A stretch of 64,000 bases of DNA. It comes from Bacillus sp. SKDU12. GTDB lineage: Bacteria > Bacillota > Bacilli > Bacillales > Bacillaceae. The stretch is from positions 496,001 through 560,000 of the forward strand of contig NZ_MSRC01000003.1 of the NCBI RefSeq assembly GCF_010093085.1, written 5' to 3'. The notes beneath the pieces are model-generated. The model saw only the letters and a list, made by a program, of their open reading frames with translations. It did no database searches and was not told the DNA's origin. The position numbers and the translations under genes are program-made. Positions 1-64,000 of the stretch are shown here, in pieces (the first letter of the stretch is position 1; each line of letters starts with the position of its first letter).

Positions 1-2
1 AG

Positions 3-200
3 GCGGAGGAAGAAACAGAACGCATCGGGTTGATTACTCACATCAAAATGATGATTGAGAGCAATGAAAAGGCTGCGCAAATGATTGAGGAGTTCCAGAT
101 CAAAGCGAATCAGAAGCTTGAACAATGGAATATCAAACTTGCTAATGCTGCTATTGATAGATTAAACAGCGTTTTGGGAGGTGAGCCAGGTGAAAAATGA
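3..200 (+). CDS. Phage early-region protein, 5' truncated by the window edge
   Basis: An open frame enters from the left edge and ends with TGA at 198-200. About 65 residues are visible. They are charged and helical (EEETERIGLI, then NEKAAQMIEEFQ), as expected of a coiled coil. The next gene starts inside its last codons, so the two are translationally coupled. Its position just upstream of an SSB-like gene and a primase suggests an early replication or recombination accessory protein. I do not recognise the family and the N-terminus is missing. Confidence 0.6.
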   Translation, partial: AEEETERIGLITHIKMMIESNEKAAQMIEEFQIKANQKLEQWNIKLANAAIDRLNSVLGGEPGEK

Positions 201-387
201 TTCAAAGCTCGAAGAGATTCGGGGGCATGCGACTATATCTGATGTGCCCTGGTTAATTTCAGAGATTGATAGATTGAATAGTGGCATAGACAGTGTAATT
301 TATGATTTGCGAAATGAAGACATCACCGATCCGCATGTAGTGGATTCAATTACTCAAAATCTTGTAGCTGTACTAAACGGCAAATAA
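190..387 (+). CDS. Small phage early protein, unknown
   Basis: A 65-residue acidic protein. I choose the GTG at 190 because GGAGGTGA lies 5-6 bases upstream; the GTG at 181 would sit inside that Shine-Dalgarno sequence. It overlaps the previous gene by 11 bases and is followed 22 bases later by the DUF669-like gene, so all three are probably one early transcript. No domain is recognised. The composition (ISEIDRLNSGIDSVIYDLRN) suggests helices. Confidence 0.6.
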   Translation: MKNDSKLEEIRGHATISDVPWLISEIDRLNSGIDSVIYDLRNEDITDPHVVDSITQNLVAVLNGK

Positions 388-409
388 ACAAAAATTGGAG
401 GAATTAAAT

Positions 410-850
410 ATGTTCACAGTAGACCACAGCAAAGGCGAAGCTTTTGAACCAATTAAACCAGGAGAATATGAGGCAACGGTTATTAATTTTGAGGAGAAAA
501 CAGCAGCTTCATCCGGAAATAAGCGACTTGTCGTAGATTATGAAATCCGTTCTGACGTTGAACAGGCATGCCAGGGCCAGAAAATCCTATACGACAATTT
601 CACTGTTACAGATAATGCAATGTGGAGATTTCATCAAGCATCAAAGGCCGCGGGCTTCCCGAACGGAATGAAATTTAAGGATCATATTGAATGGGCGAAT
701 GCTTTCCTCAATAAACCGATCCGCCTAGTTGTCGGAGAAAGAGAGCATAACGGCAAAAAATATCCAGAAGTCAAAGCGTTTAAGCCGTCAGAAGCGCCGG
801 CGCCGGATACCGGCTCAATTACAGTGAGCGATGACGATGTACCATTTTGA
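410..850 (+). CDS. DUF669-like phage protein, SSB-like
   Basis: A 146-residue protein starting at the ATG at 410 (MFTVDHSKG), with GGAGG 7 bases upstream. It opens with a 'KPGEYEATVINFEE' beta strand and ends in the acidic tail SDDDVPF. That tail resembles the C-terminal tip with which single-strand DNA-binding proteins recruit partners. DUF669 proteins sit in phage replication modules beside primase-helicases, exactly as here. Role in single-strand binding is inferred from the tail and the neighbourhood, not proven by the sequence. Confidence 0.75.
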   Translation: MFTVDHSKGEAFEPIKPGEYEATVINFEEKTAASSGNKRLVVDYEIRSDVEQACQGQKILYDNFTVTDNAMWRFHQASKAAGFPNGMKFKDHIEWANAFLNKPIRLVVGEREHNGKKYPEVKAFKPSEAPAPDTGSITVSDDDVPF

Positions 851-910
851 TCACAAGAAATACATTTGAGGGAGTGTATGGCTCCCTCGTTTTTAAAGGG
901 GAGTTAATAC

Positions 911-3319
911 ATGTACGATTTTAAAAATATACCGCAAGAGCTAAAAAACGCCCCTCAGTGGATTCTATGGCGTTCGGAAGAGCGTAACGGCAAAAAAACG
1001 AAAGTGCCATATCAGATTGACGGCAGCATGGCTCAATCAAGCAATAAGAGAACCTGGTCCACCTTTGCCACTATCATGAAGTTTTTCAATGAACAGGAGT
1101 ATGACGGCATCGGCTTCATGTTTTCTAAAGATGATCCGTTCATCGGAATAGATATAGATCACTGTGTAAATGACGGTGTTCTATCTTCTTTCGCTCAGGA
1201 AATCATCCAAACAATCAACAGCTATACTGAATACTCCCCGAGTGGTGAGGGTGTTCATATTATCGCGAAAGGTAAGCTCCCATTACGCGGACCGGGCACA
1301 GGGAGAAAAAATATAGATAAAGGCCTGGAAGTATACAGGCATGGTCGTTATTTCACGTTCACCGGAAACAGTCTTGATGTTGGACCTGTGCGGGAACGAT
1401 CGGAAGAGATCAAAACCATCTTTGATAAATATTTAACAGAGAGGGAAGAAGCAAAATCAGTCAGCGCCCGATCACAATCAGGAAGCGATATGAGTAATCT
1501 TTCAAATAAAGAAATTTGGGAAAGAATGTTCAACAGTAAAAATGGAAAAAGCATTCAGGACCTTTTTAACGGCCAGCTGATTAATGACGATCATTCTTCC
1601 ACGGATATGGCTTTATGTAATCATCTAGCATTCTGGACGGACAAGGACGCATCAAAAATGGATTCTATGTTTCGTGAATCAAATTTGTTTCGCGAAAAGT
1701 GGGACCAGCAGCATTCAGCCGACGGAGCTACATATGGAGAAATGACTATTGCTGCAGCTATCTACTCGACCGGCCCCACAATATCCGACCTGATGGAGCA
1801 GCAAGAGCAGCCGTATGAAGTGTATTTCTCGCAGCCACAGGCCTCACAGGTTGCTGACACAGAGGAAATCATAGACACGCCACCGGTCTTTCATCTGACT
1901 GAGCTAGGGAACGCTGAAAGGCTTGTATATTACCATGGCAAGAATATCAGATACTGTAACGAGCTCGACTGGTTAATTTGGAACGGGAAGATGTGGGAGG
2001 AAGACAGCAAGAGGCAGATCGAGGCATTAACTGCACAAACTCTACGGGCCATTTACGGGGAAGCGAAGGCCACGGAAGACGGCTACAGAAAAAAGCAGCT
2101 TAACGATTGGGCTAAAAAATGCGAGCGTCGCAATATTCGAATGAACACCATCCTGGATACCCGGCCAATGGTTGCTGTTAGAAAACAAGAACTCGACTCT
2201 CATACATATCTGTTTAACTGTGAGAATGGTGTAATCGACTTAAAGACTGGGGAACTGCTGCCGCACGATCGTGATTTTCTATTCACTAAAATTTCATCAG
2301 TGGCTTATCAAAAGGATGCCGACTGCCCAAACTGGAAGGCATTCTTAGAAAGCATTTTTATAAATGAACAAGGTCAGCCAAACTATGAAATTATTGATTT
2401 CATGCAGAAAGCTATTGGCTATTCATTGACCGGGGATACTACGGAACAAGTCATGTTCTTTCTGTTTGGTAATGGCCGTAACGGTAAATCAACGTTTATC
2501 AATACAGTTCAGCAGCTGCTGGGCGATTATGGCCGGCAGACGAACAGCGACACATTCATAAAAAAGAAGAATGATAGCAGCATCAACAATGACATAGCCC
2601 GACTTGACGGGGCACGCTTTGTGTCGGCCGTTGAGAGTGAAGAAGGTCAGCAGCTGTCCGAGTCGTTGGTGAAGCAGATCACCGGGGGCGAAAAGATGTC
2701 CGCGCGTTTCTTACGCCAGGAGTATTTTGAGTTTACCCCAGAATTTAAAGTGTTCTTTACGACAAACCATAAACCAATTGTAAAAGGCAGCGATGAGGGT
2801 ATCTGGCGCCGTATCCGGCTTGTTCCATTCACTGTTACTATTCCAAAAGAAAAAGTGGACAAAAAGCTCCCGCAGAAACTTGCTGCAGAAATGCCTGGCA
2901 TTCTCAGGTGGGCGGTGGAAGGCTGCTTGAAGTGGCAGAAGGAAGGGCTCAAGGAGCCGGAAGTAATTCGAAAAGCTACGGAAGGTTATCGAGAGGATAT
3001 GGACATCCTTGGACCATTTCTTACTGAAAGGTGTGTTATTCACCCGGCCGCAAAGATTGAGTCGAAAGAGATTTATAAGGAATACAAAAATTGGTGTTTC
3101 GAAAATGATGATGTAGAGCTAAAAAATCGGGCATTTTATCGACAGCTTGAGATTCGGGGTTTTAAAAAGGAAGTAGGAGCAAAAAATAAGTTGTTTTTCT
3201 TTGGTATTGGTTTGCAAAAATTTCAAAGTCATCTTAATTTTGATGATGGGGTTAGTAAAAGGGTTAGTGAATCAACAGCAAAAAATAACGTAACGCCGAT
3301 GAAAAGAAAAAAGCTATAA
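911..3319 (+). CDS. Phage replicative primase-polymerase / D5-type SF3 helicase
   Basis: An 802-residue replication protein. The N-terminal roughly 170 residues look like a PrimPol/NrS-1-type primase domain (NAPQWILWR, then DPFIGIDIDHC, where the aspartates are likely metal ligands). A middle linker follows. From about residue 380 comes the D5_N region and an SF3 helicase: Walker A 'FGNGRNGKST' near residue 520, Walker B-like 'ARFVSAVESEEG', and the sensor region 'FFTTNHKPIVKGSDEGIWRR'. This is the TIGR01613-type phage/plasmid primase architecture at normal length. It should initiate and unwind during phage DNA replication. Direct repeats at its 3' end and just downstream look like an origin. 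Confidence 0.92.
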   Translation: MYDFKNIPQELKNAPQWILWRSEERNGKKTKVPYQIDGSMAQSSNKRTWSTFATIMKFFNEQEYDGIGFMFSKDDPFIGIDIDHCVNDGVLSSFAQEIIQTINSYTEYSPSGEGVHIIAKGKLPLRGPGTGRKNIDKGLEVYRHGRYFTFTGNSLDVGPVRERSEEIKTIFDKYLTEREEAKSVSARSQSGSDMSNLSNKEIWERMFNSKNGKSIQDLFNGQLINDDHSSTDMALCNHLAFWTDKDASKMDSMFRESNLFREKWDQQHSADGATYGEMTIAAAIYSTGPTISDLMEQQEQPYEVYFSQPQASQVADTEEIIDTPPVFHLTELGNAERLVYYHGKNIRYCNELDWLIWNGKMWEEDSKRQIEALTAQTLRAIYGEAKATEDGYRKKQLNDWAKKCERRNIRMNTILDTRPMVAVRKQELDSHTYLFNCENGVIDLKTGELLPHDRDFLFTKISSVAYQKDADCPNWKAFLESIFINEQGQPNYEIIDFMQKAIGYSLTGDTTEQVMFFLFGNGRNGKSTFINTVQQLLGDYGRQTNSDTFIKKKNDSSINNDIARLDGARFVSAVESEEGQQLSESLVKQITGGEKMSARFLRQEYFEFTPEFKVFFTTNHKPIVKGSDEGIWRRIRLVPFTVTIPKEKVDKKLPQKLAAEMPGILRWAVEGCLKWQKEGLKEPEVIRKATEGYREDMDILGPFLTERCVIHPAAKIESKEIYKEYKNWCFENDDVELKNRAFYRQLEIRGFKKEVGAKNKLFFFGIGLQKFQSHLNFDDGVSKRVSESTAKNNVTPMKRKKL

Positions 3320-3494
3320 GCCTTGGTATATAAGGGTTTTAAATGATGTTTTTCATTAGAAATTTAACGCAGGGTTAGAATGGGTTAGTTAATTTATATG
3401 TTCCTCTCACATGAAAATTAATTAATAAAAAATAATATATATATATATAGGGCTTTAATACAAAAATATATAACCCTAACTAACTCACTAACCC
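3249..3494. repeat. Candidate phage replication origin: GGGTTAGT iterons around an AT-rich stretch
   Basis: GGGTTAGT or a one-base variant occurs at 3249-3256, 3261-3268, 3372-3379 and 3382-3389. It occurs in inverted orientation at 3487-3494, with a further half copy at 3471-3476. Between the direct and inverted groups lies an AT-rich tract with an alternating AT run (about 3434-3449). Iterons flanking an AT-rich unwinding element beside the replicative helicase are typical of phage origins. The repeats are seen directly; origin function is inferred. Confidence 0.5.
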
Positions 3495-3516
3495 TTTTTA
3501 TAAAGAGGTGAGAAAA

Positions 3517-3954
3517 TTGCACCCAAAACAAATTTGTTCCGATTTAGAGGTATTGGGCTCTCGTTTGGTTCTCGATGGAAACGATCTTTATATTGAGAAT
3601 CCTGAAAAAGTCTATCCGGAACTTGAGGCATTTGTCCAATCTTACAAAATGCGAATTATCCGGTATTTGAAAGGTGAATACTCGGATCGTGAACATAATG
3701 TGAAACAGACAATAGATAAAATCATTAATTATTTCATGGGCATTGATCAAGATATAAATAGAAAAATAGATGACTGGTTCAATCATGATTATGAATCAGT
3801 TATGAAGGTGATGAAATTACTTGTTCTCTTTTGGGAGAACGGCTGGAGGGAGCTAAAGGAGTCCGTTTCAAACTTTGAAAGTGAAGAAACGGACCAGCTT
3901 TCCAAAGAAATCTATGATCGGGCCATGTCGTATTTTAAGGGGAAGAAAGCATGA
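3517..3954 (+). CDS. Phage protein with TubC_N-like N-terminal domain
   Basis: A 145-residue protein. The start is taken at TTG 3517 because GAGGTG lies 6 bases upstream; a GTG at 3508 would be inside the Shine-Dalgarno sequence. Residues 1-50 (LEVLGSRLVLDGNDLYI, later a helix ending IIRYLKG) match the pattern of a TubC_N docking domain, which is also found in front of phage primase-like proteins. The rest is helical and unrecognised. It overlaps the downstream nuclease gene by 4 bases (ATGA), so both are in one operon. Possibly a docking partner of the replication machinery. Confidence 0.6.
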   Translation: MHPKQICSDLEVLGSRLVLDGNDLYIENPEKVYPELEAFVQSYKMRIIRYLKGEYSDREHNVKQTIDKIINYFMGIDQDINRKIDDWFNHDYESVMKVMKLLVLFWENGWRELKESVSNFESEETDQLSKEIYDRAMSYFKGKKA

Positions 3955-4490
3955 CAATTATTCACTATAACTATTCGGAAACTGAGTTAAAAGAGATTCT
4001 GGACAGCATGATCATTATTGTGGATACGAGGGAGCAAAAGAATCAGCATGTTCTCGATTATCTCCGTAAAAAGAAAGTGGCAATCAAATTCAAAGGAATG
4101 AAAACCGGCGATTACTCGGCCATGATTCCCAAGAATGATGAATTTGGAATCAGCCGTGATATGTATTTGAATGCAGCAATTGAACGAAAAAACGGAGTGG
4201 ACGAGTTGGTTCAGTCGATTAAAGACCGTTCTCGTTTTGAAAATGAATTAATTCGGGCGTCCAGGCATCCATTCACTCTTCTTGTGGAAGACCTTGAAGG
4301 GTACCAAAAGATACTCAACGGAAAATATCGTTCAAAGTATGAACCGAAAGCGCTGCTGGGCAGCTTAAAAACATTTGAAGTGCGTTACAATTTTTCAACG
4401 GTTTTTATTAATCCCAGTGCGACCGGAAACTATATCTATCATCATTTTCATTATATGGCTCGGGAATTATTAAAAGGTGGATTATTATAG
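3951..4490 (+). CDS. ERCC4-domain nuclease
   Basis: A 179-residue protein with an ERCC4/XPF-type nuclease core: 'IIVDTREQKNQ' (residues 23-33), 'MKTGDYS' (about 50) and 'AAIERKNGVDELVQSI' (about 75). This reproduces the family signature GDx(n)ERKxxxD with catalytic D, E, R and K present. Such single-domain phage versions probably cut branched or flap DNA during replication and recombination. Translation is coupled to the preceding gene by an ATGA overlap. No HhH domain is present, as usual for phage versions. Confidence 0.85.
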   Translation: MTIIHYNYSETELKEILDSMIIIVDTREQKNQHVLDYLRKKKVAIKFKGMKTGDYSAMIPKNDEFGISRDMYLNAAIERKNGVDELVQSIKDRSRFENELIRASRHPFTLLVEDLEGYQKILNGKYRSKYEPKALLGSLKTFEVRYNFSTVFINPSATGNYIYHHFHYMARELLKGGLL

Positions 4491-4583
4491 CAAAGCCCAG
4501 ACAGCAGAGAAGTTGTAAAAATTTAAATCTTATTATATACAAAATGAGTTTTGCTATCTGGCTTCCTATATAATCACGTATTT

Positions 4584-4901
4584 TTATCGTGAGATGTGTT
4601 GTTTACCATCTAGTTCGTTAAGTGGTATCCATCTACCCTCTATAGCACATACCCCAGAACCTCTTTCTATTGGATATACGACATAGATGAATTCCATCCA
4701 GTCGCCTATTGAGCTGACATACTCAAAGCGTACATCATGAATAAATATTCTAGTTTCTCTAGGAAAGGAACTCGTATTTGCTGGGGCTGAAATCATCTGA
4801 CCGATACTTGGTTGGTATTTTCTTTGTTCTGATCTTTGAATATTCTGTGTGTAATTATTGTGAATATACGGTGACGGAACAGGATAATACATTAGATACA
4901 T
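4584..4901 (-). CDS. Unknown reverse-strand protein in the early region
   Basis: A 105-residue protein facing against its phage neighbours. The ATG at 4901 has AAGGAG upstream. It is rich in Tyr, Pro and Ser at the N-terminus (YPVPSPYIHNNYTQN) and ends with a compact beta-type segment (IEGRWIPLNELDGK). No signal peptide, membrane segment or known motif is visible. A lone opposite-strand gene inside an early operon, with lower GC than its neighbours, is typical of an acquired moron. Function unknown. Confidence 0.6.
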   Translation of the reverse strand: MYLMYYPVPSPYIHNNYTQNIQRSEQRKYQPSIGQMISAPANTSSFPRETRIFIHDVRFEYVSSIGDWMEFIYVVYPIERGSGVCAIEGRWIPLNELDGKQHISR

Positions 4902-5032
4902 TTTAAAACATCTCCTTGGAAAATAATTTACAGTTCATCGTATTTCTAATTTGTGTATAAGGTGATGGGTAAAACTTATTGTCCTGTTTTTAGGGATTTA
5001 ATCACAAAAAGCCTGATGGTCGGCAGTTGTAA

Positions 5033-5095
5033 GTGCTTTCAATAAAAGAATTAGACGAAAAAATTCAAAAGGTTTTGATTGAAAGGGGAAAATAA
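5033..5095 (+). CDS. Possible 20-residue upstream ORF
   Basis: GTG at 5033 opens a 20-codon frame (LSIKELDEKIQKVLIERG) that closes just before the metallopeptidase start at 5098. No good Shine-Dalgarno is seen at its GTG, so it may be a decayed remnant. The peptide is strongly helical and resembles the opening of many phage regulatory proteins. Confidence 0.25.
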   Translation: MLSIKELDEKIQKVLIERGK

Positions 5096-5097
5096 AT

Positions 5098-5613
5098 ATG
5101 GTATTTGTAGGTTTTGAAGAATCGAAGGAATTACGACAGTTGGCTGAAAGCATAATTGACGAGCACCACCCACATTTAAAAGACGCTAAACAGCAAATTG
5201 GTTTCTATCTACGGGAAGGGAACAGCAAGTGGGCAGGAAAGGCGAAAAAATGCACAGCATTCGAACGTCATATGACCGATTACATGCTTTTCGTGTTTAT
5301 CAATAAGGCTGCATGGAAGACGATGCCGGAGGAACAACGCGCTGCTCTGGTAGATCATGAGCTTTGCCATTTTACTCGAGAAAAATGGGAAGAGCCTGAC
5401 CCGCAAGACCAAAACAAATGGGTGACTGTGTACGGTGCTGCCACCGATCCAGACAGCTGGGGTATCCGTGAGCATGATGTTGAGGAATTCTCTGAAATTA
5501 TCGAGCGCCATGGTTTATGGGATACCGGTATTGAAACATTTGCCGAGGCAGTACGTGAAGCTGATCACCAAATGACCATTTCAGACGTGCAGCGTCTATC
5601 GAGGGTGAAATAA
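5098..5613 (+). CDS. Phage putative metallopeptidase
   Basis: A 171-residue protein with the zinc signature 'LVDHELCHF' (residues about 84-92) and a possible third ligand in 'EHDVEEFSEIIERHG'. The length and motif fit the phage putative metallopeptidase family (SprT-like minimal proteases of siphoviruses), often found near late regulators. The start has AAGGGG 9 bases upstream. The substrate is unknown. It is followed directly (ATG after TAA) by a small gene in the same operon. Confidence 0.8.
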   Translation: MVFVGFEESKELRQLAESIIDEHHPHLKDAKQQIGFYLREGNSKWAGKAKKCTAFERHMTDYMLFVFINKAAWKTMPEEQRAALVDHELCHFTREKWEEPDPQDQNKWVTVYGAATDPDSWGIREHDVEEFSEIIERHGLWDTGIETFAEAVREADHQMTISDVQRLSRVK

Positions 5614-5784
5614 ATGGGGGTAGTCAGAAACTTTATATCAGGGGATTTTGCATGCATCGGAACCGAACATGAGTTCGTTTTGGTTATGAAAAATAAAATA
5701 TATGGTCCTTATGATAACAGCAAGTTTAAAGCCATGTTATATGCGTTGGAATGTGGCTTAAAAAGTGAAAGGACAGCGAAATGA
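5614..5784 (+). CDS. Small phage protein, unknown
   Basis: A 56-residue ORF (MGVVRNFISGDFACIGTEHE...) whose ATG immediately follows the metallopeptidase stop codon and whose stop overlaps the next ATG (ATGA). The tight packing and a beta-rich sequence (EFVLVMKNKIYGPYD) support a real gene. No family recognised. Confidence 0.55.
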   Translation: MGVVRNFISGDFACIGTEHEFVLVMKNKIYGPYDNSKFKAMLYALECGLKSERTAK

Positions 5785-5885
5785 TTATATTTATTGGCTC
5801 ACTATTCGTTATTAATTCAGTGGCTCTTGCCTTATGGATTTGCTTAACAGAACGCCAAATACAAAAATGGGAACGCGAAAAATAG
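5781..5885 (+). CDS. Tiny membrane protein
   Basis: A 34-residue ORF overlapping the upstream stop by four bases. Residues 2-22 form one hydrophobic segment (IIFIGSLFVINSVALALWIC) followed by a charged tail (RQIQKWEREK). It lies in the short early-to-late switch operon. Small single-span phage proteins of this kind are common. Function unknown. Confidence 0.5.
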   Translation: MIIFIGSLFVINSVALALWICLTERQIQKWEREK

Positions 5886-5902
5886 AGGAAAGGAGGACGG
5901 GT

Positions 5903-6280
5903 GTGACAGAACAACTTTCATTCCTTCATCCTGTGGATTTGAAGGCAGTCCGTAAAATCGTAATCAAAGAACTCAAAGATTATCGAGCTTTGAAAGTACA
6001 GCTTGAGAATAAAAAGGAATCGGTTGAAGCTGGCATCAGCCCGTTTCCTTCTATCAGAGATTCTTTTATATTAAATGAATTGAAGGTCAAACAGATGGAA
6101 AGGGCGTTAGAAAACAGTCTGGACGATGAAGAACGGATGATCATTGAGAAAAAATACTTAGCTGCCAGCCAAACAAAGGACATTCATATCTATATGGAAC
6201 TTGGCATGAAGAAGGACACCTATTATGAAATAAAACAGCGTGCCATTTTACGTATTGCCACAGCACTCGGAATAATCTGA
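5903..6280 (+). CDS. ArpU-family late transcription regulator
   Basis: A 125-residue protein. The start is GTG 5903, behind AAAGGAGG 7 bases upstream. The N-terminal part is helical. The C-terminal half (DEERMIIEKKYL, then MELGMKKDTYYEIKQRAILRIA) has the sigma-70 region 4-like helix-turn-helix typical of ArpU/RinA/PBSX Xpf-type regulators, which switch on late genes. It sits at the usual place between early genes and the packaging module. A terminator overlaps its stop codon, and a GGGGAC repeat array follows at 6315. Confidence 0.82.
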   Translation: MTEQLSFLHPVDLKAVRKIVIKELKDYRALKVQLENKKESVEAGISPFPSIRDSFILNELKVKQMERALENSLDDEERMIIEKKYLAASQTKDIHIYMELGMKKDTYYEIKQRAILRIATALGII

Positions 6281-6291
6281 GTGCTTTTTTT
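6262..6291 (+). terminator. Terminator of the early/ArpU operon
   Basis: AGCACTC (6262-6268) pairs with GAGTGCT (6279-6285) and is followed by a run of T. The stop codon of the ArpU gene lies inside the hairpin. Confidence 0.75.
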
Positions 6292-6721
6292 GTCGACAAA
6301 TTTCCGATAAAACAGGGGACATTTTAGGGGACAAAAAGGGGGACTATTTATGTTTGAAATCTCGATAAACTTAACCTATCAACGAAATACGATAAATAAA
6401 ACTTATAGAAATATACGGGAGAAGCGTCTTTCCCTTATCAAGACGAATTCGGATACGGAACAAAGGTGTTGAGGAATGAAGCCAAAACGAGAGGAACATT
6501 CTGAGCCTGGATAGCAGCTAGTCTGAGGCGTCCGTATCGGGAGAATAGTATTATCGTGTTTCATTGTGCGATCTTGCTATACTTGGCTTCCTCTCGGAGT
6601 ATTGTGAGATGCAAATAATAGTTATAGAAAATTGCATATTTTTTGAAAAAAGAGTATTATTTCTCTAGGAGCATAAACCTTTAGTCTTGAAAACCAATAA
6701 AAGAAAGTAGGATAGTAAAAT
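6281..6721. other. Intergenic region with crossed inverted repeats
   Basis: Apart from the repeat array, this stretch has a weak 40-codon ORF (ATG 6350 to TGA 6472, preceded by GGGGG). It also has two long-range inverted pairs: 6450-6459 with 6531-6540 (9 of 10 bp) and 6488-6496 with 6588-6596 (9 bp perfect). The pairs cross each other (order a-b-a'-b'), as in a pseudoknot. It may encode a structured RNA or be rearranged DNA. No convincing gene. Confidence 0.35.
6289..6344 (+). promoter_or_regulatory. Palindrome plus three GGGGAC repeats at 12-bp spacing
   Basis: TTTGTCGACAAA (6289-6300) is a perfect 12-bp palindrome. GGGGAC then occurs at 6315, 6327 and 6339, exactly 12 bp apart, with A/T-rich spacers. 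This immediately follows the ArpU gene and its terminator. The array looks like a protein-binding site, perhaps for the late regulator; that role is inferred. Confidence 0.45.
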
Positions 6722-7642
6722 ATGTTTGTTGGGATTAAGAAGAATAAAGATAATGAAAGAACAATTAATTTCCTAGAGAACCTTGTTATTGAAAAGAAAC
6801 CAGAAAGAATAATTTTATTTAGTACAAAGTCGGAAAGTTCTTCTAGGTTAATGGAAGATTTTCTAACGGCGCTAAACGCTAATAAACTCAAGACTAAAAT
6901 TATTAAGTTTGAAGATATAATAAATGATTCATATTATTACATAGACACTCAGAAACATGATTTGGTTGCAATAGACGGCTTCTTAAACAAAATTGTTTTA
7001 ACAGCAGATCAGGAAAAGGCTCTTGACTTGTTTCTCGCCACACATGAAGGGGAACGAATATTTTTTAATTGTCCATTAACACCTAAAGAGATTTTTTCTT
7101 TAAAGGGACAGTTAATAAGCGAATCGAGCTTTTCGAGAACTATTTTCGGTAGCTGTCAATTATTTTTAAATGAAAGTGATAGAGAAGAATTTCTTAAGAT
7201 GCTATATCATTTTAGAGAAATAAGTCCAGATAATCGAATTAAACAATCAATAAATTTCTTAGAGAATAAAATAACACCTTACCAAGAGTTAGAATTTATA
7301 TCGAAAGAAAAAATACAGGAGTTATTATCACAAGGCAACGACAGTTATAACACATGTTTAATTCTAACAAAAGAACCACAATTAAAATTGATTCCTTTTG
7401 AAAACCTTAAGCAATTTGATATAGCTGTTAGGTTGGAGTCATTTGCAGCTGGTAATGGTTATGTTGGGAAAAAACCTTCAAATGCTAGTGTTAATGAGTA
7501 TTTTCGAACACTTTTAGAAGGCTATTATACTTTTCTTAAAACAGGTAAAGAACAATACTTAGATTATTTAGTGTATAGTTCTTTTACAGACTTAGATCTT
7601 ATTTTAGAAATAAAGAAAGAAATGAAGAAAATTAATTCATAA
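6722..7642 (+). CDS. Unknown cargo protein, possibly Rossmann-like N-terminus
   Basis: A 306-residue soluble protein, AT-rich relative to the structural genes, in the cargo slot between the late regulator and HNH/terminase. The first about 130 residues alternate beta and alpha (RIILFSTKSESSSRLMEDFL, then HDLVAIDGFLNKIVLT), which resembles a Rossmann or CARF-type nucleotide-sensing fold. No catalytic signature is clear. The C-terminal half is helical. A terminator follows directly. Phage genes in such slots are often defence or exclusion functions; that is only inference here. Confidence 0.65.
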   Translation: MFVGIKKNKDNERTINFLENLVIEKKPERIILFSTKSESSSRLMEDFLTALNANKLKTKIIKFEDIINDSYYYIDTQKHDLVAIDGFLNKIVLTADQEKALDLFLATHEGERIFFNCPLTPKEIFSLKGQLISESSFSRTIFGSCQLFLNESDREEFLKMLYHFREISPDNRIKQSINFLENKITPYQELEFISKEKIQELLSQGNDSYNTCLILTKEPQLKLIPFENLKQFDIAVRLESFAAGNGYVGKKPSNASVNEYFRTLLEGYYTFLKTGKEQYLDYLVYSSFTDLDLILEIKKEMKKINS

Positions 7643-7649
7643 TTAAAAG

Positions 7650-7678
7650 AAGCATCCTATGTTTATGGGTGCTTTTTT
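7650..7678 (+). terminator. Terminator after the 306-residue cargo gene
   Basis: AGCATCC pairs with GGGTGCT across an 8-base loop and is followed by TTTTTTT. Nearly the same hairpin recurs at 8132, downstream of the next gene. Confidence 0.8.
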
Positions 7679-7679
7679 T

Positions 7680-7708
7680 ATTCTCGGTAAACTACTTCCG
7701 GTAAATCG
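7680..7708 (+). repeat. Direct repeat, left copy, flanking a cargo gene
   Basis: A 29-bp element (ATTCTCGGTAAACTACTTCC, continuing GGTAAATCG) directly behind a terminator. The right copy at 8159-8187 differs at 3 positions. The terminator arms in front of both copies also match, so the repeated unit is about 55-60 bp. Confidence 0.75.
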
Positions 7709-7776
7709 TTCGACAAATTTTGCAAAAGATAAAAATGAAATATCTTCCACCGATGTAATAGGTGGGAGGTGATAAA

Positions 7777-8115
7777 ATGAGTAATTATCCATACAAACAT
7801 GATAAAGGTAGCCTTGTTTATAAAGTGGAGAATTATAAATTCCGTTTTCGAGGAATACATGCTGCTGAAATTGAAATAGCAGATGTACCAGGAGAAAATG
7901 CAGCATTTACATTCCAAATCGAAGAAAATAAAACGTTTTGGGGCGATGTGCCATCTGACTTGCTAGGAAAGTTGCACTCAGGTTGTGAAGAATTAAAACC
8001 TTTTGGGGTTGAATTGACTTTTTACAATGACAAAGATGCAGCTATACAAGTTGCTACTGATACCATCGAAAAAATCTTAAACAAATACAAAGCGCCAGGG
8101 AAATTAGATTTTTAA
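7777..8115 (+). CDS. Unknown small cargo protein flanked by direct repeats
   Basis: A 112-residue protein starting at ATG 7777 with an excellent GGGAGGTGATAAA in front; an in-frame ATG at 7762 lacks one. It is mostly beta in the first half (YKFRFRGIHAAEIEIADV) and helical at the end (ATDTIEKILNKYK). No known motif. It sits alone between two copies of a terminator-plus-29-bp repeat, which makes it look like an exchangeable cassette. Confidence 0.65.
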   Translation: MSNYPYKHDKGSLVYKVENYKFRFRGIHAAEIEIADVPGENAAFTFQIEENKTFWGDVPSDLLGKLHSGCEELKPFGVELTFYNDKDAAIQVATDTIEKILNKYKAPGKLDF

Positions 8116-8131
8116 TATTCTCTAAGCATAA

Positions 8132-8155
8132 AAAGCATCCTTCGGGGTGCTTTTT
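8132..8155 (+). terminator. Terminator after the 112-residue cargo gene
   Basis: AGCATCC-TTCG-GGGTGCT with a UUCG tetraloop, followed by TTTTT. Near-identical stem to the terminator at 7650. Confidence 0.85.
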
Positions 8156-8158
8156 AAT

Positions 8159-8187
8159 ATTCTCTGTAAACTGCTTCCGGTAAACCG
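8159..8187 (+). repeat. Direct repeat, right copy
   Basis: ATTCTCTGTAAACTGCTTCC followed by GGTAAACCG; 26 of 29 bases match the copy at 7680-7708. Confidence 0.75.
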
Positions 8188-8372
8188 GATAGGCAATTTG
8201 TTAATGGTTTAATTATGGAAGCTTTAAAGAATTATAATCTTTCTTATACCTAATGGTCTGATGCTTTTTCGTAATTATTCCTTTAGTAGTTAAAATAACG
8301 AAAACACGAGGTTAATCAAAAACTAGACAAAAATATTAAAATTTGTACATAATCTAAAATGGGGGGATTAAT

Positions 8373-9395
8373 TTGGATGTAAAACAGTTCATGATTGAGT
8401 TTAATAAACATAAAAATCAGGCTTTAGTAAAAAGGTGTTTCCACGAAGATGAAAATTGCAACAAAATAATTAAGGCGCATTCAATACAAAATAACAAAAT
8501 ATTAAGTAAGATTTCTGAGAATGGTGAAGTTTTAATGTTTTCAAGCGAACCGGATGTTGATAACTTTATTTCAACTAGTTTGAGACCACAAGGACGAAAA
8601 AAGGCTACTACTTTTACAGGATTTTGTGGTTATCATGATGCAATTTTTACTCCAATAGAAGAATCTGATTATGTAATAGGTAATAGAGAACAAGAATTTT
8701 TGTATGCTTATAGAGCTTGTACAAAAGAGCATCATTCAAAATTATCGAGTACATTTATGATGAAAAATCTTCAAAACCTTGTGATAAATGGGCAATATAA
8801 TGATTTCAGCAGTCATTTCGATAAAAATAAACCTTCTCCAGAACATATAGACTTTATGAGTGATATGTTTGAGTCTCATTTGTTTGGCGCAAATGATGCT
8901 GTTGAGAGAGGTGAAAAACATATAAAATGGTTTAATAACTGGCTTGACAATTCGGAATTTGAAAATATTATTTCTGAAGTTATTGAACTAGATACAGAAC
9001 ATCATTTAGCAGTCACTTCTACTATCCTGGTGGAAAGGGATTTAGTAGGGAATCAAATAAATAATTTAGACGATTGGACCATACCTTTGGCTCCTTTATT
9101 TCTAACTGTTTTTCCTCAAAACGGAAAAACATATATTATACTTAGTTATTTTACGAGAAATAAAAGAAGATACAAATTTTTAAGTGAGCAAATACTATCT
9201 AAAAGTGTAGACGAACAAAAAAATATAATCTCTAATATCATCATTTCCTATGCTGAAAATACTGCATTCTCTCCTATTTTGTGGAGACAATTCAATCGTG
9301 AAACGCAGCGTAAAATTGAGGAAATGTTTTTTGATACAATAAATGATTTCGATAAGCCCTTGGTATGGGACAAGTCTCTAAATTTATTTATATAA
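8373..9395 (+). CDS. Unknown cargo protein with a putative zinc-binding motif
   Basis: A 340-residue protein starting at TTG 8373, with a run of six G 6 bases upstream. Near the N-terminus are C22-x6-C29-x6-H36 and then C85-x2-H88 in 'FTGFCGYHDAIFTPIE', a spacing that suggests a treble-clef or HNH-like zinc site. The context 'KIIKAHSIQNN' (residues 31-41) also recalls uncharacterised proteins I associate with defence islands, but I cannot name the family. The remainder is helical with hydrophobic strands around 245-265. It is AT-rich and has its own terminator, hence probable acquired cargo. Confidence 0.7.
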   Translation: MDVKQFMIEFNKHKNQALVKRCFHEDENCNKIIKAHSIQNNKILSKISENGEVLMFSSEPDVDNFISTSLRPQGRKKATTFTGFCGYHDAIFTPIEESDYVIGNREQEFLYAYRACTKEHHSKLSSTFMMKNLQNLVINGQYNDFSSHFDKNKPSPEHIDFMSDMFESHLFGANDAVERGEKHIKWFNNWLDNSEFENIISEVIELDTEHHLAVTSTILVERDLVGNQINNLDDWTIPLAPLFLTVFPQNGKTYIILSYFTRNKRRYKFLSEQILSKSVDEQKNIISNIIISYAENTAFSPILWRQFNRETQRKIEEMFFDTINDFDKPLVWDKSLNLFI

Positions 9396-9793
9396 AATTA
9401 TTTTGGATTAGTATCGGCTAGAATGAAAAGAAGATAAACCTTTTTCGTCTTTCTGTCTATTGGAAAGGCGTTTTTATTTAGGTTGGAATTGTCAAGAAAC
9501 TACTGTTAAGAAGGGCAAAAAGGTGTCTTGATCAAGATGACGTTAGGTAATAAACCAAGGCTACGTATATGGGGGTAAACTTAACATGTCTATTACTATG
9601 AGGACACGACAGGGAAAGCACAGGGTGTAGAAGATATCTATGGTTGAATGGAAATAAAGTGGCCAAGTAGGTTGAAAACCCTTTGTATGAGATAGGCATT
9701 GGTAAAGGGATTAAAAAGGAGTGCGTTGATGATCATACGGAAAAAACTCACATTTTTTCTTAATTATAAATATAGAAACAGAGGATTGAATTT
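9396..9793. other. Intergenic region before the packaging module
   Basis: It begins with a terminator-like hairpin (CTTTC/GAAAG, 9448-9467, followed by TTTTTATTT). The rest has no credible ORF; short peptides are all interrupted. A TATAAATATAG tract about 25 bases before the HNH gene could be the -10 region of a late promoter. The AT-poor central part looks like decayed or structured sequence. Confidence 0.4.
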
Positions 9794-10159
9794 ATGCCCC
9801 ATAAGTCTCTAAGAATATGCGCCGCCCCTGGGTGCCCCAGCCTCACCCGTGGTCGGTACTGTGATGTACACAAGACACAGCAACAAGAAGAAACAAAACA
9901 TTACAACAAACATTCAAGAAACAAAACAATAACAAGTTTTTATAAATCAACAGATTGGAAACGAACAAGACAACTTGCTTTGATAAGAGACAATTATCTT
10001 TGTCAGCATTGTTTGAAAGATCATTGCTTCACTCCGGCGGACATGGTGCATCATATTGTGGAAGTAAAGGAAGATTGGTCGAAAAGATTAGACTTGGACA
10101 ACCTTGTAAGTCTGTGTAATGCCTGTCACAACAAGGTTCATGGCGGTAAGGGCAAGTGA
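9794..10159 (+). CDS. HNH endonuclease of the packaging module
   Basis: A 121-residue protein. A Cys cluster near the start (CAAPGC...CDVH) and a C-terminal HNH core are visible: 'LCQHCLKD', 'MVHHIVEVKEDWSKRLDLDN', 'LVSLCNACHNKVHGG', with both CxxC zinc knuckles and the catalytic HH. In HK97-type phages the HNH protein beside the terminase is needed for cutting at cos. It is followed by 227 non-coding bases and then the terminase small subunit. Confidence 0.9.
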   Translation: MPHKSLRICAAPGCPSLTRGRYCDVHKTQQQEETKHYNKHSRNKTITSFYKSTDWKRTRQLALIRDNYLCQHCLKDHCFTPADMVHHIVEVKEDWSKRLDLDNLVSLCNACHNKVHGGKGK

Positions 10160-10386
10160 CCCTCCCCCCTATCCAAATCTCTGGAAAGGAAACGTTTGGA
10201 GAACGGCGCCCCCTCTTCTGCAAACAAACACCGCTTTTCAAAGTTCCGGAAAAACAAAATACCCTCCCGGCGAAATTGCCGAGAGGGCTTGGTACGACTG
10301 GTTTTGTTGTTAATTCCATCGTATCACGATTGGTGAAAAAAACAAGCAAAAAATGCAATTTTTTTGATGTGAAATGAGGTGAGAAC
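10160..10386. other. Candidate cos region
   Basis: A non-coding, locally GC-rich gap between HNH and terS. It contains a C-rich patch at its start and an imperfect hairpin around 10261-10287 (CCCTCCCGGC...GCCGAGAGGG). In HNH-P27-terminase phages the cohesive-end site usually lies here. The location is inferred from gene order; cleavage points cannot be read from sequence alone. Confidence 0.4.
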
Positions 10387-10902
10387 ATGCCGAGGCCTGC
10401 AAAATCCGCGACGCTTCAATTGATACAGGGCAACCCAAATAAAAAAAATACGGAAGAGCTGGCCGCCCGGGCTGAGCACGAGAAGAAAATGAAAATGCGA
10501 TCCGATAATATAAAACCGCCAACGTGGTTGGATAAGGTCGGAAAAAAAGAATTCAAACGGGTTGTTGCTCTATTAACAGAAGTTGAAATCATCACGGAAG
10601 CGGATATCAGCATGTTGGCTGCCTATTGTAATGCCTATTCGCAGTATGTATCAATTTCTAAAATTATTGAAGAAGACGGGATCATGGTCCATACGGAAGG
10701 AAAAGACGAAGACGGCAACCCAATAAAGCTTGTTGGTGAAGAGCATCCGTTATTAAAGCGGCAAAAGAATTATTTTGATCAAATGAAATCAGCAGCGAAT
10801 GACTTTGGCCTTACACCGTCTGCTCGGGCAAAACTTGCTATCACCCGTACCCAGGAAGAGCGGGAAAAGACGGCTGCGGAGAAGGAGTTTAAAAACGTAT
10901 GA
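10387..10902 (+). CDS. terS: Terminase small subunit, P27 family
   Basis: A 171-residue protein with the P27-family pattern: start MPRPAKSATLQLIQGN, the LFxxVVALLTE-like helix region, 'HPLLKRQKNYFDQMKSAA' and 'GLTPSARAKL' near the end. It recognises the packaging site and loads the large subunit. The GAGGTG ribosome site precedes ATG 10387. It overlaps terL by four bases. Confidence 0.9.
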   Translation: MPRPAKSATLQLIQGNPNKKNTEELAARAEHEKKMKMRSDNIKPPTWLDKVGKKEFKRVVALLTEVEIITEADISMLAAYCNAYSQYVSISKIIEEDGIMVHTEGKDEDGNPIKLVGEEHPLLKRQKNYFDQMKSAANDFGLTPSARAKLAITRTQEEREKTAAEKEFKNV

Positions 10903-12608
10903 AGACAATCAAACAATTTCTCATTGATTACTCGCGCGATGTGATATCGGGTGAGATTGTGGCGTGTGAAAAACACATTTGGGCCTGCGAGCGTTTTTTA
11001 AATGATGTGAGTCGGGAAGGAACAAGGGAGTTTTCTTATGTGTTTGATGATGAAAAAGCCCGCCGGTTCCTTTACTGGATGACTCAGTTTAAACATACGA
11101 AAGGGCCTTTACAGGGTGAAAATATTGTACCTGAGCCTATTCAAATATTCATCTTTGGCAATGTGTACGGCTGGGTGCATAAGGATACCGGCTATCGCCG
11201 ATTTAAAAAAGTCTATTGGCAGGTAGGTCGTAAAAACACCAAAACGCAGAGCCTGGCTTGTGTCGGTTCTTATGAGGCAATGGCAAACGATGAATATATG
11301 TCCGAGGTTTACATTGGTGCCACAAAAACGGAACAAGCAAAAATCTGCTGGAATGAAATTAAGGCGCAGATTATGCAAGCTGACCTTTTGAACAAGCCGG
11401 AGAAAAAGTATCGAATTGCATATGGAAAAATCGAGCATCCAAAAACTCAATCTAAAATTGAGGCGCTTTCCAAGGATGCTGGCAAAACAGGGGATGGTTT
11501 TAACCCGCAATGCGGCATTATCGACGAATACCATGCGCATAAAACCTCAGAAATTTATGATGTCCTGGCTTCCGGTATGGCTGCCCGGGCTCAACCATTG
11601 ATGTTGATTATTACTACGGCCGGATTTGAATTGAATAATCCTGCTTATCGTGTTGAATATGATTACGTGTCTCGCATATTGGACCCGAATAAGGTGGAAC
11701 AAAATGAACAGTATTTTGTGATGATCAATGAGCTTGATAAAGGTGACGACGTCAAAGACGAAAAGAATTGGATTAAAGCAAATCCGATTGTTGCGGCCAA
11801 TGAACACGGCTTGAATTATTTACGAGGAGAGTTGGAGGTTGCACTTGCCGTCCCGGAGAAAATGCGAAATTTCATGACAAAGAACATGAATATCTGGGTT
11901 AACATGCGGGAGAATGGCTATATGGATATGCAGGCATGGACAGACTGCGGGTCTGATCAACTTCCAGACTTGAAAAACCGAGAGTGTTATGTCGGCATCG
12001 ACTTATCAAAAACGATTGATTTGACGGCAGCCTCTTTTATCTTTCCGTTAGATGACGGCAGTTTTGCTGTAGAAAGCCACGGATTTATGCCGGAGGACAC
12101 ATTCCATGAAAGAATGAAGACAGATAACGTCCCCTATGATTTGTGGAAGAAAAGGGGATGGTTAACGACAACAGATGGTGCAGTTGTTGACTATGACTAT
12201 ATCAGGGCTTTCATCAAAAAAATGGAGAACCAAAATGGGTGGAGAATCAAGGAAATAGGTTATGATCCATACAACGCCACGCAGTTTGCTCAGCAAATGG
12301 AAGCGGATGGATATACAATGGTTGAGATACGGCAGGGCGTAGCCACGTTGTCCGAACCAACAAAAGATTTTAGAGCTAAAGTGAAGGCGAAAAAAATCAT
12401 TCACCCTAAAAATGATTTGTTAACATGGGCGATGGGTAATGCGGTAACAAAAGTAGACGCCCAGGAGAATATAATGCTTGATAAATCCAAATCAACTCAG
12501 CGTATTGATCCGGCAGCAGCTTTAATTAATGCGTATGTGCGCGCTTCTCAGATTAATAATGAAGTTGATTTAAATGCTTATATTCAGTCAGCTTCTTTCT
12601 CTTTCTAA
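10899..12608 (+). CDS. terL: Terminase large subunit
   Basis: A 569-residue motor and nuclease. The N-terminal ATPase has the Walker A-like 'QVGRKNTKTQS' (about residues 107-117), Walker B 'GIIDEYH' (about 206-212) and the coupling motif 'LIITTAG'. The C-terminal RNase H-fold nuclease begins with 'CYVGIDLSKTIDLTA' (about 364-378) and has further acidic residues downstream. Normal family length. Translated by coupling with terS (ATGA overlap). Confidence 0.95.
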   Translation: MKTIKQFLIDYSRDVISGEIVACEKHIWACERFLNDVSREGTREFSYVFDDEKARRFLYWMTQFKHTKGPLQGENIVPEPIQIFIFGNVYGWVHKDTGYRRFKKVYWQVGRKNTKTQSLACVGSYEAMANDEYMSEVYIGATKTEQAKICWNEIKAQIMQADLLNKPEKKYRIAYGKIEHPKTQSKIEALSKDAGKTGDGFNPQCGIIDEYHAHKTSEIYDVLASGMAARAQPLMLIITTAGFELNNPAYRVEYDYVSRILDPNKVEQNEQYFVMINELDKGDDVKDEKNWIKANPIVAANEHGLNYLRGELEVALAVPEKMRNFMTKNMNIWVNMRENGYMDMQAWTDCGSDQLPDLKNRECYVGIDLSKTIDLTAASFIFPLDDGSFAVESHGFMPEDTFHERMKTDNVPYDLWKKRGWLTTTDGAVVDYDYIRAFIKKMENQNGWRIKEIGYDPYNATQFAQQMEADGYTMVEIRQGVATLSEPTKDFRAKVKAKKIIHPKNDLLTWAMGNAVTKVDAQENIMLDKSKSTQRIDPAAALINAYVRASQINNEVDLNAYIQSASFSF

Positions 12609-12621
12609 AGGTGGTGTAAGA

Positions 12622-12792
12622 GTGAAGAAAATATTGAAGGGCTTTCTACTCTTTTTGAATGATTTTCTATTTATCATTGGAGCTGCTTTTGTTCTGACTG
12701 CTGCATATCGTTTGAACGCAAACATCGGTCTTATTCTGACGGGTGTCTTTTTTATGTTTTATGCTGCGCTTTTAAGCAAGAAAAGGGGGTGA
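12622..12792 (+). CDS. Small membrane protein between terL and portal (DUF1056-like position)
   Basis: A 56-residue protein from GTG 12622 behind AAAGGTGGTG. Two hydrophobic segments (FLLFLNDFLFIIGAAFVL and IGLILTGVFFMFYAALL) are linked by a short polar turn, ending KKRG. Many siphoviruses carry a small membrane protein (DUF1056 type) exactly here. The precise role is unknown. Its stop lies 4 bases before the portal start. Confidence 0.7.
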   Translation: MKKILKGFLLFLNDFLFIIGAAFVLTAAYRLNANIGLILTGVFFMFYAALLSKKRG

Positions 12793-12796
12793 TTAA

Positions 12797-14077
12797 TTGT
12801 TTTTAGAAGGATTGTTTTCAAAAAGATCAAACGAATCTGACCCCTGGAACCTTGCTGATCCACCAGAGTGGATAGTTGATATGTTTGGCGGTTCCAAAAC
12901 GGCAAGCGGTGAGCGTGTAAGTGAAGCTACTGCACTGGTTCATCCTGATGTGTTTTCCTGTGTGAATGTCTTATCGGATGATATTGCTAAACTTTCGATT
13001 CATACATTCCAGAAGGTTAATGGAAATATCGAAAGCGGGATGGACCATCCAATTGCTTCATTACTTTATCTTAAACCGAATCAATACATGACAGCTTTCA
13101 CTTGGAAGAAGCTCATGATGACTCATGTTTGTACCTGGGGCAATGGATATTCGTATTTAAAGCCTGATAAAAATGGTTTTATTACTGATTTGCTACCATT
13201 AAATCCGGCCAATACTCATCCCTATGTGGACCCAAATACAGGAATTTTGTGGTATGAAACCATCATTAATTCAAAAAGAGTGGAATTGTATGCTGACGAG
13301 GTTTTGCATTTCAAAGGTATGACTGAGGACGGGATTAACGGTAAAAGTCCAATAGGCGTTATAAGAGAGCAAGTCGGAGCTCAATCAGCTGCTACAAAAT
13401 TTAACGCGAAGTTGTATAAGAATGATGCCACTCCCAAGGGCATTCTGAAAGTGCCTACCTTGTTAGAGGAAGGCGCGAAGGACCGAGCAAGGAGAGAATG
13501 GGACAGGGTAAATGCAGGGAGAAATATTGCCATTATTGATGCCGGGCTTGATTATCAATCAATTTCAATGCCATTGCAAGAGGCGCAATTTGTAGAATCA
13601 ATGAAATTTAATAAGGCTCAGATTGCCTCTATTTTTAAAGTCCCTTTGCATAAGATCAATGAGCTCGATCGGGCGACGTTTAGCAATATCGAACACCAAT
13701 CTATTGAATATGTAAAAAATACACTTCAGCCGTGGTTAGTATCGTTTGAACAAGAGTTCATTACTAAGCTGTTTACCGATGACGATATTAAAAAGGGGTA
13801 CTATACCAAATTTAATGTTAATAGCGAATTACGCGGTGATGCAAAATCAAGGGCTGAGTATTACGAAATTATGGAACGCATCAGCGGTTTGAATATTAAT
13901 GAAATCCGAGCATTAGAAGAGAGAAATGCCATAGAAAATGGAGACCGTCATCTTGTTTCTCTAAATTACACGTTCTTAGATACGCTTGAGCAATATCAAA
14001 TGAGTAAAGCAAAAGCAGTTAAAGGGGGTGAAAACAAAAGTGAACAAGGAAGTACGTCATCTGACAACGAAAATTGA
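12797..14077 (+). CDS. Portal protein, HK97 family
   Basis: A 426-residue protein starting at TTG 12797 behind GGGGGTGA. HK97-type portal features are 'HPDVFSCVNVLSDDIA', the 'HPIASLLYLKPNQYMTAFTW' region, 'LHFKGMTEDGINGKSPI' and 'FKVPLHKIN'. It forms the dodecameric DNA gate at one capsid vertex. The last residues are polar (NKSEQGSTSSDNE). The protease gene begins 38 bases before the portal stop. Confidence 0.95.
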   Translation: MFLEGLFSKRSNESDPWNLADPPEWIVDMFGGSKTASGERVSEATALVHPDVFSCVNVLSDDIAKLSIHTFQKVNGNIESGMDHPIASLLYLKPNQYMTAFTWKKLMMTHVCTWGNGYSYLKPDKNGFITDLLPLNPANTHPYVDPNTGILWYETIINSKRVELYADEVLHFKGMTEDGINGKSPIGVIREQVGAQSAATKFNAKLYKNDATPKGILKVPTLLEEGAKDRARREWDRVNAGRNIAIIDAGLDYQSISMPLQEAQFVESMKFNKAQIASIFKVPLHKINELDRATFSNIEHQSIEYVKNTLQPWLVSFEQEFITKLFTDDDIKKGYYTKFNVNSELRGDAKSRAEYYEIMERISGLNINEIRALEERNAIENGDRHLVSLNYTFLDTLEQYQMSKAKAVKGGENKSEQGSTSSDNEN

Positions 14078-14666
14078 GTTACGCTCTGCCGGTGAAGGTG
14101 AAGAGAAAAGGCATTTTATTGAGGGATACGCTTTGAAATTCGAAAAATGGTCCGAGCCGTTGGGAGGATGGTTTAAAGAAATCATCAGCCGGAACGCCCT
14201 GGATTCTACAGACCTTTCTAACGTAGTCGCGCTTTTTAATCATCGTCAGGATTATCCCTTAGCGAGAAATACCGTTTCTGAGGATGTAGGGAGGCTTGAG
14301 CTGGAAACAGATGCAATAGGTCTCAAATTCCGTTTTATCCCTACAGACACGTCATACGCGAAGGATTTAATGGTGAATGTTAGAAGCGGAGTCGTTAATC
14401 AGTGTTCTTTTGCTTTTTCTTTGGATTATAGAAACGGAGAGCCAGATGAGTGGCAGCATAATGATGAAGAAGGAGTTTATGAACGGCGAATCAATGCTAT
14501 AGATAGAATCTTTGACATATCGCTGGTCACAACACCTGCCTATAGCGATACGGAGGCCGTTGTTAGTGAACGAAGCTTGGCTAAAGTGGAGCAGTTAAGA
14601 GAAATGCGTGCTGCCCCAATTGAACAATTAAAAATGGAGCTTGAACTTTTAGACCTGACAATTTAG
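14040..14666 (+). CDS. Prohead protease, HK97 family (U35)
   Basis: A 208-residue protein. I choose GTG 14040, spaced 9 bases from AAAGGGGGTG; GTG 14028 is part of that site. Motifs are 'IEGYALKFEKWSEP', 'NVVALFNHRQDYPLARN' (catalytic His) and 'SGVVNQCSFAF' (catalytic Ser region), as in caudovirus U35 serine proteases that trim the scaffold domain of the capsid protein. It overlaps the portal gene by 38 bases. Confidence 0.92.
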   Translation: MNKEVRHLTTKIELRSAGEGEEKRHFIEGYALKFEKWSEPLGGWFKEIISRNALDSTDLSNVVALFNHRQDYPLARNTVSEDVGRLELETDAIGLKFRFIPTDTSYAKDLMVNVRSGVVNQCSFAFSLDYRNGEPDEWQHNDEEGVYERRINAIDRIFDISLVTTPAYSDTEAVVSERSLAKVEQLREMRAAPIEQLKMELELLDLTI

Positions 14667-14704
14667 GTCTATTTTTTATGTCCAAATTCAAGGAGGAAAT
14701 ACGA

Positions 14705-16000
14705 ATGACAGTTGCTATGACGAAAAAAGAACGTGAATTGAGACAAAAATTCACACAGAAAAAACAAGAGGCATCCAATCTTCTGAATGAAGGGAAGTCC
14801 GAAGAAGCCCGCACTATGCTTGATGAAGCCAAGGCGCTGCAAAAACAAATCGAGCTTATGTCAGAAGAGCGTGCCTTGGAACTGCCGGCATTGGGTGAAG
14901 AGCGAAACTTTGTACCAGAACTTGAACCAAAGCCTGATGAAGAACCCGAACAGCGCAATATTTTAACAGCCACAAAAGAGTACCGGGATGCTTGGTTTAA
15001 AGTGCTGACCGGACGCAGCCATGATCTTGGCGAAGAAGAAAGAAGTATGATGCAGCGTGTCTTAAAAGAAAATCGCTCATTGTCTTCTGGGAGTGATAAA
15101 GACGGGGGATACACTGTACCAGATGATATTTCAAAAGAAATTCTGAAATCTATTCAGGAGCTAAACTCAGTACGTAATTTGGTTCGCGTTGTACCAAAAA
15201 CTGCTCCATCAGGGAGCTATACAGTCCGAAAGGGTGTGGCTGGAAAGCTTTATAACACGGCCGAGAAAGAACAAATCAAAGAACTGAAAAACATGGAATT
15301 TGATCAAATCTGGTATAACGTGAAGAAATTCGCCGGATTTATGCCTGCGCCTAGCGAGCTATTAAATGATTCATTTGTAAACTTTGTCCGCGAGATCGTG
15401 GACTGGCTTTCTGAGTCTGCTATCGTAACAGAAAATGATGAAATCTTTTACGGAGTAGGCGGCGAGAAGAACGTTGAAGGAATCATTTCTAGCGGGAAAT
15501 TCAAATCAATCAAGGCACCGTCTCTCATTACTATTAAGTTCTTGCGGAAAGTCAAAAACCAGATTAAACGAGGGTACCGCAAAAACGCAAAATGGGTGAT
15601 GAACACAGAAGCGTTTGAAACGCTGGCAAACATTGAGGACAAAAACGGCAGAGGTATTTTGGCTGAAGACCCTAGAAATGAAGACAATTTCCTTCTGTTC
15701 GGCCGTCCAGTTGAAGTCTATGACGAAATTGTTACTGACGAAAAGACACAAAAAACACACATTCTTTTTGGTGATTTCAAACGTGGATACTTTATGTTCG
15801 ATCGTCAAAAGTTCGAAATTAAGTCAACTGATGTGGGCGGGGATGCTTTCCTTACTGATCAAACATATTTCCGAGGTATTGAGCGTTTCGACGGGAAAGT
15901 TGTTGATCCAGAAGCTGCCGTCATCGTTACTGACCTTGTTGTCGGAGAAGAGGCACAAGTGGAAACACCATCGACTGAATCTGCGGACTTAGGTAAATAA
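14705..16000 (+). CDS. Major capsid protein, HK97 fold
   Basis: A 431-residue protein from ATG 14705 behind AAGGAGG. The N-terminal about 110 residues are a coiled-coil scaffold (delta) domain (KKERELRQKFTQKKQEASNL). The mature shell domain starts near 'SLSSGSDKDGGYTVP' and includes 'FAGFMPAPSELLNDS' and 'FGRPVEVYDE', typical of HK97 capsids. The delta domain is presumably removed by the neighbouring protease. Confidence 0.95.
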   Translation: MTVAMTKKERELRQKFTQKKQEASNLLNEGKSEEARTMLDEAKALQKQIELMSEERALELPALGEERNFVPELEPKPDEEPEQRNILTATKEYRDAWFKVLTGRSHDLGEEERSMMQRVLKENRSLSSGSDKDGGYTVPDDISKEILKSIQELNSVRNLVRVVPKTAPSGSYTVRKGVAGKLYNTAEKEQIKELKNMEFDQIWYNVKKFAGFMPAPSELLNDSFVNFVREIVDWLSESAIVTENDEIFYGVGGEKNVEGIISSGKFKSIKAPSLITIKFLRKVKNQIKRGYRKNAKWVMNTEAFETLANIEDKNGRGILAEDPRNEDNFLLFGRPVEVYDEIVTDEKTQKTHILFGDFKRGYFMFDRQKFEIKSTDVGGDAFLTDQTYFRGIERFDGKVVDPEAAVIVTDLVVGEEAQVETPSTESADLGK

Positions 16001-16022
16001 AAAACGAAAGGATTGATTTAAC

Positions 16023-16484
16023 ATGGCAGATTTTTTAAATGAAAGTAACGGAGCAAAAACATCAGCAAGAGACAACGGATCAGGGGAACCGATTACGGAT
16101 GTCTCTATCGCGGACAACAGCGAACATAATCCTCTCTATGTAAAAGGCCTTCAAGGCGAACCCGGGCCTCAAGGCCCTAAAGGGGATACCGGGCCGCAGG
16201 GACCAAAGGGAGACAAAGGAGATACTGGTCCTCAAGGTCCAAAAGGAGACGCTGGACCACAAGGTGAGCCAGGTCGCCAAGGTCCAAAGGGTGACAAGGG
16301 TGATCCTGCTGTTATCGGTGAACAATCCATCTCACATGAAATGTTGCAGGAAAAATCAGTCCGCAGCATTAACATTGGAACGGGCAGCGTTATGATGGAT
16401 CACTTAAATAGTGAAGTGAAAAACGTATTAGATGGGCTACAAAAACAAATTGATGAGCTGAAACCGAACACTTCTGCTGAATGA
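16023..16484 (+). CDS. Collagen-like capsid/fibre protein
   Basis: A 153-residue protein with 18 uninterrupted Gly-X-Y triplets at residues 42-95 ([12 protein letters not shown] type), flanked by a polar N-terminus and a C-terminal helix ([13 protein letters not shown]) that could trimerise. Genes right after the capsid gene often encode head decoration or head fibres. A trimeric collagen-like fibre on the capsid is inferred. The Pro- and Lys/Asp-rich triplets are the kind that form bacterial collagens without hydroxyproline. Confidence 0.85.
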
Positions 16485-16501
16485 AAGACAGGTGATGTCG
16501 A

Positions 16502-16804
16502 GTGACAGAAGAAGAGAAAGTTGAATTAGAAAAGGCAAAAAAGTTCCTCCGGGTTGATGGTGACCTGGAGGATGATTTGATTTTAGACTTTATTGCATCA
16601 GCAAAAGAATACATTGCTTCGGCTACCGGTCTTACATTCCCGAATAAATCAGCCAGGGCGGCAATGTGTGTGAATGCATTCGTTGCTCACTGGTATGAAA
16701 ACAGAGAAATTGCCGGGACAACTTCTAACTTGGACGGCGTGCTGACTACCATGATCAATCAGCTCAAATATACATTGCCGGAGGCTGCTCCTAATGCTGA
16801 ATGA
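16502..16804 (+). CDS. Head-tail connector, gp6-like adaptor
   Basis: A 100-residue protein from GTG 16502. The pattern 'VELEKAKKFLRVDGDLEDDL' then 'LDFIASAKEYIASATG' is that of the HK97 gp6/SPP1 gp15-type adaptor, which binds below the portal. It overlaps the following gene by 11 bases, in the standard connector order. Confidence 0.9.
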   Translation: MTEEEKVELEKAKKFLRVDGDLEDDLILDFIASAKEYIASATGLTFPNKSARAAMCVNAFVAHWYENREIAGTTSNLDGVLTTMINQLKYTLPEAAPNAE

Positions 16805-17108
16805 CATGAGATACCGTATTCAATTTCAGAAAAAGAAGCCTGCTGGCCGCCTTCCTGTTGATGGAAAGGACAGCTGGCAAACGGTAATTGAATGCTGGGC
16901 TAAAGCTGAAGGTTTAAAAGGCCGAGAGTATTATGCTGCGGCTGCGATCCAGAAGGAAAAGACAGTGGAATTTACAATTCGACATCGCGAAGACATAGAC
17001 GAGCATATGCGAATCATCTTTCGTGAAAAAGCTTATGAAATCGAGTCGATCTTGCCTAACTATTCGCGCCGGCATTTCATTACAATTAAAGCAAATGTGG
17101 TGAGTTGA
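16794..17108 (+). CDS. Head-tail joining / head-closure protein
   Basis: A 104-residue beta-rich protein (MRYRIQFQKKKPAGR, 'WQTVIECWAKAEGLKGREYY', 'EFTIRHREDIDEHMRI') matching the SPP1 gp16-like head-closure family. It seals the portal after packaging. Gene ends overlap on both sides, so the connector genes form one tightly coupled operon. Confidence 0.88.
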   Translation: MLNDMRYRIQFQKKKPAGRLPVDGKDSWQTVIECWAKAEGLKGREYYAAAAIQKEKTVEFTIRHREDIDEHMRIIFREKAYEIESILPNYSRRHFITIKANVVS

Positions 17109-17506
17109 TGAATTTTGAGCTGGAATTAAAGGGGTTTAAAGAACTGGAATCTACATTCGCAGACTTAGCCCGCAAGGACGAAAAAATCCATAAAGCAACC
17201 GTAAAAGCAGGCGGTGCTGTATTGGCGGAAGTAATCAATGATAATGCTCCGCGGTCAGCTATTGGGGGTAAGCACCCTCACATTGACGAGGACATTATTG
17301 TTGGAAACAGGATAAAGCGAGATGAAGACGGAGAAATATATGCCGTTGTCGGCCCCACAAAGAACACTAAATTCCGTGTTCACTTGCCGGAGTTTGGAAC
17401 CATTCATCAGGCAGCAAATCCTTTTATTCGAAACAGTATGATCCAGGCGAATGATAAGATGCTTGATGCTATGGAAAAGGTCATAAAGGCGGGGTATAAG
17501 TTATGA
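17105..17506 (+). CDS. HK97 gp10-like connector protein
   Basis: A 133-residue protein with an N-terminal helix-rich half (KELESTFADLARKDEKIHKA) and the 'VHLPEFGTIHQAANPFIRNS' segment typical of the HK97 gp10 family, where the aromatic/GT motif is followed by PFxR. It takes part in the head-tail interface. Four-base overlaps on both sides. Confidence 0.9.
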   Translation: MMNFELELKGFKELESTFADLARKDEKIHKATVKAGGAVLAEVINDNAPRSAIGGKHPHIDEDIIVGNRIKRDEDGEIYAVVGPTKNTKFRVHLPEFGTIHQAANPFIRNSMIQANDKMLDAMEKVIKAGYKL

Positions 17507-17895
17507 GTTTTTTTAATCTCATCGAAAGATCAATGCAATTAAAGGACAAGGTATTTGAAGCGCTGGAAACCCATCCGGCGCTTTTGTTATTGATTGATCC
17601 TGCCACTATTTATGAACTGGCCGTACCAGAAGGGCTTGAAAGTTCTCCTCCTTACATTGTGGTTCAGGAAATAGACTACAGAACAACTAAATGGGCTGAT
17701 GGGAAGCCGATACAAGACAACGCCGTTTATCAGATTGATGTGTACCACAATAGTTCATGCGATCCTATTTTGGCCCCTATTGTGGACGTAATGAGCGGCC
17801 TGGATTTTCAGACAACGGTCCCTATCAATGAATTTTTACAAAAAGAACGTCTTATTCGAAAAGGATATCGGTTCGAAGCAAACATTTTATTATAA
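17503..17895 (+). CDS. Tail terminator / completion protein
   Basis: A 130-residue protein. 'PPYIVVQEIDYRTTKWADG' followed by 'YQIDVYHNS' resembles DUF3168/gp17-like tail terminators, which cap the tail tube and join it to the head. The position just before the major tail protein is the expected one. Confidence 0.85.
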   Translation: MSFFNLIERSMQLKDKVFEALETHPALLLLIDPATIYELAVPEGLESSPPYIVVQEIDYRTTKWADGKPIQDNAVYQIDVYHNSSCDPILAPIVDVMSGLDFQTTVPINEFLQKERLIRKGYRFEANILL

Positions 17896-17909
17896 TTGGA
17901 GGTTTTAAG

Positions 17910-18521
17910 ATGCCTGAATACAGTTCAGTGACAGGTTTGAAGAATGTGAAATTTGCGCCATTAAAAAAGGCGGGTAAATTTTATGTTCCCACAGAAATTC
18001 TTGACTATGAATTTGCAATCAATATGAAAGTTGAAACAGAAACATCCACAGAAAAACAATATGCGGATGATAAACTTGTCGATCTTGCAGTTTCAACTGG
18101 TTCAACTAAATTAGACATTGAAATGCGGGATCTGCCAATGGAGATTCTCTCTAAATTACTTGGAATTGAACAAGATGAAAACGGATTGTACTTGTTTAAG
18201 AAAAATATCATTCCTCCTTGGGTTGCGATGACGTTTCAAGGACCTAAAGCAAACGGCAAGTCTCGTCATGTGGGCTTGGTAAAAGGGAGATTCTCTTTGC
18301 CGGGCGATGAATGGAAAACAAAACAAGATAAAACGGATTTCCAAACGATCAAACTTTCAGCCGAATTTGTAGATAGAGAGCAGGACGATGTGTTCAAAAT
18401 CGTTGCGGATGAAGATGGAGAAAAATACGATATAGATCACTTTTATAAGGCAGTTTTTGGGGATGCCTATCAAAATAAACAAGATCCAGAAGAAAATGTA
18501 AGTGCTGATCTTGGGAAATAA
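17910..18521 (+). CDS. Major tail protein
   Basis: A 203-residue protein with the phi13/TP901-type tail-tube pattern (YSSVTGLKNVKFAPL, then 'VALTFQG'-like 'WVAMTFQGPKANGKSRHV' and 'TIKLSAEFVDREQDD'). It forms the hexameric tail tube. Good AATTGGAGG ribosome site. A hairpin with a weak T-run follows the stop. Confidence 0.92.
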   Translation: MPEYSSVTGLKNVKFAPLKKAGKFYVPTEILDYEFAINMKVETETSTEKQYADDKLVDLAVSTGSTKLDIEMRDLPMEILSKLLGIEQDENGLYLFKKNIIPPWVAMTFQGPKANGKSRHVGLVKGRFSLPGDEWKTKQDKTDFQTIKLSAEFVDREQDDVFKIVADEDGEKYDIDHFYKAVFGDAYQNKQDPEENVSADLGK

Positions 18522-18549
18522 AAGGGGAAGCTGAAAAGCTTCTCTTTAT
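18521..18549 (+). terminator. Hairpin after the major tail gene
   Basis: GGGGAAGCT-GAAA-AGCTTCTC followed by TTTATT. Probably a partial terminator lowering expression of downstream tail genes relative to the tail-tube protein. Confidence 0.55.
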
Positions 18550-18586
18550 TCAGATAAAATCCATTTAACCAAAAGGAGGAGTCATT

Positions 18587-18964
18587 ATGGCTCAGAAACA
18601 TATTTCTATCAAATTGTGGTTTGAAGACGAAAAAAAGTTTAAAACTTTTATTGCACCGCGAACAAATACAAAGACACTTCTTGAAGCGCTAAGATTAAAT
18701 GCTGAAGCGGAAAAAACATCAGATAATCTTGAAAAGAGCATCAAAACATTGGAGAAACAAATCCAGTTTATTGTGAAAATATTCCGTGACCAGTTCACTT
18801 ATGACGAGTTCACCGAAGGGCTACAATCATTTGAAGTGACAAAAGAAGTCAGCCGAATTCTCTCAGAGGTAGCTGGATACAAAGAAATTGAGGAAATGGA
18901 TCAAGATTTTTTGCAGGAGAAGACGGAGAAGAATACACCTACGAACGAGGAATCCAGCAAATAA
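18587..18964 (+). CDS. Tail assembly chaperone, short product (gpG-like)
   Basis: A 125-residue protein ending at TAA 18962-18964. It begins with a beta-rich stretch (HISIKLWFEDEKKFKTFIAP) and contains 'FRDQFTYDEFTEGLQSFE', typical of the G part of siphovirus tail chaperones that coat the tape measure before tube assembly. A slippery heptamer lies near its end, giving the longer GT product (separate entry). Confidence 0.9.
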   Translation: MAQKHISIKLWFEDEKKFKTFIAPRTNTKTLLEALRLNAEAEKTSDNLEKSIKTLEKQIQFIVKIFRDQFTYDEFTEGLQSFEVTKEVSRILSEVAGYKEIEEMDQDFLQEKTEKNTPTNEESSK

Positions 18965-19104
18965 ATGAAATTTATTCCACACTGCTTGAACAAGGGTGGA
19001 AAATGACTGAAATAGATAACATGGACATTTACCATTACTTAGAGGTTTTGGCTGAAAAGAATAAGCCGAAAATTAAGACGGTAACAATTGACCAAATCTT
19101 TTAG
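18587..19104 (+). CDS. Tail assembly chaperone, frameshift product (gpGT-like)
   Basis: The heptamer T-TTT-TTG at 18907-18913 is in the correct phase for a -1 shift. Reading then continues in the -1 frame (AGEDGEEYTYERGI..., later 'LEQGWKMTEIDNMDIYHYLE') to TAG at 19102-19104. The joined protein is about 172 residues, with an added T domain of about 63 residues. The -1 frame has no start codon of its own near the junction and its sequence is typical of T domains. The short and long forms are normally made in a fixed ratio. Confidence 0.88.
18907..18913 (+). promoter_or_regulatory. Programmed -1 ribosomal frameshift site
   Basis: TTTTTTG, read as T-TTT-TTG in the zero frame of the chaperone gene. 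It sits 51 bases before the zero-frame stop. Confidence 0.85.
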
Positions 19105-19128
19105 ACAGGTGCTCACCTGTCTTTTTTT
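19104..19128 (+). terminator. Terminator after the tail chaperone
   Basis: GACAGG-TGCTCA-CCTGTC followed by TTTTTTT. It overlaps the GT stop codon and precedes the tape measure gene, so readthrough or a new promoter must feed the latter. Confidence 0.8.
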
Positions 19129-19163
19129 GTTGAGTTTATGCCAGGAAAGCGGGGTGTTTACAT

Positions 19164-22100
19164 ATGGCTCAACCAATAGGAAATATGGTTGTTAAAGTAG
19201 GTCTTGACGATACAGGTTTTAATCGAGGTATTGAAGGCCTAAAAAGGCAAATGCGCCTGGCAAACTCAGAAATGAAGGCGGCCGGCAGTATTTATAAAAA
19301 TACCGGTAACCAAACGAAACTCCTTCAGTCGAAAATGGAAGGCCTAAACAATAAATATAAGATTCAAGGCCGTTTAGTCCAAGAACATCGTCAGAGATAT
19401 GATGAATTGGCCCGTCAAAAAGGAAAGGACAACCGCGAGACACAAATCCAAGCTCGGCGATTAAATGATGCAATAGCTGTTCATCAAAATTTAGGAAGAG
19501 AACTGCAGCAAGTCAGCAAAGAATATGATACCTTGTCAGGAAACACTAGCCGGGCTGCAAGTGTTTTCTCTGTCTTTAAAAAGGATTCACAAGAAGTATC
19601 AAAAGAATTAAAGGCTGTCTATAATTCAGCGACTGAAACAGGGAAGGCGCTGACAGCTATAGGGGTGGTTGGAGCCCTTGGCATAGGGGCAACTGTTAAG
19701 GCTGCAGCCAGCTTTGAAAAGGAAATGAGCCGGGTTGCAGCGTTAGCAAATGCAACAGATGACCAAATGGCCGCGCTTACTGAAACTGCCCGCCATCTTG
19801 GGGCCGTAACACAATACACAGATGGTCAAGTAGCCGAAGGAATGCAGTATTTAGCCATGGCCGGCTATAAAACCAATCAAATCATCGGCGCAATGCCTGG
19901 GTTATTGGCAACTGCTGCAGCTGGGCAAACCGATTTAGGTGTTACAGCTGATATTGTCTCAGACATCTTAACGGAGTTTCATATAAAAGCAGAGGACACT
20001 AACCGCGTTGCTGATGTTATGGCTTATACGTTTACCAATTCGAACGCTAGGCTCGAGGAAATTGGGCAAACCATGAAATATGCGGCTCCCGCAGCAAAAA
20101 CCGCGGGTGTGAGCATGGAAGAATTGGCCGCGGCAACCGGGATCATGGCGAACAGCGGGATTAAAGCTGATATGGCCGGAACAGCTTTGCGATCAACATT
20201 AACTCGTTTGGCTGCGCCTCCAAAGCCAGCAGCATCGGCAATCGAAGAGCTGGGGCTTAAAGTAACGGATTCAACTGGGAAAATGCGTCCGTTAGCGGAC
20301 ATCATAGGGCAAATCAACGAGAAAACCAAAGACTATACGGAGACAGAACAAATCAGGATTGCCAAACAGCTTGCCGGACAGCATGCTCTATCAGGCTTCA
20401 TTACTTTAATGCACGCTGGAAAGGATAAACTCCAAGACTTCACAAAAGAATTGGAAAACAGCGGCGGCACAGCTGAGAAAATCGCTGATAAGCAAATGGA
20501 CAACCTGGCCGGTTCATTTGAATATTTAAAGTCGGCCACAAATAACGCTGTTATTACACTTGGAAATCAATTTATCCCAGTGATCCGTGCTACAACAGAC
20601 GTCATTACAAGTGCTGTGACATGGTTTGATTCGTTGCCTTCTTCAGTGGCGAGCACAATTGCCATTACAGGTGCAGCGGTCACTGTGTTCTCACTCTTGG
20701 GCGGGGCTTTCCTGCTGACATTAGGTTCTATTCCTAAAATGGCTGCGGGTTGGAATATGCTTCGCACAGCTGGGGCTTATTTAACCGGAAATGTGAACCG
20801 TGCTTCTACAAGTCTAACTGTTTATTCTGCTGAGGCGATTGCGGCCGGCACAGCTTCAAGAACAGCAGCAGCGGGCATGACTGCCACTTCAACAGCTGCG
20901 GCAGTAGCATCCACAAGAATGGACCGTTTTCATCAAACCTCTGCACTTGCCACAACCAGGGTAGGACGGCTTGAACAAACGACAACCAGAAGCGCAAGAG
21001 CGATGAGTGGCCTTAGTGGCGCTTCCCGTGTAGCAGGTCTTGGCTTGAGCTTGTTTGGCGGACCAGTTGGAACGATCGCCGGATTAATCCTTTCTTTTGC
21101 TCCTGAACTGCTCAAGTTCGGTTCAGGGATCATCAAAGCTGGAGTAAATGCAGTAAAAGGCGCTGGCGGGTTTATGCAGCTTGCGAAAAGTGGATTTGGT
21201 CTTTTTAACATTCTAAAAAAAGGTGCCGGGATTGTTGGTCTTTTGCGTGGTGGACTTAGTTTACTTGGGGGACCGATCGGAATAGCTGTTACTGGTGTCA
21301 CCCTTCTAGCTGATGCGGGATTTAAGTATTATGACAACTTGAAAAAAAGAGTGCTGCCGGCAACAATCGACTTTGGCGATAAGGTGTCTGAATCTACTTC
21401 AAAAGCGATTAATGCTTATGAAGATATGAACACCAAAGTCAGTGCCAAGCTGAATTATTACTATTTAACCAACAAAAAGATCACGAAAAAAATTGCTGAT
21501 AACATGTCCAGTGAGTATGAAAAGATGGGCCAAACCATTCTTGATGGCTATCAAAAGAGCACTGATAAATCTTTGAAAGTGTTAAGTGATTTTTATGTAT
21601 CTAATAAAGAAATGTCAGAGAAAGAGAAGACAGAAACATTACAGAATATCAAAGACAACAATAAGGACAAGCATAAAGAAATATCCGGGTATACCAAGCG
21701 CATCAAAAAGATTTGGGAAAATGCTGCTAAAGATCACCGAGATATTACAGATGGCGAACGTAAGGAAATAGAACAGATTATAAAGAAAATGAATAGCCAT
21801 GTTGAATCTGCTCTTACTAAAAGTAAAGAAGAGCAGACAATTATCGCTGGAAAACTGAAAGATAACAAAACTCAACTTTCTGCAAAAGAAGCAGCTGCCA
21901 CAGTTGAAAACAGCAAAAAAGCTAAAGACAATGTGGTCAAGAATGCTGAAAAGCAATATAAAGAAGTGGTGAAAAACGCTGATCTTGAGTATTACGTCAA
22001 GGGTTCAATCACTAAAAAACAGCATGATGATACAGTTAGCTCTGCGAAGAGCCAAAAAGATCAGGTTGTGAAACAGGCTGAAAAAACTCATAAAGGCGTG

Positions 22101-23651
22101 GTAAGTGAAGCGAAACTGCAGGCTGCTGGGCATTTAGAAGAAGTAGATTGGGAGACAGGGGAAGTGCTCGGGAAATGGGATACTTTCCTCGTTGATCTAG
22201 CAGGTGTTGTCAATAAAATTACCGGCGGGATCAATACTGTTCTTGAGTTCATGCACATTCCTACCATTCCTGAATGGAAGCCTAAAGGATACAGCGGAAA
22301 CTCTGAAATGCAAGTAGCGCCAGGCAGGGCATATGCAAAAGGGACAGACTTTCACCCAGGCGGAAGGGCGTTAGTCGGTGAAGAAGGATTTGAGCTTGCT
22401 CATACACCAGGCATCGGAACGTATGTGGTTGGAATGGGCGGTCCGCAGGTTTGGGATTTACCGCGTGGTACATCGGTTCTCCCACATAGTCAGTCAAAAG
22501 AAGTCATGGCAACCGGTCTTCCTGGTTATGCAGGCGGTGTCGGGAGCTTCTTCAAAGACGCCCTTAATGGCTCCAAGAAGCTTGTGAAAGGAGCCATTTC
22601 AGCAGGGAAGGGTGTTGTCAATAAAGCGAAAGATGTTGCATCGGGTGCTATGGAAATGATCTTGAATGGCCCTGAGAAAATGATTAAGAACTTGTTTAAG
22701 GGTTTTATTCCTTTTAAGTCAGGAAAAGGTGTGGACTCATTAGGAACTGGAATCCTCCAAACATTAAAAAATGGAGCTGGTCAGTTTTTAAAAAGCATTC
22801 TTCCGGATGCCGGGCTTTTCACAGCTGATGCTTATAAGGGAGCGACAGGTTCTGCCCAGGTTCAAAAATGGGTAGCGGAAGCTGTTGGCATTGCTGGTGT
22901 ACCATTCTCATGGGTTCCTGGCCTGATCACCATTGCAATGAAAGAGTCTGGAGGGAATCCCAATGCAATAAACCTTACTGACTCAAATGCAAGAGCCGGT
23001 CATCCTTCTCGTGGGCTGATGCAGACTATCCCGAGTACATTTTCATCTAATGCGTTTCCTGGGCACAATAACATTTTGAATCCGGTTGATAATATACTGG
23101 CTGCAATCAATTACATCAAAGGTCGCTATGGGGATATATCTAATCACCCTGGATTGAAGTCAATGGCTCGCGGCGGCCCGTATGTGGGATATGCAAAAGG
23201 AGGGACTTCTCCGGGGCGCGGTGGCTCTAAATGGGCAATTCTAAACGAACGGGGCTTTGATGAAACTACAATCACAACAGACCCGACGTATCGAGAACGC
23301 AACATCGGTTTATGGGCACGTGTAGGACGTGAGCTCGGTGTTCTTCCGTCACTTCAACAAGGGATGATTTCAAAGGCCCTTGTACTGCTTCAAAAAGCTT
23401 CAATGGCTAAAGTCGAGGCAGAGCCGCAAACCAATGTGAATGTTGACATGAGCCGCGTGGTTGAGAATCAAGAGAAGCAAATCAGCATGATGAGCCAGCA
23501 AATAGATGCTCTCCAGCAAAACATTCAGCTTTTGCAACAGCTTGTTTTGAAAGACAATCACACGTATATAGACGGGACAAGACTGGATCAAACCAGTGCG
23601 GACCGATATAACAAAAAACGTTACAGAAACGGGGGTAAGCCTGCATGGTAA
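19164..23651 (+). CDS. Tail tape measure protein with transglycosylase domain
   Basis: A 1495-residue protein. The N-terminal coiled coil runs about 5-150. A TP901-type tape-measure core lies at 180-420 (FEKEMSRVAALANATDDQMA, 'MPGLLATAAAGQTDLG', 'NSGIKADMAGTALRSTLTRL'). Gly/Ala-rich hydrophobic segments at about 500-720 may insert in the membrane. A Lys-rich coil spans about 740-980, and an SLT lytic transglycosylase is at about 1240-1335 ('IAMKESGGNPNAIN', 'SRGLMQTIPSTF', catalytic Glu in MKESGG). It sets tail length and helps DNA entry through peptidoglycan. By the usual 1.5 angstrom per residue rule the tail would be roughly 220 nm long. Confidence 0.95.
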   Translation: MAQPIGNMVVKVGLDDTGFNRGIEGLKRQMRLANSEMKAAGSIYKNTGNQTKLLQSKMEGLNNKYKIQGRLVQEHRQRYDELARQKGKDNRETQIQARRLNDAIAVHQNLGRELQQVSKEYDTLSGNTSRAASVFSVFKKDSQEVSKELKAVYNSATETGKALTAIGVVGALGIGATVKAAASFEKEMSRVAALANATDDQMAALTETARHLGAVTQYTDGQVAEGMQYLAMAGYKTNQIIGAMPGLLATAAAGQTDLGVTADIVSDILTEFHIKAEDTNRVADVMAYTFTNSNARLEEIGQTMKYAAPAAKTAGVSMEELAAATGIMANSGIKADMAGTALRSTLTRLAAPPKPAASAIEELGLKVTDSTGKMRPLADIIGQINEKTKDYTETEQIRIAKQLAGQHALSGFITLMHAGKDKLQDFTKELENSGGTAEKIADKQMDNLAGSFEYLKSATNNAVITLGNQFIPVIRATTDVITSAVTWFDSLPSSVASTIAITGAAVTVFSLLGGAFLLTLGSIPKMAAGWNMLRTAGAYLTGNVNRASTSLTVYSAEAIAAGTASRTAAAGMTATSTAAAVASTRMDRFHQTSALATTRVGRLEQTTTRSARAMSGLSGASRVAGLGLSLFGGPVGTIAGLILSFAPELLKFGSGIIKAGVNAVKGAGGFMQLAKSGFGLFNILKKGAGIVGLLRGGLSLLGGPIGIAVTGVTLLADAGFKYYDNLKKRVLPATIDFGDKVSESTSKAINAYEDMNTKVSAKLNYYYLTNKKITKKIADNMSSEYEKMGQTILDGYQKSTDKSLKVLSDFYVSNKEMSEKEKTETLQNIKDNNKDKHKEISGYTKRIKKIWENAAKDHRDITDGERKEIEQIIKKMNSHVESALTKSKEEQTIIAGKLKDNKTQLSAKEAAATVENSKKAKDNVVKNAEKQYKEVVKNADLEYYVKGSITKKQHDDTVSSAKSQKDQVVKQAEKTHKGVVSEAKLQAAGHLEEVDWETGEVLGKWDTFLVDLAGVVNKITGGINTVLEFMHIPTIPEWKPKGYSGNSEMQVAPGRAYAKGTDFHPGGRALVGEEGFELAHTPGIGTYVVGMGGPQVWDLPRGTSVLPHSQSKEVMATGLPGYAGGVGSFFKDALNGSKKLVKGAISAGKGVVNKAKDVASGAMEMILNGPEKMIKNLFKGFIPFKSGKGVDSLGTGILQTLKNGAGQFLKSILPDAGLFTADAYKGATGSAQVQKWVAEAVGIAGVPFSWVPGLITIAMKESGGNPNAINLTDSNARAGHPSRGLMQTIPSTFSSNAFPGHNNILNPVDNILAAINYIKGRYGDISNHPGLKSMARGGPYVGYAKGGTSPGRGGSKWAILNERGFDETTITTDPTYRERNIGLWARVGRELGVLPSLQQGMISKALVLLQKASMAKVEAEPQTNVNVDMSRVVENQEKQISMMSQQIDALQQNIQLLQQLVLKDNHTYIDGTRLDQTSADRYNKKRYRNGGKPAW

Positions 23652-24484
23652 AACTGTTTATTGATTTCAATAACGGATTAGGGGAGCAAAGCCTTGACAG
23701 CTTACTCCCTCAATTTGAAGTATTAAGCTTTTTGCCGGAAGCTCCGAATATTAATCGGGAAACAATTACGATCCCTCGGCGGCACGGTTTGATTTTACCG
23801 CAGCATCCACGCGATGTGACTTACGGGGAAAGAAAAATAAATGTTGAGTTTTATTTGAATGCGCTCAAGCATGAGAATTTTTATATGTACCGGCATCAGC
23901 TATATGCCCTATTGGTTAAGCCGTTTCCTTATTACATTTCTTCTGATCTTTGGCCGAATCGTCGTTTCCTTGTCACTTGTGACGGGAATTTCAGCATCCA
24001 AAAAGAGAAGGAGAAAACCTATAACGATTTCTCTGTTGAGTTCACTAATATTACAGGGATGGCGGAATCAACTTTTACAACAAAAGATAAGCAGTATTTC
24101 ACTAGAGCAAAGCGGACTTTTGGTATGAACATCCCGCCTAATGATCAATTGAACTATTCTTTTAAGAATCAGAAACGTTTTTCTGTGTTTAATCCCGGCG
24201 ATGTGCAGATAAATCCACTGGATCATGATTACAATGTCTTGTTAAATGCTGCAGGTAAAAATGTAACATTGATCAATCATACTAATGATGAAAAGCTTAC
24301 GATTGAACAGGAACTAAAGAAAAGTCAGCAGGTTTCTTTTCTCAAACAATATACAATCATTAATAACACGCCGATTAAAACATCTGGCCGGCTGCCGAGT
24401 CTTGAAATAGGATGGAATGAGTTTGAAGTTCAGAACACAAGTGACTTCACCATCCAATTCGATACTCGGCTTTATTATTTGTAA
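23645..24484 (+). CDS. Distal tail protein (Dit)
   Basis: A 279-residue protein with the siphovirus tail-family pattern 'TITIPRRHGLILPQHPRD' near residues 37-55 and 'ITIPRR'-type loop, followed by a galectin-like C-terminal half. It forms the hub ring between tail tube and baseplate. It overlaps the tape measure gene by 7 bases and precedes the tail lysin, as in SPP1- and TP901-like phages. Confidence 0.9.
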   Translation: MVKLFIDFNNGLGEQSLDSLLPQFEVLSFLPEAPNINRETITIPRRHGLILPQHPRDVTYGERKINVEFYLNALKHENFYMYRHQLYALLVKPFPYYISSDLWPNRRFLVTCDGNFSIQKEKEKTYNDFSVEFTNITGMAESTFTTKDKQYFTRAKRTFGMNIPPNDQLNYSFKNQKRFSVFNPGDVQINPLDHDYNVLLNAAGKNVTLINHTNDEKLTIEQELKKSQQVSFLKQYTIINNTPIKTSGRLPSLEIGWNEFEVQNTSDFTIQFDTRLYYL

Positions 24485-24498
24485 GAGGTGGTGGTTTT

Positions 24499-26202
24499 TT
24501 GGCTAAAGAAGATTTCATTAAACAAATAGCCGCCGACGCTCAAAGAGTTTATAAAAACCATCAAATTCTTGCTTCGTTAATCATTGCCCAGGGCTGTCTT
24601 GAGAGTGCATGGGGAACAAGTGAACTTGCAACAAGAGGACACAACCTATTCGGCATGAAAGGCGAGTATAAGGGACAATATGTCACAATGATGACATGGG
24701 AAGTCATTAACGGTGAAAATGTTCAGGTTCCGGCAAAGTTTCGAAAATATCCCTCTTGGAAAGAGTCGATTGACGACTTAGCTAACCTGTATCTCAATGG
24801 TGTAAGCTGGGATAAAAATCATTACAGGGCGGTTGTCGGAGAGACAGATTATCAAAAAGCTACAGCTGCGCTCGTAAAAGCTGGATATGCAACTGATCCA
24901 AATTATGCAACAAAGCTCAATAGCATTATTTTCACGTATAAATTAACCAAATACGATACAACTGAGGGGCTGCCCGACAATCCGGATGAACCAAGTAATC
25001 CTGATCCGATCGTAGACCTGCCGAGCAAAGAGTATGACGGAAAAGATATTACGCTAAATCAGAGTCTCCCTAAAGATGTATATTTACCAAAGCTGCATGT
25101 GGCGAGTCAGGACGATTCACAAGCTATTGAAGTCATCGGCGCTGACCCGGATTTATTAGACGATACGACAGGGAAAAAGGACATTGAATTTACGATCACA
25201 CGGACAGCTGATAATGGCACAGAATACGACTTGCTTGTGAATGACAATATTCTTTATCTTGATGAGAAAAAATTCAATCATCAAAAGTATTTCATCACAG
25301 ATATTGCAATTAACCAGGAAGGAACACTTTCTAAAAAAGTAACAGCAAGCCACGTCTATGTTGTGACACTAAACAATCACTATGTAGAAGATACGATCAG
25401 TGGGACGTTTAACGTCAGGAAGATGCTTGATTTTGTTTTTAAAGGCACAAAATTAAGGTACATCTTTATGGACAAAGAAAGTGAGTTCTCTAGCGTTGAA
25501 CAAGAGAATTTCGGTGACAGATTCGGAAATGATCTGATGGATGAAATTGTGGAAGACTATGGCTTAGAATTAGATGTCGATAATTATAAAGTCTACGTGT
25601 ATAAGAAAATGGGCAAACGAATAAATCATACACTTGATACTCGATATAATATGCCTGGTATCACAATCAAAACCTCTACTCAAGGGTGTTCCACAAGAGC
25701 GAGGGGTTTTGGTGCAATTAAAGAAAACAGCAGCACAGACAGCAAAAAAACGGAGTATGTTTTTGAACCGGTATTGTACAAGCATCCTGACGAAGATAAA
25801 TTTTTGATTGATGGTATGCCAAGATGGGCGGAACCATTGCGGGATGAAAAATATAAAAAAGAGTCCAGTATGTTAGCCGCGTTGAAAAAGTACGTCAATC
25901 CATATCCACAGACGGAAATAGAAGTAGATTATGAATACATCTACGAGCCGAAGCTTTTAAAGATACAAGAGGATTTCTGGAAGGGTGACACACTGCATAT
26001 TTTGGCTGACACATCATATGGCGTGACGTACGAAGATGATGTCCGTCTTTTGGCCATTCAATATAAACCATTGAATCCTTATGCAAAGCCGACACTGACA
26101 TTTGCTAATTTCCGAAAAGATATTCAAGACATTCGGATGGAGCAAGAGAAGAGATTGAAAGATCAAAAGCGATATATGCAAAAACTAAGAATGATGATAT
26201 GA
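24499..26202 (+). CDS. Tail-associated lysin (Tal) with N-terminal glucosaminidase
   Basis: A 567-residue protein from TTG 24499. Residues 1-155 form a FlgJ/LytG-type glucosaminidase: 'LIIAQGCLESAWGTSELA' with the catalytic Glu in LESAWG, 'NLFGMKG', and 'FRKYPSWKESIDDLANLYL'. After a Pro/Asp-rich linker (PDNPDEPSNPDP) comes the prophage-endopeptidase-tail hub domain (about 190-560, 'FTITRTADNGTEYDLLVND'). Usually the hub comes first and the hydrolase last, so the order here is unusual. The enzyme should digest peptidoglycan at the tail tip during infection. Confidence 0.85.
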   Translation: MAKEDFIKQIAADAQRVYKNHQILASLIIAQGCLESAWGTSELATRGHNLFGMKGEYKGQYVTMMTWEVINGENVQVPAKFRKYPSWKESIDDLANLYLNGVSWDKNHYRAVVGETDYQKATAALVKAGYATDPNYATKLNSIIFTYKLTKYDTTEGLPDNPDEPSNPDPIVDLPSKEYDGKDITLNQSLPKDVYLPKLHVASQDDSQAIEVIGADPDLLDDTTGKKDIEFTITRTADNGTEYDLLVNDNILYLDEKKFNHQKYFITDIAINQEGTLSKKVTASHVYVVTLNNHYVEDTISGTFNVRKMLDFVFKGTKLRYIFMDKESEFSSVEQENFGDRFGNDLMDEIVEDYGLELDVDNYKVYVYKKMGKRINHTLDTRYNMPGITIKTSTQGCSTRARGFGAIKENSSTDSKKTEYVFEPVLYKHPDEDKFLIDGMPRWAEPLRDEKYKKESSMLAALKKYVNPYPQTEIEVDYEYIYEPKLLKIQEDFWKGDTLHILADTSYGVTYEDDVRLLAIQYKPLNPYAKPTLTFANFRKDIQDIRMEQEKRLKDQKRYMQKLRMMI

Positions 26203-26226
26203 GCACTCTTACCAGGGTGCTTTTTG
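26202..26226 (+). terminator. Terminator after the tail lysin
   Basis: AGCACTC-TTACCA-GGGTGCT followed by TTTTG; the Tal stop codon overlaps its first base. Confidence 0.65.
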
Positions 26227-26253
26227 TTTTGTTCTTGAAAGGAGAGTGATCTC

Positions 26254-28152
26254 ATGGTGATCAGATTAATAAAAGATTATGATTCTACAAAAGACTCACT
26301 GTATCTTGCGCAGCAGCGGGATGACTTGGAAAGCATTGAAAATGAATTAAATGGACTATCCAATTCCATTGCTAATCATAAATCGGCTGTGACTGCTCAT
26401 ACGTCTTCCCAGGTGGCTCATGGCAGTGGACTGACAGTTTACGAGGAAATTGAAATAGCGAAAGCGCGGCTCCGCAACATTGTGTTAGAAGCGGATGGGA
26501 CCAATATAAAAGAAACCATAGATGCTCGTGTAGATAAAAGAGGGAAAGTCTATCCTTCTTTACGTGATCACCTTGTCGCAAACGAAACTGATCTCGAAAA
26601 CTTGGATTCAATGATTCAGAAGGAATTGTCTTTTGACTTTACAACCGTTCCGCCGGTTTATCATACAAACTTGAATTTAGCAGATAAAACGGTGCTGCAG
26701 TGTTTTGTCATTGATGAATTGACTGGCGATATCTACGCCACACAAGTTGCCAGCGGCAACCAAGATAAAAGTGAAAGTTTCACCATTACCCGGATGAATC
26801 AAAACGGGGTGATGCTGGACAGCATGACACTCATTCACGGCGGTCACGGTACCACAATTGGATTGGAACGGGAAAACGGGAAAGTGTATATCTGGTCCAA
26901 CTATAATGTTGTCGATTCAAACGGAAACACTGTTGGCAACGATCTTGTGCGATTTCCTTATACAGCAGGGGCCACACTGAATGGCGGCAGCGGAGGCATT
27001 AAACGCTATAACAAATTCAACGATTATTATACGATCCCTGTCATTGATAGAGAAAATGGCTTTATTGCGTTCCGAATCAGATTAAAAGACGATAATAGTT
27101 TGGTAGAACTTCGAAAATTAAGTGATGTAAAAAACGGCGTAAATAAAGTGCTGGGAAAGGTAATCATTCCGAGTGACTTGTTTTATCTCCAAGGTTTCAC
27201 AATAGATGGCTATGATTTGTACTGGTACACCGGAGATACAAACAACAAAACATATCCATGTGAAATCACACAATTTAGTTTTAAGGATGGAAGCTTGAAA
27301 AAGCGTATCTCCTGTAATTTTGGTTATGGGCCAGACGGCAAATACGAAGATGGTTTCCGAGAGCCTGAGTCAATCTTTTTATACAAGGACCCGAAGACAG
27401 GAAAGAAATCGCTATTCGCAGGTGTGGCGACGGGAGCCGTCGGAAAAAGACTTGCCAAGGTTTACGCCTACCATTCGAAAGAGAATGCAGCCAAATTTGG
27501 TATTGATTTAGCCAAAGGATATCAAGGGTATAAACTTACTCAAAATAATGGATATTCAAAGCGGCTCCCGGACGGCTTAAAGTCTTTAAAAGAATTCAGG
27601 CAGCCCGGTTTTTACTATATGCTGACGACAGAAACAAAGACCCTTTCGGATCATCCGGACAGCGGTAACGCCGGATGGTGGTTAAACATTGCGCCGGCCG
27701 ATCGTGCTGGATCAGTCATTCAAACGTTAACCAGAAACGCAACAGCGCGGCCAATTAAGATTTTGACAAGAGTTGTAACAAATGACGGGAAAGTTGGCGA
27801 TTGGTCAGAGGTTTCAGCCAGTGGAAAGCTGCCCTGGGCAGACCTGCCTTTAAAGAATGGCGCAAAGAACCCTGACAGCAACTATCGTCTACAATTTGCA
27901 GTACAGGGAGGTTTTCTTTTTGTAAGGGGCCGAGTTACCATTCCGCAAAAAGACGGCGTTGATTTTGCGACATTGCCTGTCAGTGCCCGCCCTAAAAAGA
28001 ATACTTATAAAAGCTGCCCTGTAGCCGGAACAACAGGAGATAGAAAGATTGTTTTTCGATCAAATGGAAATATCTCTGCTCTCGGGCTATTTGCAAAAAG
28101 CGCGTCGAATGCAACATACACCTATATTGATGAAATCATCAAGCTGGATTAA
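26254..28152 (+). CDS. Putative receptor-binding tail protein
   Basis: A 632-residue protein. The N-terminus is an amphipathic coil with a 'HKSAVTAHTSSQVAHGSG' segment that anchors it to the baseplate. Residues about 130-420 carry repeated beta-sheet blades (NGKVYIWSNYNVVDSNGNTV; 'GFTIDGYDLYWYTGDTNNK'), suggesting a beta-propeller receptor domain. A pyocin-knob-like region follows ('FRQPGFYYMLT', 'GNAGWWLNI'). The last about 110 residues are related to the end of the gene at 28659. In Bacillus phages such proteins bind wall teichoic acid; the ligand here is unknown. Confidence 0.75.
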   Translation: MVIRLIKDYDSTKDSLYLAQQRDDLESIENELNGLSNSIANHKSAVTAHTSSQVAHGSGLTVYEEIEIAKARLRNIVLEADGTNIKETIDARVDKRGKVYPSLRDHLVANETDLENLDSMIQKELSFDFTTVPPVYHTNLNLADKTVLQCFVIDELTGDIYATQVASGNQDKSESFTITRMNQNGVMLDSMTLIHGGHGTTIGLERENGKVYIWSNYNVVDSNGNTVGNDLVRFPYTAGATLNGGSGGIKRYNKFNDYYTIPVIDRENGFIAFRIRLKDDNSLVELRKLSDVKNGVNKVLGKVIIPSDLFYLQGFTIDGYDLYWYTGDTNNKTYPCEITQFSFKDGSLKKRISCNFGYGPDGKYEDGFREPESIFLYKDPKTGKKSLFAGVATGAVGKRLAKVYAYHSKENAAKFGIDLAKGYQGYKLTQNNGYSKRLPDGLKSLKEFRQPGFYYMLTTETKTLSDHPDSGNAGWWLNIAPADRAGSVIQTLTRNATARPIKILTRVVTNDGKVGDWSEVSASGKLPWADLPLKNGAKNPDSNYRLQFAVQGGFLFVRGRVTIPQKDGVDFATLPVSARPKKNTYKSCPVAGTTGDRKIVFRSNGNISALGLFAKSASNATYTYIDEIIKLD

Positions 28153-28167
28153 AAAGGGGTGTCTCAT

Positions 28168-28476
28168 ATGGAATATGAACAAATGTGGGCTTATCAATAT
28201 GATGAAAACTATATTTATGATTGCCCGGTTGAAATTCAATACATCGAAGATGATGACGGAAACGTAAAGCGTGTTGTTCCGGAAAATGCAACTGAGATCA
28301 GTCCAGGCGACTTGGTGCTGGCTAAATGGACGGGAACAGAATGGGTAGAAAGCGCATCGGCTGAATACATTGAGTCGCTTGTGACAGCTGATTCAGCTGA
28401 AGAAAGCGATGGGACAAAGGCGCTGAAAGCTGTTGCCGATATACTTGAAACGATGGTAAGGGGTGATGCGGGATGA
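28168..28476 (+). CDS. Small tail-region protein, unknown
   Basis: A 102-residue acidic protein. ATG 28168 is preferred because AAAGGGGTG lies 6 bases before it. Motifs of note are 'YIYDCPVEIQYIEDDDGN' and 'PGDLVLAKWTGTEWVESAS'. It lies between two fibre genes, as do tail-fibre accessory proteins in related phages. It overlaps the next small ORF by 4 bases. Confidence 0.65.
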   Translation: MEYEQMWAYQYDENYIYDCPVEIQYIEDDDGNVKRVVPENATEISPGDLVLAKWTGTEWVESASAEYIESLVTADSAEESDGTKALKAVADILETMVRGDAG

Positions 28477-28646
28477 GCAGCCCTTTTTATAATGCCATCA
28501 AGACGTGTTATCTATCAGGGTATTGGGACAGCAAGGAGGAGCTTCTTTCTATGGCTGTGGATCAAGGCAAGATAACAGAAGAGGAAATGAATGAGATCAA
28601 AGGGCTCCGACAGGCTGACAAAGGATCTCCTTCTATAGAAGAGTAA
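28473..28646 (+). CDS. XkdX-like small tail protein
   Basis: A 57-residue protein (NAIKTCYLSGYWDSKEELLS, 'VDQGKITEEEMNEIKG'). The short helix pair ending 'ITEEEMNEI' resembles the XkdX family of small proteins encoded after tail-fibre genes. Its start overlaps the preceding stop (ATGA). Confidence 0.6.
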   Translation: MSSPFYNAIKTCYLSGYWDSKEELLSMAVDQGKITEEEMNEIKGLRQADKGSPSIEE

Positions 28647-28658
28647 AGGAGAGACACT

Positions 28659-30242
28659 ATGCCATACAAAGATGAATCACTTACTTTTACGATCAATGGC
28701 CGGCGCAAAAGCCCGGTACAAACAAACATCCAATATACAACTCAAGACAAAGGAACAGCAAAACTGTCATTCCAGCTTATGAAAGACGGGGTTCCCCTTC
28801 CGTTATCCGCGGCAGTGGTGAAGCTCGTCCTTTTAATGTCTGACGGCAGCCGATTTGTTCGAAATATTGAAATCACTGATAAATTGAACGGCAGGCTGTC
28901 GTATGTTCTATCTGATGAAGAAATCAGACACGTTGGGACCGTTCAAGCTGAGCTTGATGTCTCCTACACAAATCAGCAGGCCATGTCGATCCATGAGTTT
29001 TCATTTGAGATTAAGAAAGCACTTATTGACACTGATATTCTGCCGAGCGTGGAGTACTATATAGATGATTTTGAGTCCTTAAAAAATAAGATCAACGAGC
29101 TTTATAACGAGACCATCCAGACGGTTGAAGAGCTGCGAAAAAAATTTGAGGATTTAGAGAACATTGAAACGAAAGACGGTGCACAGAAAAAGGCTGATGC
29201 TGTTCAGGCTAATTTAGATACCCATAAAAATGACAAGTCCAATCCTCATGGGGTGACAAAAACTCAGGTAGGGTTGGGGAACGTAGACAACGTGCAGCAA
29301 GCAACAAAAGCAGAATTCAATACGCACAATACGGATTCTACGCGTCATATCACGTCCACAGAGCGTTCAAACTGGAATGCGAAAGAAACGACAACGGGAG
29401 CACAAAACAAGGCAGATACTGCCGAAAAAAACGCAAAAACGTATACTGATCAACACATTAATAATAAGAGCAATCCCCACGGGGTGACAAAAGGTCAAGT
29501 CGGGCTTGGGAATGTTACCAATGACAAACAGGCAACCAAAACAGAATTTGATACGCATGTAAAAGATGGGACTGTCCATATATCTGCAGCAGAACGCACA
29601 AAGTGGAACGGTGCTCAGCTTTTCAAAATCACAAATGATGTTGGAGGGGTCTTGATTTCAATCGCTGATACAGACGATTTTCTGGACAGAATTGTGAAAG
29701 CAGGCAAGACGTTCGGAACGTTTTATTCCACTGGGAAGCCTTTAAATGCTCCCTCCACTTTATCAACAAGGGGTTTTTTTCACTTCACATCACTTGATAG
29801 TAATGGTAACGGTACTTTTGGCTATGTCGTGGCTATAGATTATAAGAATAATATGTATTCAAACTATGTTGACGGTAATTTAGGCTGGTCAGGTTGGCAG
29901 CGACTTCTCACTGAAAATGATACTGACAGTGTTCCCTGGTTAAATGCGACCTACAAAAACGGAGCAAAGACAGGAGAAAGGCAACTTCAATATAAAAAAC
30001 AGGCTGGTGCCCTTCATCTTACTGGTCACATCGTAACAGATCGTGAAGTGGTTTGCGCATCTATTCCAAGTAGTTTTGCACCGTCAAAGGGTGCAGTGAA
30101 AATGGTGGGAGTTAGCGGGACAACAGGAATGGCCAAACTGATTGTTTTCTCATCAGGAGACATTAAGCTCACAGGACTTATATCAAATGAAACAAACAGC
30201 GTGACTGGATACTACATTGATGAAGTTATCCCATTAAACTAA
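28659..30242 (+). CDS. Baseplate upper protein (BppU-like) with fibre repeats
   Basis: A 527-residue protein. Residues 1-125 match the BppU N-terminal domain (SPVQTNIQYTTQDKGTAKLS, 'LMSDGSRFVRNIEITD'). A coil follows (ETIQTVEELRKKFEDLEN). Then come two copies of a roughly 70-residue unit containing 'NPHGVTK-QVGLGNV' and 'H(I)-ERTKWN'. The C-terminus is a pyocin-knob-like and beta domain shared with the preceding receptor-binding gene. It builds the baseplate arms carrying receptor-binding proteins. Confidence 0.85.
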   Translation: MPYKDESLTFTINGRRKSPVQTNIQYTTQDKGTAKLSFQLMKDGVPLPLSAAVVKLVLLMSDGSRFVRNIEITDKLNGRLSYVLSDEEIRHVGTVQAELDVSYTNQQAMSIHEFSFEIKKALIDTDILPSVEYYIDDFESLKNKINELYNETIQTVEELRKKFEDLENIETKDGAQKKADAVQANLDTHKNDKSNPHGVTKTQVGLGNVDNVQQATKAEFNTHNTDSTRHITSTERSNWNAKETTTGAQNKADTAEKNAKTYTDQHINNKSNPHGVTKGQVGLGNVTNDKQATKTEFDTHVKDGTVHISAAERTKWNGAQLFKITNDVGGVLISIADTDDFLDRIVKAGKTFGTFYSTGKPLNAPSTLSTRGFFHFTSLDSNGNGTFGYVVAIDYKNNMYSNYVDGNLGWSGWQRLLTENDTDSVPWLNATYKNGAKTGERQLQYKKQAGALHLTGHIVTDREVVCASIPSSFAPSKGAVKMVGVSGTTGMAKLIVFSSGDIKLTGLISNETNSVTGYYIDEVIPLN

Positions 30243-30255
30243 AGGAGGGAGTATA

Positions 30256-30624
30256 TTGATTCAAATATACCCATACGACTCAGAAGGTTTTTTCCTTGGT
30301 CAGCCGGAGACTCTGTATCCTGATCCTGGAACGGGACAGTATAAAATCCCCGAAAACTCAACAAGCATCCCTCCTGTGAAAGATGGACAAGGTATGTGGC
30401 GCCCTTGGTTTGACAGTGAAAAACAGGAGTGGATTGAAAAAGCAGATCAAAAATATAAAGATAGTTTGAAGGGGCCGGATGATCCTCCATCTGCTGTTGA
30501 TCAATTAAAGGCGCAAAGTGCAGCAACAATGGTGCAGCTGGCCGAAGCTCAAAATTTAATAGAGTCTCAAGCTAAAATGATTGCGGACTTGTTTTTGATG
30601 CTGGCTAAAGGAGGGGAAACGTAA
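30256..30624 (+). CDS. Tail fibre accessory protein, unknown
   Basis: A 122-residue protein from TTG 30256 behind AAAGGAGGGAG. The N-terminal part is Pro/Tyr-rich (IQIYPYDSEGFFLGQPETLY), then 'GMWRPWFDSEKQEWIEKAD', which is a tail-fibre-assembly-like Trp pattern. A C-terminal helix with a hydrophobic face follows (AEAQNLIESQAKMIADLFLM). It may chaperone or attach the neighbouring fibre. It overlaps the next ORF by one base. Confidence 0.65.
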   Translation: MIQIYPYDSEGFFLGQPETLYPDPGTGQYKIPENSTSIPPVKDGQGMWRPWFDSEKQEWIEKADQKYKDSLKGPDDPPSAVDQLKAQSAATMVQLAEAQNLIESQAKMIADLFLMLAKGGET

Positions 30625-30797
30625 TGGATTGGTTTACAAATATCAAGACCATTTATGGATGGGGGAGGCAGTATTACACAAACGCTGACGTTGCTCGTTT
30701 TGTTGTCTTGAAGAGAATCACAGAAGAACAATATAAAGAAATCACCGGCCTGACCTATCCAGCTACAGAGCCGGTTGTCATAGATTTAGGAAGTTAA
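30624..30797 (+). CDS. XkdX family protein
   Basis: A 57-residue protein with the XkdX signature 'IYGWGRQYYTNADVARFV' and 'ITEEQYKEITG'. Small proteins of this family sit directly before holin/lysis genes in PBSX-like and phi105-like phages. Function unknown. Confidence 0.82.
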   Translation: MDWFTNIKTIYGWGRQYYTNADVARFVVLKRITEEQYKEITGLTYPATEPVVIDLGS

Positions 30798-30799
30798 CA

Positions 30800-30823
30800 A
30801 ACACCCATTGAGGTGTTTTTATT
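30800..30823 (+). terminator. Terminator-like hairpin before the lysis genes
   Basis: AACACC-CATTGA-GGTGTT followed by TTTATTTT, between the XkdX-like gene and the BhlA-like holin. Confidence 0.65.
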
Positions 30824-30848
30824 TTGCCATGAGGGAGGTGAGGGCTTT

Positions 30849-31061
30849 ATGGAAATGGATATTACACAGTATTTAATCACTCAGGGGCCCTTTGCTGTGT
30901 TGTTTTGCTGGCTCCTATTCTATGTCATGAAAACGAGTAAAGAAAGGGAAGCAAAACTCTATAATCAAATTGATTCCCAAAATGAAGTCTTGGGGAAGTT
31001 CAGTGAAAAGTATGATGTTGTAATTGAAAAGCTCGACAAAATTGAAAGCAAAGTACAATAG
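30849..31061 (+). CDS. BhlA/UviB-like holin
   Basis: A 70-residue protein from ATG 30849 behind GGGAGGTGA. There is one hydrophobic segment ([13 protein letters not shown], about 15-27) and then a long charged coil ([20 protein letters not shown]). This is the pattern of the BhlA/bacteriocin UviB family, which acts as a holin or holin-like protein in Bacillus phages. It forms a lysis cassette with the next two genes. Confidence 0.85.
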
Positions 31062-31075
31062 GAGGAATAAACATT

Positions 31076-31339
31076 ATGAAAAAATATGACAAAGGCACGG
31101 TCATTCGGACGGTGCTTCTTTTGATTGCACTTATTAACCAAACAATGCTGATGTTCGGTAAATCACCTTTGGAGATTACGGAAGACCAAGTTAATCAGCT
31201 TGCGGATGCTCTTTACACTGCTGGTTCTCTAATCTTTACTATCGGGACTACAGCTGCAGCATGGTTCAAAAATAACTATGTGACTACAAGAGGTCACCAG
31301 CAAAAAGCAGTTCTCAAACAAAATAATCTAACAAAATGA
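31076..31339 (+). CDS. Holin, SPP1 / phi LC3 family
   Basis: An 87-residue protein with two membrane segments ([20 protein letters not shown] and [19 protein letters not shown]) separated by '[13 protein letters not shown]', the classic SPP1-type holin arrangement. It opens the membrane so that the amidase can act. AGGAGG precedes ATG 31076. Confidence 0.92.
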
Positions 31340-31393
31340 AGCTGCTGGTAACCCGGTGGCTTTTTCATATTAAAAATAAAGGAGAGAACACTC

Positions 31394-32368
31394 ATGACAA
31401 TCTCAGTGAAAAAGAATCTTGTATCAGAAGCAAAATACGCTTTGAAATGCCCAAACGCTATGACAGCGGAATACATTACTATCCACAATACAGCAAACGA
31501 CGCGTCAGCTGCTAACGAGATCAGCTATATGATCGGGAATACAAGCTCGACAAGCTTTCACTTTGCAGTCGATGACAAAGAGGTGCGGCAGGGCATCCCT
31601 ACAAATCGTAACGCATGGCACACAGGAGACGGCACCAACGGCACCGGGAACCGTAAGTCGATTGGTGTCGAAATTTGTTATAGCAAATCGGGAGGCTCTA
31701 AATACTACGCCGCTGAAAAAATGGCTATTAAATTTGTGGCGCAGCTGCTCAAAGAGCGCGGCTGGGGTATTGATCGTGTGCGCAAGCATCAAGATTGGAA
31801 CGGCAAGTATTGCCCGCACCGTATTTTAGCAGAGGGACGCTGGAATGAAGTCAAAGCGGCGATTGATGCTGAATTACAGTCATTAGACGGCGGGAAGTCT
31901 CCTTCATCAAAAACAAAATCATCCGGCAGAGAACCAATTTATACAGTAAAAAAAGGAGATACTCTTTCCCGAATTGCAAAGGCTGAAGGGGTAAGCGTGG
32001 CAAAACTTCAGAGTTGGAACGGTATTAAGGACCCGAATAAAATCAAAGTTGGACAAAAGTTGAAACTTAAAGGCTCAAGTTCTTCCAGCCCTAAACCAAG
32101 CAGTAATAAGTCATCTTTAAAACTGCCTTCAGGCATTTTTAAAGTGAAAAGCCCATTGATGCACAGCGATGCTGTTGAGCAGATTCAAACAGCCCTGGCG
32201 GCACTGCATTTTTATCCGGATAAGAAAGCCAAAAACTTTGGAATCGATAGCTATTATGGTCCGAAAACAGCAAACGCGGTCAAACGGTTCCAATCAGTAA
32301 ATGGTCTGACTGCTGACGGCATTTATGGGCCTGAGACTAAAGCGAAACTTGAAGAGGTCTTGAAATAA
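31394..32368 (+). CDS. Endolysin: N-acetylmuramoyl-L-alanine amidase
   Basis: A 324-residue protein. An Amidase_2 domain at about 10-155 contains 'YITIHNTAN' (zinc His), 'HFAVDD', 'IGVEICYS' and '[15 protein letters not shown]' (further zinc ligand and catalytic site). A LysM domain follows at about 176-222 ('[19 protein letters not shown]'), then a PG_binding_1 domain at about 250-323 ('[14 protein letters not shown]'). The layout is like B. subtilis prophage lysins XlyA and BlyA. There is no signal peptide, so release depends on the holins. Confidence 0.95.
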
Positions 32369-32372
32369 TAAA

Positions 32373-32402
32373 AGAAGCCCTTCTTAACAGAGGGGCTCCT
32401 TT
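32373..32402. terminator. Terminator between the endolysin and the convergent immunity gene
   Basis: AAGCCC(TT)CTTAACAGAGGGGCT followed by CCTTTT on the plus strand, with A-rich sequence on the left side. It lies between convergent genes and probably works in both directions. Confidence 0.65.
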
Positions 32403-32408
32403 TCTAAA

Positions 32409-32708
32409 CTATATTGTTTTAAGGTGTTCTTTAATTTGTTCAGTGACTTGCTTAAGCCATTCTAATGGAGTTAAATCATCTTCAGGAAAGTATATACCAT
32501 CAGCTGCTTCTTCTATAAATTCATTCTTATCTGTTTCAGAATAATTACTATTTACAAACTCAGTTAGTGCTATTAAATCTCTTTCTTTTAGCTTTTGTGA
32601 TGCTTCATTTAGATATTCATTAAGAGCATCTTCAGGAGATTCTATATCTTGGTGGAAATGTCCGCCGAGAAATCTAAATACAGGATCAGAAACTTTAATT
32701 TCAATCAT
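32409..32708 (-). CDS. CdiI-like immunity protein
   Basis: A 99-residue acidic protein. 'PVFRFLGGHFHQDIESPEDALNEYL' (residues 8-32, shown as two parts: PVFRFLGGHFHQD and ESPEDALNEYL) is the hallmark of the contact-dependent-inhibition immunity family CdiI_2. It starts 6 bases after the toxin stop, with its ribosome site (GAGGTGAT) inside the toxin's last codons, so translation is coupled. It should neutralise the RNase domain of the LXG protein. Confidence 0.85.
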   Translation of the reverse strand: MIEIKVSDPVFRFLGGHFHQDIESPEDALNEYLNEASQKLKERDLIALTEFVNSNYSETDKNEFIEEAADGIYFPEDDLTPLEWLKQVTEQIKEHLKTI

Positions 32709-32714
32709 TATATA

Positions 32715-34568
32715 TCACCTCGTTGGGTAGCCTGTTAATATAAAGCTACCATCTTCATTTTTCTTTAATACTATTCTAGCATTAGTCATATCTTTAACTT
32801 CGTTTGAACCTTTACGAACTCCTCTACCTATAACTTCAGTTCCTCTATAAGGTAACGGTAATGGATCGCCTATATCACTATTTAACCACTCTTCAATTTC
32901 CTTTTTATGTTTAGTCAATGTTTCATTAGCGACTCTTTCTGCAGTTGGCCTATCTGTGAAGCTAGAAGAGGCACGTATTTTCTTGTTTATCTGCAGCCTC
33001 TTTAATAACTCTTCATCAGTCTTCCCAACGTGTCTTTCAATAAGGTGCCCGCCTTTTGCTTCATGAGCAGCTAACCCTCCACCAGGTGCGAGAGGGGTAC
33101 TATCACCTTGTTTGACATTACCTATACCTATGTTGTTAGAAGTTTCAGATCTTCTGAGAACACTCTCTTTTTTATCTTCCGCAATACTTTTTAGCAACGG
33201 AGTATTTTTCACGTTAATGGTATTCTCAGCATCTTGAAGGATCCCTTCTAATGCAGGAGTATACCGATTTACAGGAGATTTGACAAACTGTTTTACAGAT
33301 TTTCCGCCTTTTTTAATTGTGCCGCTAGTTGCTTTCCCAACTTTAGCAAGATCCTTCGATCCTGTTGAGACAGAGGACTTTCCACCTTTCAATAACAGAA
33401 GACTTCCGCCCAAATAAGTAACATAGTGCAGCCGTGTGTATGCATCCCCGTGAATCATTTTTGTATCCCAATTATCCTTCAATGTGTCAACCATACTTTG
33501 AAAGGCAGCTTGATAGTCGTATTCCAAAACGGTATCCAGCACTTTTTGAGGATCTTTGTTAATATTATCAATTGTCCAACCGATATTCCATCCGAATTGA
33601 ATGGCTCCTTCACCGGTATCTTTGGCAAGATCGTATATACCAACAATCGCACCCTTGGCGCCATCACCTATGATTTGCAACACTTCTTTTCCGTTATCCA
33701 TGAAAGCTTTACGTTGTTCAAGAAATGAAACAAATTCAAGCTGTTCAGGGGTAAGGTTCTCATATCCGACCTTCTTGGCAATGTCTAAGTATTCATCCGG
33801 ATCCGTCACTCCGTCAGCTAGCTTCTTCTTTAAATCTTTGATTTCTCGTTCTTTCGCTTCATCTTTCTTGATCTTCAAATAAGCTTCAGTCTGTTTCTCA
33901 ATATCGCCTTTTTTCTTATGTATGTCACTTTCGCGATACGCCTTGGCGTTGTAGTGAATGGGCGTAGCGTTTTTGCCTTTGCCTGTTGCTTCTTGGAGCT
34001 TTTGGAAATCTGACTTGATGAATTGTTCATTTGGTTCTGACATAGCATATTCTGTCAGTAAATCTTCGTCAAGGTCACCTAGTTTTTCAATTGTTTTTTT
34101 GCGTTTATCATTGGCATCTGCAAGCTCATCCTTGAAGGTTTCTGTTGAAAACAAGTCGAGCGGGAGGATGTCGTCAATATCGCTTAGGATATCTTTCATG
34201 GCTTTTTTCTGTTCAGACATGATGGACTTTGATTTTTTATGGGCGTTAGCCAGTTCATGTTCTAAAAAGGATTCTTCCACGTATGCGTCAGAGAGTCCTT
34301 TGTCCTCGACAGCTCCGGCAATGCTGTTGAAGAATGCGATTTTCATGTCAATGTAGTCGATCCATTGATCAGTGACACCAACATGATCGTGATAGAATGC
34401 TTTAATGTTATTAGCGCCTTTGCCTGAGAATTCGCTGTCGTCCAGTTCAGCGACGCTTTGTAAAGCTTTTCTCAAGTTGACCATTTGCGTCCTTAGTTCT
34501 TTATATTCTTTGGCGCGGTCTGTAGCTTCAGACATAAGTGTTTTAGCTTCAAAGACTTTCATCATCAT
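32715..34568 (-). CDS. LXG polymorphic toxin with CdiA-type RNase A-like C-terminus
   Basis: A 617-residue protein. Residues 1-230 form the helical LXG domain ([20 protein letters not shown]) used for export by the type VII (YukE/YueB) system. The middle has a pre-toxin linker with Gly/hydrophobic segments ([20 protein letters not shown]). Residues about 496-617 are a bacterial CdiA-CT RNase A-like domain: '[20 protein letters not shown]', '[17 protein letters not shown]' and '[19 protein letters not shown]'. Three consecutive ATGs follow AGAGGG; the second or third may be used. No small LXG partner genes are seen upstream. A phage-borne interbacterial weapon of the YokI/YobL type. Confidence 0.9.
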
Positions 34569-34793
34569 ACCCTCTCATTTAATCATATAACAAAATATTA
34601 CCATGGAAGAATGATGAAAATAACTGTTATGTGGATCAAATGGTGGAAATGAATCATTCGATCCGTGTCATTTTGCCTATTTTGAGCGTTTGTTTGAAAA
34701 CTGGCGATGTTGCAGACGGTTTCGGCAGATGAATGGACTAACTAACGATGTTGCGGTCTTGAAACCAAAGCAAGGCTTTTGCTTTATTGAGTA

Positions 34794-34839
34794 AATAAAA
34801 GAACCTATTCTAGAAAATACTAGAATAGATTCTTTTATT
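34794..34839. terminator. Long bidirectional terminator-like hairpin
   Basis: AATAAAAGAA-CC-TATTCTAG, loop AAAATA, CTAGAATA-GA-TTCTTTTATT. A near-perfect stem of about 18 bp with A and T flanks. It covers the stop codon of the lipoprotein gene read on the minus strand. A second small hairpin (AAAGCAAGGCTTTTGCTTT) lies at 34767-34786. Confidence 0.75.
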
Positions 34840-35785
34840 ATTTGAATACATATAAACCAGAATATAATACTTTTCTAGGAGTAAAAGGGGAGTCATTATA
34901 AGCTTCTTTAGGATATGAAGCAGTAGAAATAAACCTTGCATAACTATGTGTAAAATCTTCTAGCTCTACTTTGAAGGTTTGAACAGTTTGGGGCTCTATC
35001 TCATAAAAAAAAGAACCTTTGTAATGATTATTGATTTTGAAATGTTTATAATGATCATCTTGAAAATTATATAAAAAACCCTTTAATTTAAATTCTTCGG
35101 TATTGGCGATAGAGAGATACATATTTTTTCGATCAATTTTTTCAATGCGATTTCCTTCTTTATCAGAGAGATATATTAACCTTCCTTCTTGATCTTCTTC
35201 ACCAGTTTTTTTAGTGTGTATCGGTTTGCTTAAATCATTACTATCTTTATTTTTAATTGCAGCATTTTTGGCATTTGATTTTATTTCAAAATAATAGGGT
35301 GCTACGTAATCAGCATTCCTATTCCATTTTAAATCCCTTTCGGCATTTAAATTAAATTTTGAGGTTTGAGTAAGGATATATATTAATTGATTGCCAGAAG
35401 GAACATTCTTTAAGTCTATATCAACTTTTTTTGATGAATGGCCAGGTACTTTGATTTGATATGTTTTTATTGGTTTCAATTCACCCTCATATATTACTGA
35501 GATGTTTATATTGTCTATATCTTCTGTTTCGTTATGGTATATGTATTCACCCTTAAAATTGCCTAGATCATCCGTTTTGTACTTTAGTCTGTTTCGATCA
35601 ACTACATAAGGTTTTTCTACTTCGAAATTTGTTGATCTGATAATGTTTTCCTCCTTATCCTGTGGTGTTTCCTGAGTCTGATTATTCTCTTTCTGTGTAT
35701 TATTAGCTTTATGAGTATTAGTACCAGAGCAAGCAGATAATAAAAGTACAAGAACAGCAGCGAGAATAGTTATGCTATATTTCAT
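34838..35785 (-). CDS. Putative lipoprotein, unknown
   Basis: A 315-residue protein from ATG 35785 behind GAAAGGA. The lipobox is LLLSAC with Cys at about residue 19 (ILAAVLVLLLSACSG), then a Gln/Asn/Lys-rich linker and a beta-rich body (GEYIYHNETEDIDNINISVI; 'FNLNAERDLKWNRNADYVAP'). It should be anchored outside the membrane. It follows a secreted protein by 62 bases in the same direction. Because the two form an operon next to a quorum-sensing cassette, a toxin/immunity pair is possible, but no known family is recognised. Confidence 0.75.
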   Translation of the reverse strand: MKYSITILAAVLVLLLSACSGTNTHKANNTQKENNQTQETPQDKEENIIRSTNFEVEKPYVVDRNRLKYKTDDLGNFKGEYIYHNETEDIDNINISVIYEGELKPIKTYQIKVPGHSSKKVDIDLKNVPSGNQLIYILTQTSKFNLNAERDLKWNRNADYVAPYYFEIKSNAKNAAIKNKDSNDLSKPIHTKKTGEEDQEGRLIYLSDKEGNRIEKIDRKNMYLSIANTEEFKLKGFLYNFQDDHYKHFKINNHYKGSFFYEIEPQTVQTFKVELEDFTHSYARFISTASYPKEAYNDSPFTPRKVLYSGLYVFK

Positions 35786-35847
35786 TTTAATATCCTTTCT
35801 ATGATTAAGCGACCATTTCATTGTAAATGGCCGCTTAATTGATTTAT

Positions 35848-36408
35848 TTAATTTATAGTGAATATAGGTCTTAATTTATCAGCAGATTCGGCAGAGTATG
35901 TACCAAATCCAGTTGTTACTGTATGCATCGCTTGGCAAATGATTGTATCGGAAGTTATGCCGCCAAGCTTTTTATTTTCCCCCAAATGAACAGCTGCAGC
36001 TGACCGAGTTAAAGTTTTACCTTTAAATTTATCATCTGTCCAAGTAGCCTTTTTAGAGCCTTTTTTGATCTTACCTAAATAACCATGTACTGAAACTGCA
36101 GCCACAAAAGATGAAGGAATAGTTGTGGCATCACCATAAAATCTTAGCCCCTCTTGATCAACATATGTTCTTCCAGTAGCCGCAGCGAATTTTTTTGAAC
36201 CTTGAGTGCTAACGTCACCAGATTGATTTTCGTCAGTTTTGCCAAAATCAATCTCAGAAGTCAGTTCGTCAGCAGATGTTGTTGGAACATAAGACTTTGA
36301 AGCTTGGAATAGTTCATTTTGATTTTCTGTTGCTAGAACAGAAGTTGAGGCACCAATTAACAGTGAGACGCCAACAATTGAAGAAATAATACTCTTTTTC
36401 ATTCTCAT
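35848..36408 (-). CDS. Secreted protein, unknown
   Basis: A 186-residue protein with a clear Sec signal peptide (MKKSIISSIVGVSLLIGAST, cleavage near SVLA-TE at about 27). A polar propeptide-like stretch is followed by a compact C-terminal domain from about 75 ('GRTYVDQEGLRFYGDATTIP', 'VAAVSVHGYLGKIKKGSKKA', 'CQAMHTVTTGFGTYSAES'). A single Cys near 158. There are no catalytic motifs I can name. A -10 box TATAAT on the minus strand (36454-36459) lies about 45 bases upstream. The lipoprotein gene follows in the operon. Confidence 0.75.
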   Translation of the reverse strand: MRMKKSIISSIVGVSLLIGASTSVLATENQNELFQASKSYVPTTSADELTSEIDFGKTDENQSGDVSTQGSKKFAAATGRTYVDQEGLRFYGDATTIPSSFVAAVSVHGYLGKIKKGSKKATWTDDKFKGKTLTRSAAAVHLGENKKLGGITSDTIICQAMHTVTTGFGTYSAESADKLRPIFTIN

Positions 36409-36453
36409 TCCTAAAAACTCCCTTTATGTTAATTTAATACAACCCAAATTATA

Positions 36454-36482
36454 CCGTTCTTGGTTTTATTTATGAATAGGAA
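36454..36482 (-). promoter_or_regulatory. Probable SigA promoter of the secreted-protein operon
   Basis: Read on the minus strand: TTCATA, 17 bases, TATAAT. The -10 is perfect and the -35 weak. It is divergent from the rap promoter. Confidence 0.5.
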
Positions 36483-36555
36483 TTGAGGATCGTAGATTCG
36501 ACAATCGGTTGAATTATCCTCGTTAATACAGTTCAAAAAAACAGAAAAAAAATCC

Positions 36556-36594
36556 TTGCGGGACAACGAAACATGATTTTGCGGTAGAACGAAA
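36556..36594 (+). promoter_or_regulatory. Two ComA-box-like sites upstream of rap
   Basis: TTGCGG-gaca-ACGAAA (36556-36571) and TTGCGG-taga-ACGAAA (36579-36594), 23 bp apart. The ComA consensus is TTGCGG-N4-CCGCAA. The left halves are perfect and the right halves conserved between the two copies. Activation of rap by the host competence regulator is inferred. Confidence 0.65.
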
Positions 36595-36681
36595 AAAACT
36601 TCTATATATTACATTTTATGTTAAGTGTGTGTTAACATTTGTTTGAGTATTTAGAATTTTTGTTGGAAAGAGGGGTTTATT

Positions 36682-37794
36682 ATGAGTAAACTTGCTTCTG
36701 AGTATGTTGCTAATATCTTAAATGATTGGTATATGGCTATAAAACAGCAAAACGTGGGGGCTGCCGAAAAATACTTCAAAGAGAGCAGAGCTCTATTTGA
36801 TGAAATGGAAGAAGATCAGGAAGTATTGATGTACTATTCTTTACTTGAAGAGAGACATAAAATGATGCTCCACCAGGATAAAGGAAAAGAATTTCCAAAG
36901 CACTCTTATTTCAGTAAAAAACATAAGAAAGAAATAAGAAAAACAGACAATATGATCGAATATTATTTCTTTTTATTTGAGGCATTATACGAATCGCACA
37001 ATCGTAATTACGGCAATGCAATTAGTCTTTTTAAAATTGCTGAGAAAAAGCTTGCGAATATTCCAGATGAAATTGAAGCGGCTGAATTTTATTCAAAAGT
37101 AGCCTCTCTTTATATGATGCTTGGCCAAAACATCGTGTCTTTAAACTATATTAAGGATGCAATGCACATTTACAAAAGGAATGAGGATTACAAAAAAAAG
37201 CTTGCGACGTCAATGATGGTTGTAGGTCATAACTATACAGAGCTGGGCCAATATGATAAAGCTGAGGATATTTATTTTGAAGCAATACGAATTTCTAAAC
37301 AACTCGAAGACACTTTTTTTGAGGCTATGATTCATCACAATTTAAGTATCACTTATTCAGCTGCTAAAAAATCACAAGATTGCATAAATGCTCTGAAAAA
37401 AGCATTGAGAAATGATGAATGGAAAGAGTCGGTTTATTACATAAACTCCCTGTATATGATCATAAAAGAGTTCTTCATAATGGGACTATCCGATCAAGCT
37501 GTTTATTATTACAAAAAAGCACAGGAAAACTTAAATCAAAAAGAGAATAAAGTGTATGAGGCTAAAATAAACATTATTTATGAGTTATTCCAGAAAACCC
37601 CTGAAGATAGCGTTAATCAGTGTAGGAGCTACATTCATTTCTTATTTGAACAGAATGACGCGGATAGTGTGCACGATCTCGCTTTAATCATTTCGCAATA
37701 TTATGAGGCGAAAGGATATATTCAAGAAGCTCTGGAATTTTCTAATCATGCTATTTTGGCCGAGAGGAAAATGAAGCAGTTGGAGGGAGTCTAA
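36682..37794 (+). CDS. rap: Rap family response-regulator phosphatase / anti-activator
   Basis: A 370-residue protein of the RNPP/Rap family. The N-terminal three-helix bundle (VANILNDWYMAIKQQNVGAA, 'YFKESRALFDEMEEDQEVLMYYSLLEERHK') is followed by a linker and TPR repeats to the C-terminus ('LATSMMVVGHNYTELGQYDKA', 'AMIHHNLSITYSAAKKSQDC', 'YYEAKGYIQEALEFSNHA'). Raps act on Spo0F-P or block ComA and are inhibited by their Phr peptide. The stop overlaps the phr start (TAATG). ComA-like boxes upstream suggest negative feedback on ComA. Confidence 0.95.
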   Translation: MSKLASEYVANILNDWYMAIKQQNVGAAEKYFKESRALFDEMEEDQEVLMYYSLLEERHKMMLHQDKGKEFPKHSYFSKKHKKEIRKTDNMIEYYFFLFEALYESHNRNYGNAISLFKIAEKKLANIPDEIEAAEFYSKVASLYMMLGQNIVSLNYIKDAMHIYKRNEDYKKKLATSMMVVGHNYTELGQYDKAEDIYFEAIRISKQLEDTFFEAMIHHNLSITYSAAKKSQDCINALKKALRNDEWKESVYYINSLYMIIKEFFIMGLSDQAVYYYKKAQENLNQKENKVYEAKINIIYELFQKTPEDSVNQCRSYIHFLFEQNDADSVHDLALIISQYYEAKGYIQEALEFSNHAILAERKMKQLEGV

Positions 37795-37931
37795 TGAAAA
37801 AGTTAATTCTTTGTTTAGCTGCTGTAGGCGTGTTAGCAACGGCTAGTTATGCAGGATCAATTGATACTCATGTAACAGAGAAACCAGTGGGAACTTATAT
37901 GTTATTGGCTGAAAAACCAGTTGGTACCTAA
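37794..37931 (+). CDS. phr: Phr signal-peptide precursor with duplicated signal EKPVGT
   Basis: A 45-residue secreted precursor starting inside the rap stop codon. There is a Sec-type leader (KKLILCLAAVGVLATASYA), then two copies of the same hexapeptide: EKPVGT at 29-34 and EKPVGT at 40-45, the exact C-terminus. Phr signals are usually penta- or hexapeptides at the C-terminus. PhrK of strain 168 is ERPVG, so the active peptide is probably EKPVG or EKPVGT. The imported peptide should inhibit the adjacent Rap. Confidence 0.9.
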   Translation: MKKLILCLAAVGVLATASYAGSIDTHVTEKPVGTYMLLAEKPVGT

Positions 37932-37937
37932 ATAAAA

Positions 37938-37967
37938 AAGGCTCTCTCATACGAGAAGAGCCTTTTT
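37938..37967. terminator. Bidirectional terminator between phr and a convergent micro-ORF
   Basis: AGGCTCTCTC-ATAC-GAGAAGAGCCT with A-runs on the left and TTTTTATT on the right, so it can stop transcription from both strands. Confidence 0.85.
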
Positions 37968-37969
37968 AT

Positions 37970-38062
37970 TCATGCGCCTACTATTATTTCACGACCTAAG
38001 CCCATTCCTACAGGTGGATCGATTTGATGGGTTCCTACCGGTAACTCACGTGTGATCTTCAT
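37970..38062 (-). CDS. Convergent 30-codon ORF with PVGT motif
   Basis: Reads MKITRELPVGTHQIDPPVGM and continues GLGREIIVGA-stop. AGAGGAG lies 8 bases before the ATG. No leader sequence or membrane segment. It faces phr across a shared terminator and contains PVGT, as does the Phr signal, plus a second PVG. The good ribosome site and clean length favour a real micro-protein; too short for a family call. It could be a decoy, an intracellular ligand of Rap, or a coincidence. Confidence 0.5.
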   Translation of the reverse strand: MKITRELPVGTHQIDPPVGMGLGREIIVGA

Positions 38063-38756
38063 TTTATCAACTCCTCTCTATAGATACATTACTTCATTTT
38101 TTTCTAAATCCCTTTTATTTGAACAAATTTTTCAATAATTTATTTGTTGCTTTTCCGGCTGCACGTCAAGCCACTCTTTTTCCTAATGTGCCGTTTTACT
38201 GCATTTACATTTCCAAGAAGCTTGGCCAACTTGTATAGTGCTGATCTTACTTTATTTATATTCAGTGTCATCATTACCTTTATATGTATATCTTTAGATT
38301 ACAATAAAAATCTAAAAATGAATAGATGTGGGCACCCACAAAGACACCCACAAAACACCCACAAATATAATATACTTGATGATTTCTTATTCGAAGAGAA
38401 ATAACAAAACCTTTTTAATTCAACGTTTATCATGCACTATGACATTGAAATATTGCCTAGGTTATAATCCGGACACAAGTTCACCCTTGGGAGCGCGAAC
38501 AATATATGTCTCAATATTAATCTTTCAATCCCTTGGCACTATTGGTGTCAGGGGATTTTTAAATTTTGGTCAAAAGATTAAGAGAACAATACTTTTGGTC
38601 TTTGACCAAAATATGACCAAATTTGAAATGGAGACCTAATTCTACGATTGACGGAACATAATTCTTTAGCGGGCTTTGGTCAAGTTTTGTTTTTGGTGAC
38701 CTAAAAGCTCTGAGAAATAAGAGTAAAGATAAAATCCACAACGGGGAGGCTTATGA
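38063..38756. other. Probable attachment-junction region (prophage right end)
   Basis: No convincing gene. ACACCCACAAA-like units repeat three times at 38333-38367. A dyad CCCTTGGCAC / GTGTCAGGGG lies at 38530-38554. TTTGGTCA and its complement occur about six times between 38564 and 38700 (38564, 38593, 38604 inverted, 38615 inverted, 38675, 38691 imperfect). Short repeated sites around a dyad are what integrase arm and core sites look like. Beyond here the DNA is non-phage, so this is my best estimate of the prophage end. Confidence 0.4.
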
Positions 38757-38990
38757 TTACATATTAACTAAAGAGTAAGTAAATGAAACAATGAACAAAA
38801 AATACGATGTATAAGAAAGTGCTTTTGACGAACGTGTTTTATGTTTTTGGAATGTATAGATAAGTGCAAAACCTAGAAAGAAAGCTGTTACAAACCAAGG
38901 CGTGTATTGAGGAAAGATGGCGGCCAGCAATATCACGATGGTTGAAAAAAGAAATGAAGCGTAATGAGTATCTTTACGATCATGAATCAA
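38757..38990 (-). CDS. Small membrane protein, unknown
   Basis: About 77 residues, with TTG 38990 behind AGAGGTG as the most likely start; a GTG at 38999 falls inside that site. Hydrophobic segments are FLFSTIVILLAAIFP, WFVTAFFLGFALIYTF and YTSYFLFIVSFTYSLV, separated by a basic loop (QKHKTRSSK). Three-span membrane protein, family unknown. It lies in otherwise decayed DNA, so it may be a relic. Confidence 0.45.
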   Translation of the reverse strand: MIHDRKDTHYASFLFSTIVILLAAIFPQYTPWFVTAFFLGFALIYTFQKHKTRSSKALSYTSYFLFIVSFTYSLVNM

Positions 38991-39313
38991 AGAAATCACC
39001 TCTGCAAAGTTTTACCCAATTTAGTGTGTATGAAAACGTGAGGCAAAAGGGGATTAGAAAAATGTCAAACATTATTTTCTGCAGAACAAGATAAAGCAAT
39101 TAAATACTAAAAATTATTAAGGCCTTAGAAACTCCAATGACCATTTTGCGTGACTTGAGACAAGCATGAACTGACTATCTATATATATAATGAGGTAGGA
39201 TAAAATGGATTTTATAATGAATTTATAGAAATAGCCAAAAATCTAAGGAGTTAGACATTGTTCCGTTATTATCCGGCTCTTTGACTTGAAAAGGTAACTG
39301 CTATAATAACCTT

Positions 39314-39466
39314 GAGGTTTTTGAAGTTGACGGGGCGGCATATCATTTGCTAACTGTTGATGATTACCTTAAGGTTTATAACAAGTCCTTATTAGATAAC
39401 TATAGGAATTCAGAATTAATGTTTATTATTCATTTTGGTATTAATTTTATATATTATAGCTGGTAG
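39314..39466 (+). pseudogene. Gene fragment, immunity-like
   Basis: An open stretch of about 50 residues with no start codon in place (EVFEVDGAAYHLLTVDDYLK, ending FGINFIYYSW-stop). The protein-like composition without a start suggests the tail of a broken gene. I cannot name the family. Confidence 0.3.
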
Positions 39467-39545
39467 ATTAGTTAATAGACTAGAGAGTTCCTTCTATACT
39501 TTCTGGCTTTTTATATTTCACAAAACAGAAAAATCATCACTCTAG

Positions 39546-39650
39546 TTAGCCATTCAAGGCAGGGTTCAAGTAGGTACAGCTAGCTATGCTTGTGTGAATA
39601 CTGCAGGTATGATTGACATTAATATATTCTTTGATGGTGGGGAAATGTAA
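39546..39650 (+). pseudogene. 3' fragment of a larger gene
   Basis: An open stretch of about 34 residues without a start (VQVGTASYACVNTAGMIDIN, ending FFDGGEM-stop). Its stop codon (TAA at 39648-39650) directly abuts the start of a small membrane protein gene at 39651, as in an operon. Probably the last part of a deleted secreted or toxin-like protein. Confidence 0.35.
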
Positions 39651-39815
39651 ATGATCAATATTCTAAGTAAAATACTATTTGTTTTGTCAGGTTTCGCATT
39701 ATTGTTTTTTGGGATGATCTTAAAAAATGGGTCAATGGCTTTTGGATTGTTCGTATTATTGTTCGTTGTGGCAATCATCGTTCGTGTATTTCATAAACGG
39801 ACTGAAGAACATTAG
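39651..39815 (+). CDS. Small membrane protein
   Basis: A 54-residue protein with two hydrophobic segments (ILSKILFVLSGFALLFFGMI and AFGLFVLLFVVAIIVRVF) and a basic end (HKRTEEH). GGGG lies 8 bases before the ATG. It directly follows the 3' fragment of a lost gene and may be that gene's former partner (for example immunity); this is inference. Confidence 0.5.
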   Translation: MINILSKILFVLSGFALLFFGMILKNGSMAFGLFVLLFVVAIIVRVFHKRTEEH

Positions 39816-40107
39816 AAGCGGGCGTGTGGTAGGAGAGGAACCTTTCCTACTGATATAAAATAAGTGAACAAGCGAGAAAATCACATAAATCATTCGCAGT
39901 GTGGATTTATAAATGTTGAAACGCGACCGTCAGTTTAATGGAGTTTGAAATCGCATTTAGCCAAGTCATGTTTTCAAATTCTTCAATGTAGCATCTCATC
40001 TGATACTACATTGATACGCGATCTTTCTTAAGTTTGAGAAACGAAATATAAAATGAAGGCATCAATCAATATCTGTCTTAGGAGTTTTTATTTTTCAGAA
40101 AAAAACG

Positions 40108-40136
40108 TTGAAAAACCGGAAAGGATTTAATAATAT
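40108..40136 (+). promoter_or_regulatory. SigA promoter of xynP-xynB
   Basis: TTGAAA, 17 bases, TAATAT. The XylR operator begins 10 bases downstream of the -10, so repressor would overlap the transcription start. Confidence 0.75.
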
Positions 40137-40145
40137 GAAGTCAAG

Positions 40146-40170
40146 TTAGTTTGTTTAGTCGACAAACTAA
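40146..40170 (+). promoter_or_regulatory. XylR operator of xynP-xynB
   Basis: TTAGTTTGT-TTAGTCG-ACAAACTAA, perfect 9-bp arms. The same arms occur before xylA. This matches the known Bacillus xylO. Confidence 0.93.
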
Positions 40171-40353
40171 TATGTCCCAAGATAAGGTTCTTGCTAAATA
40201 AGGATGGAAGGGGGGGATGAGGCTCGTTGTAACGGGAAGGAAACCAGTACTGTTGTCTTTTTCTAAGTATATAAGGTGCGCTTCTGCTTGCTGATAACCG
40301 CTTATATGGAGAAAATGCGCCGAGAAAGTAAGCGGTATTATTTTTTGCTGTTT

Positions 40354-40367
40354 TGAAAGCGCTTTTA
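40354..40367 (+). promoter_or_regulatory. CcpA cre site upstream of xynP
   Basis: TGAAAGCGCTTTTA fits the catabolite-responsive element consensus TGWNANCGNTNWCA except for the penultimate position. It lies between the XylR operator and the xynP start. Confidence 0.75.
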
Positions 40368-40421
40368 CGACCGTTCATTCGCCATACTGTTTCGTATTCA
40401 TCCAAAAAGGGAGGGAAAATC

Positions 40422-41816
40422 ATGCCCAGTGAAAAAACTGTGAAGAAGATCAGAATGGCTGAAAAAGTTGGATATGCATCTGGAGATTTTGCATGTAATT
40501 TAATTTATGCAACGGTGTCCACTTATCTTTTGTTTTTCTATACAGATGTGTTTGGTTTATCGGCAGCAACAGCTGGAACTATGTTCTTAGTGGTTAGAAT
40601 CATCGACGCTCTCGCTGATCCTTTCATTGGCACAATAGTCGACAGAACGAATAGCAGATTTGGACGCTTTAGGCCGTATCTTTTATTCGGAGCTTTTCCA
40701 TTTGTCGTACTGGCAATACTCTGTTTTACAACCCCTGATTTTTCGGATATGGGAAAATTAATATATGCCTATATCACCTATGTTGGCTTGTCGCTTACAT
40801 ACACAACGATAAACGTTCCATACGGCGCGTTAACTTCTGCCATGACTAGAAATAATCAAGAAGTGGTTAGTATAACATCAGTTCGTATGTTGTTTGCGAA
40901 TCTTGGGGGACTTGTCGTTGCATTTTTTGTTCCCTTACTTGCTGCTTATTTAAGTGATACCTCCGGCAACGAATCTCTTGGCTGGCAGCTAACCATGGCA
41001 ATTATGGGATTCATAGGCGGATGCCTTTTAATCTTTTGTTTTAAAAGCACAAAAGAGCGCGTCACTCTTCAAAAATCTGAAGAGAAAATTAAATTTTTGG
41101 ATATATTTGAGCAGTTCCGTATTAATCGTCCGCTTGTTGTATTAAGTATTTTCTTTATTATTATTTTTGGAGTGAATTCAATCAGTAATTCGGTTGGCAT
41201 CTATTATGTAACGTATAACTTAGACAGGCCGGATTTAGTGAAATGGTATGGGCTGTTAGGAAGTTTGCCTGCTTTGGTCATTCTACCTTTTATTCCGAAG
41301 CTTCATCAATTATTGGGGAAGAAAAAATTACTAAACTATGCATTATTACTGAATATAATCGGTCTCTTAGCTTTACTGTTTGTTCCCCCAAGTAATGTAT
41401 TCCTTATCCTCTCTTTTCGGTTAATTGCTGCTGCTGGAAGTCTGACTGCCGGAGGATATATGTGGGCGCTCATTCCTGAAACAATAGAATATGGAGAATA
41501 TAAGACCGGAAAAAGAATGGGAGGGCTTATATATGCTATTATCGGATTTTTCTTTAAATTCGGCATGGCCTTAGGAGGGGTCGTACCAGGACTGGTCCTA
41601 GATAAGTTTGGATATGTGGCAAATCAGGTGCAAACGCCAGAGGCATTAACGGGAATTTTAATTACAACAACTATTATTCCTGTGTTCTTACTGATTCTAG
41701 CGATGGTGGATATTCATTTCTATAATTTAGATGAGAAACAATATAAAAACATGGTAAGAGAATTAGAGAATAGAGATAAAGTTTATTTGGATAATATCGA
41801 TGAATTCAAGGCTTAA
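40422..41816 (+). CDS. xynP: Xyloside transporter XynP (GPH family)
   Basis: A 464-residue, 12-segment sodium/sugar symporter of the glycoside-pentoside-hexuronide family. The start is ATG 40422 behind AAAGGGAGGG. Signature 'DALADPFIGTIVDRT' and 'FGRFRPYLLFGAFPF' near residues 65-95, and 'YGEYKTGKRMGGLIY' in the C-terminal half. It imports xylo-oligosaccharides or xylosides for XynB. First gene of the xynPB operon, controlled by XylR and CcpA sites upstream. Confidence 0.95.
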   Translation: MPSEKTVKKIRMAEKVGYASGDFACNLIYATVSTYLLFFYTDVFGLSAATAGTMFLVVRIIDALADPFIGTIVDRTNSRFGRFRPYLLFGAFPFVVLAILCFTTPDFSDMGKLIYAYITYVGLSLTYTTINVPYGALTSAMTRNNQEVVSITSVRMLFANLGGLVVAFFVPLLAAYLSDTSGNESLGWQLTMAIMGFIGGCLLIFCFKSTKERVTLQKSEEKIKFLDIFEQFRINRPLVVLSIFFIIIFGVNSISNSVGIYYVTYNLDRPDLVKWYGLLGSLPALVILPFIPKLHQLLGKKKLLNYALLLNIIGLLALLFVPPSNVFLILSFRLIAAAGSLTAGGYMWALIPETIEYGEYKTGKRMGGLIYAIIGFFFKFGMALGGVVPGLVLDKFGYVANQVQTPEALTGILITTTIIPVFLLILAMVDIHFYNLDEKQYKNMVRELENRDKVYLDNIDEFKA

Positions 41817-41852
41817 AAATTGATACGTGACATAAGCTGAGGAGGAGTTTTT

Positions 41853-43454
41853 ATGAAGATTAAAAATCCGGTATTAAAAGGGTTCAACCCTGATCCAAGC
41901 ATTTGCAGGGTAGGAGAGGATTATTATATCGCTGTATCTACATTTGAGTGGTTTCCAGGCGTTCAAATCCACCATTCAAAAGATTTAGTGAACTGGCAAT
42001 TAGTTGCACATCCATTACAGAGAGTTTCACAATTAGATATGAAAGGAAACCCTAATTCAGGCGGAGTTTGGGCACCATGTTTAAGTTATAGTGATGGGAA
42101 GTTTTGGCTTGTTTATACGGATGTTAAAGTAGTAGACGGTGCTTGGAAAGATTGTCACAATTATGTAGTAACTTGTGAAACGGTTACTGGTGATTGGGGT
42201 GAGCCAATTACATTAAACAGCTCGGGATTTGATGCTTCATTGTTCCATGATACGGATGGGAAAAAATATTTATTAAATATGTTGTGGGATCAGCGTATTG
42301 ATCGGCACTCATTCGGAGGCATTGTCATACAGGAATATTCTGATGAGGAGCAAAAACTAATCGGTAAACCGAAAGTGATCTTTAAAGGAACGGATAGAAA
42401 GCTGACAGAAGCTCCTCACCTTTATCATATCGGGAACTATTATTATTTATTAACCGCAGAAGGAGGAACACGGTTCGAGCATGCTGCGACAATTGCCCGT
42501 TCTGCAACTATTGAAGGGCCTTATGAAGTTCATCCTGATAACCCGCTCTTAACGTCATGGCATGATCCAGGAAATCCACTGCAAAAATGCGGACATGCAT
42601 CCATTGTGCAAACACATACTGATGAGTGGTATTTAGCTCATTTAACGGGACGTCCTATTCATCCAGACGATGATTCAATTTTTCAGCAGAGAGGATACTG
42701 TCCTTTGGGCAGAGAAACAGCGATTCAAAAACTTTATTGGAAAGATGAATGGCCTTACGTAGCAGGCGGAAAAGAAGGAAGCTTAGAGGTGGAAGCACCT
42801 GCTATATCTGAAAAAATATTTCCTGCAACCTATCCGGAAGTTGATGAATTCAATGATTCAACCTTAAATATTCATTTTCAAACATTAAGGATTCCGTTTA
42901 CAAAAGAATTAGGTTCATTGACTCAAGTGCCAAATCATTTACGACTATACGGTCATGAATCATTAACCTCAACATTTACTCAGGCATTTGTAGCTAGACG
43001 TTGGAAAAGTTTCCATTTTGAAGCGGAAACAGCTGTTAAGTTTTATCCGGAGAATTTTCAGCAAGCCGCTGGATTGGTGAACTACTACAATACTGAGAAC
43101 TGGACGGCTCTTCAAGTCACATATGATGAAGAACTTGGACGCATTCTTGAATTAACAATATGTGATAACTTTTCTTTTTCACAGCCAGTAAAAAATAAAA
43201 TTGTAATCCCTAGTGAAGTAAAGTATGTATATATAAGAGTAAAGATTGAAAAAGAAACATATTTTTATCGCTATTCTTTTAATAAAGAAGATTGGCACGA
43301 TATTGATATAGCATTAGAATCAAAAAAATTATCAGATGATTACATCCGAGGAGGCGGTTTCTTTACAGGAGCCTTTGTAGGGATGCAATGCCAAGATACC
43401 AGCGGTCATCATATTCCGGCCGACTTTAAATATTTTCGCTATACAGAAAAATAA
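41853..43454 (+). CDS. xynB: Beta-xylosidase XynB (GH43)
   Basis: A 533-residue intracellular enzyme, the usual length. The five-bladed propeller begins '[19 protein letters not shown]', with the catalytic base Asp in PDPS. The pKa-modulating Asp is in '[10 protein letters not shown]' and the acid Glu in 'KLTEAPHLY'. A C-terminal beta-sandwich spans about 330-533. It releases xylose from xylo-oligosaccharides brought in by XynP, 36 bases downstream in the same operon. Confidence 0.97.
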
Positions 43455-43500
43455 TGAGCACGAGAAAGAGAAATAGGAGAAGCTTTGAATAAAATGTCAA

Positions 43501-43524
43501 ACACTCATCTTTGAAGATGAGTGT
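43501..43524. terminator. Terminator between convergent xynB and xylR
   Basis: ACACTCATCT-TTGA-AGATGAGTGT, a perfect 10-bp stem between the two convergent genes. Confidence 0.75.
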
Positions 43525-43541
43525 TGATCATAACAATTTAA

Positions 43542-44690
43542 TCATACAGCGATATCCAGAAAATGTCCGATAACAATGGATGACATCCCTAATGCAGGTG
43601 CTTTTTTCCCTAAGGAAGATGGCAATAATTCATAGCTATTGCCTAATTGGGAATAAACCCTTGATGAAACTTCACTTCTAATTGAATGTAAAACCATTGG
43701 ATGCGATTCAATTATGGTGTTTCTTAAAATAACAGCTTGTGGATTAAACGTATTTAGAATATTGGTAAGGCCTATTCCTAAGTAGAATCCAAAGTTCTGT
43801 AAAGCATGTAAGGTGCCAATATCATTCAGGTGGGCGAGATCTATGATATCTTGATTGGACACTGTTTTATCTTTCGTTTGAAGAGAATTTATTAAAGCTT
43901 TCTCTGAAGCATACAATTCCCAGCAGCCGCGGTTTCCGCAACTGCATGCAGGGCCGTTAAAGTCTATTGTCATATGTCCCATTTCTCCAGAGAATCCGCT
44001 TACGCCTCTATATAAGTGGTGATTGATGATAACGCCGATGCCTATTCCAGTGCCGATGCTTGCATAAATAATGTTCTCGTACTTTTGGGCAGCACCATAT
44101 ACTTTTTCTCCATATGCGCCAGCATTTGCTTCGTTTTCAATATAAACAGGCACATTAAACTTCTGGTGTATGAAAGATTTTAAGTCAATATCTCTCCAGT
44201 TGGAGTTAGGAGCGAAAACAACCTTTTGATGTTTATCAATAAGTCCGGGAACACATATGCCAATACCAATAAGCCCATACGGAGATGGAGGCATATGCGT
44301 AATAAAATGATGAATCATATCAATTAACATGTCTTTGGTTGTTTCTGGAGAATTGCTTTCTAAATGGTGGTGTTGGTCAAGAATAATCGTGCCTTCAAGA
44401 TCTGTTAAAATGCCATTCATATAATCCACACCGACATCTATTCCTACAGAATACCCAGCCTTTTTATTAAAAACAAGCATGACGGGTCTTCTCCCGCCAT
44501 TGGATTGTCCCTGGCCAATTTCAAATACAAGATTTTCTTTCATTAACGTGTTGACCTGTGAGGACACAGTTGATTTATTTAATCCAGTCATTTCTGATAA
44601 TTTTGCCCTTGAAATAGGTGAATTCTTCAGAATTTCTTTTAATAATAACTTTTGATTTACTTTTTTGACAAAGGTTTGATCAGCGATAGT
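43542..44690 (-). CDS. xylR: Xylose repressor XylR (ROK family)
   Basis: A 382-residue protein from GTG 44690 (behind GGAGTGG). The frame stays open to 44765 but that upstream start has no ribosome site. Winged HTH at about 20-45 ('SRAKLSEMTGLNKSTVSSQV'), then a ROK sugar-kinase-like domain: 'GIDVGVDYMNG', 'GLIGIGICVPGLID', 'NEANAGAYGE', and the zinc motif 'CSCGNRGCWELYAS'. It represses xynPB and xylAB at the two operators until xylose binds. Confidence 0.95.
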   Translation of the reverse strand, partial: TIADQTFVKKVNQKLLLKEILKNSPISRAKLSEMTGLNKSTVSSQVNTLMKENLVFEIGQGQSNGGRRPVMLVFNKKAGYSVGIDVGVDYMNGILTDLEGTIILDQHHHLESNSPETTKDMLIDMIHHFITHMPPSPYGLIGIGICVPGLIDKHQKVVFAPNSNWRDIDLKSFIHQKFNVPVYIENEANAGAYGEKVYGAAQKYENIIYASIGTGIGIGVIINHHLYRGVSGFSGEMGHMTIDFNGPACSCGNRGCWELYASEKALINSLQTKDKTVSNQDIIDLAHLNDIGTLHALQNFGFYLGIGLTNILNTFNPQAVILRNTIIESHPMVLHSIRSEVSSRVYSQLGNSYELLPSSLGKKAPALGMSSIVIGHFLDIAV

Positions 44691-44810
44691 CACTTCATCC
44701 ACTCCATTTGTATAGTCTTTCATGTTAGTTTGAGTTTTTAGTATGAGACACCGTTCATAGCTCATCTTGCCATTATTATATCTAATATGTTCATAAAAAA
44801 CTAAAAAATA

Positions 44811-44839
44811 TTGAAAATACTGAAGAGGTTATATAAGAT
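44811..44839 (+). promoter_or_regulatory. SigA promoter of xylAB
   Basis: TTGAAA, 17 bases, TAAGAT, ending 8 bases before the XylR operator. Divergent from xylR. Confidence 0.6.
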
Positions 44840-44847
44840 GAAAATAA

Positions 44848-44874
44848 GTTAGTTTGTTTAGACGACAAACTAAC
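44848..44874 (+). promoter_or_regulatory. XylR operator of xylAB
   Basis: GTTAGTTTGT-TTAGACG-ACAAACTAAC, perfect 10-bp arms; differs from the xynP operator by one spacer base and an extended arm. Confidence 0.95.
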
Positions 44875-44945
44875 TTGTAACCGTTTGCAGTCCAGCGGAA
44901 TTCGAATCAACATGTTTTCAATTTATTTTTTAAGGGGGAAATCAC

Positions 44946-46280
44946 ATGGTTCAATCTCATTCTGGTTCAGTTAGTTTTGGAAGCGCAAACAAAGTGGTTT
45001 ACGAAGGGAAAGGCTCCACTAATCCTTTAGCATTTAAATATTATAATGCTAAAGAGGTAATCGGCGAAAAAACGATGAAAGAGCATTTGCGATTTTCGAT
45101 TGCCTATTGGCATACATTCACCGCTGACGGCACAGACATGTTTGGGGCTGCTACGATGCAAAGACCATGGGATCACTATAAAGGCATGGATCTAGCGAAG
45201 GCAAGGGTAGAAGCAGCGTTTGAGATGTTTGAAAAAGTAGATGCGCCATTTTTTGCTTTCCATGACCGAGATATTGCACCAGAAGGAAGTACGTTAAAAG
45301 AGACAAATCAAAACCTGGATATGATTGTGGGCATGATGAAAGACTACATGAAAAATAGTAACGTAAAGTTATTATGGAATACCGCAAACATGTTTACAAA
45401 TCCCCGTTTCGTTCATGGTGCCGCGACTTCTTGCAATGCAGATGTGTTTGCATATGCTGCAGCACAAGTGAAAAAAGGGTTAGAAACAGCAAAAGAGCTT
45501 TGTGCCGAGAATTACGTATTTTGGGGCGGCCGTGAAGGATACGATACATTGTTAAATACCGATTTGAAATTGGAGCTTGATAATTTGGCGAGATTCATGC
45601 ATATGGCAGTGGATTATGCGAAGGAAATCGGATATACAGGGCAATTTTTGATTGAACCAAAACCAAAAGAGCCAACGACTCATCAATATGATACAGATGC
45701 AGCAACAACGATTGCCTTTTTAAAGCAATACGGCTTAGACCATCATTTTAAGTTAAATCTTGAAGCGAATCATGCTACCTTAGCCGGACATACATTCGAG
45801 CATGAATTACGCATGGCAAGGGTACATGGCCTGCTTGGCTCTGTTGACGCGAATCAGGGTGATCCTCTTTTGGGCTGGGACACGGATGAATTTCCGACAG
45901 ATTTATATTCTGCGACATTAGCAATGTATGAAATTCTGCAAAATGGCGGTCTTGGAAGCGGCGGATTAAACTTTGATGCGAAGGTCAGAAGATCTTCTTT
46001 TGAGCCTGTTGACTTAATATATGCCCACGTTGCAGGGATGGATGCATTTGCAAAAGGATTGAAAGTCGCCCACAAATTGATTGAAGATCGTGTGTTTGAA
46101 GATGTGATTCAACATCGTTACCGCAGCTATACGGAAGGAATTGGTCTCGAAATTACTGAAGGGCGAGCTAACTTCAAAACACTTGAGCAATATGCGCTCA
46201 ATAATCAATCAATTAAAAACGAATCTGGAAGGCAGGAACGATTAAAAGCGATATTGAACCAATATATTTTAGAAGTATAA
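44946..46280 (+). CDS. xylA: Xylose isomerase XylA
   Basis: A 444-residue class II xylose isomerase (D-xylose to D-xylulose). Signatures are '[19 protein letters not shown]' (active-site His), '[20 protein letters not shown]', '[10 protein letters not shown]' (metal Glu), '[19 protein letters not shown]' and '[20 protein letters not shown]'. AAGGGGG precedes the ATG. A cre site lies inside the first codons. Followed by xylB. Confidence 0.97.
44978..44991 (+). promoter_or_regulatory. CcpA cre site inside xylA
   Basis: TGGAAGCGCAAACA, a perfect match to the catabolite-responsive element consensus, at codons 11-16 of xylA, as known for the B. subtilis xyl operon. Confidence 0.92.
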
Positions 46281-46429
46281 CAAATGAAAAAGAAGCGCCA
46301 GATCCTGACGCAAATAGCGGCGTAGCCAAGTGATCGCTGAATACCCGTCATGATTTCTTTTCTTTTTCTTAGTGTTATGACGGGTCATTTGCATAATTGG
46401 GGATTTATTTAGAAAGGAGGAGTGAAAAC

Positions 46430-47929
46430 GTGAAGTATGTCATTGGAATTGATCTTGGAACAAGTGCTGTTAAAACCATTTTAGTGAATCAAAACGGAAA
46501 GGTCTGTGCAGAAACGTCCAAACGTTATCCGCTTATCCAAGAGAAGGCGGGATATAGTGAACAAAACCCTGAAGATTGGGTGCAGCAAACCATACGTGCA
46601 TTGGCTGAATTGGTTTCTATCTCAAACGTTCAACCTAAGGATATTGACGGGATAAGCTTTTCAGGGCAAATGCATGGGTTAGTACTGCTTGGCCAGGATC
46701 TGCAGGTGTTGCGTCATGCCATTCTTTGGAATGATACGAGAACGACGCCTCAATGTATCAGGATAACCGAAACATTTGGCGATCATCTGCTTGCCATCAC
46801 GAAAAATCGTGTGCTGGAAGGGTTTACATTACCGAAAATATTATGGTTGAAGGAACATGAACCTGAACTTTTTAAAAAATCCGCAGTTTTTTTGCTTCCG
46901 AAAGACTATGTGAGATTCCGGATGACTGGTGCTCTTCACACCGAATACTCTGATGCAGCAGGCACTTCACTTTTACATATGACCCGCAAGGAGTGGAGCG
47001 CTGAGATTTGCGAGCAGTTTGGTATTTCTACAAGTATTTGTCCCCCGCTTGTTGAATCTCATGATTGTGTAGGCTCACTGCTTCCAAACGTTGCGAAGAA
47101 GACCGGGCTATTGGAAAAAACAAAAGTGTACGCTGGTGGAGCAGATAATGCTTGCGGTGCGATAGGAGCCGGTATTCTTTCATCAGGAAAAACATTATGC
47201 AGTATTGGAACATCAGGAGTTATACTTTCCTGTGAAGAAAATAAAGAAAGAGACTTTAAAGGGAAAGTACACTTTTTTAATCATGGAAAAAAAGACTCTT
47301 TTTATGCGATGGGTGTCACGCTTGCTGCAGGATACAGCTTGGACTGGTTTAAAAGAACGTTCGCACCAAACGAATCGTTTGAGCAATTATTACAGGGAGT
47401 TGAGACTATTCCGATAGGAGCATATGGACTGCTTTACACTCCTTATTTAGTTGGTGAAAGAACGCCGCATGTTGACTCTTCTATTCGAGGAAGTTTGATC
47501 GGAATAGATGCGGCTCACACAAGAGAGCATTTTTTACGGGCGGTAATGGAAGGCGTCACATTCTCTTTACATGAATCCATTGAGTTATTACGTGAAGCGG
47601 GAAAGTCAGTTCATACTGTTGTGTCTATTGGCGGAGGAGCGAGAAATGAAACGTGGCTTCAGATGCAGGCTGATATTTTCAATACGAAGGTGATCAAGTT
47701 AGAAAATGAACAAGGTCCAGCCTTGGGTGCTGCTATGCTGGCTGCCTTTGGAAGCGGCTGGTTTGAATCTCTTGATGAATGTGCAGAGCAGTTTATTCGT
47801 GAGGCTGCTGTATTTTATCCAAAGGAACAAAATGTTCAAAAGTATAAAACACTATTCGATTTGTACAAGAACATTTACACTCAGACAAAGGATCTCAATG
47901 CAGATTTGAAACGCTTTCGAAAAAGCTAA
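46430..47929 (+). CDS. xylB: Xylulokinase XylB
   Basis: A 499-residue FGGY kinase from GTG 46430 behind AGGAGG (spacing 10); upstream in-frame codons lack a ribosome site. 'VIGIDLGTSAVKTILV' (ATP phosphate-binding) at the N-terminus, 'GISFSGQMHGLVLLG' and 'ILWNDTRT' (substrate), 'GGADNACGAIGAG', and the C-terminal FGGY signature 'VSIGGGARNETWLQMQADIF'. It phosphorylates D-xylulose for entry into the pentose phosphate pathway. Confidence 0.97.
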   Translation: MKYVIGIDLGTSAVKTILVNQNGKVCAETSKRYPLIQEKAGYSEQNPEDWVQQTIRALAELVSISNVQPKDIDGISFSGQMHGLVLLGQDLQVLRHAILWNDTRTTPQCIRITETFGDHLLAITKNRVLEGFTLPKILWLKEHEPELFKKSAVFLLPKDYVRFRMTGALHTEYSDAAGTSLLHMTRKEWSAEICEQFGISTSICPPLVESHDCVGSLLPNVAKKTGLLEKTKVYAGGADNACGAIGAGILSSGKTLCSIGTSGVILSCEENKERDFKGKVHFFNHGKKDSFYAMGVTLAAGYSLDWFKRTFAPNESFEQLLQGVETIPIGAYGLLYTPYLVGERTPHVDSSIRGSLIGIDAAHTREHFLRAVMEGVTFSLHESIELLREAGKSVHTVVSIGGGARNETWLQMQADIFNTKVIKLENEQGPALGAAMLAAFGSGWFESLDECAEQFIREAAVFYPKEQNVQKYKTLFDLYKNIYTQTKDLNADLKRFRKS

Positions 47930-48119
47930 TAATAAATGGCGAAAAGAAAATGAACTGCTACTTATATCAATGGCCTTTAAAGGCTTAGGGATTACAGGAA
48001 CAATCAAATAACAAGGATGTAATCTGCTGCCTTCTGTCATTTTGAAAGGTGGTGAGAATAAACGTTACGGTAAGTCCTTAAGACAAAGACACAATCTAAT
48101 CAAAGAGGAGGAATGCCAA

Positions 48120-48818
48120 ATGAAACAAAAAAGAATGAAATGTTTGTTATCTGTTTTATTTAGTTTCGCGCTGATATTACCTGCATGGTCCGCACAGGCG
48201 GCAACTACAATCACCTCCAATCAAACCGGCTCCCAAGATGGCTATGACTATGAGTTGTGGAAGGATTATGGAAACACAAGTATGACGCTCAATAGCGGCG
48301 GCGCATTTAGTGCCCAGTGGAATAACATTGGAAATGCGTTATTCCGAAAAGGAAAGAAATTTGATTCAACCAAAACTCATTCACAGCTAGGAAACATATC
48401 ATTTCATTACAACGCATCCTTCAATCCTGGCGGAAATTCCTATCTCTGTGTGTATGGATGGACGAAGGACCCGCTCGTTGAATACTACATTGTCGATAAC
48501 TGGGGCACCTATAGACCGACCGGAACACCTAAGGGGACAATTACTGTTGATGGGGGCACATATGACATTTATGAGACCGAGCGAATCAATCAACCTTCCA
48601 TTATAGGTATCACAACCTTTAAACAATACTGGAGTGTCCGGCAGAATAAGCGAACGAGCGGAACTGTATCTGTCAGCGAACACTTCAAGAAGTGGGAAAG
48701 CTTAGGAATGCCAATGGGTAAGATGTATGAGACAGCGCTTACTGTAGAGGGATATCAAAGTAATGGAAGCGCTGATGTAACGTCTAACATCCTGACTATT
48801 AGCGGGACAAGCAGATAA
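48120..48818 (+). CDS. Secreted endo-1,4-beta-xylanase, GH11 (B. pumilus type)
   Basis: A 232-residue protein from ATG 48120 behind GAGGAGG. The signal peptide is about 28 residues ([20 protein letters not shown], cut near AQA-AT). The GH11 jelly roll has '[20 protein letters not shown]', the nucleophile Glu in '[16 protein letters not shown]', and the acid/base Glu in '[12 protein letters not shown]'. The sequence is far closer to B. pumilus XynA (same [10 protein letters not shown] and [10 protein letters not shown]) than to 168 XynA, whose mature start is ASTDYWQNW. It directly follows xylB, so the locus runs from xylan cleavage to xylulose phosphate. Confidence 0.93.
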
Positions 48819-48896
48819 TCTGTTTCAGTGTTGATTTAAATCCTGATTTGGTATCAGTCAAAACACTTGTAACCCGAAATGTTGTGTGCACAGAAA

Positions 48897-48930
48897 ACAC
48901 CCCTCACATTAAGGTGCAGGGGTATTTGGC
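48897..48930 (+). terminator. Terminator after the xylanase gene
   Basis: ACACCCCT...AGGGGTATTT with an inner CAC/GTG pairing; lies 80 bases after the xylanase stop. Confidence 0.55.
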
Positions 48931-49304
48931 TATAACGATATGGACATGATTTGTGAGCGGAATTGTTTATGGAACTAATCTTCAAAAATTAAAAAAGGGA
49001 ATCGTCTCAATGCGGTCGATTCCTTGTTACATAAATCAGGAAGACGTTTAAGCAGGGAGATATAAAAAGAGGAATTCGTTTTCAAAATTTGAAGAGCTTG
49101 TTGACGTAATTGCGAACTTGTCCTCTTGATAGCATCTCATAACTGTGTCTTGATCTACTGTAAAAAAACAAAAATGCCATTGAAACGTTCCCCTTCAATG
49201 CGTTAAAGTATGATTATGAAGACGTTCAATTTATAACCGATGCACACAGTACAAGAGCGGGTCTTGCTGAATGATCATTCAAAAATATTAAAGGAGCAAT
49301 ACAA
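48931..49304. other. Gap between xylanase and yncF
   Basis: In strain 168 this interval holds yncB to yncE, as I recall; here no intact gene is visible. The only protein-like trace is an open tail at 49191-49274 (PFNALKYDYEDVQFITDAHS, ending TRAGLAE-stop), reminiscent of an isochorismatase-family C-terminus but without a start. Confidence 0.35.
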
Positions 49305-49739
49305 ATGACAATGCAAATTAAAATCAAATATCTAGATGAAACACAAACAAGGATCAGCAAAATTGAGCAAGGAGATTGGATTGATCTTCGAGCAGCTAAA
49401 GATGTAACAATTAAAAAAGATGAATTCAAACTTGTCCCATTAGGTGTAGCAATGGAGCTTCCTGAAGGTTACGAAGCGCATGTCGTTCCGCGTTCAAGTA
49501 CATATAAGAACTTTGGTGTGATTCAAACAAATTCAATGGGTGTTATCGATGAGTCATATAAGGGTGACAACGATTTCTGGTTCTTTCCTGCTTATGCATT
49601 ACGTGATACAGAAATTAAAAAGGGAGATCGTATTTGTCAGTTTAGGATTATGAAGAAAATGCCAGTAGTAGAATTGGTTGAAGTTGAGCATTTGGACAAT
49701 GAAAACAGGGGCGGGCTCGGTTCAACAGGAACGAAATAA
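49305..49739 (+). CDS. yncF: dUTPase YncF
   Basis: A 144-residue trimeric dUTP diphosphatase. Motifs are '[11 protein letters not shown]' (I), '[12 protein letters not shown]' (II), '[20 protein letters not shown]' (III, catalytic Asp), '[11 protein letters not shown]' (IV) and the flexible arm '[10 protein letters not shown]' (V). It hydrolyses dUTP to dUMP, which feeds the thymidylate synthase gene nearby. AAAGGAGC before ATG. Confidence 0.97.
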
Positions 49740-49750
49740 ACTATTATAAA

Positions 49751-49803
49751 ACCTTGGCTGTTTGATGTATGATCTGAACAATGGAGATTACAGCCAAGGT
49801 ATA
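49751..49803. terminator. Stem-loop after yncF
   Basis: ACCTTGGCTGT and its complement ACAGCCAAGGT separated by about 30 bases. A perfect 11-bp stem without a T-run on the plus strand; it could stop transcription or protect the 3' end. Confidence 0.5.
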
Positions 49804-49829
49804 TATAATCAAATGAAACAATATCAAAA

Positions 49830-50447
49830 TTATTCAATGTTTATTGATGAAGAGTTATTCTTAATATGATAACTCAATTTTTTATGAAATCTCCTTAAGA
49901 TGTAAAAGAACCAATACCCTATTAAAGTACCTAGGGTATTAAGCATTAAATCATCTACATCAAAGCTTCTGTAAACTGAACCTAAATACACTGAAAACGA
50001 AAGCTGTGTTAATTCAATAAACAAAGATATGAAAAAACCTATTAGCAAAATTCTTTTTGCATTATTTAATTTCTTAAATAAAAGAGGAAACAACAAGCCA
50101 ACAGGCAGTAATAATATTAAATTTCCTCCAATAGATCTAATTACATAAAATTGTAAACCTTCATGATAAACGTCTGCAAAAAAGTGAAATGGGATAAAAT
50201 TATTTCCTGAAACAAATGGGATATAAGTGTCGTACTTCATATCCCTAATTAAATCAGCATCAATTGGCATAGGGAATAATGTAACACTTATCAAGTTGAA
50301 AAAGTAAACAAATAAACAAAAGATAACGAGATGTTTATGGATGGGCAGCCGGCTTTTTTTGTAAAGGACTCGTCTAATGAGTCTATAAAATATAAAGCAA
50401 AAATAAAGAGCTATTAAGTACGGCAAGAGAGAAGTTGAGTCTAGCAT
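49830..50447 (-). CDS. VanZ-like membrane protein
   Basis: A 205-residue protein with about five membrane segments (LIALYFCFIFYRLI, FCLFVYFFNLISVTLFP, GGNLILLLPVGLLFPLLF, ILLIGFFISLFIELTQL, TLGTLIGYWFFYIL). The VanZ signature 'NFIPFHFF' then 'GGNLILLLPVGLLFP' and 'ELTQLSFSVYLGSVYRSFDV DD' is present. VanZ relatives affect teicoplanin and lysophospholipid sensitivity; the role here is unknown. Convergent with yncF. Confidence 0.88.
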   Translation of the reverse strand: MLDSTSLLPYLIALYFCFIFYRLIRRVLYKKSRLPIHKHLVIFCLFVYFFNLISVTLFPMPIDADLIRDMKYDTYIPFVSGNNFIPFHFFADVYHEGLQFYVIRSIGGNLILLLPVGLLFPLLFKKLNNAKRILLIGFFISLFIELTQLSFSVYLGSVYRSFDVDDLMLNTLGTLIGYWFFYILRRFHKKLSYHIKNNSSSINIE

Positions 50448-50778
50448 AAATACACCATAATTTCCTTTTTAATTCATTTTAACATAAATAGGGAAAAGAA
50501 GTTGACTCAGGTTTCAATAAAAGAATACTTTTAAAAATTAATGAATAAGGAGGAAAGAGAGAGCATTACCAACAAATAAAGAGCTTTATAAGCCCTATTT
50601 TAATGAACAAAAGGCTTAATCAGTTTCAATTAATACAACGACAAAATCTTCAAAGTGCTCGAATTTTCTTATAAGGTTGCTGCAAATTTAATGTATCATA
50701 GTAAGCAAGATTGGAGATAAGAATGTTAAAATAAGCACAGAAAGATTTCAGATTAAAGATTGGATAAAGGAAGGTTTT
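50448..50778. other. Intergenic region before thyA
   Basis: AT-rich, divergent promoters expected for the VanZ-like gene and thyA. An AAGGAGG at 50549-50555 is followed by no useful ORF. No other feature seen. Confidence 0.4.
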
Positions 50779-51618
50779 ATGACTCAATTCGATAAACAAT
50801 ACAACTCAATTATAAAGGACATTATGACGAATGGAATCTCAGACGAAGAATTTCATGTAAGAACGAAGTGGGACTCAGATGGAACACCGGCTCACACACT
50901 AAGTGTCATCAGTAAGCAAATGAGATTCGACAACTCGGAAGTTCCGATTTTAACGACAAAAAAGGTTGCTTGGAAAACAGCCATTAAAGAATTGCTTTGG
51001 ATTTGGCAGCTAAAATCGAACGATGTTAATGAATTAAACAAGATGGGCGTACATATTTGGGATCAGTGGAAACAAGAAGATGGCACCATTGGACATGCAT
51101 ATGGATTTCAGCTGGGGAAGAAAAACAGAAATCTTAATGGAGAAAAAATGGATCAGGTTGATTATCTTCTACATCAATTGAAGAACAATCCATCTTCACG
51201 GAGACACATTACGATGCTGTGGAATCCAGATGAATTAGACTCAATGGCCTTAACGCCATGTGTGTACGAAACTCAATGGTATGTTAAGCAAGGTAAGATC
51301 CACCTCGAGGTAAGAGCGCGAAGCAATGACATGGCCTTGGGGAATCCATTCAATGTATTCCAGTATAATGTGTTGCAGCGCATGGTAGCTCAGGTTACTG
51401 GTTATGAGCTTGGTGAATATATTTTTAACATTGGGGATTGCCATGTATACACACGTCATATAGACAACTTGAAAATTCAAATGGAAAGAGAACAGTTCGA
51501 AGCACCTGAATTATGGATCAATCCTGAAGTCAAAGATTTTTATGACTTTACCATAGATGATTTCAAGTTAATCAGCTATAAACACGGGGACAAGCTTTCA
51601 TTTGAGGTAGCGGTTTAA
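50779..51618 (+). CDS. thyA: Thymidylate synthase A
   Basis: A 279-residue enzyme (dUMP to dTMP using methylene-THF). 'RTKWDSDGTPAHTLSVISKQ', 'ELLWIWQLKSNDVNEL', the cysteine region 'MALTPCVYETQWYV' (catalytic Cys), 'RSNDMALGNPFNVFQYNVLQ' and 'GDCHVYTRHIDNL' are all present. ThyA of the B. subtilis group is the type also carried by phage phi3T. The ribosome site AAGGAAGG precedes ATG. Confidence 0.96.
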   Translation: MTQFDKQYNSIIKDIMTNGISDEEFHVRTKWDSDGTPAHTLSVISKQMRFDNSEVPILTTKKVAWKTAIKELLWIWQLKSNDVNELNKMGVHIWDQWKQEDGTIGHAYGFQLGKKNRNLNGEKMDQVDYLLHQLKNNPSSRRHITMLWNPDELDSMALTPCVYETQWYVKQGKIHLEVRARSNDMALGNPFNVFQYNVLQRMVAQVTGYELGEYIFNIGDCHVYTRHIDNLKIQMEREQFEAPELWINPEVKDFYDFTIDDFKLISYKHGDKLSFEVAV

Positions 51619-51634
51619 TGCTGCCTCTTTTTTA
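51604..51634 (+). terminator. thyA terminator
   Basis: GAGGTAGC-GGTTTAAT-GCTGCCTC followed by TTTTTT; overlaps the thyA stop codon. Confidence 0.85.
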
Positions 51635-52209
51635 TTAAACGGTGATATGATCGAAAGATGGTGTTATATCAGATTGAAGAAGGTAAAGAATTGCGGTGGG
51701 CTGCTGAGAGAATGACACGAACAATTCCTCTTAAGAGATGAAAACTACGCCGCAGGCCATTTAGGATGAGGGTGAAGAAGACCCTCTTCACTCTGCGGCG
51801 ATTGATTTATTCAGTAGTTTTTCAAATGAAAATAATGACAATAAAAAATGATATCAAGAACAAGGCCAACAATTAAACAGAATAGGATGATATTTAAGTA
51901 ACGTTTCTTTTTTTTTGTTGTTATTTTTACACAAATCAGTTACACCTCTGGATAAAATTTAAATAGAAAATCATACCATGAAAAATTGTGGTAGTACAAG
52001 GTTGAAGTGATCAGGTGTTGAGAAGGCGAGAGAAGCTGTTAGGGGTTGGGAGAGAAGGGTCACTTCTTTTAGTCGGTTGTAGCATAAATAAAGAATCGAC
52101 TTAAGGGGCGAGACTTTTGTGGGGGCAGGTTAAAGAATGTGGAGAAAAGCTAAATCAAGATGACTGGCGCGGGGAATATGTTCTTAATAAAAAAGATCAG
52201 CTTAAATAG
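51635..52209. other. Gap with hairpins and a possible non-standard micro-ORF
   Basis: A stem CGCCGCAG/CTGCGGCG (51749-51803, inner GAGGGT/ACCCTC) could be a terminator. On the minus strand a 40-codon frame ends at 51813 with a membrane-like core (RYLNIILFCLIVGLVLDIIF). It follows AGAGGTG but has only CTG or ATT as start. The yncM gene expected here in strain 168 is not seen. A perfect hairpin at 52184-52232 is given separately. Confidence 0.35.
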
Positions 52210-52232
52210 CTAATCTTTTTTATTAAGAAGAA
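52184..52232. terminator. Bidirectional terminator
   Basis: CTTAATAAAAAAGAT...AGCT-TAAAT-AGCT...ATCTTTTTTATTAAG. A near-perfect stem of about 20 bp covering the stop of the small membrane protein on the minus strand. Confidence 0.85.
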
Positions 52233-52422
52233 AATATCCTAATTTTGAAACTAGATACAAAGTAAAAGCGATCATAATTGTTCGAGATATCACAACTCCA
52301 TGAATGGCTAAATCATAACCAGCAGGTATCAAGGCGTTTGTATTAAACATAAAATACATTGATACTAGAAGAGCAATAACTACTAATATTATTCCGATAA
52401 GATTTGTTTTTGCGTATTTCAT
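52210..52422 (-). CDS. Small membrane protein
   Basis: A 70-residue protein with two membrane segments (LIGIILVVIALLVSMYFMF and TIMIAFTLYLVSKLGYFLL), between them 'NALIPAGYDLAIHGV', ending NKKD. GGTGGA lies 7 bases before ATG 52422. No family recognised. Its stop codon is inside a strong terminator. Confidence 0.7.
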   Translation of the reverse strand: MKYAKTNLIGIILVVIALLVSMYFMFNTNALIPAGYDLAIHGVVISRTIMIAFTLYLVSKLGYFLLNKKD

Positions 52423-52855
52423 ACAAATTCCACCCTACATGACATGATAGCTTTTTATAAAAAGAATATTCTGATAATTATATTTATAAAAAGAAGCCAA
52501 GGATAAGCTTTCATATATTTATATTGAAGTAAAAGAATAAGTAATTAAAATCATACTAAAGATATTGTGAAATTTCAACCGCGAGTGCGATACAAATACT
52601 TAGGCTCATTGCCGATGACCATGAATATGTTTTTAATCCCTCTTTAACACTCACCGAAAGAAAACAAACCTGCTAACATTGGAAATTATGTTGAAAAGCT
52701 AATCACATTAATATAAACTAACTAAACTATGTACTAAATTTTCAATGCACAGCAAGATTTAGTTAGTAAGGCAATTTTCATTTTACATCAACATACCTTA
52801 AAAAAACCCGGCATCTGCCGGGGGAAAACTGTAAACGAGGAGCTGGAAATAGAGT
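52423..52855. other. Intergenic region upstream of the small membrane gene
   Basis: No ORF of note. Contains the promoter side of the 52210-52422 gene and, at its right end, the cotC terminator. AT-rich, otherwise featureless to me. Confidence 0.4.
52801..52828 (-). terminator. cotC terminator
   Basis: On the minus strand CCCCCGGCAGATGCCGGG followed by TTTTTTT. Confidence 0.85.
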
Positions 52856-53065
52856 TTAGTGATGTTTCTTTTCCTTTTTATACTCTACAACATAATCATA
52901 GTCTTTTTTGTCGTGGTCATAATATTTTTTATCATAGTCGTCATGTTTTTTGTCATAATCATCATGTTTTTTATCATAGTCTTTTTTCTCGTATTCGTAA
53001 TACTTCTTATAATACGTTTTTTTGACCGTATAAAACTCTTCTTTATATTTTTTGTAATAACCCAT
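52856..53065 (-). CDS. cotC: Spore coat protein CotC
   Basis: A 69-residue protein made almost wholly of Lys, Tyr and Asp (YYKKYKEEFYTVKKTYYKKY, then repeated 'DYDKKHD' units), ending KKEKKHH. This is the outer coat protein CotC of B. subtilis; the paralogue CotU is closely similar, so CotU cannot be fully excluded. Tyrosines permit cross-linking. Made in the mother cell late in sporulation. GGAGGAG precedes ATG. Confidence 0.93.
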   Translation of the reverse strand: MGYYKKYKEEFYTVKKTYYKKYYEYEKKDYDKKHDDYDKKHDDYDKKYYDHDKKDYDYVVEYKKEKKHH

Positions 53066-53345
53066 ATTTACTCCTCCTTTTATTGTTAATACGCTTTATT
53101 ATATGGCGAATAGATTATACGGCTTGGACAGTTAATATCGTTAAAGGAAAAAAGGGCTGTCCAAATCATAGAAAAAAGAAAGATGATACAAAAATAAGTC
53201 AAAACAAAGAGCCGATTATTCATCAGCTCAAATCAACTATCTTATATCTGTTTGTCTGCTGTATGTCTGATTACGCAGGTAAATCAAAAACCACAAGCAT
53301 AAATAAGGCGGTCAGCAGAGGTGAATATGCAAAAGAGAGAGCACC

Positions 53346-53780
53346 CTATCCTTTAATAACCTTTGGCAGGCGTTCATTGACAATGACTGTCCAGCCTCCA
53401 TCCATCTTTTCATGAATGACTGAGCTTTTCTCATTTGCTTTACCGATAATGTCATTTGGCTCCTTCCAGCCGCCGTGAATAAGGGTAAACCTGGTCTTTT
53501 CTCCCAAGTCTTCTAATTGAAAGGTAACGACCCATCCAGCTGTATCCCATGCAAAAGAAAGTTCATCGGGCGCTTGAACAGTCAAAACTTTACATGCAGA
53601 CGGTCCAAACGGTGATTGTAAGTGGAATTCTTGTCTTTCCTTCAACTGAAAGTCATTGGGCATAAACCACTTGGCAATGCCTTCTGAAGTGGAGACTGTC
53701 TCCCAGACTTTTTGAATAGGTGCCTCAAGAGTAATGCTTTTCGTAATATCCGGTAATGAATTTTCATTGTTATGGTCCAT
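53346..53780 (-). CDS. yndB: YndB, AHA1/SRPBCC-family protein
   Basis: A 144-residue START/SRPBCC protein: '[20 protein letters not shown]', '[11 protein letters not shown]', '[20 protein letters not shown]' and the C-terminal helix '[20 protein letters not shown]'. B. subtilis YndB has this fold with a hydrophobic lipid-binding cavity and has been linked to chalcone/flavanone-like ligands and stress; the physiological role is uncertain. GAGGG before ATG. Confidence 0.92.
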
Positions 53781-54011
53781 TTTGTTTCCCTCTTGACATA
53801 AGATTATTTTTCATTTGAATCATATAATACATTATGTAATCATGTCCATAGCACGCCTTATTTATAATCTGTTGATGAATATTGGCTAAAGTGTGGCCTG
53901 TGAAAGAGGCTTGCAGAAAAAACATACAATGAGAGAGTATAAAGTGTCTATTTCGTTTTTGTTTCAGGAGGTTATATTTTTAGTTTAAAATCTAAAAGAG
54001 GAGGTAGTTTT

Positions 54012-54200
54012 ATGCTAGGAAAAATCAAAGCAGCCATTGATAACAGTCCAGGAAAGCCGGCTAAAATTGTCGTCAGTGAAAAAGCGTTTCAGCAATTGAA
54101 GGAAGAAATGCGCTTTGTTTATGTTTCCAAACCAAAAACGATAATGGGAATACCTGTGGAGATGTCAGATCAGACAGAAAGCTTTAAGCTGGAATTTTAG
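54012..54200 (+). CDS. Small conserved-looking protein, unknown
   Basis: A 62-residue protein (LGKIKAAIDNSPGKPAKIVV, 'KAFQQLKEEMRFVYVSKPKT', ending ESFKLEF). AGAGGAGG lies 7 bases before the ATG. No membrane segment or signal. The fold looks beta-alpha-beta. Phage-type 'IMGIPVEMSDQ' endings are known from small capsid-module proteins, but I cannot assign it. Confidence 0.65.
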   Translation: MLGKIKAAIDNSPGKPAKIVVSEKAFQQLKEEMRFVYVSKPKTIMGIPVEMSDQTESFKLEF

Positions 54201-54370
54201 CAGGATATGCGTGCGTTATTTATGTTATCTTCCTGCGTTTTTGCGGATTTTAAGTGCCTTTCCCCATTGGAATGTCTCTTTAACCTAAAGGGGATCGTGC
54301 TTTTCAACATTTTATTTTCAGGTTTGGACAGGTGCGATCTTGAATAGCCTTTTAGAATCTATCTCCTTGG

Positions 54371-54466
54371 ATGATTGTAATCACCGGTCTGATTGGCGGT
54401 TTTGCGGTGAAGTTTCTGGACATTGACTTCTATAAAGTGAAAACAATTCCGCAAAGGAGAAAATAA
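54371..54466 (+). pseudogene. C-terminal fragment of a lost membrane protein
   Basis: A 31-residue open stretch (MIVITGLIGGFAVKFLDIDF, then YKVKTIPQRRK-stop) with a membrane-like start and no ribosome site. Strain 168 has several yndD-yndK genes in this interval, as I recall. Here they are absent, so this is probably a remnant. Confidence 0.35.
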
Positions 54467-54499
54467 GAAAAAGTTAAAAATCATGAAACCGAATAAAAA

Positions 54500-54540
54500 T
54501 GCGCGAGCCAAAAAAGGCAAGTGCGTTTTTTTTCGGTTTT
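54500..54540 (+). terminator. Terminator-like hairpin
   Basis: AATGCGC...GCGTTTTTTTT with an inner GCC/GGC pair (GAGCC-AAAAAA-GGCAAG). Lies upstream of the yndL promoter region. Confidence 0.55.
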
Positions 54541-54668
54541 ATATGGGAAATGGGAAAAAGGGGTGCATTTACTTTTTATAAATTCAAAAATGTGAAGAAC
54601 AGCGCCCGGGCTAATGGTATATAATATTTTGAATGTAACAAAAATTTAACAAGGAGGACGAGAAATTC

Positions 54669-54725
54669 GTGCTAAAGCCTCAAAGAATTCGACAGCCCGT
54701 TGATTTGGACTTAGGGGCGGAGTAG
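54669..54725 (+). CDS. Possible 18-residue leader peptide of yndL
   Basis: GTG 54669 opens LKPQRIRQPVDLDLGAE-stop, and the stop abuts the yndL ATG. AAGGAGGA stands 11 bases before the GTG, stronger than the site in front of yndL itself (GGCGGAG). A translational-coupling leader is suggested. Confidence 0.4.
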   Translation: MLKPQRIRQPVDLDLGAE

Positions 54726-55484
54726 ATGAAACCGACCAAAGTATCCCTGCTCCGCCGTTTGCTCCATTCCTTGAAGCAAGTTGATTGTAACATAGTCAAA
54801 CGTTTTCCATCAACTTGTAAAATTGTGAAATTATTGTTAATTTTCATGGTATTCGTTCCGATTTCTCCAATATATGCTAAAGATATATATCAGAATTTTG
54901 AGACATTAAAAAACAATGAAGATCCTGCGAATTACAGCATTGTGACGAAAGAAACAAGAAGCGCTGTTCTAGTTTTAGCGATTCATGGAGGAGGTATCGA
55001 AGGCGGGACAAGTGAAGTAGCGAAAGAATTAAGCAATCAGTACTCGATGTATTTATTCGAAGGATTAAAATCGTCAGGAAATTCAATTTTGCATATTACG
55101 AGCACACAATTTGATGAGCCTCGGGCTCTGAAAATGACGGAAAGTCATGAATATGTCATTTCATTGCACGGATATGCAGAAGAAGATCAACAAATCGAAG
55201 TTGGCGGTACAGATCGCGTGAGAGCGGCAGATTTAATTGAGAAACTGCAAAACGCAGGTTTTCCTGCTGTGTTGCTTAATAAAGATCATCCGCGTGCAGG
55301 TGTCAGTCCGAATAACATTGCAAATCAATCAAAAACAGGTTTGAGCATCCAGTTAGAAATGAGCACAGGTTTTAGACAATCTTTGTTCGGAGTGTTTTCT
55401 TTAAAGGATAGATCTATTACCCAAAATGAGAGGTTTTATATTTTTACAAAAGTGTTATCCCATTTTATCAAAAATAGCTATTGA
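54726..55484 (+). CDS. yndL: Poly-gamma-glutamate hydrolase YndL
   Basis: A 252-residue PghP-family protein (PF05908). A hydrophobic signal/anchor lies at about 36-56 (IVKLLLIFMVFVPISPIYA), with a long basic N-region before it. The catalytic zinc region has 'LVLAIHGGGIEGGTSEVAKE', 'EYVISLHGYAEE' and 'SIQLEMSTGFRQSL'. Phage PghP cuts capsule poly-gamma-glutamate; the chromosomal copies are thought to do the same. Its 3' end shares a bidirectional terminator with yndM. Confidence 0.93.
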   Translation: MKPTKVSLLRRLLHSLKQVDCNIVKRFPSTCKIVKLLLIFMVFVPISPIYAKDIYQNFETLKNNEDPANYSIVTKETRSAVLVLAIHGGGIEGGTSEVAKELSNQYSMYLFEGLKSSGNSILHITSTQFDEPRALKMTESHEYVISLHGYAEEDQQIEVGGTDRVRAADLIEKLQNAGFPAVLLNKDHPRAGVSPNNIANQSKTGLSIQLEMSTGFRQSLFGVFSLKDRSITQNERFYIFTKVLSHFIKNSY

Positions 55485-55486
55485 AA

Positions 55487-55514
55487 AATAGGAGGTACTA
55501 AGCCTCCTATTTTT
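55487..55514. terminator. Bidirectional terminator between yndL and yndM
   Basis: AAAAATAGGAGG-TACTAAG-CCTCCTATTTTT, perfect 12-bp stem with A and T tails. The yndM stop codon is within it. Confidence 0.88.
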
Positions 55515-55959
55515 CCTGCTTCTCATTCGTAACCTCAGGAAACAGCTCGTCTGCAGCTTCTGTTTGATACTGTAGTGTATGATCTTTGGCTGATAGTTCA
55601 TTTCGAAAGGTTTCATCCAGCACATTTTTTAGCAAATATCGATGAAAAAAGTATTCAAACACAGTTAGACAAGCAGCGGAAAGCAGAGCAGCTGCAAATG
55701 GCGGGAAGTCGTTTCTTGTTTGGGTTAAAACAAAGACCCAAAGAATAACAAATGAAAGCCCAAAGTCCGCCAATGAAGCTGAAATATTGTTTGTTCTTGG
55801 AAGAACGAGCATATCACCGGATAGATAGGAAACAAAACCTAAGAAAAGTGCAATAAACATTACACTCAAAAAGGGCGCGTGGTAGACTCTGTCCAAAATC
55901 AAATATAAAAGGGCGAGAGTGAAAGCAATCTTTGAAGCAAGTGCAATGATATGTTTCAT
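55507..55959 (-). CDS. yndM: YndM, DUF2512 membrane protein
   Basis: A 150-residue protein with four membrane segments (FTLALLYLILDRVYHAPFLS, VMFIALFLGFVSYLSGDM, FGLSFVILWVFVLTQ, FPPFAAALLSAACLTVFEYF) and a polar C-terminus (ELFPEVTNEKQEK). DUF2512 proteins are spore-former membrane proteins without a known function. AGGTGG before the ATG. Confidence 0.92.
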   Translation of the reverse strand: MKHIIALASKIAFTLALLYLILDRVYHAPFLSVMFIALFLGFVSYLSGDMLVLPRTNNISASLADFGLSFVILWVFVLTQTRNDFPPFAAALLSAACLTVFEYFFHRYLLKNVLDETFRNELSAKDHTLQYQTEAADELFPEVTNEKQEK

Positions 55960-57099
55960 TTGACCACCTAAATTGTGTTATTTGTGAAAAAAGCATTAAC
56001 AGTAAACAAATGATAAAAAACACAAGTCATAGAATTCAAACCGATAAAAGTTCATCGCTGTTACATTCTATATTTTAAACAATCTGTTTTTGTTTACACT
56101 GGTATTTTTTGCTGGCTGCATGAAATTTTCTTAAAAAACGATATACAAGGATATGTTTCAAAGGGGGGAAGGGATTAATCACTTGTTATTTTCAATTTCT
56201 CATTTGGATACATCCCGAGAAATGACATGAAGGCATCTTATCCCCATATTGTATTTACTATTGAAGATCATGTGCTTGCAGAATTATAAGTATAATATCA
56301 TGTGAATATTTTGCCTAGCAGAGAACGAGATGAACGCGATTGAAAATCGATTGATTTTACTGGTCCTGGACCCACAGATGTGAATCCTTCAAGGCAAGCT
56401 CCGTTATTAATAAAGAGGAAAAAGCGCTATTGAAACAGCATCTGTAGAACATATTTATAAATATTCTGTATGATAAAGAAGTTTTGCTGTATTTTTTGGG
56501 CTGTGGTTTATGATCTTGGGAGCCGCTATTTGTTCAGAAAAGATTACACTTTAGCGATTTACCTGACACTAAGTACGAAGTAATTTAGCAGGAGCAGGTT
56601 TAATTTTAGCGCTCAGGATTAGGTTTCTGTGTTTGCAGAAAAGTATTCAAAAACTGCACAATTGTGCGGATAAAAGGGCAGTTATGGTATACAGTATGTT
56701 TATTTTGTCTTGAGCTCACACTGATAAAGAGAAGAGAGCTGTTTTTTCAGGGGATTTGAACAAAAATTACTGTGTACTAAATCTTCATTGTAATATCATT
56801 TCCGCGCCCCTCACATAAACATAAAACAACGTTATTCCACGATCTAAGAGTATGAAACATTTTTAAGGAAATCACGTCTAATGTTTTAAACAGACCGTAT
56901 TCTAATGAAAGTTTCCTTAAGGAAAAAAATTTTCTTGACTTCAACAATTATTTGGAGGATAATTGTGGTGTAAACATGATGTTCTTTTTCCTCCTTTTCA
57001 GGCTCGCACCCAAAAATCAGGGCGAGCCTGCTTTTTTGCATAAAAACCCCCTCTCCGTAAAGGAAGAGGGGGTTTTCGCGTACATAATAGATCAATAGA
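55960..57099. other. 1.1-kb decayed region between yndM and lexA
   Basis: Strain 168 has fosB (yndN) here, as I recall; no intact gene is visible in this window. Short protein-like traces in several frames (for example around 56330-56440 and a membrane-like stretch near 56480-56640) are broken by stops and shifts. A lexA terminator pair (CCCCCTCTCCGTAAAGGAAG AGGGGG) lies at 57047-57073. No promoter was identified with confidence. Confidence 0.4.
57047..57073 (-). terminator. lexA terminator
   Basis: CCCCCTCT-TCC(TTTACGG)-AGAGGGGG read on the minus strand, followed by TTTTTATG. Between lexA and the decayed region. A second hairpin (AGGCTCGC / GCGAGCCT) lies at 57000-57028. Confidence 0.75.
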
Positions 57100-57717
57100 T
57101 TAATGGACAGTTCTGAATACGCCAATTACTTTTCCTAAAATGCTGACATTCTGCAAGATGATAGGTTCCATCGTTGGGTTTTCAGGCTGTAAACGAATGT
57201 GAGTATCCTCTTTATAGAAACGTTTTACTGTAGCTTCATCATCTTCTGTCATCGCAACTACAATTTCCCCGTTGAATGCTGTATTTTGCTGTTTAACGAT
57301 GACATAATCTTTATCGAGAATACCAGCATCAACCATACTGTCCCCCATAATCTCCAGCATAAACACATGCTCGTCCGGAGGGACCATACGGTCAGGAAGC
57401 GGAAAATATTCTTCGATATTTTCTACTGCTGTAATAGGAGATCCCGCCGTGACTTTCCCGATGACAGGCACATTAACGACCTGACTTTGGGGAATGTCCA
57501 CTTCTTCATCAAGTATTTCTATTGCTCTTGGTTTTGTCGGATCTCGTCTGATCAGCCCTTTTGTTTCTAAACGGGCCAAATGGCCGTGGACAGTTGAACT
57601 GGACGCAAGCCCAACAGCCTCTCCGATCTCTCTCACGGAAGGCGGATATCCTTTTGATTTAACCTCTGCTTTAATAAAACGGAGGATATCAAGTTGCCTT
57701 TTTGATAGCTTCGTCAT
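57100..57717 (-). CDS. lexA: SOS repressor LexA
   Basis: A 205-residue protein from ATG 57717 (GAGGTG 6 bases upstream), the known length. Winged HTH at about 28-48 ('[20 protein letters not shown]'), the autocleavage bond in 'KVTAGSPI', catalytic Ser in '[10 protein letters not shown]' and Lys in '[10 protein letters not shown]'. It represses its own gene and yneA-yneB-ynzC through the three boxes at 57776-57853 until RecA triggers cleavage. Confidence 0.98.
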
Positions 57718-57775
57718 TTTTCGCACCTCAAAACGTCGATTTTAAGAAGATTATAGCATGATTTTCCTTACAGTA

Positions 57776-57789
57776 CAAACATAGGTTCG
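57776..57789. promoter_or_regulatory. LexA (SOS) box 1
   Basis: CAAACATAGGTTCG; reverse complement CGAACCTATGTTTG fits CGAAC-N4-GTTYG. Confidence 0.9.
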
Positions 57790-57798
57790 AAAAAACAA

Positions 57799-57826
57799 TT
57801 GACAGAAACATTTGTTCGTATATACT
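57799..57826 (+). promoter_or_regulatory. yneA promoter
   Basis: TTGACA, 16 bases, TATACT, with LexA box 2 between the two hexamers, so repressor blocks it. Confidence 0.78.
57805..57818. promoter_or_regulatory. LexA (SOS) box 2
   Basis: GAAACATTTGTTCG (consensus CGAAC-N4-GTTCG, one side imperfect); overlaps the yneA spacer. Confidence 0.75.
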
Positions 57827-57839
57827 GGAATTATAAAAG

Positions 57840-57853
57840 CGAACAAACATTCC
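57840..57853. promoter_or_regulatory. LexA (SOS) box 3
   Basis: CGAACAAACATTCC; left half perfect, right half imperfect. Located just downstream of the yneA start of transcription. Confidence 0.78.
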
Positions 57854-57870
57854 TATTGGGGGTTATCATA

Positions 57871-58182
57871 ATGAATAAAGAATCTATTATTTTTGTCGGT
57901 CTGTTCACACTGATTTTGAGCGCGGTTATCCTATTGCTGTCATATACGAGTGGCGGTCAGGAGCTTAATCAGTATGTTAAAATAGAAGTCCAGCAAGGCG
58001 ATACACTTTGGTCAATTGCTGATCAGGTATCAGATTCAAAAAAGATAAATAAAAATGATTTTATTGAATGGGTAGCTGATAAAAATCATCTTCAGACATC
58101 TGATATCCAGCCGGGAGATGAGTTGGTTATTCCATTGAAAAAGAAGCACCAAGATGCATATGAATTGGCAATTGTAAGATAG
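57871..58182 (+). CDS. yneA: SOS cell-division inhibitor YneA
   Basis: A 103-residue membrane-anchored protein: one segment at 5-27 (IIFVGLFTLILSAVILLLSY) and an extracellular LysM domain at about 37-86 ('VKIEVQQGDTLWSIADQVSD', 'IQPGDELVIP'). Start ATG 57871 behind GGGGGTT. It halts division after DNA damage until proteases remove it. Operon with yneB and ynzC. Confidence 0.96.
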   Translation: MNKESIIFVGLFTLILSAVILLLSYTSGGQELNQYVKIEVQQGDTLWSIADQVSDSKKINKNDFIEWVADKNHLQTSDIQPGDELVIPLKKKHQDAYELAIVR

Positions 58183-59151
<969 letters not shown>

Positions 59152-59156
59152 TATAA

Positions 59157-59189
59157 GAGGAATACGGAAATATCGTATTCCTCTTTTGC
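59157..59189 (+). terminator. Terminator of the yneA-yneB-ynzC operon
   Basis: AGAGGAATACG-GAAATAT-CGTATTCCTCTTTT, perfect 11-bp stem followed by TTTT. Confidence 0.92.
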
Positions 59190-59319
59190 CTATACTATAG
59201 CTAAAACTCTCTTATGACAAAATTCAACAAGTTTCTCTCAAATTTAAGCTGAAACAGTTGAGAAAAAGTCGTCAGACATTTATGATGAAAGGGTACAACA
59301 TATAAGGAAGGGGATTTTT

Positions 59320-61323
59320 ATGGATACAATTGAAAAGAAATCAGTTGCTACCATTCGTACACTGTCAATAGACGCAATTGAAAAAGCGAATTCTGGTCAC
59401 CCAGGGATGCCAATGGGAGCCGCTCCTATGGCATACACGCTGTGGACAAAATTTATGAATGTAAGCCCGGCAAACCCTAGCTGGTTTAACCGAGACCGTT
59501 TTGTTTTATCTGCTGGACATGGATCAGCACTTTTATATAGCATGCTTCATTTAAGCGGGTTTGATCTTAGCATTGAAGATCTTAAGGGATTCCGCCAGTG
59601 GGGCAGCAAAACACCTGGACATCCGGAATTCGGACATACTGCCGGTGTTGATGCAACAACAGGTCCGCTTGGACAAGGGATTGCCATGGCAGTCGGAATG
59701 GCTATCGCTGAACGCCATTTAGCGGAAACTTACAACCGTGACTCATTTAACGTAGTCGATCATTATACATACAGTATTTGCGGTGATGGTGACTTAATGG
59801 AAGGTATTTCTTCCGAAGCCGCTTCACTCGCAGGACATCTTCAGCTTGGCCGTCTGGTCGTATTATACGATTCTAACGACATCTCACTCGATGGAGATCT
59901 CGACCGCTCCTTCTCTGAGAACGTGAAACAGCGTTTTGAAGCAATGAATTGGGAAGTCCTTTATGTTGAGGATGGAAACAACATTGCAGAATTAACAGCA
60001 GCTATCGAAAAAGCACGTCAAAATGAAAAAAAACCTACATTAATTGAAGTGAAAACGACAATTGGTTTTGGTTCACCTAACCGTGCCGGCACTTCTGGTG
60101 TTCACGGGGCACCGCTTGGTAAAGAAGAAAGCAAGTTAACAAAAGAAGCTTATGCGTGGACATATGAAGAAGATTTCTATGTTCCGTCAGAGGTATATGA
60201 GCATTTTGCTGCAGCAGTTAAAGAATCAGGAGAGAAAAAGGAACAGGAATGGAACACCCAATTCTCTAAATATAAAGAAATTTATCCTGAACTTGCAGAA
60301 CAGCTTGAACTGGCAATTAAAGGAGAGCTTCCGAAGGACTGGGATCAAGAGGTTCCTGTTTATGAAAAAGGAAGCAGCTTGGCATCTCGTGCATCTTCCG
60401 GAGAAGTTCTCAACGGGCTTGCGCAAAAAATACCTTTTTTTGTCGGAGGATCTGCTGACCTAGCCGGATCAAACAAAACAACAATTAAAAATACAGGTGA
60501 CTTTACACCGGTTGATTACTCAGGTAAAAACTTCTGGTTCGGTGTTCGTGAATTTGCAATGGGTGCAGCCTTAAATGGTATGGCGCTTCATGGCGGACTT
60601 CGTGTATTTGGCGGAACTTTCTTTGTCTTCTCTGACTACCTGCGTCCGGCGATTCGCCTTGCAGCATTAATGGGTCTTCCTGTCACTTATGTGTTTACAC
60701 ATGACAGTATTGCAGTAGGTGAAGATGGCCCGACCCATGAGCCTGTCGAACAGCTTGCTTCACTTCGGGCGATGCCTAACCTTTCCTTAATCCGCCCTGC
60801 AGACGGCAATGAAACAGCGGCGGCATGGAAGATGGCAGTGCAAAGCACTGATCAGCCAACAGCGCTGGTATTAACACGCCAAAATCTTCCTACGATCGAC
60901 CAAACAGCGGAAGAAGCATTGACGGGAGTAGAAAAAGGTGCATATGTCGTTTCTGCATCTAAAAACGAAACACCTGACGCTCTTCTCATCGCTTCAGGCT
61001 CTGAGGTAGGTCTTGCGGTGGAAGCGCAGGCTGAATTAGCAAAAGAAAATATCGATGTTTCTGTTGTCAGCATGCCTTCAATGGATCGTTTCGATAAACA
61101 ATCTGACGAATATAAAAACACTGTCCTCCCTGCGGATGTGAGAAAACGTCTTGCGATTGAGATGGGCGCATCATTTGGATGGGGCAAATACACAGGCCTT
61201 GAAGGAGATGTGCTCGGTATCGACCGATTCGGCGCATCTGCTTCTGGCGACACCGTCATCAAGGAATATGGCTTCACAGTACCAAATGTAGTGAGCCGAG
61301 TGAAAGCATTACTCAATAACTAA
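59320..61323 (+). CDS. tkt: Transketolase
   Basis: A 667-residue thiamine-diphosphate enzyme of the pentose phosphate pathway, full length. '[20 protein letters not shown]', the TPP motif '[19 protein letters not shown]' through '[11 protein letters not shown]', '[14 protein letters not shown]', and the pyrimidine domain '[20 protein letters not shown]' with '[19 protein letters not shown]'. It would handle xylulose 5-phosphate made by XylAB. AAGGAAGGGG before ATG. Confidence 0.98.
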
Positions 61324-61331
61324 AGATTTTT

Positions 61332-61363
61332 TAAAGAGGATGAGTCAAATCATCCTCTTTTTC
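61332..61363 (+). terminator. tkt terminator
   Basis: AAGAGGATGA-GTCAAA-TCATCCTCTT followed by TTTC; perfect 10-bp stem. Confidence 0.92.
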
Positions 61364-61477
61364 TTGTTTATCCGACAAAAATAGTATTGGCTGTTTAACA
61401 GTAATAGACAATTCTTTCTTTTCTTCTTTTGTATAATAGAGAGCATATGAAATGCTGCTGGAAAAGGGGATGAAAAG

Positions 61478-61924
61478 ATGGAACGTCACTACTACACGTA
61501 CCTGATAAAAGAGGAGTTTGCTAATCACTATTTCGGACGGGAATCGGTTATGTTTGAGCTGTTTCAAGACTATCATTGGACAAGCCTGACAAAACAGCAG
61601 TATGAAATGACAGAAAAACAGATTCAATATGTTACACAACCAATCCCAATTTTACATATGCATCAGAGGCTAAAAATGAATTTAAACAAAACGGATTACA
61701 GGCAGCTGGATTATATTTATAGATTAGCCCTGCCTAAGGCAAAAGGCCACGCGACGTTTATAATGAAGGAAAACATGATAGAAATTGTGGCTTCGGGTGA
61801 TTACGCGGCAGAAACCATTTTCTTTGAAGTATTGAGAAAAGTAAGCCCTTGCTTTCTGGCTATGGATTTCAGTTCGAAGCGTTATGGATGGCTAAATCCA
61901 GTGAAGGTAAGAAATTTTGTCTAA
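61478..61924 (+). CDS. sirA: Sporulation inhibitor of replication SirA
   Basis: A 148-residue protein (YYTYLIKEEFANHYFGRESV, 'FQDYHWTSLTKQQYEMTEKQ', 'FFEVLRKVSPCFLAMDFSSK') matching B. subtilis SirA (YneE), which binds DnaA and prevents re-initiation once Spo0A is active. AAAGGGGATG precedes ATG. Alone between tkt and yneF. Confidence 0.95.
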   Translation: MERHYYTYLIKEEFANHYFGRESVMFELFQDYHWTSLTKQQYEMTEKQIQYVTQPIPILHMHQRLKMNLNKTDYRQLDYIYRLALPKAKGHATFIMKENMIEIVASGDYAAETIFFEVLRKVSPCFLAMDFSSKRYGWLNPVKVRNFV

Positions 61925-62009
61925 AACCGAAGAAAAAGAGATGTAAATGTTGTATAATAGCTTTTGGTTTAGTACACTTTAAACTAGACAACATGAAGGA
62001 GGAAATAAA

Positions 62010-62228
62010 ATGACTTTATGGGTTGGCATCCTAGTGGGCGTTGTTGCATTGCTCGTAGGTGTTGCACTCGGGTTTTTTATTGCTCGTAAATATATGATGA
62101 GCTATCTCAAAAAGAATCCGCCTATTAATGAACAAATGTTACGCATGATGATGATGCAAATGGGAATGAAACCTTCTCAAAAGAAAATCAATCAAATGAT
62201 GAAAGCCATGAATAATCAAGCGAAATAA
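62010..62228 (+). CDS. yneF: YneF, UPF0154 membrane protein
   Basis: A 72-residue protein with one N-terminal membrane segment ([20 protein letters not shown]) then '[20 protein letters not shown]' and a Met-rich C-terminus, the UPF0154 pattern. Function unknown, highly conserved in Firmicutes. AGGAGG before ATG. Confidence 0.95.
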
Positions 62229-62268
62229 TACGTAAAGATTATGATATAGAGAAACATGGTTATAAAAT

Positions 62269-62298
62269 AAAAAACCCTTATACGGGTTTTTTATTTTG
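62269..62298. terminator. Bidirectional terminator between yneF and ynzD
   Basis: AATAAAAAACCC-TTATAC-GGGTTTTTTATT, symmetric with A and T tracts. Confidence 0.9.
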
Positions 62299-62301
62299 TC
62301 A

Positions 62302-62475
62302 TCATTCATCACCCGCTACTGCTCGAAGGCGCTGCTTTTGATATTGTATGAGAAGATGGTCAAGCTCCTGACTGAGCTCTATCGTAATATGTGATGTCGT
62401 TCCGTTCGCCATGACAATTTGCAGCAGCTCTGCTCTTTTTTTTTCAATTTCATTTAATAGATGCTCTCTAATCAC
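62302..62475 (-). CDS. ynzD: YnzD, Spo0E-like aspartyl-phosphate phosphatase
   Basis: A 57-residue helical hairpin protein from GTG 62475 (GAAAGGA upstream). An in-frame ATG at 62493 has no ribosome site, and the GTG start gives the known length. The Spo0E signature 'SQELDHLLIQYQ' includes the SQELD motif that removes phosphate from Spo0A-P. The protein should delay sporulation. Confidence 0.93.
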   Translation of the reverse strand: MIREHLLNEIEKKRAELLQIVMANGTTSHITIELSQELDHLLIQYQKQRLRAVAGDE

Positions 62476-62693
62476 AGGGATGTATCCTTTCATACATAGA
62501 TCTTAAAAGTGAATATTTATATTATATCCATAATTATACTAATTTTCAAATGAGAAGGAGTACAATATCTCAATGTCAAATTAAATTATATAAGTTTTTT
62601 TGAAAAATAGAAATCCTTCAAGGGAAAGTGTTAAAAAAATGAAATGATTTTGTCATAACTTGAAGGATTTTCAAATTTTGAAGGGATGATGAT

Positions 62694-63401
62694 ATGGGCG
62701 ACATCAATTATTTTTTGACATTCGGAGCTGGATTTTTATCCTTTATTTCGCCTTGCTGCCTGCCGCTTTACCCTGCTTTCTTGTCATATATTACAGGGGT
62801 TAGCTTGGATGATGTGAAAACAGAAAAGCTGCTGCTGCAAAAAAGAAGCTTGCTTCATACTTTGTGTTTTTTGCTCGGCTTTTCCATCATTTTTATCGCT
62901 TTAGGCTATGGAACATCTTTTATTGGCAGCCTGTTTAGGGATTATCATGATGCGATTCGGCAAATTGGTGCGTTGTTTATTATTTTATTCGGTTTCATTA
63001 CACTTGGCGTGTTTCGGCCTGAGATGATGATGAAAGAGCGGAGAATCCATTTTAAGCATAAACCAAGCGGGTTTTTAGGCTCCATCTTAATCGGGATGGC
63101 ATTTGCGGCAGGTTGGACACCGTGTACCGGTCCGATATTAGGTGCTGTTATCACACTTGCAGCTACTAATTCTGGATCAGCAATACCGTACATGATATTA
63201 TATGTACTCGGTTTTGCTCTTCCGTTTCTATTATTGTCTTTCTTCATGACAAAGCTGAAATGGATAAGAAAGAACCAGCTTTTGATCATGAAAGCAGGCG
63301 GCGTTTTGATGATCATGATTGGTGTGCTGTTATTTTTTGATTGGATGAGCCTGATCATTATTTTGTTGTCAGATCTTTTTGGAGGGTTTACTGGTTTTTG
63401 A
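62694..63401 (+). CDS. ccdA: Cytochrome c biogenesis protein CcdA
   Basis: A 235-residue, six-segment DsbD-like membrane protein. Redox cysteines are in '[20 protein letters not shown]' and '[15 protein letters not shown]'. It passes electrons across the membrane for cytochrome c maturation and spore-coat/cortex disulfide reduction. Followed by yneI and ccdC (yneJ), the normal B. subtilis order. Confidence 0.97.
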
Positions 63402-63491
63402 CGGTGAATTCTTTTTCGTATTGCTAATAGTCCTTTTGTTTTTCGGCACAACAAGCCTATTATCTATGGAAATCGACTGCTGGAGGGGAAT

Positions 63492-63869
63492 ATGACAAGA
63501 GTTTTAGTTGTGGATGACGCCAAGTTCATGAGGGTGAAAATCAGAGAGATCTTAGAAAAGGCAAAATACATAATCGCAGGTGAAGCTGAGGATGGTGAAC
63601 AAGCCGCAGACCTGTATAAAAAATTGCGGCCTGACATTGTAATACTGGATATTACAATGCCGGTGAAAAATGGCATTAAGGCACTGCACGATATTTTAGC
63701 TTTTGATCCTAAAGCGAAGGTGATCATGTGCACCGCCATGCGCCAGCAAAGAATTGTAACAGAAGCGATTGAGCTGGGAGCAAAGGATTTCATTGTGAAG
63801 CCATTTGAGGAAACAAAAGTGTTAGAAGCTGTGAGCCGCGTTATGGGGAATGAAAGTCATTTCTTTTGA
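63492..63869 (+). CDS. yneI: YneI, CheY-like receiver protein
   Basis: A 125-residue stand-alone receiver domain: the 'VVDDAK' acid pair near the N-terminus, phosphorylation Asp in 'PDIVILDITMPVKNG', Thr in 'MCTAMRQQR' and Lys in 'FIVKPFEETK'. No output domain. Function unknown. AGGGG before ATG. Confidence 0.95.
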   Translation: MTRVLVVDDAKFMRVKIREILEKAKYIIAGEAEDGEQAADLYKKLRPDIVILDITMPVKNGIKALHDILAFDPKAKVIMCTAMRQQRIVTEAIELGAKDFIVKPFEETKVLEAVSRVMGNESHFF

Positions 63870-63941
63870 AAATGGTTTTTTTTATTGTTTTGGAGTATAG
63901 TATATAGTGTCAACACTCCGAGAAACAAAGGAATGATATGT

Positions 63942-64000
63942 ATGATGATAATAGTTTCATCGATTATTGCTGTGTTAATGGCTGTATCTGTGATGGTGGT
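63942..64000 (+). CDS. ccdC: CcdC-like membrane protein, 3' truncated by the window edge
   Basis: ATG 63942 behind AAAGGA opens MMIIVSSIIAVLMAVSVMV, a first membrane segment. Position after ccdA-yneI identifies it as yneJ/ccdC, a cytochrome c biogenesis-associated membrane protein. Only 19 residues are visible. Confidence 0.75.
   Translation, partial: MMIIVSSIIAVLMAVSVMV

What the first reader, a model, noticed from the sequence alone, without database searches (positions are those of the whole stretch)
37794..38062. Phr precursor with a duplicated signal and a convergent micro-ORF that shares its PVGT core
The 45-residue Phr ends in EKPVGT and has the same hexapeptide at residues 29-34. Across a shared bidirectional terminator, an opposite-strand 30-codon ORF with a good ribosome site encodes 'ELPVGTHQIDPPVGMG'. 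That ORF has no export leader. Duplicate Phr signals may raise signal yield or act as an evolutionary intermediate. An unexported PVGT peptide could bind Rap from inside the cell, or the two convergent RNAs could interact. This combination is not something I know to be described.
Basis: partly seen in the sequence, partly recalled or inferred. Interest (0 to 1): 0.7.

Follow-up and report, generated by a model that had tools for sequence, protein, structure and literature searches.

The report
Prophage micropeptide strings rival phage signals
A 30-codon gene at the end of a Bacillus prophage encodes a peptide with no export leader that contains, letter for letter, two six-residue sequences that other phages are predicted to use as "arbitrium" signals for choosing between killing and dormancy, so it likely acts as a decoy that would push rival phages into dormancy.

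Summary
(1) The Phr with two EKPVGT copies is a new member of the published Rap105-Phr105 family (PMC11343458). (2) The convergent 30-codon ORF is a real gene: 28 protein clusters, dN/dS 0.10-0.15, whole units gained and lost in frame. It has a rap beside it in 2 of 10 carriers. It reads MKITR-ELPVGT-HQI-DPPVGM-GLGR-EIIVGA. DPPVGM and EIIVGA are identical to the predicted mature signals of arbitrium propeptides (AimP) encoded beside AimR receptors in other Bacillus phages. 31 of 34 family sequences hold at least one exact AimP hexapeptide (shuffles: mean 0.0125 of 34). Of 127,996 six-frame hexamers in the window, the only two matches lie in this ORF. The window prophage has a repressor/ImmA region; its genome has no detectable AimR. 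Two related phage contigs with both AimR (signal EIIVGA) and a micro-ORF lack EIIVGA in the micro-ORF. Best reading: a leaderless multi-signal arbitrium mimic that likely drives rival phages to lysogeny. Untested: translation, trimming to hexapeptides, AimR binding. My searches of open-licence PMC text found none of these hexapeptides; the main survey of arbitrium diversity is not held.

The parts
37970..38062 (-). micro-ORF, 30 aa, leaderless: MKITR-ELPVGT-HQI-DPPVGM-GLGR-EIIVGA
38030..38047 (-). unit ELPVGT (receptor unknown; no matching AimP found)
38003..38020 (-). unit DPPVGM, identical to the predicted AimP signal of e.g. L070, L134, L137, L141
37973..37990 (-). unit EIIVGA, identical to the predicted AimP signal of L109-L112
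38070..38079 (-). Shine-Dalgarno AGAGAGGAGT, conserved in relatives
37935..37967 (.). bidirectional terminator shared by phr and micro-ORF
37794..37931 (+). phr with EKPVGT at 37878-37895 and 37911-37928 (Phr105 family); separate system
36682..37794 (+). rap, 68% identical to Rap105 (PDB 8rte); separate system
38110..38274 (-). relative of a 50-aa basic phage protein, broken here by a frame shift and an in-frame stop codon; intact directly upstream of the micro-ORF in A9Y, G039 and L026
38515..38560 (.). right copy of a 46-bp direct repeat (attachment site); left copy at G000:C21:490669

Best explanation
The 30-codon ORF encodes a leaderless peptide that contains exact copies of two hexapeptides found in the predicted arbitrium propeptides of other Bacillus phages (DPPVGM, EIIVGA), and it likely works as an intracellular decoy signal that would bind rival AimR receptors and push those phages into lysogeny. 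Shown: a conserved coding frame, no leader, exact identity of two hexapeptides to propeptides encoded beside AimR, their rarity elsewhere in the window, and no detectable AimR in the window's own genome. Inferred: that the propeptides mature to exactly these hexapeptides; that the micro-ORF is translated in the lysogen; that cell peptidases trim it (AimR holds both free ends of its ligand; EIIVGA at the C terminus would need a single cut, after GR); and that binding acts like AimP, lowering aimX and favouring lysogeny. An infecting arbitrium phage would then spare the host and the resident prophage, and a co-resident one would stay silent. The third unit, ELPVGT, would address a receptor not yet found. 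The neighbouring duplicated Phr is a separate Rap105-type system.
For: Gene: relatives in A9Y, G032, G039 and six IMG/VR contigs, 28 protein clusters, dN/dS 0.10-0.15 and random placement of the substitutions reaching as few amino-acid changes in 0-1% of trials. Signals: DPPVGM in a propeptide after an AimR (NF038310 260 bits, cut-off 70); then EIIVGA, not sought by motif, in the propeptide after the AimR (223 bits) of a micro-ORF-carrying phage contig; both repeated in many AimR loci. 31 of 34 family members hold an exact AimP hexapeptide and 5 of 34 hold two; 2000 shuffles mean 0.0125, maximum 1; reversed 0. Only 2 of 127,996 six-frame hexamers of the window match, both here. Units vary at positions where AimPs vary and are gained or lost whole. 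Carriers: no AimR in G000 or A9Y, both with repressor and ImmA-type genes. The two AimR contigs with a micro-ORF lack their own signal in it.
Against: No data on translation, processing or binding. AimR recognises both ends of a free hexapeptide (PMC6458997 passages), so an uncut chain should not fit. The commonest first unit (ELPVGT), DPPVGT and DPAIGM match no AimP in 66 AimR loci or in 30 propeptide clusters read. Three of 34 members have no exact match and several have EIRVGG, not seen as an AimP here. DPPVGM also occurs in an unrelated 39-residue frame of genome G029, and one listed hexapeptide (KPGIGG) in an unrelated frame of G039, so single matches can be chance. The mature ends of the AimPs are inferred. 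The self-exclusion pattern rests on about one event. No promoter was identified.
Confidence: 0.58

Rival explanations
1. Same array, different route: the peptide would be released when the carrier phage lyses the cell, then be trimmed outside and imported by neighbours, where it acts as a false public arbitrium signal.
For: Extracellular proteases trim flanked pheromones, as shown for Phr105; no leader is needed if the cell lyses; the gene sits beside the lysis end of the phage genome in A9Y.
Against: The gene is on the opposite strand to the lysis genes and next to the attachment site, which is more typical of lysogen-expressed cargo (recalled); dilution outside the cell.
Confidence: 0.17
2. 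The peptide is an antagonist or sponge: the uncut chain would occupy AimR without triggering the AimP response, keeping rivals in the lytic programme or scrambling their decision.
For: Several pheromone units in one unprocessed chain.
Against: AimR and Rap105 grip the free peptide ends and flanked Phr105 forms bind poorly.
Confidence: 0.08
3. One reading: the unexported PVGT peptide would bind the neighbouring Rap, or the two convergent RNAs interact.
For: ELPVGT differs from EKPVGT and ERPVGT at one position; the two genes share a terminator in this window.
Against: Rap is beside the ORF in 2 of 10 carriers; phi105 and the second Rap105-type locus of the same genome have no micro-ORF; Leu replaces the basic residue 2 whose partners are kept in the window Rap as E187 and D332; flanked peptides do not bind Rap105 productively.
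Confidence: 0.07
4. The hexapeptide units are relics or captured fragments of aimP genes, or bind some other protein; the peptide would have a function unrelated to arbitrium.
For: The DPPVGM codons of the window equal those of the L134 aimP in 18 of 18 bases, which fits capture; part of the family has units with no known AimP.
Against: Strong purifying selection over the whole ORF and unit variation that follows AimP variation.
Confidence: 0.07
5. The ORF is not translated and its conservation and matches are accidental.
For: Unannotated in phage A9Y; only 30 codons.
Against: 28 clusters, dN/dS 0.10-0.15, exact matches far above shuffles.
Confidence: 0.03

Closest known systems
AimP arbitrium propeptides (AimR-AimP-AimX of Bacillus phages)
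   Same: Carries hexapeptides identical to those in AimP-type propeptides (DPPVGM, EIIVGA, EIRVGA, EIKVGA, EIKVGG in the family)
   Different: No export leader, no AimR beside it, two to four different signals in one short chain, carried mostly by phages in which no AimR was found
Rap105-Phr105 and its duplicated pheromone (PMC11343458)
   Same: The neighbouring rap-phr belongs here: 68% identity to Rap105, two copies of EKPVGT
   Different: The micro-ORF is not part of it: no leader, Leu at position 2, different gene neighbourhood in most relatives
Cross-acting prophage quorum signals of Phaeobacter inhibens (PMC13345283, abstract start in listing only)
   Same: One prophage's signal drives a co-resident prophage to lysogeny
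   Different: LuxI/LuxR chemistry; each prophage there has its own working signalling system rather than a mimic of others' peptides

Membership tests
AimP arbitrium propeptide (for the micro-ORF) | Hydrophobic export leader | tested here: not met
   30-aa sequence starts MKITRELPVGT, no hydrophobic stretch; AimP neighbours of AimR have one by the filter used
AimP arbitrium propeptide (for the micro-ORF) | Encoded directly downstream of a cognate aimR | tested here: not met
   No aimR beside it; AimR over the cut-off in 2 of 11 records, G039 (elsewhere in the genome) and G085 (other end of the contig)
AimP arbitrium propeptide (for the micro-ORF) | Contains the mature signal hexapeptide | tested here: met
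   DPPVGM and EIIVGA exact
AimP arbitrium propeptide (for the micro-ORF) | Binds AimR and changes lysogeny | not testable with these tools
   needs bench work
Rap105-Phr105 family (for rap-phr) | Rap related to Rap105 with conserved peptide pocket | tested here: met
   250 of 370 identical, 13 of 17 contact residues identical; best PDB match 8rte
Rap105-Phr105 family (for rap-phr) | Phr with leader and C-terminal pheromone within 1-2 changes of ERPVGT | tested here: met
   EKPVGT at the C terminus and internally; phrog_19669 43.9 bits; PhrK model NF038040 26.5 bits, below its cut-off 35
Rap105-Phr105 family (for the micro-ORF) | Leader and basic residue at pheromone position 2 | tested here: not met
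   no leader; Leu at position 2 of ELPVGT

The most novel reading that the evidence does not exclude
Bacillus prophages carry a jamming gene against phage communication: a leaderless poly-pheromone that impersonates the arbitrium signals of several rival phages at once inside the shared cell, forcing them into lysogeny, with the unit list tuned by unit gain and loss to the local rivals and omitting the carrier's own signal.
Probability: 0.38. Interest if true: 0.95.

Novelty: categorically new. Interest (0 to 1): 0.85.

Why it matters
Arbitrium systems are treated as private codes; whether one phage's system can act on another has been left open (PMC8612738, Discussion passage). A compact gene that carries the codes of several phages makes that question directly testable with synthetic peptides and laboratory phages. 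If confirmed, it would be a dedicated counter-communication device between viruses that share a cell, and it would explain how phages without arbitrium survive among phages that have it.

Tried and rejected
Rap-Phr partner model: rejected as the main reading. RiPP, arrest-peptide and structured-RNA ideas: no support; six weak Rfam matches, all below gathering scores; no Pfam, NCBIfam, PHROG or PADLOC match for the peptide; AlphaFold2 mean pLDDT 63 with no secondary structure; no PDB sequence relative. A strict full-length pattern gave 0 viral loci; looser ones gave 2 and 4. Genome contigs: of 18 loci only L045 is a Bacillus record (it has the contig length of G032:C5); I dismissed the other 17 by organism without reading them. 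Plasmids: no match. Order-wide AimR search: 70 of 397 genomes, many distant; I read the neighbours of 11 of its loci and 7 gave a candidate propeptide with uncertain ends. Sigma-70 scan: 13 sites against 14.8 in shuffles. Correction to notebook entry 1: the 50-aa gene is not upstream of the micro-ORF in all relatives (absent in G032 and L028, and in L027). first failed on 16 of 28 loci because I read only one strand; one search repeated these on the other strand.

Full report
Observation. They lie in a prophage. A 46-bp direct repeat at 38515-38560 recurs at the 3' end of the glutamine synthetase gene (G000:C21:490669), beside a phage integrase. The prophage thus spans about 44 kb, and the ORF starts about 0.45 kb inside its right attachment site.

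The Phr half is known in kind. The window Rap is 68% identical to Rap105 (250 of 370), whose structure is solved (8rte), and keeps 13 of 17 peptide-contact residues. Phr105 itself carries ERPVGT twice. Felipe-Ruiz et al. 2024 (PMC11343458; outline, sections 8 and 10-12, and passages seen) studied this duplication and counted 81 related systems, 6 with identical internal repeats and 33 with pseudo-repeats. EKPVG does not occur in its main text. The same genome holds a second Rap105-type gene (G000:C21:3439-4548, 72% identical) whose Phr carries EKPVGT and ERPVGT, so the two systems probably cross-talk (inference).

The micro-ORF is a gene. It occurs in phage A9Y (83% identical, unannotated there), in 3 of 44 genomes of the genus including the window's own (the same 3 of 80 in the family), in six IMG/VR contigs, four of them nearly identical at this locus, and in 28 protein clusters at 90% identity. 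No plasmid match. Four relatives (window, A9Y, G032, G039) give dN/dS 0.10-0.15 in all six pairs; substitutions placed at random reach as few amino-acid changes in 0 to 1% of trials. Each pair has only about 20 synonymous sites, so the ratios are rough. Relatives gain or lose whole units in frame: three in the window, four in G039 and in the L028 group, two or three in the short forms without the C-terminal unit.

It is not tied to rap-phr. A rap lies beside it in the window and in G039 only. None was found in any of the 7 phage or virus records that carry it, though six may be fragments. phi105 has rap-phr but no micro-ORF match, and the second Rap105-type locus of the window genome has none either, the genome having a single micro-ORF. 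DNA similarity to A9Y starts at 37931, at the phr stop codon, so a recombination boundary separates the two genes. In A9Y, G032, G039 and L028 the convergent neighbour is a CPSC protein (phrog_28199 for the G032 copy; the others by reading the ORF lists). In G039 it lies between phr and the micro-ORF.

What it encodes. I searched 21 related genomes for the coding pattern of DP[PA][VI]GM: 11 hits in 8 of 21 genomes. Two are micro-ORFs; eight are other frames, among them one chance DPPVGM in a 39-residue frame of G029. The last (L070, G039) lies in a 77-aa propeptide with a hydrophobic leader, starting inside the end of a 397-aa HTH-TPR receptor gene. That receptor is AimR by the curated model (260 bits, cut-off 70) and resembles AimR chains in the PDB. 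Searching 11 carriers and controls with it matched G039 and the phage contig of L027. The AimR there (223 bits) is followed by a 45-aa propeptide ending EIIVGA, the last six residues of the window ORF. This second match was not sought by motif.

Survey. AimR matches were found in 21 of 80 family genomes (27 places) and at 39 viral loci, 66 loci in all. A short ORF with a hydrophobic start lies at the AimR end in 28 of 28 loci read (the 27 places plus L077, the same place as L109) and in 39 of 39. Hexapeptides include DPPVGM (between QLA and S[YF]K in the propeptides read), EIIVGA, EIRVGA, EIRVGM, EIKVGA, EIKVGG, EVRVGM, DVKVGM, DVRPGM, GMPRGA and SASRGA. I compiled 26 by hand, some from distant receptors with uncertain ends. 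Against these, 31 of 34 micro-ORF sequences have at least one exact hit and 5 of 34 have two: DPPVGM 25, EIIVGA 5, EIRVGA 3, EIKVGA 2, EIKVGG 1. Shuffled sequences average 0.0125 of 34 (2000 rounds, maximum 1); reversed ones give 0. The 34 include duplicates (the A9Y peptide equals P0005). In the window, 2 of 127,996 six-frame hexamers match, both in this ORF. In five other stretches checked, the matches were micro-ORFs, one AimP, and one chance hit (KPGIGG, G039). In 17 two-unit-plus-tail members the first unit is nearly invariant. Positions 3 and 4 of the second unit and 3, 4 and 6 of the third vary; the third unit varies at the positions where the EI-type AimPs vary (by eye).

Who carries it. 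The window genome has no AimR match at E 0.001, and the prophage has an HTH protein and an IrrE-like protease at the repressor position. A9Y is annotated with the same kind of region and has no AimR match. I gave 30 of the 39 viral AimR loci to a search for micro-ORFs, leaving out nine (L114, L117, L119, L121, L122, L124, L126, L128, L147). Two of 30, G085 and G468, carry one. Both have the AimP signal EIIVGA, and both micro-ORFs end GCE, without an EIIVGA unit. Their AimRs are 96% identical, so this is about one event. In G039, which has a DPPVGM-type AimR elsewhere, the micro-ORF reads DPPVGT where the L028 group reads DPPVGM. These patterns suggest, but do not show, that the carrier's own or co-resident signal is left out.

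Mechanism. AimP binding inactivates AimR and favours lysogeny, and added signal lowers prophage reactivation (PMC6458997 and PMC8612742, passages). A lysogen that makes the hexapeptides of other phages would therefore bias those phages to lysogeny and protect its cell and prophage. PMC8612738 (passage) proposes this benefit for the cognate signal and says that cross-talk between systems is assumed absent but not excluded. The main gap is processing: AimR grips both ends of the hexapeptide, so the chain must be cut. The C-terminal EIIVGA would need one cut after GR; the inner unit would need two. Release on lysis followed by trimming outside is a serious alternative. AlphaFold2 gives no structure for the peptide (mean pLDDT 63), as expected of a flexible chain.

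Literature limits. Full-text searches for the hexapeptides and fragments (0 papers; none with DPPVGM) found none of them in open-licence PMC papers. Searches on arbitrium with mimicry or cross-talk (15 of 136 listed) and on orphan or cytoplasmic AimP (10 of 26 listed) listed no paper whose title or abstract start describes such an array. A 2026 review (PMC13389391, passages) describes arbitrium codes as limiting cross-talk. Stokar-Avihail et al. 2019, recalled as the main survey of AimR-AimP diversity, is not held, so I cannot say whether DPPVGM and EIIVGA were listed there as AimP signals.

Noticed in passing
G000:C21:3439-4548 (L059): Second Rap105-type gene in the same genome, 72% identical, whose Phr carries EKPVGT and ERPVGT; likely cross-talk with the window's Phr.
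   Followed up: partly
L087 (G047), after the AimR-like gene: An exported propeptide with three DPPVG[KL] units, an exported counterpart of the leaderless array.
   Followed up: no
L003:4198-4347 (phi105, NC_048631): The phr of phi105, with ERPVGT twice, is not annotated in the record.
   Followed up: yes
window 38110-38274 (-): A 50-aa basic protein family with 18 IMG/VR loci and relatives in Bacillus phage PM1 and, in part, a Listeria phage; unknown function, broken in the window.
   Followed up: partly
window 32715-34568 (-): LXG protein with a C-terminal RNase A-type toxin domain (PF04740, PF18431); similar N-terminal halves lie near the micro-ORF in L027 and L028.
   Followed up: partly
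window 38345-38365: A 21-base CACCCACAAA-rich stretch recurs at the left prophage end beside the attachment repeat; possible recombinase binding sites.
   Followed up: no
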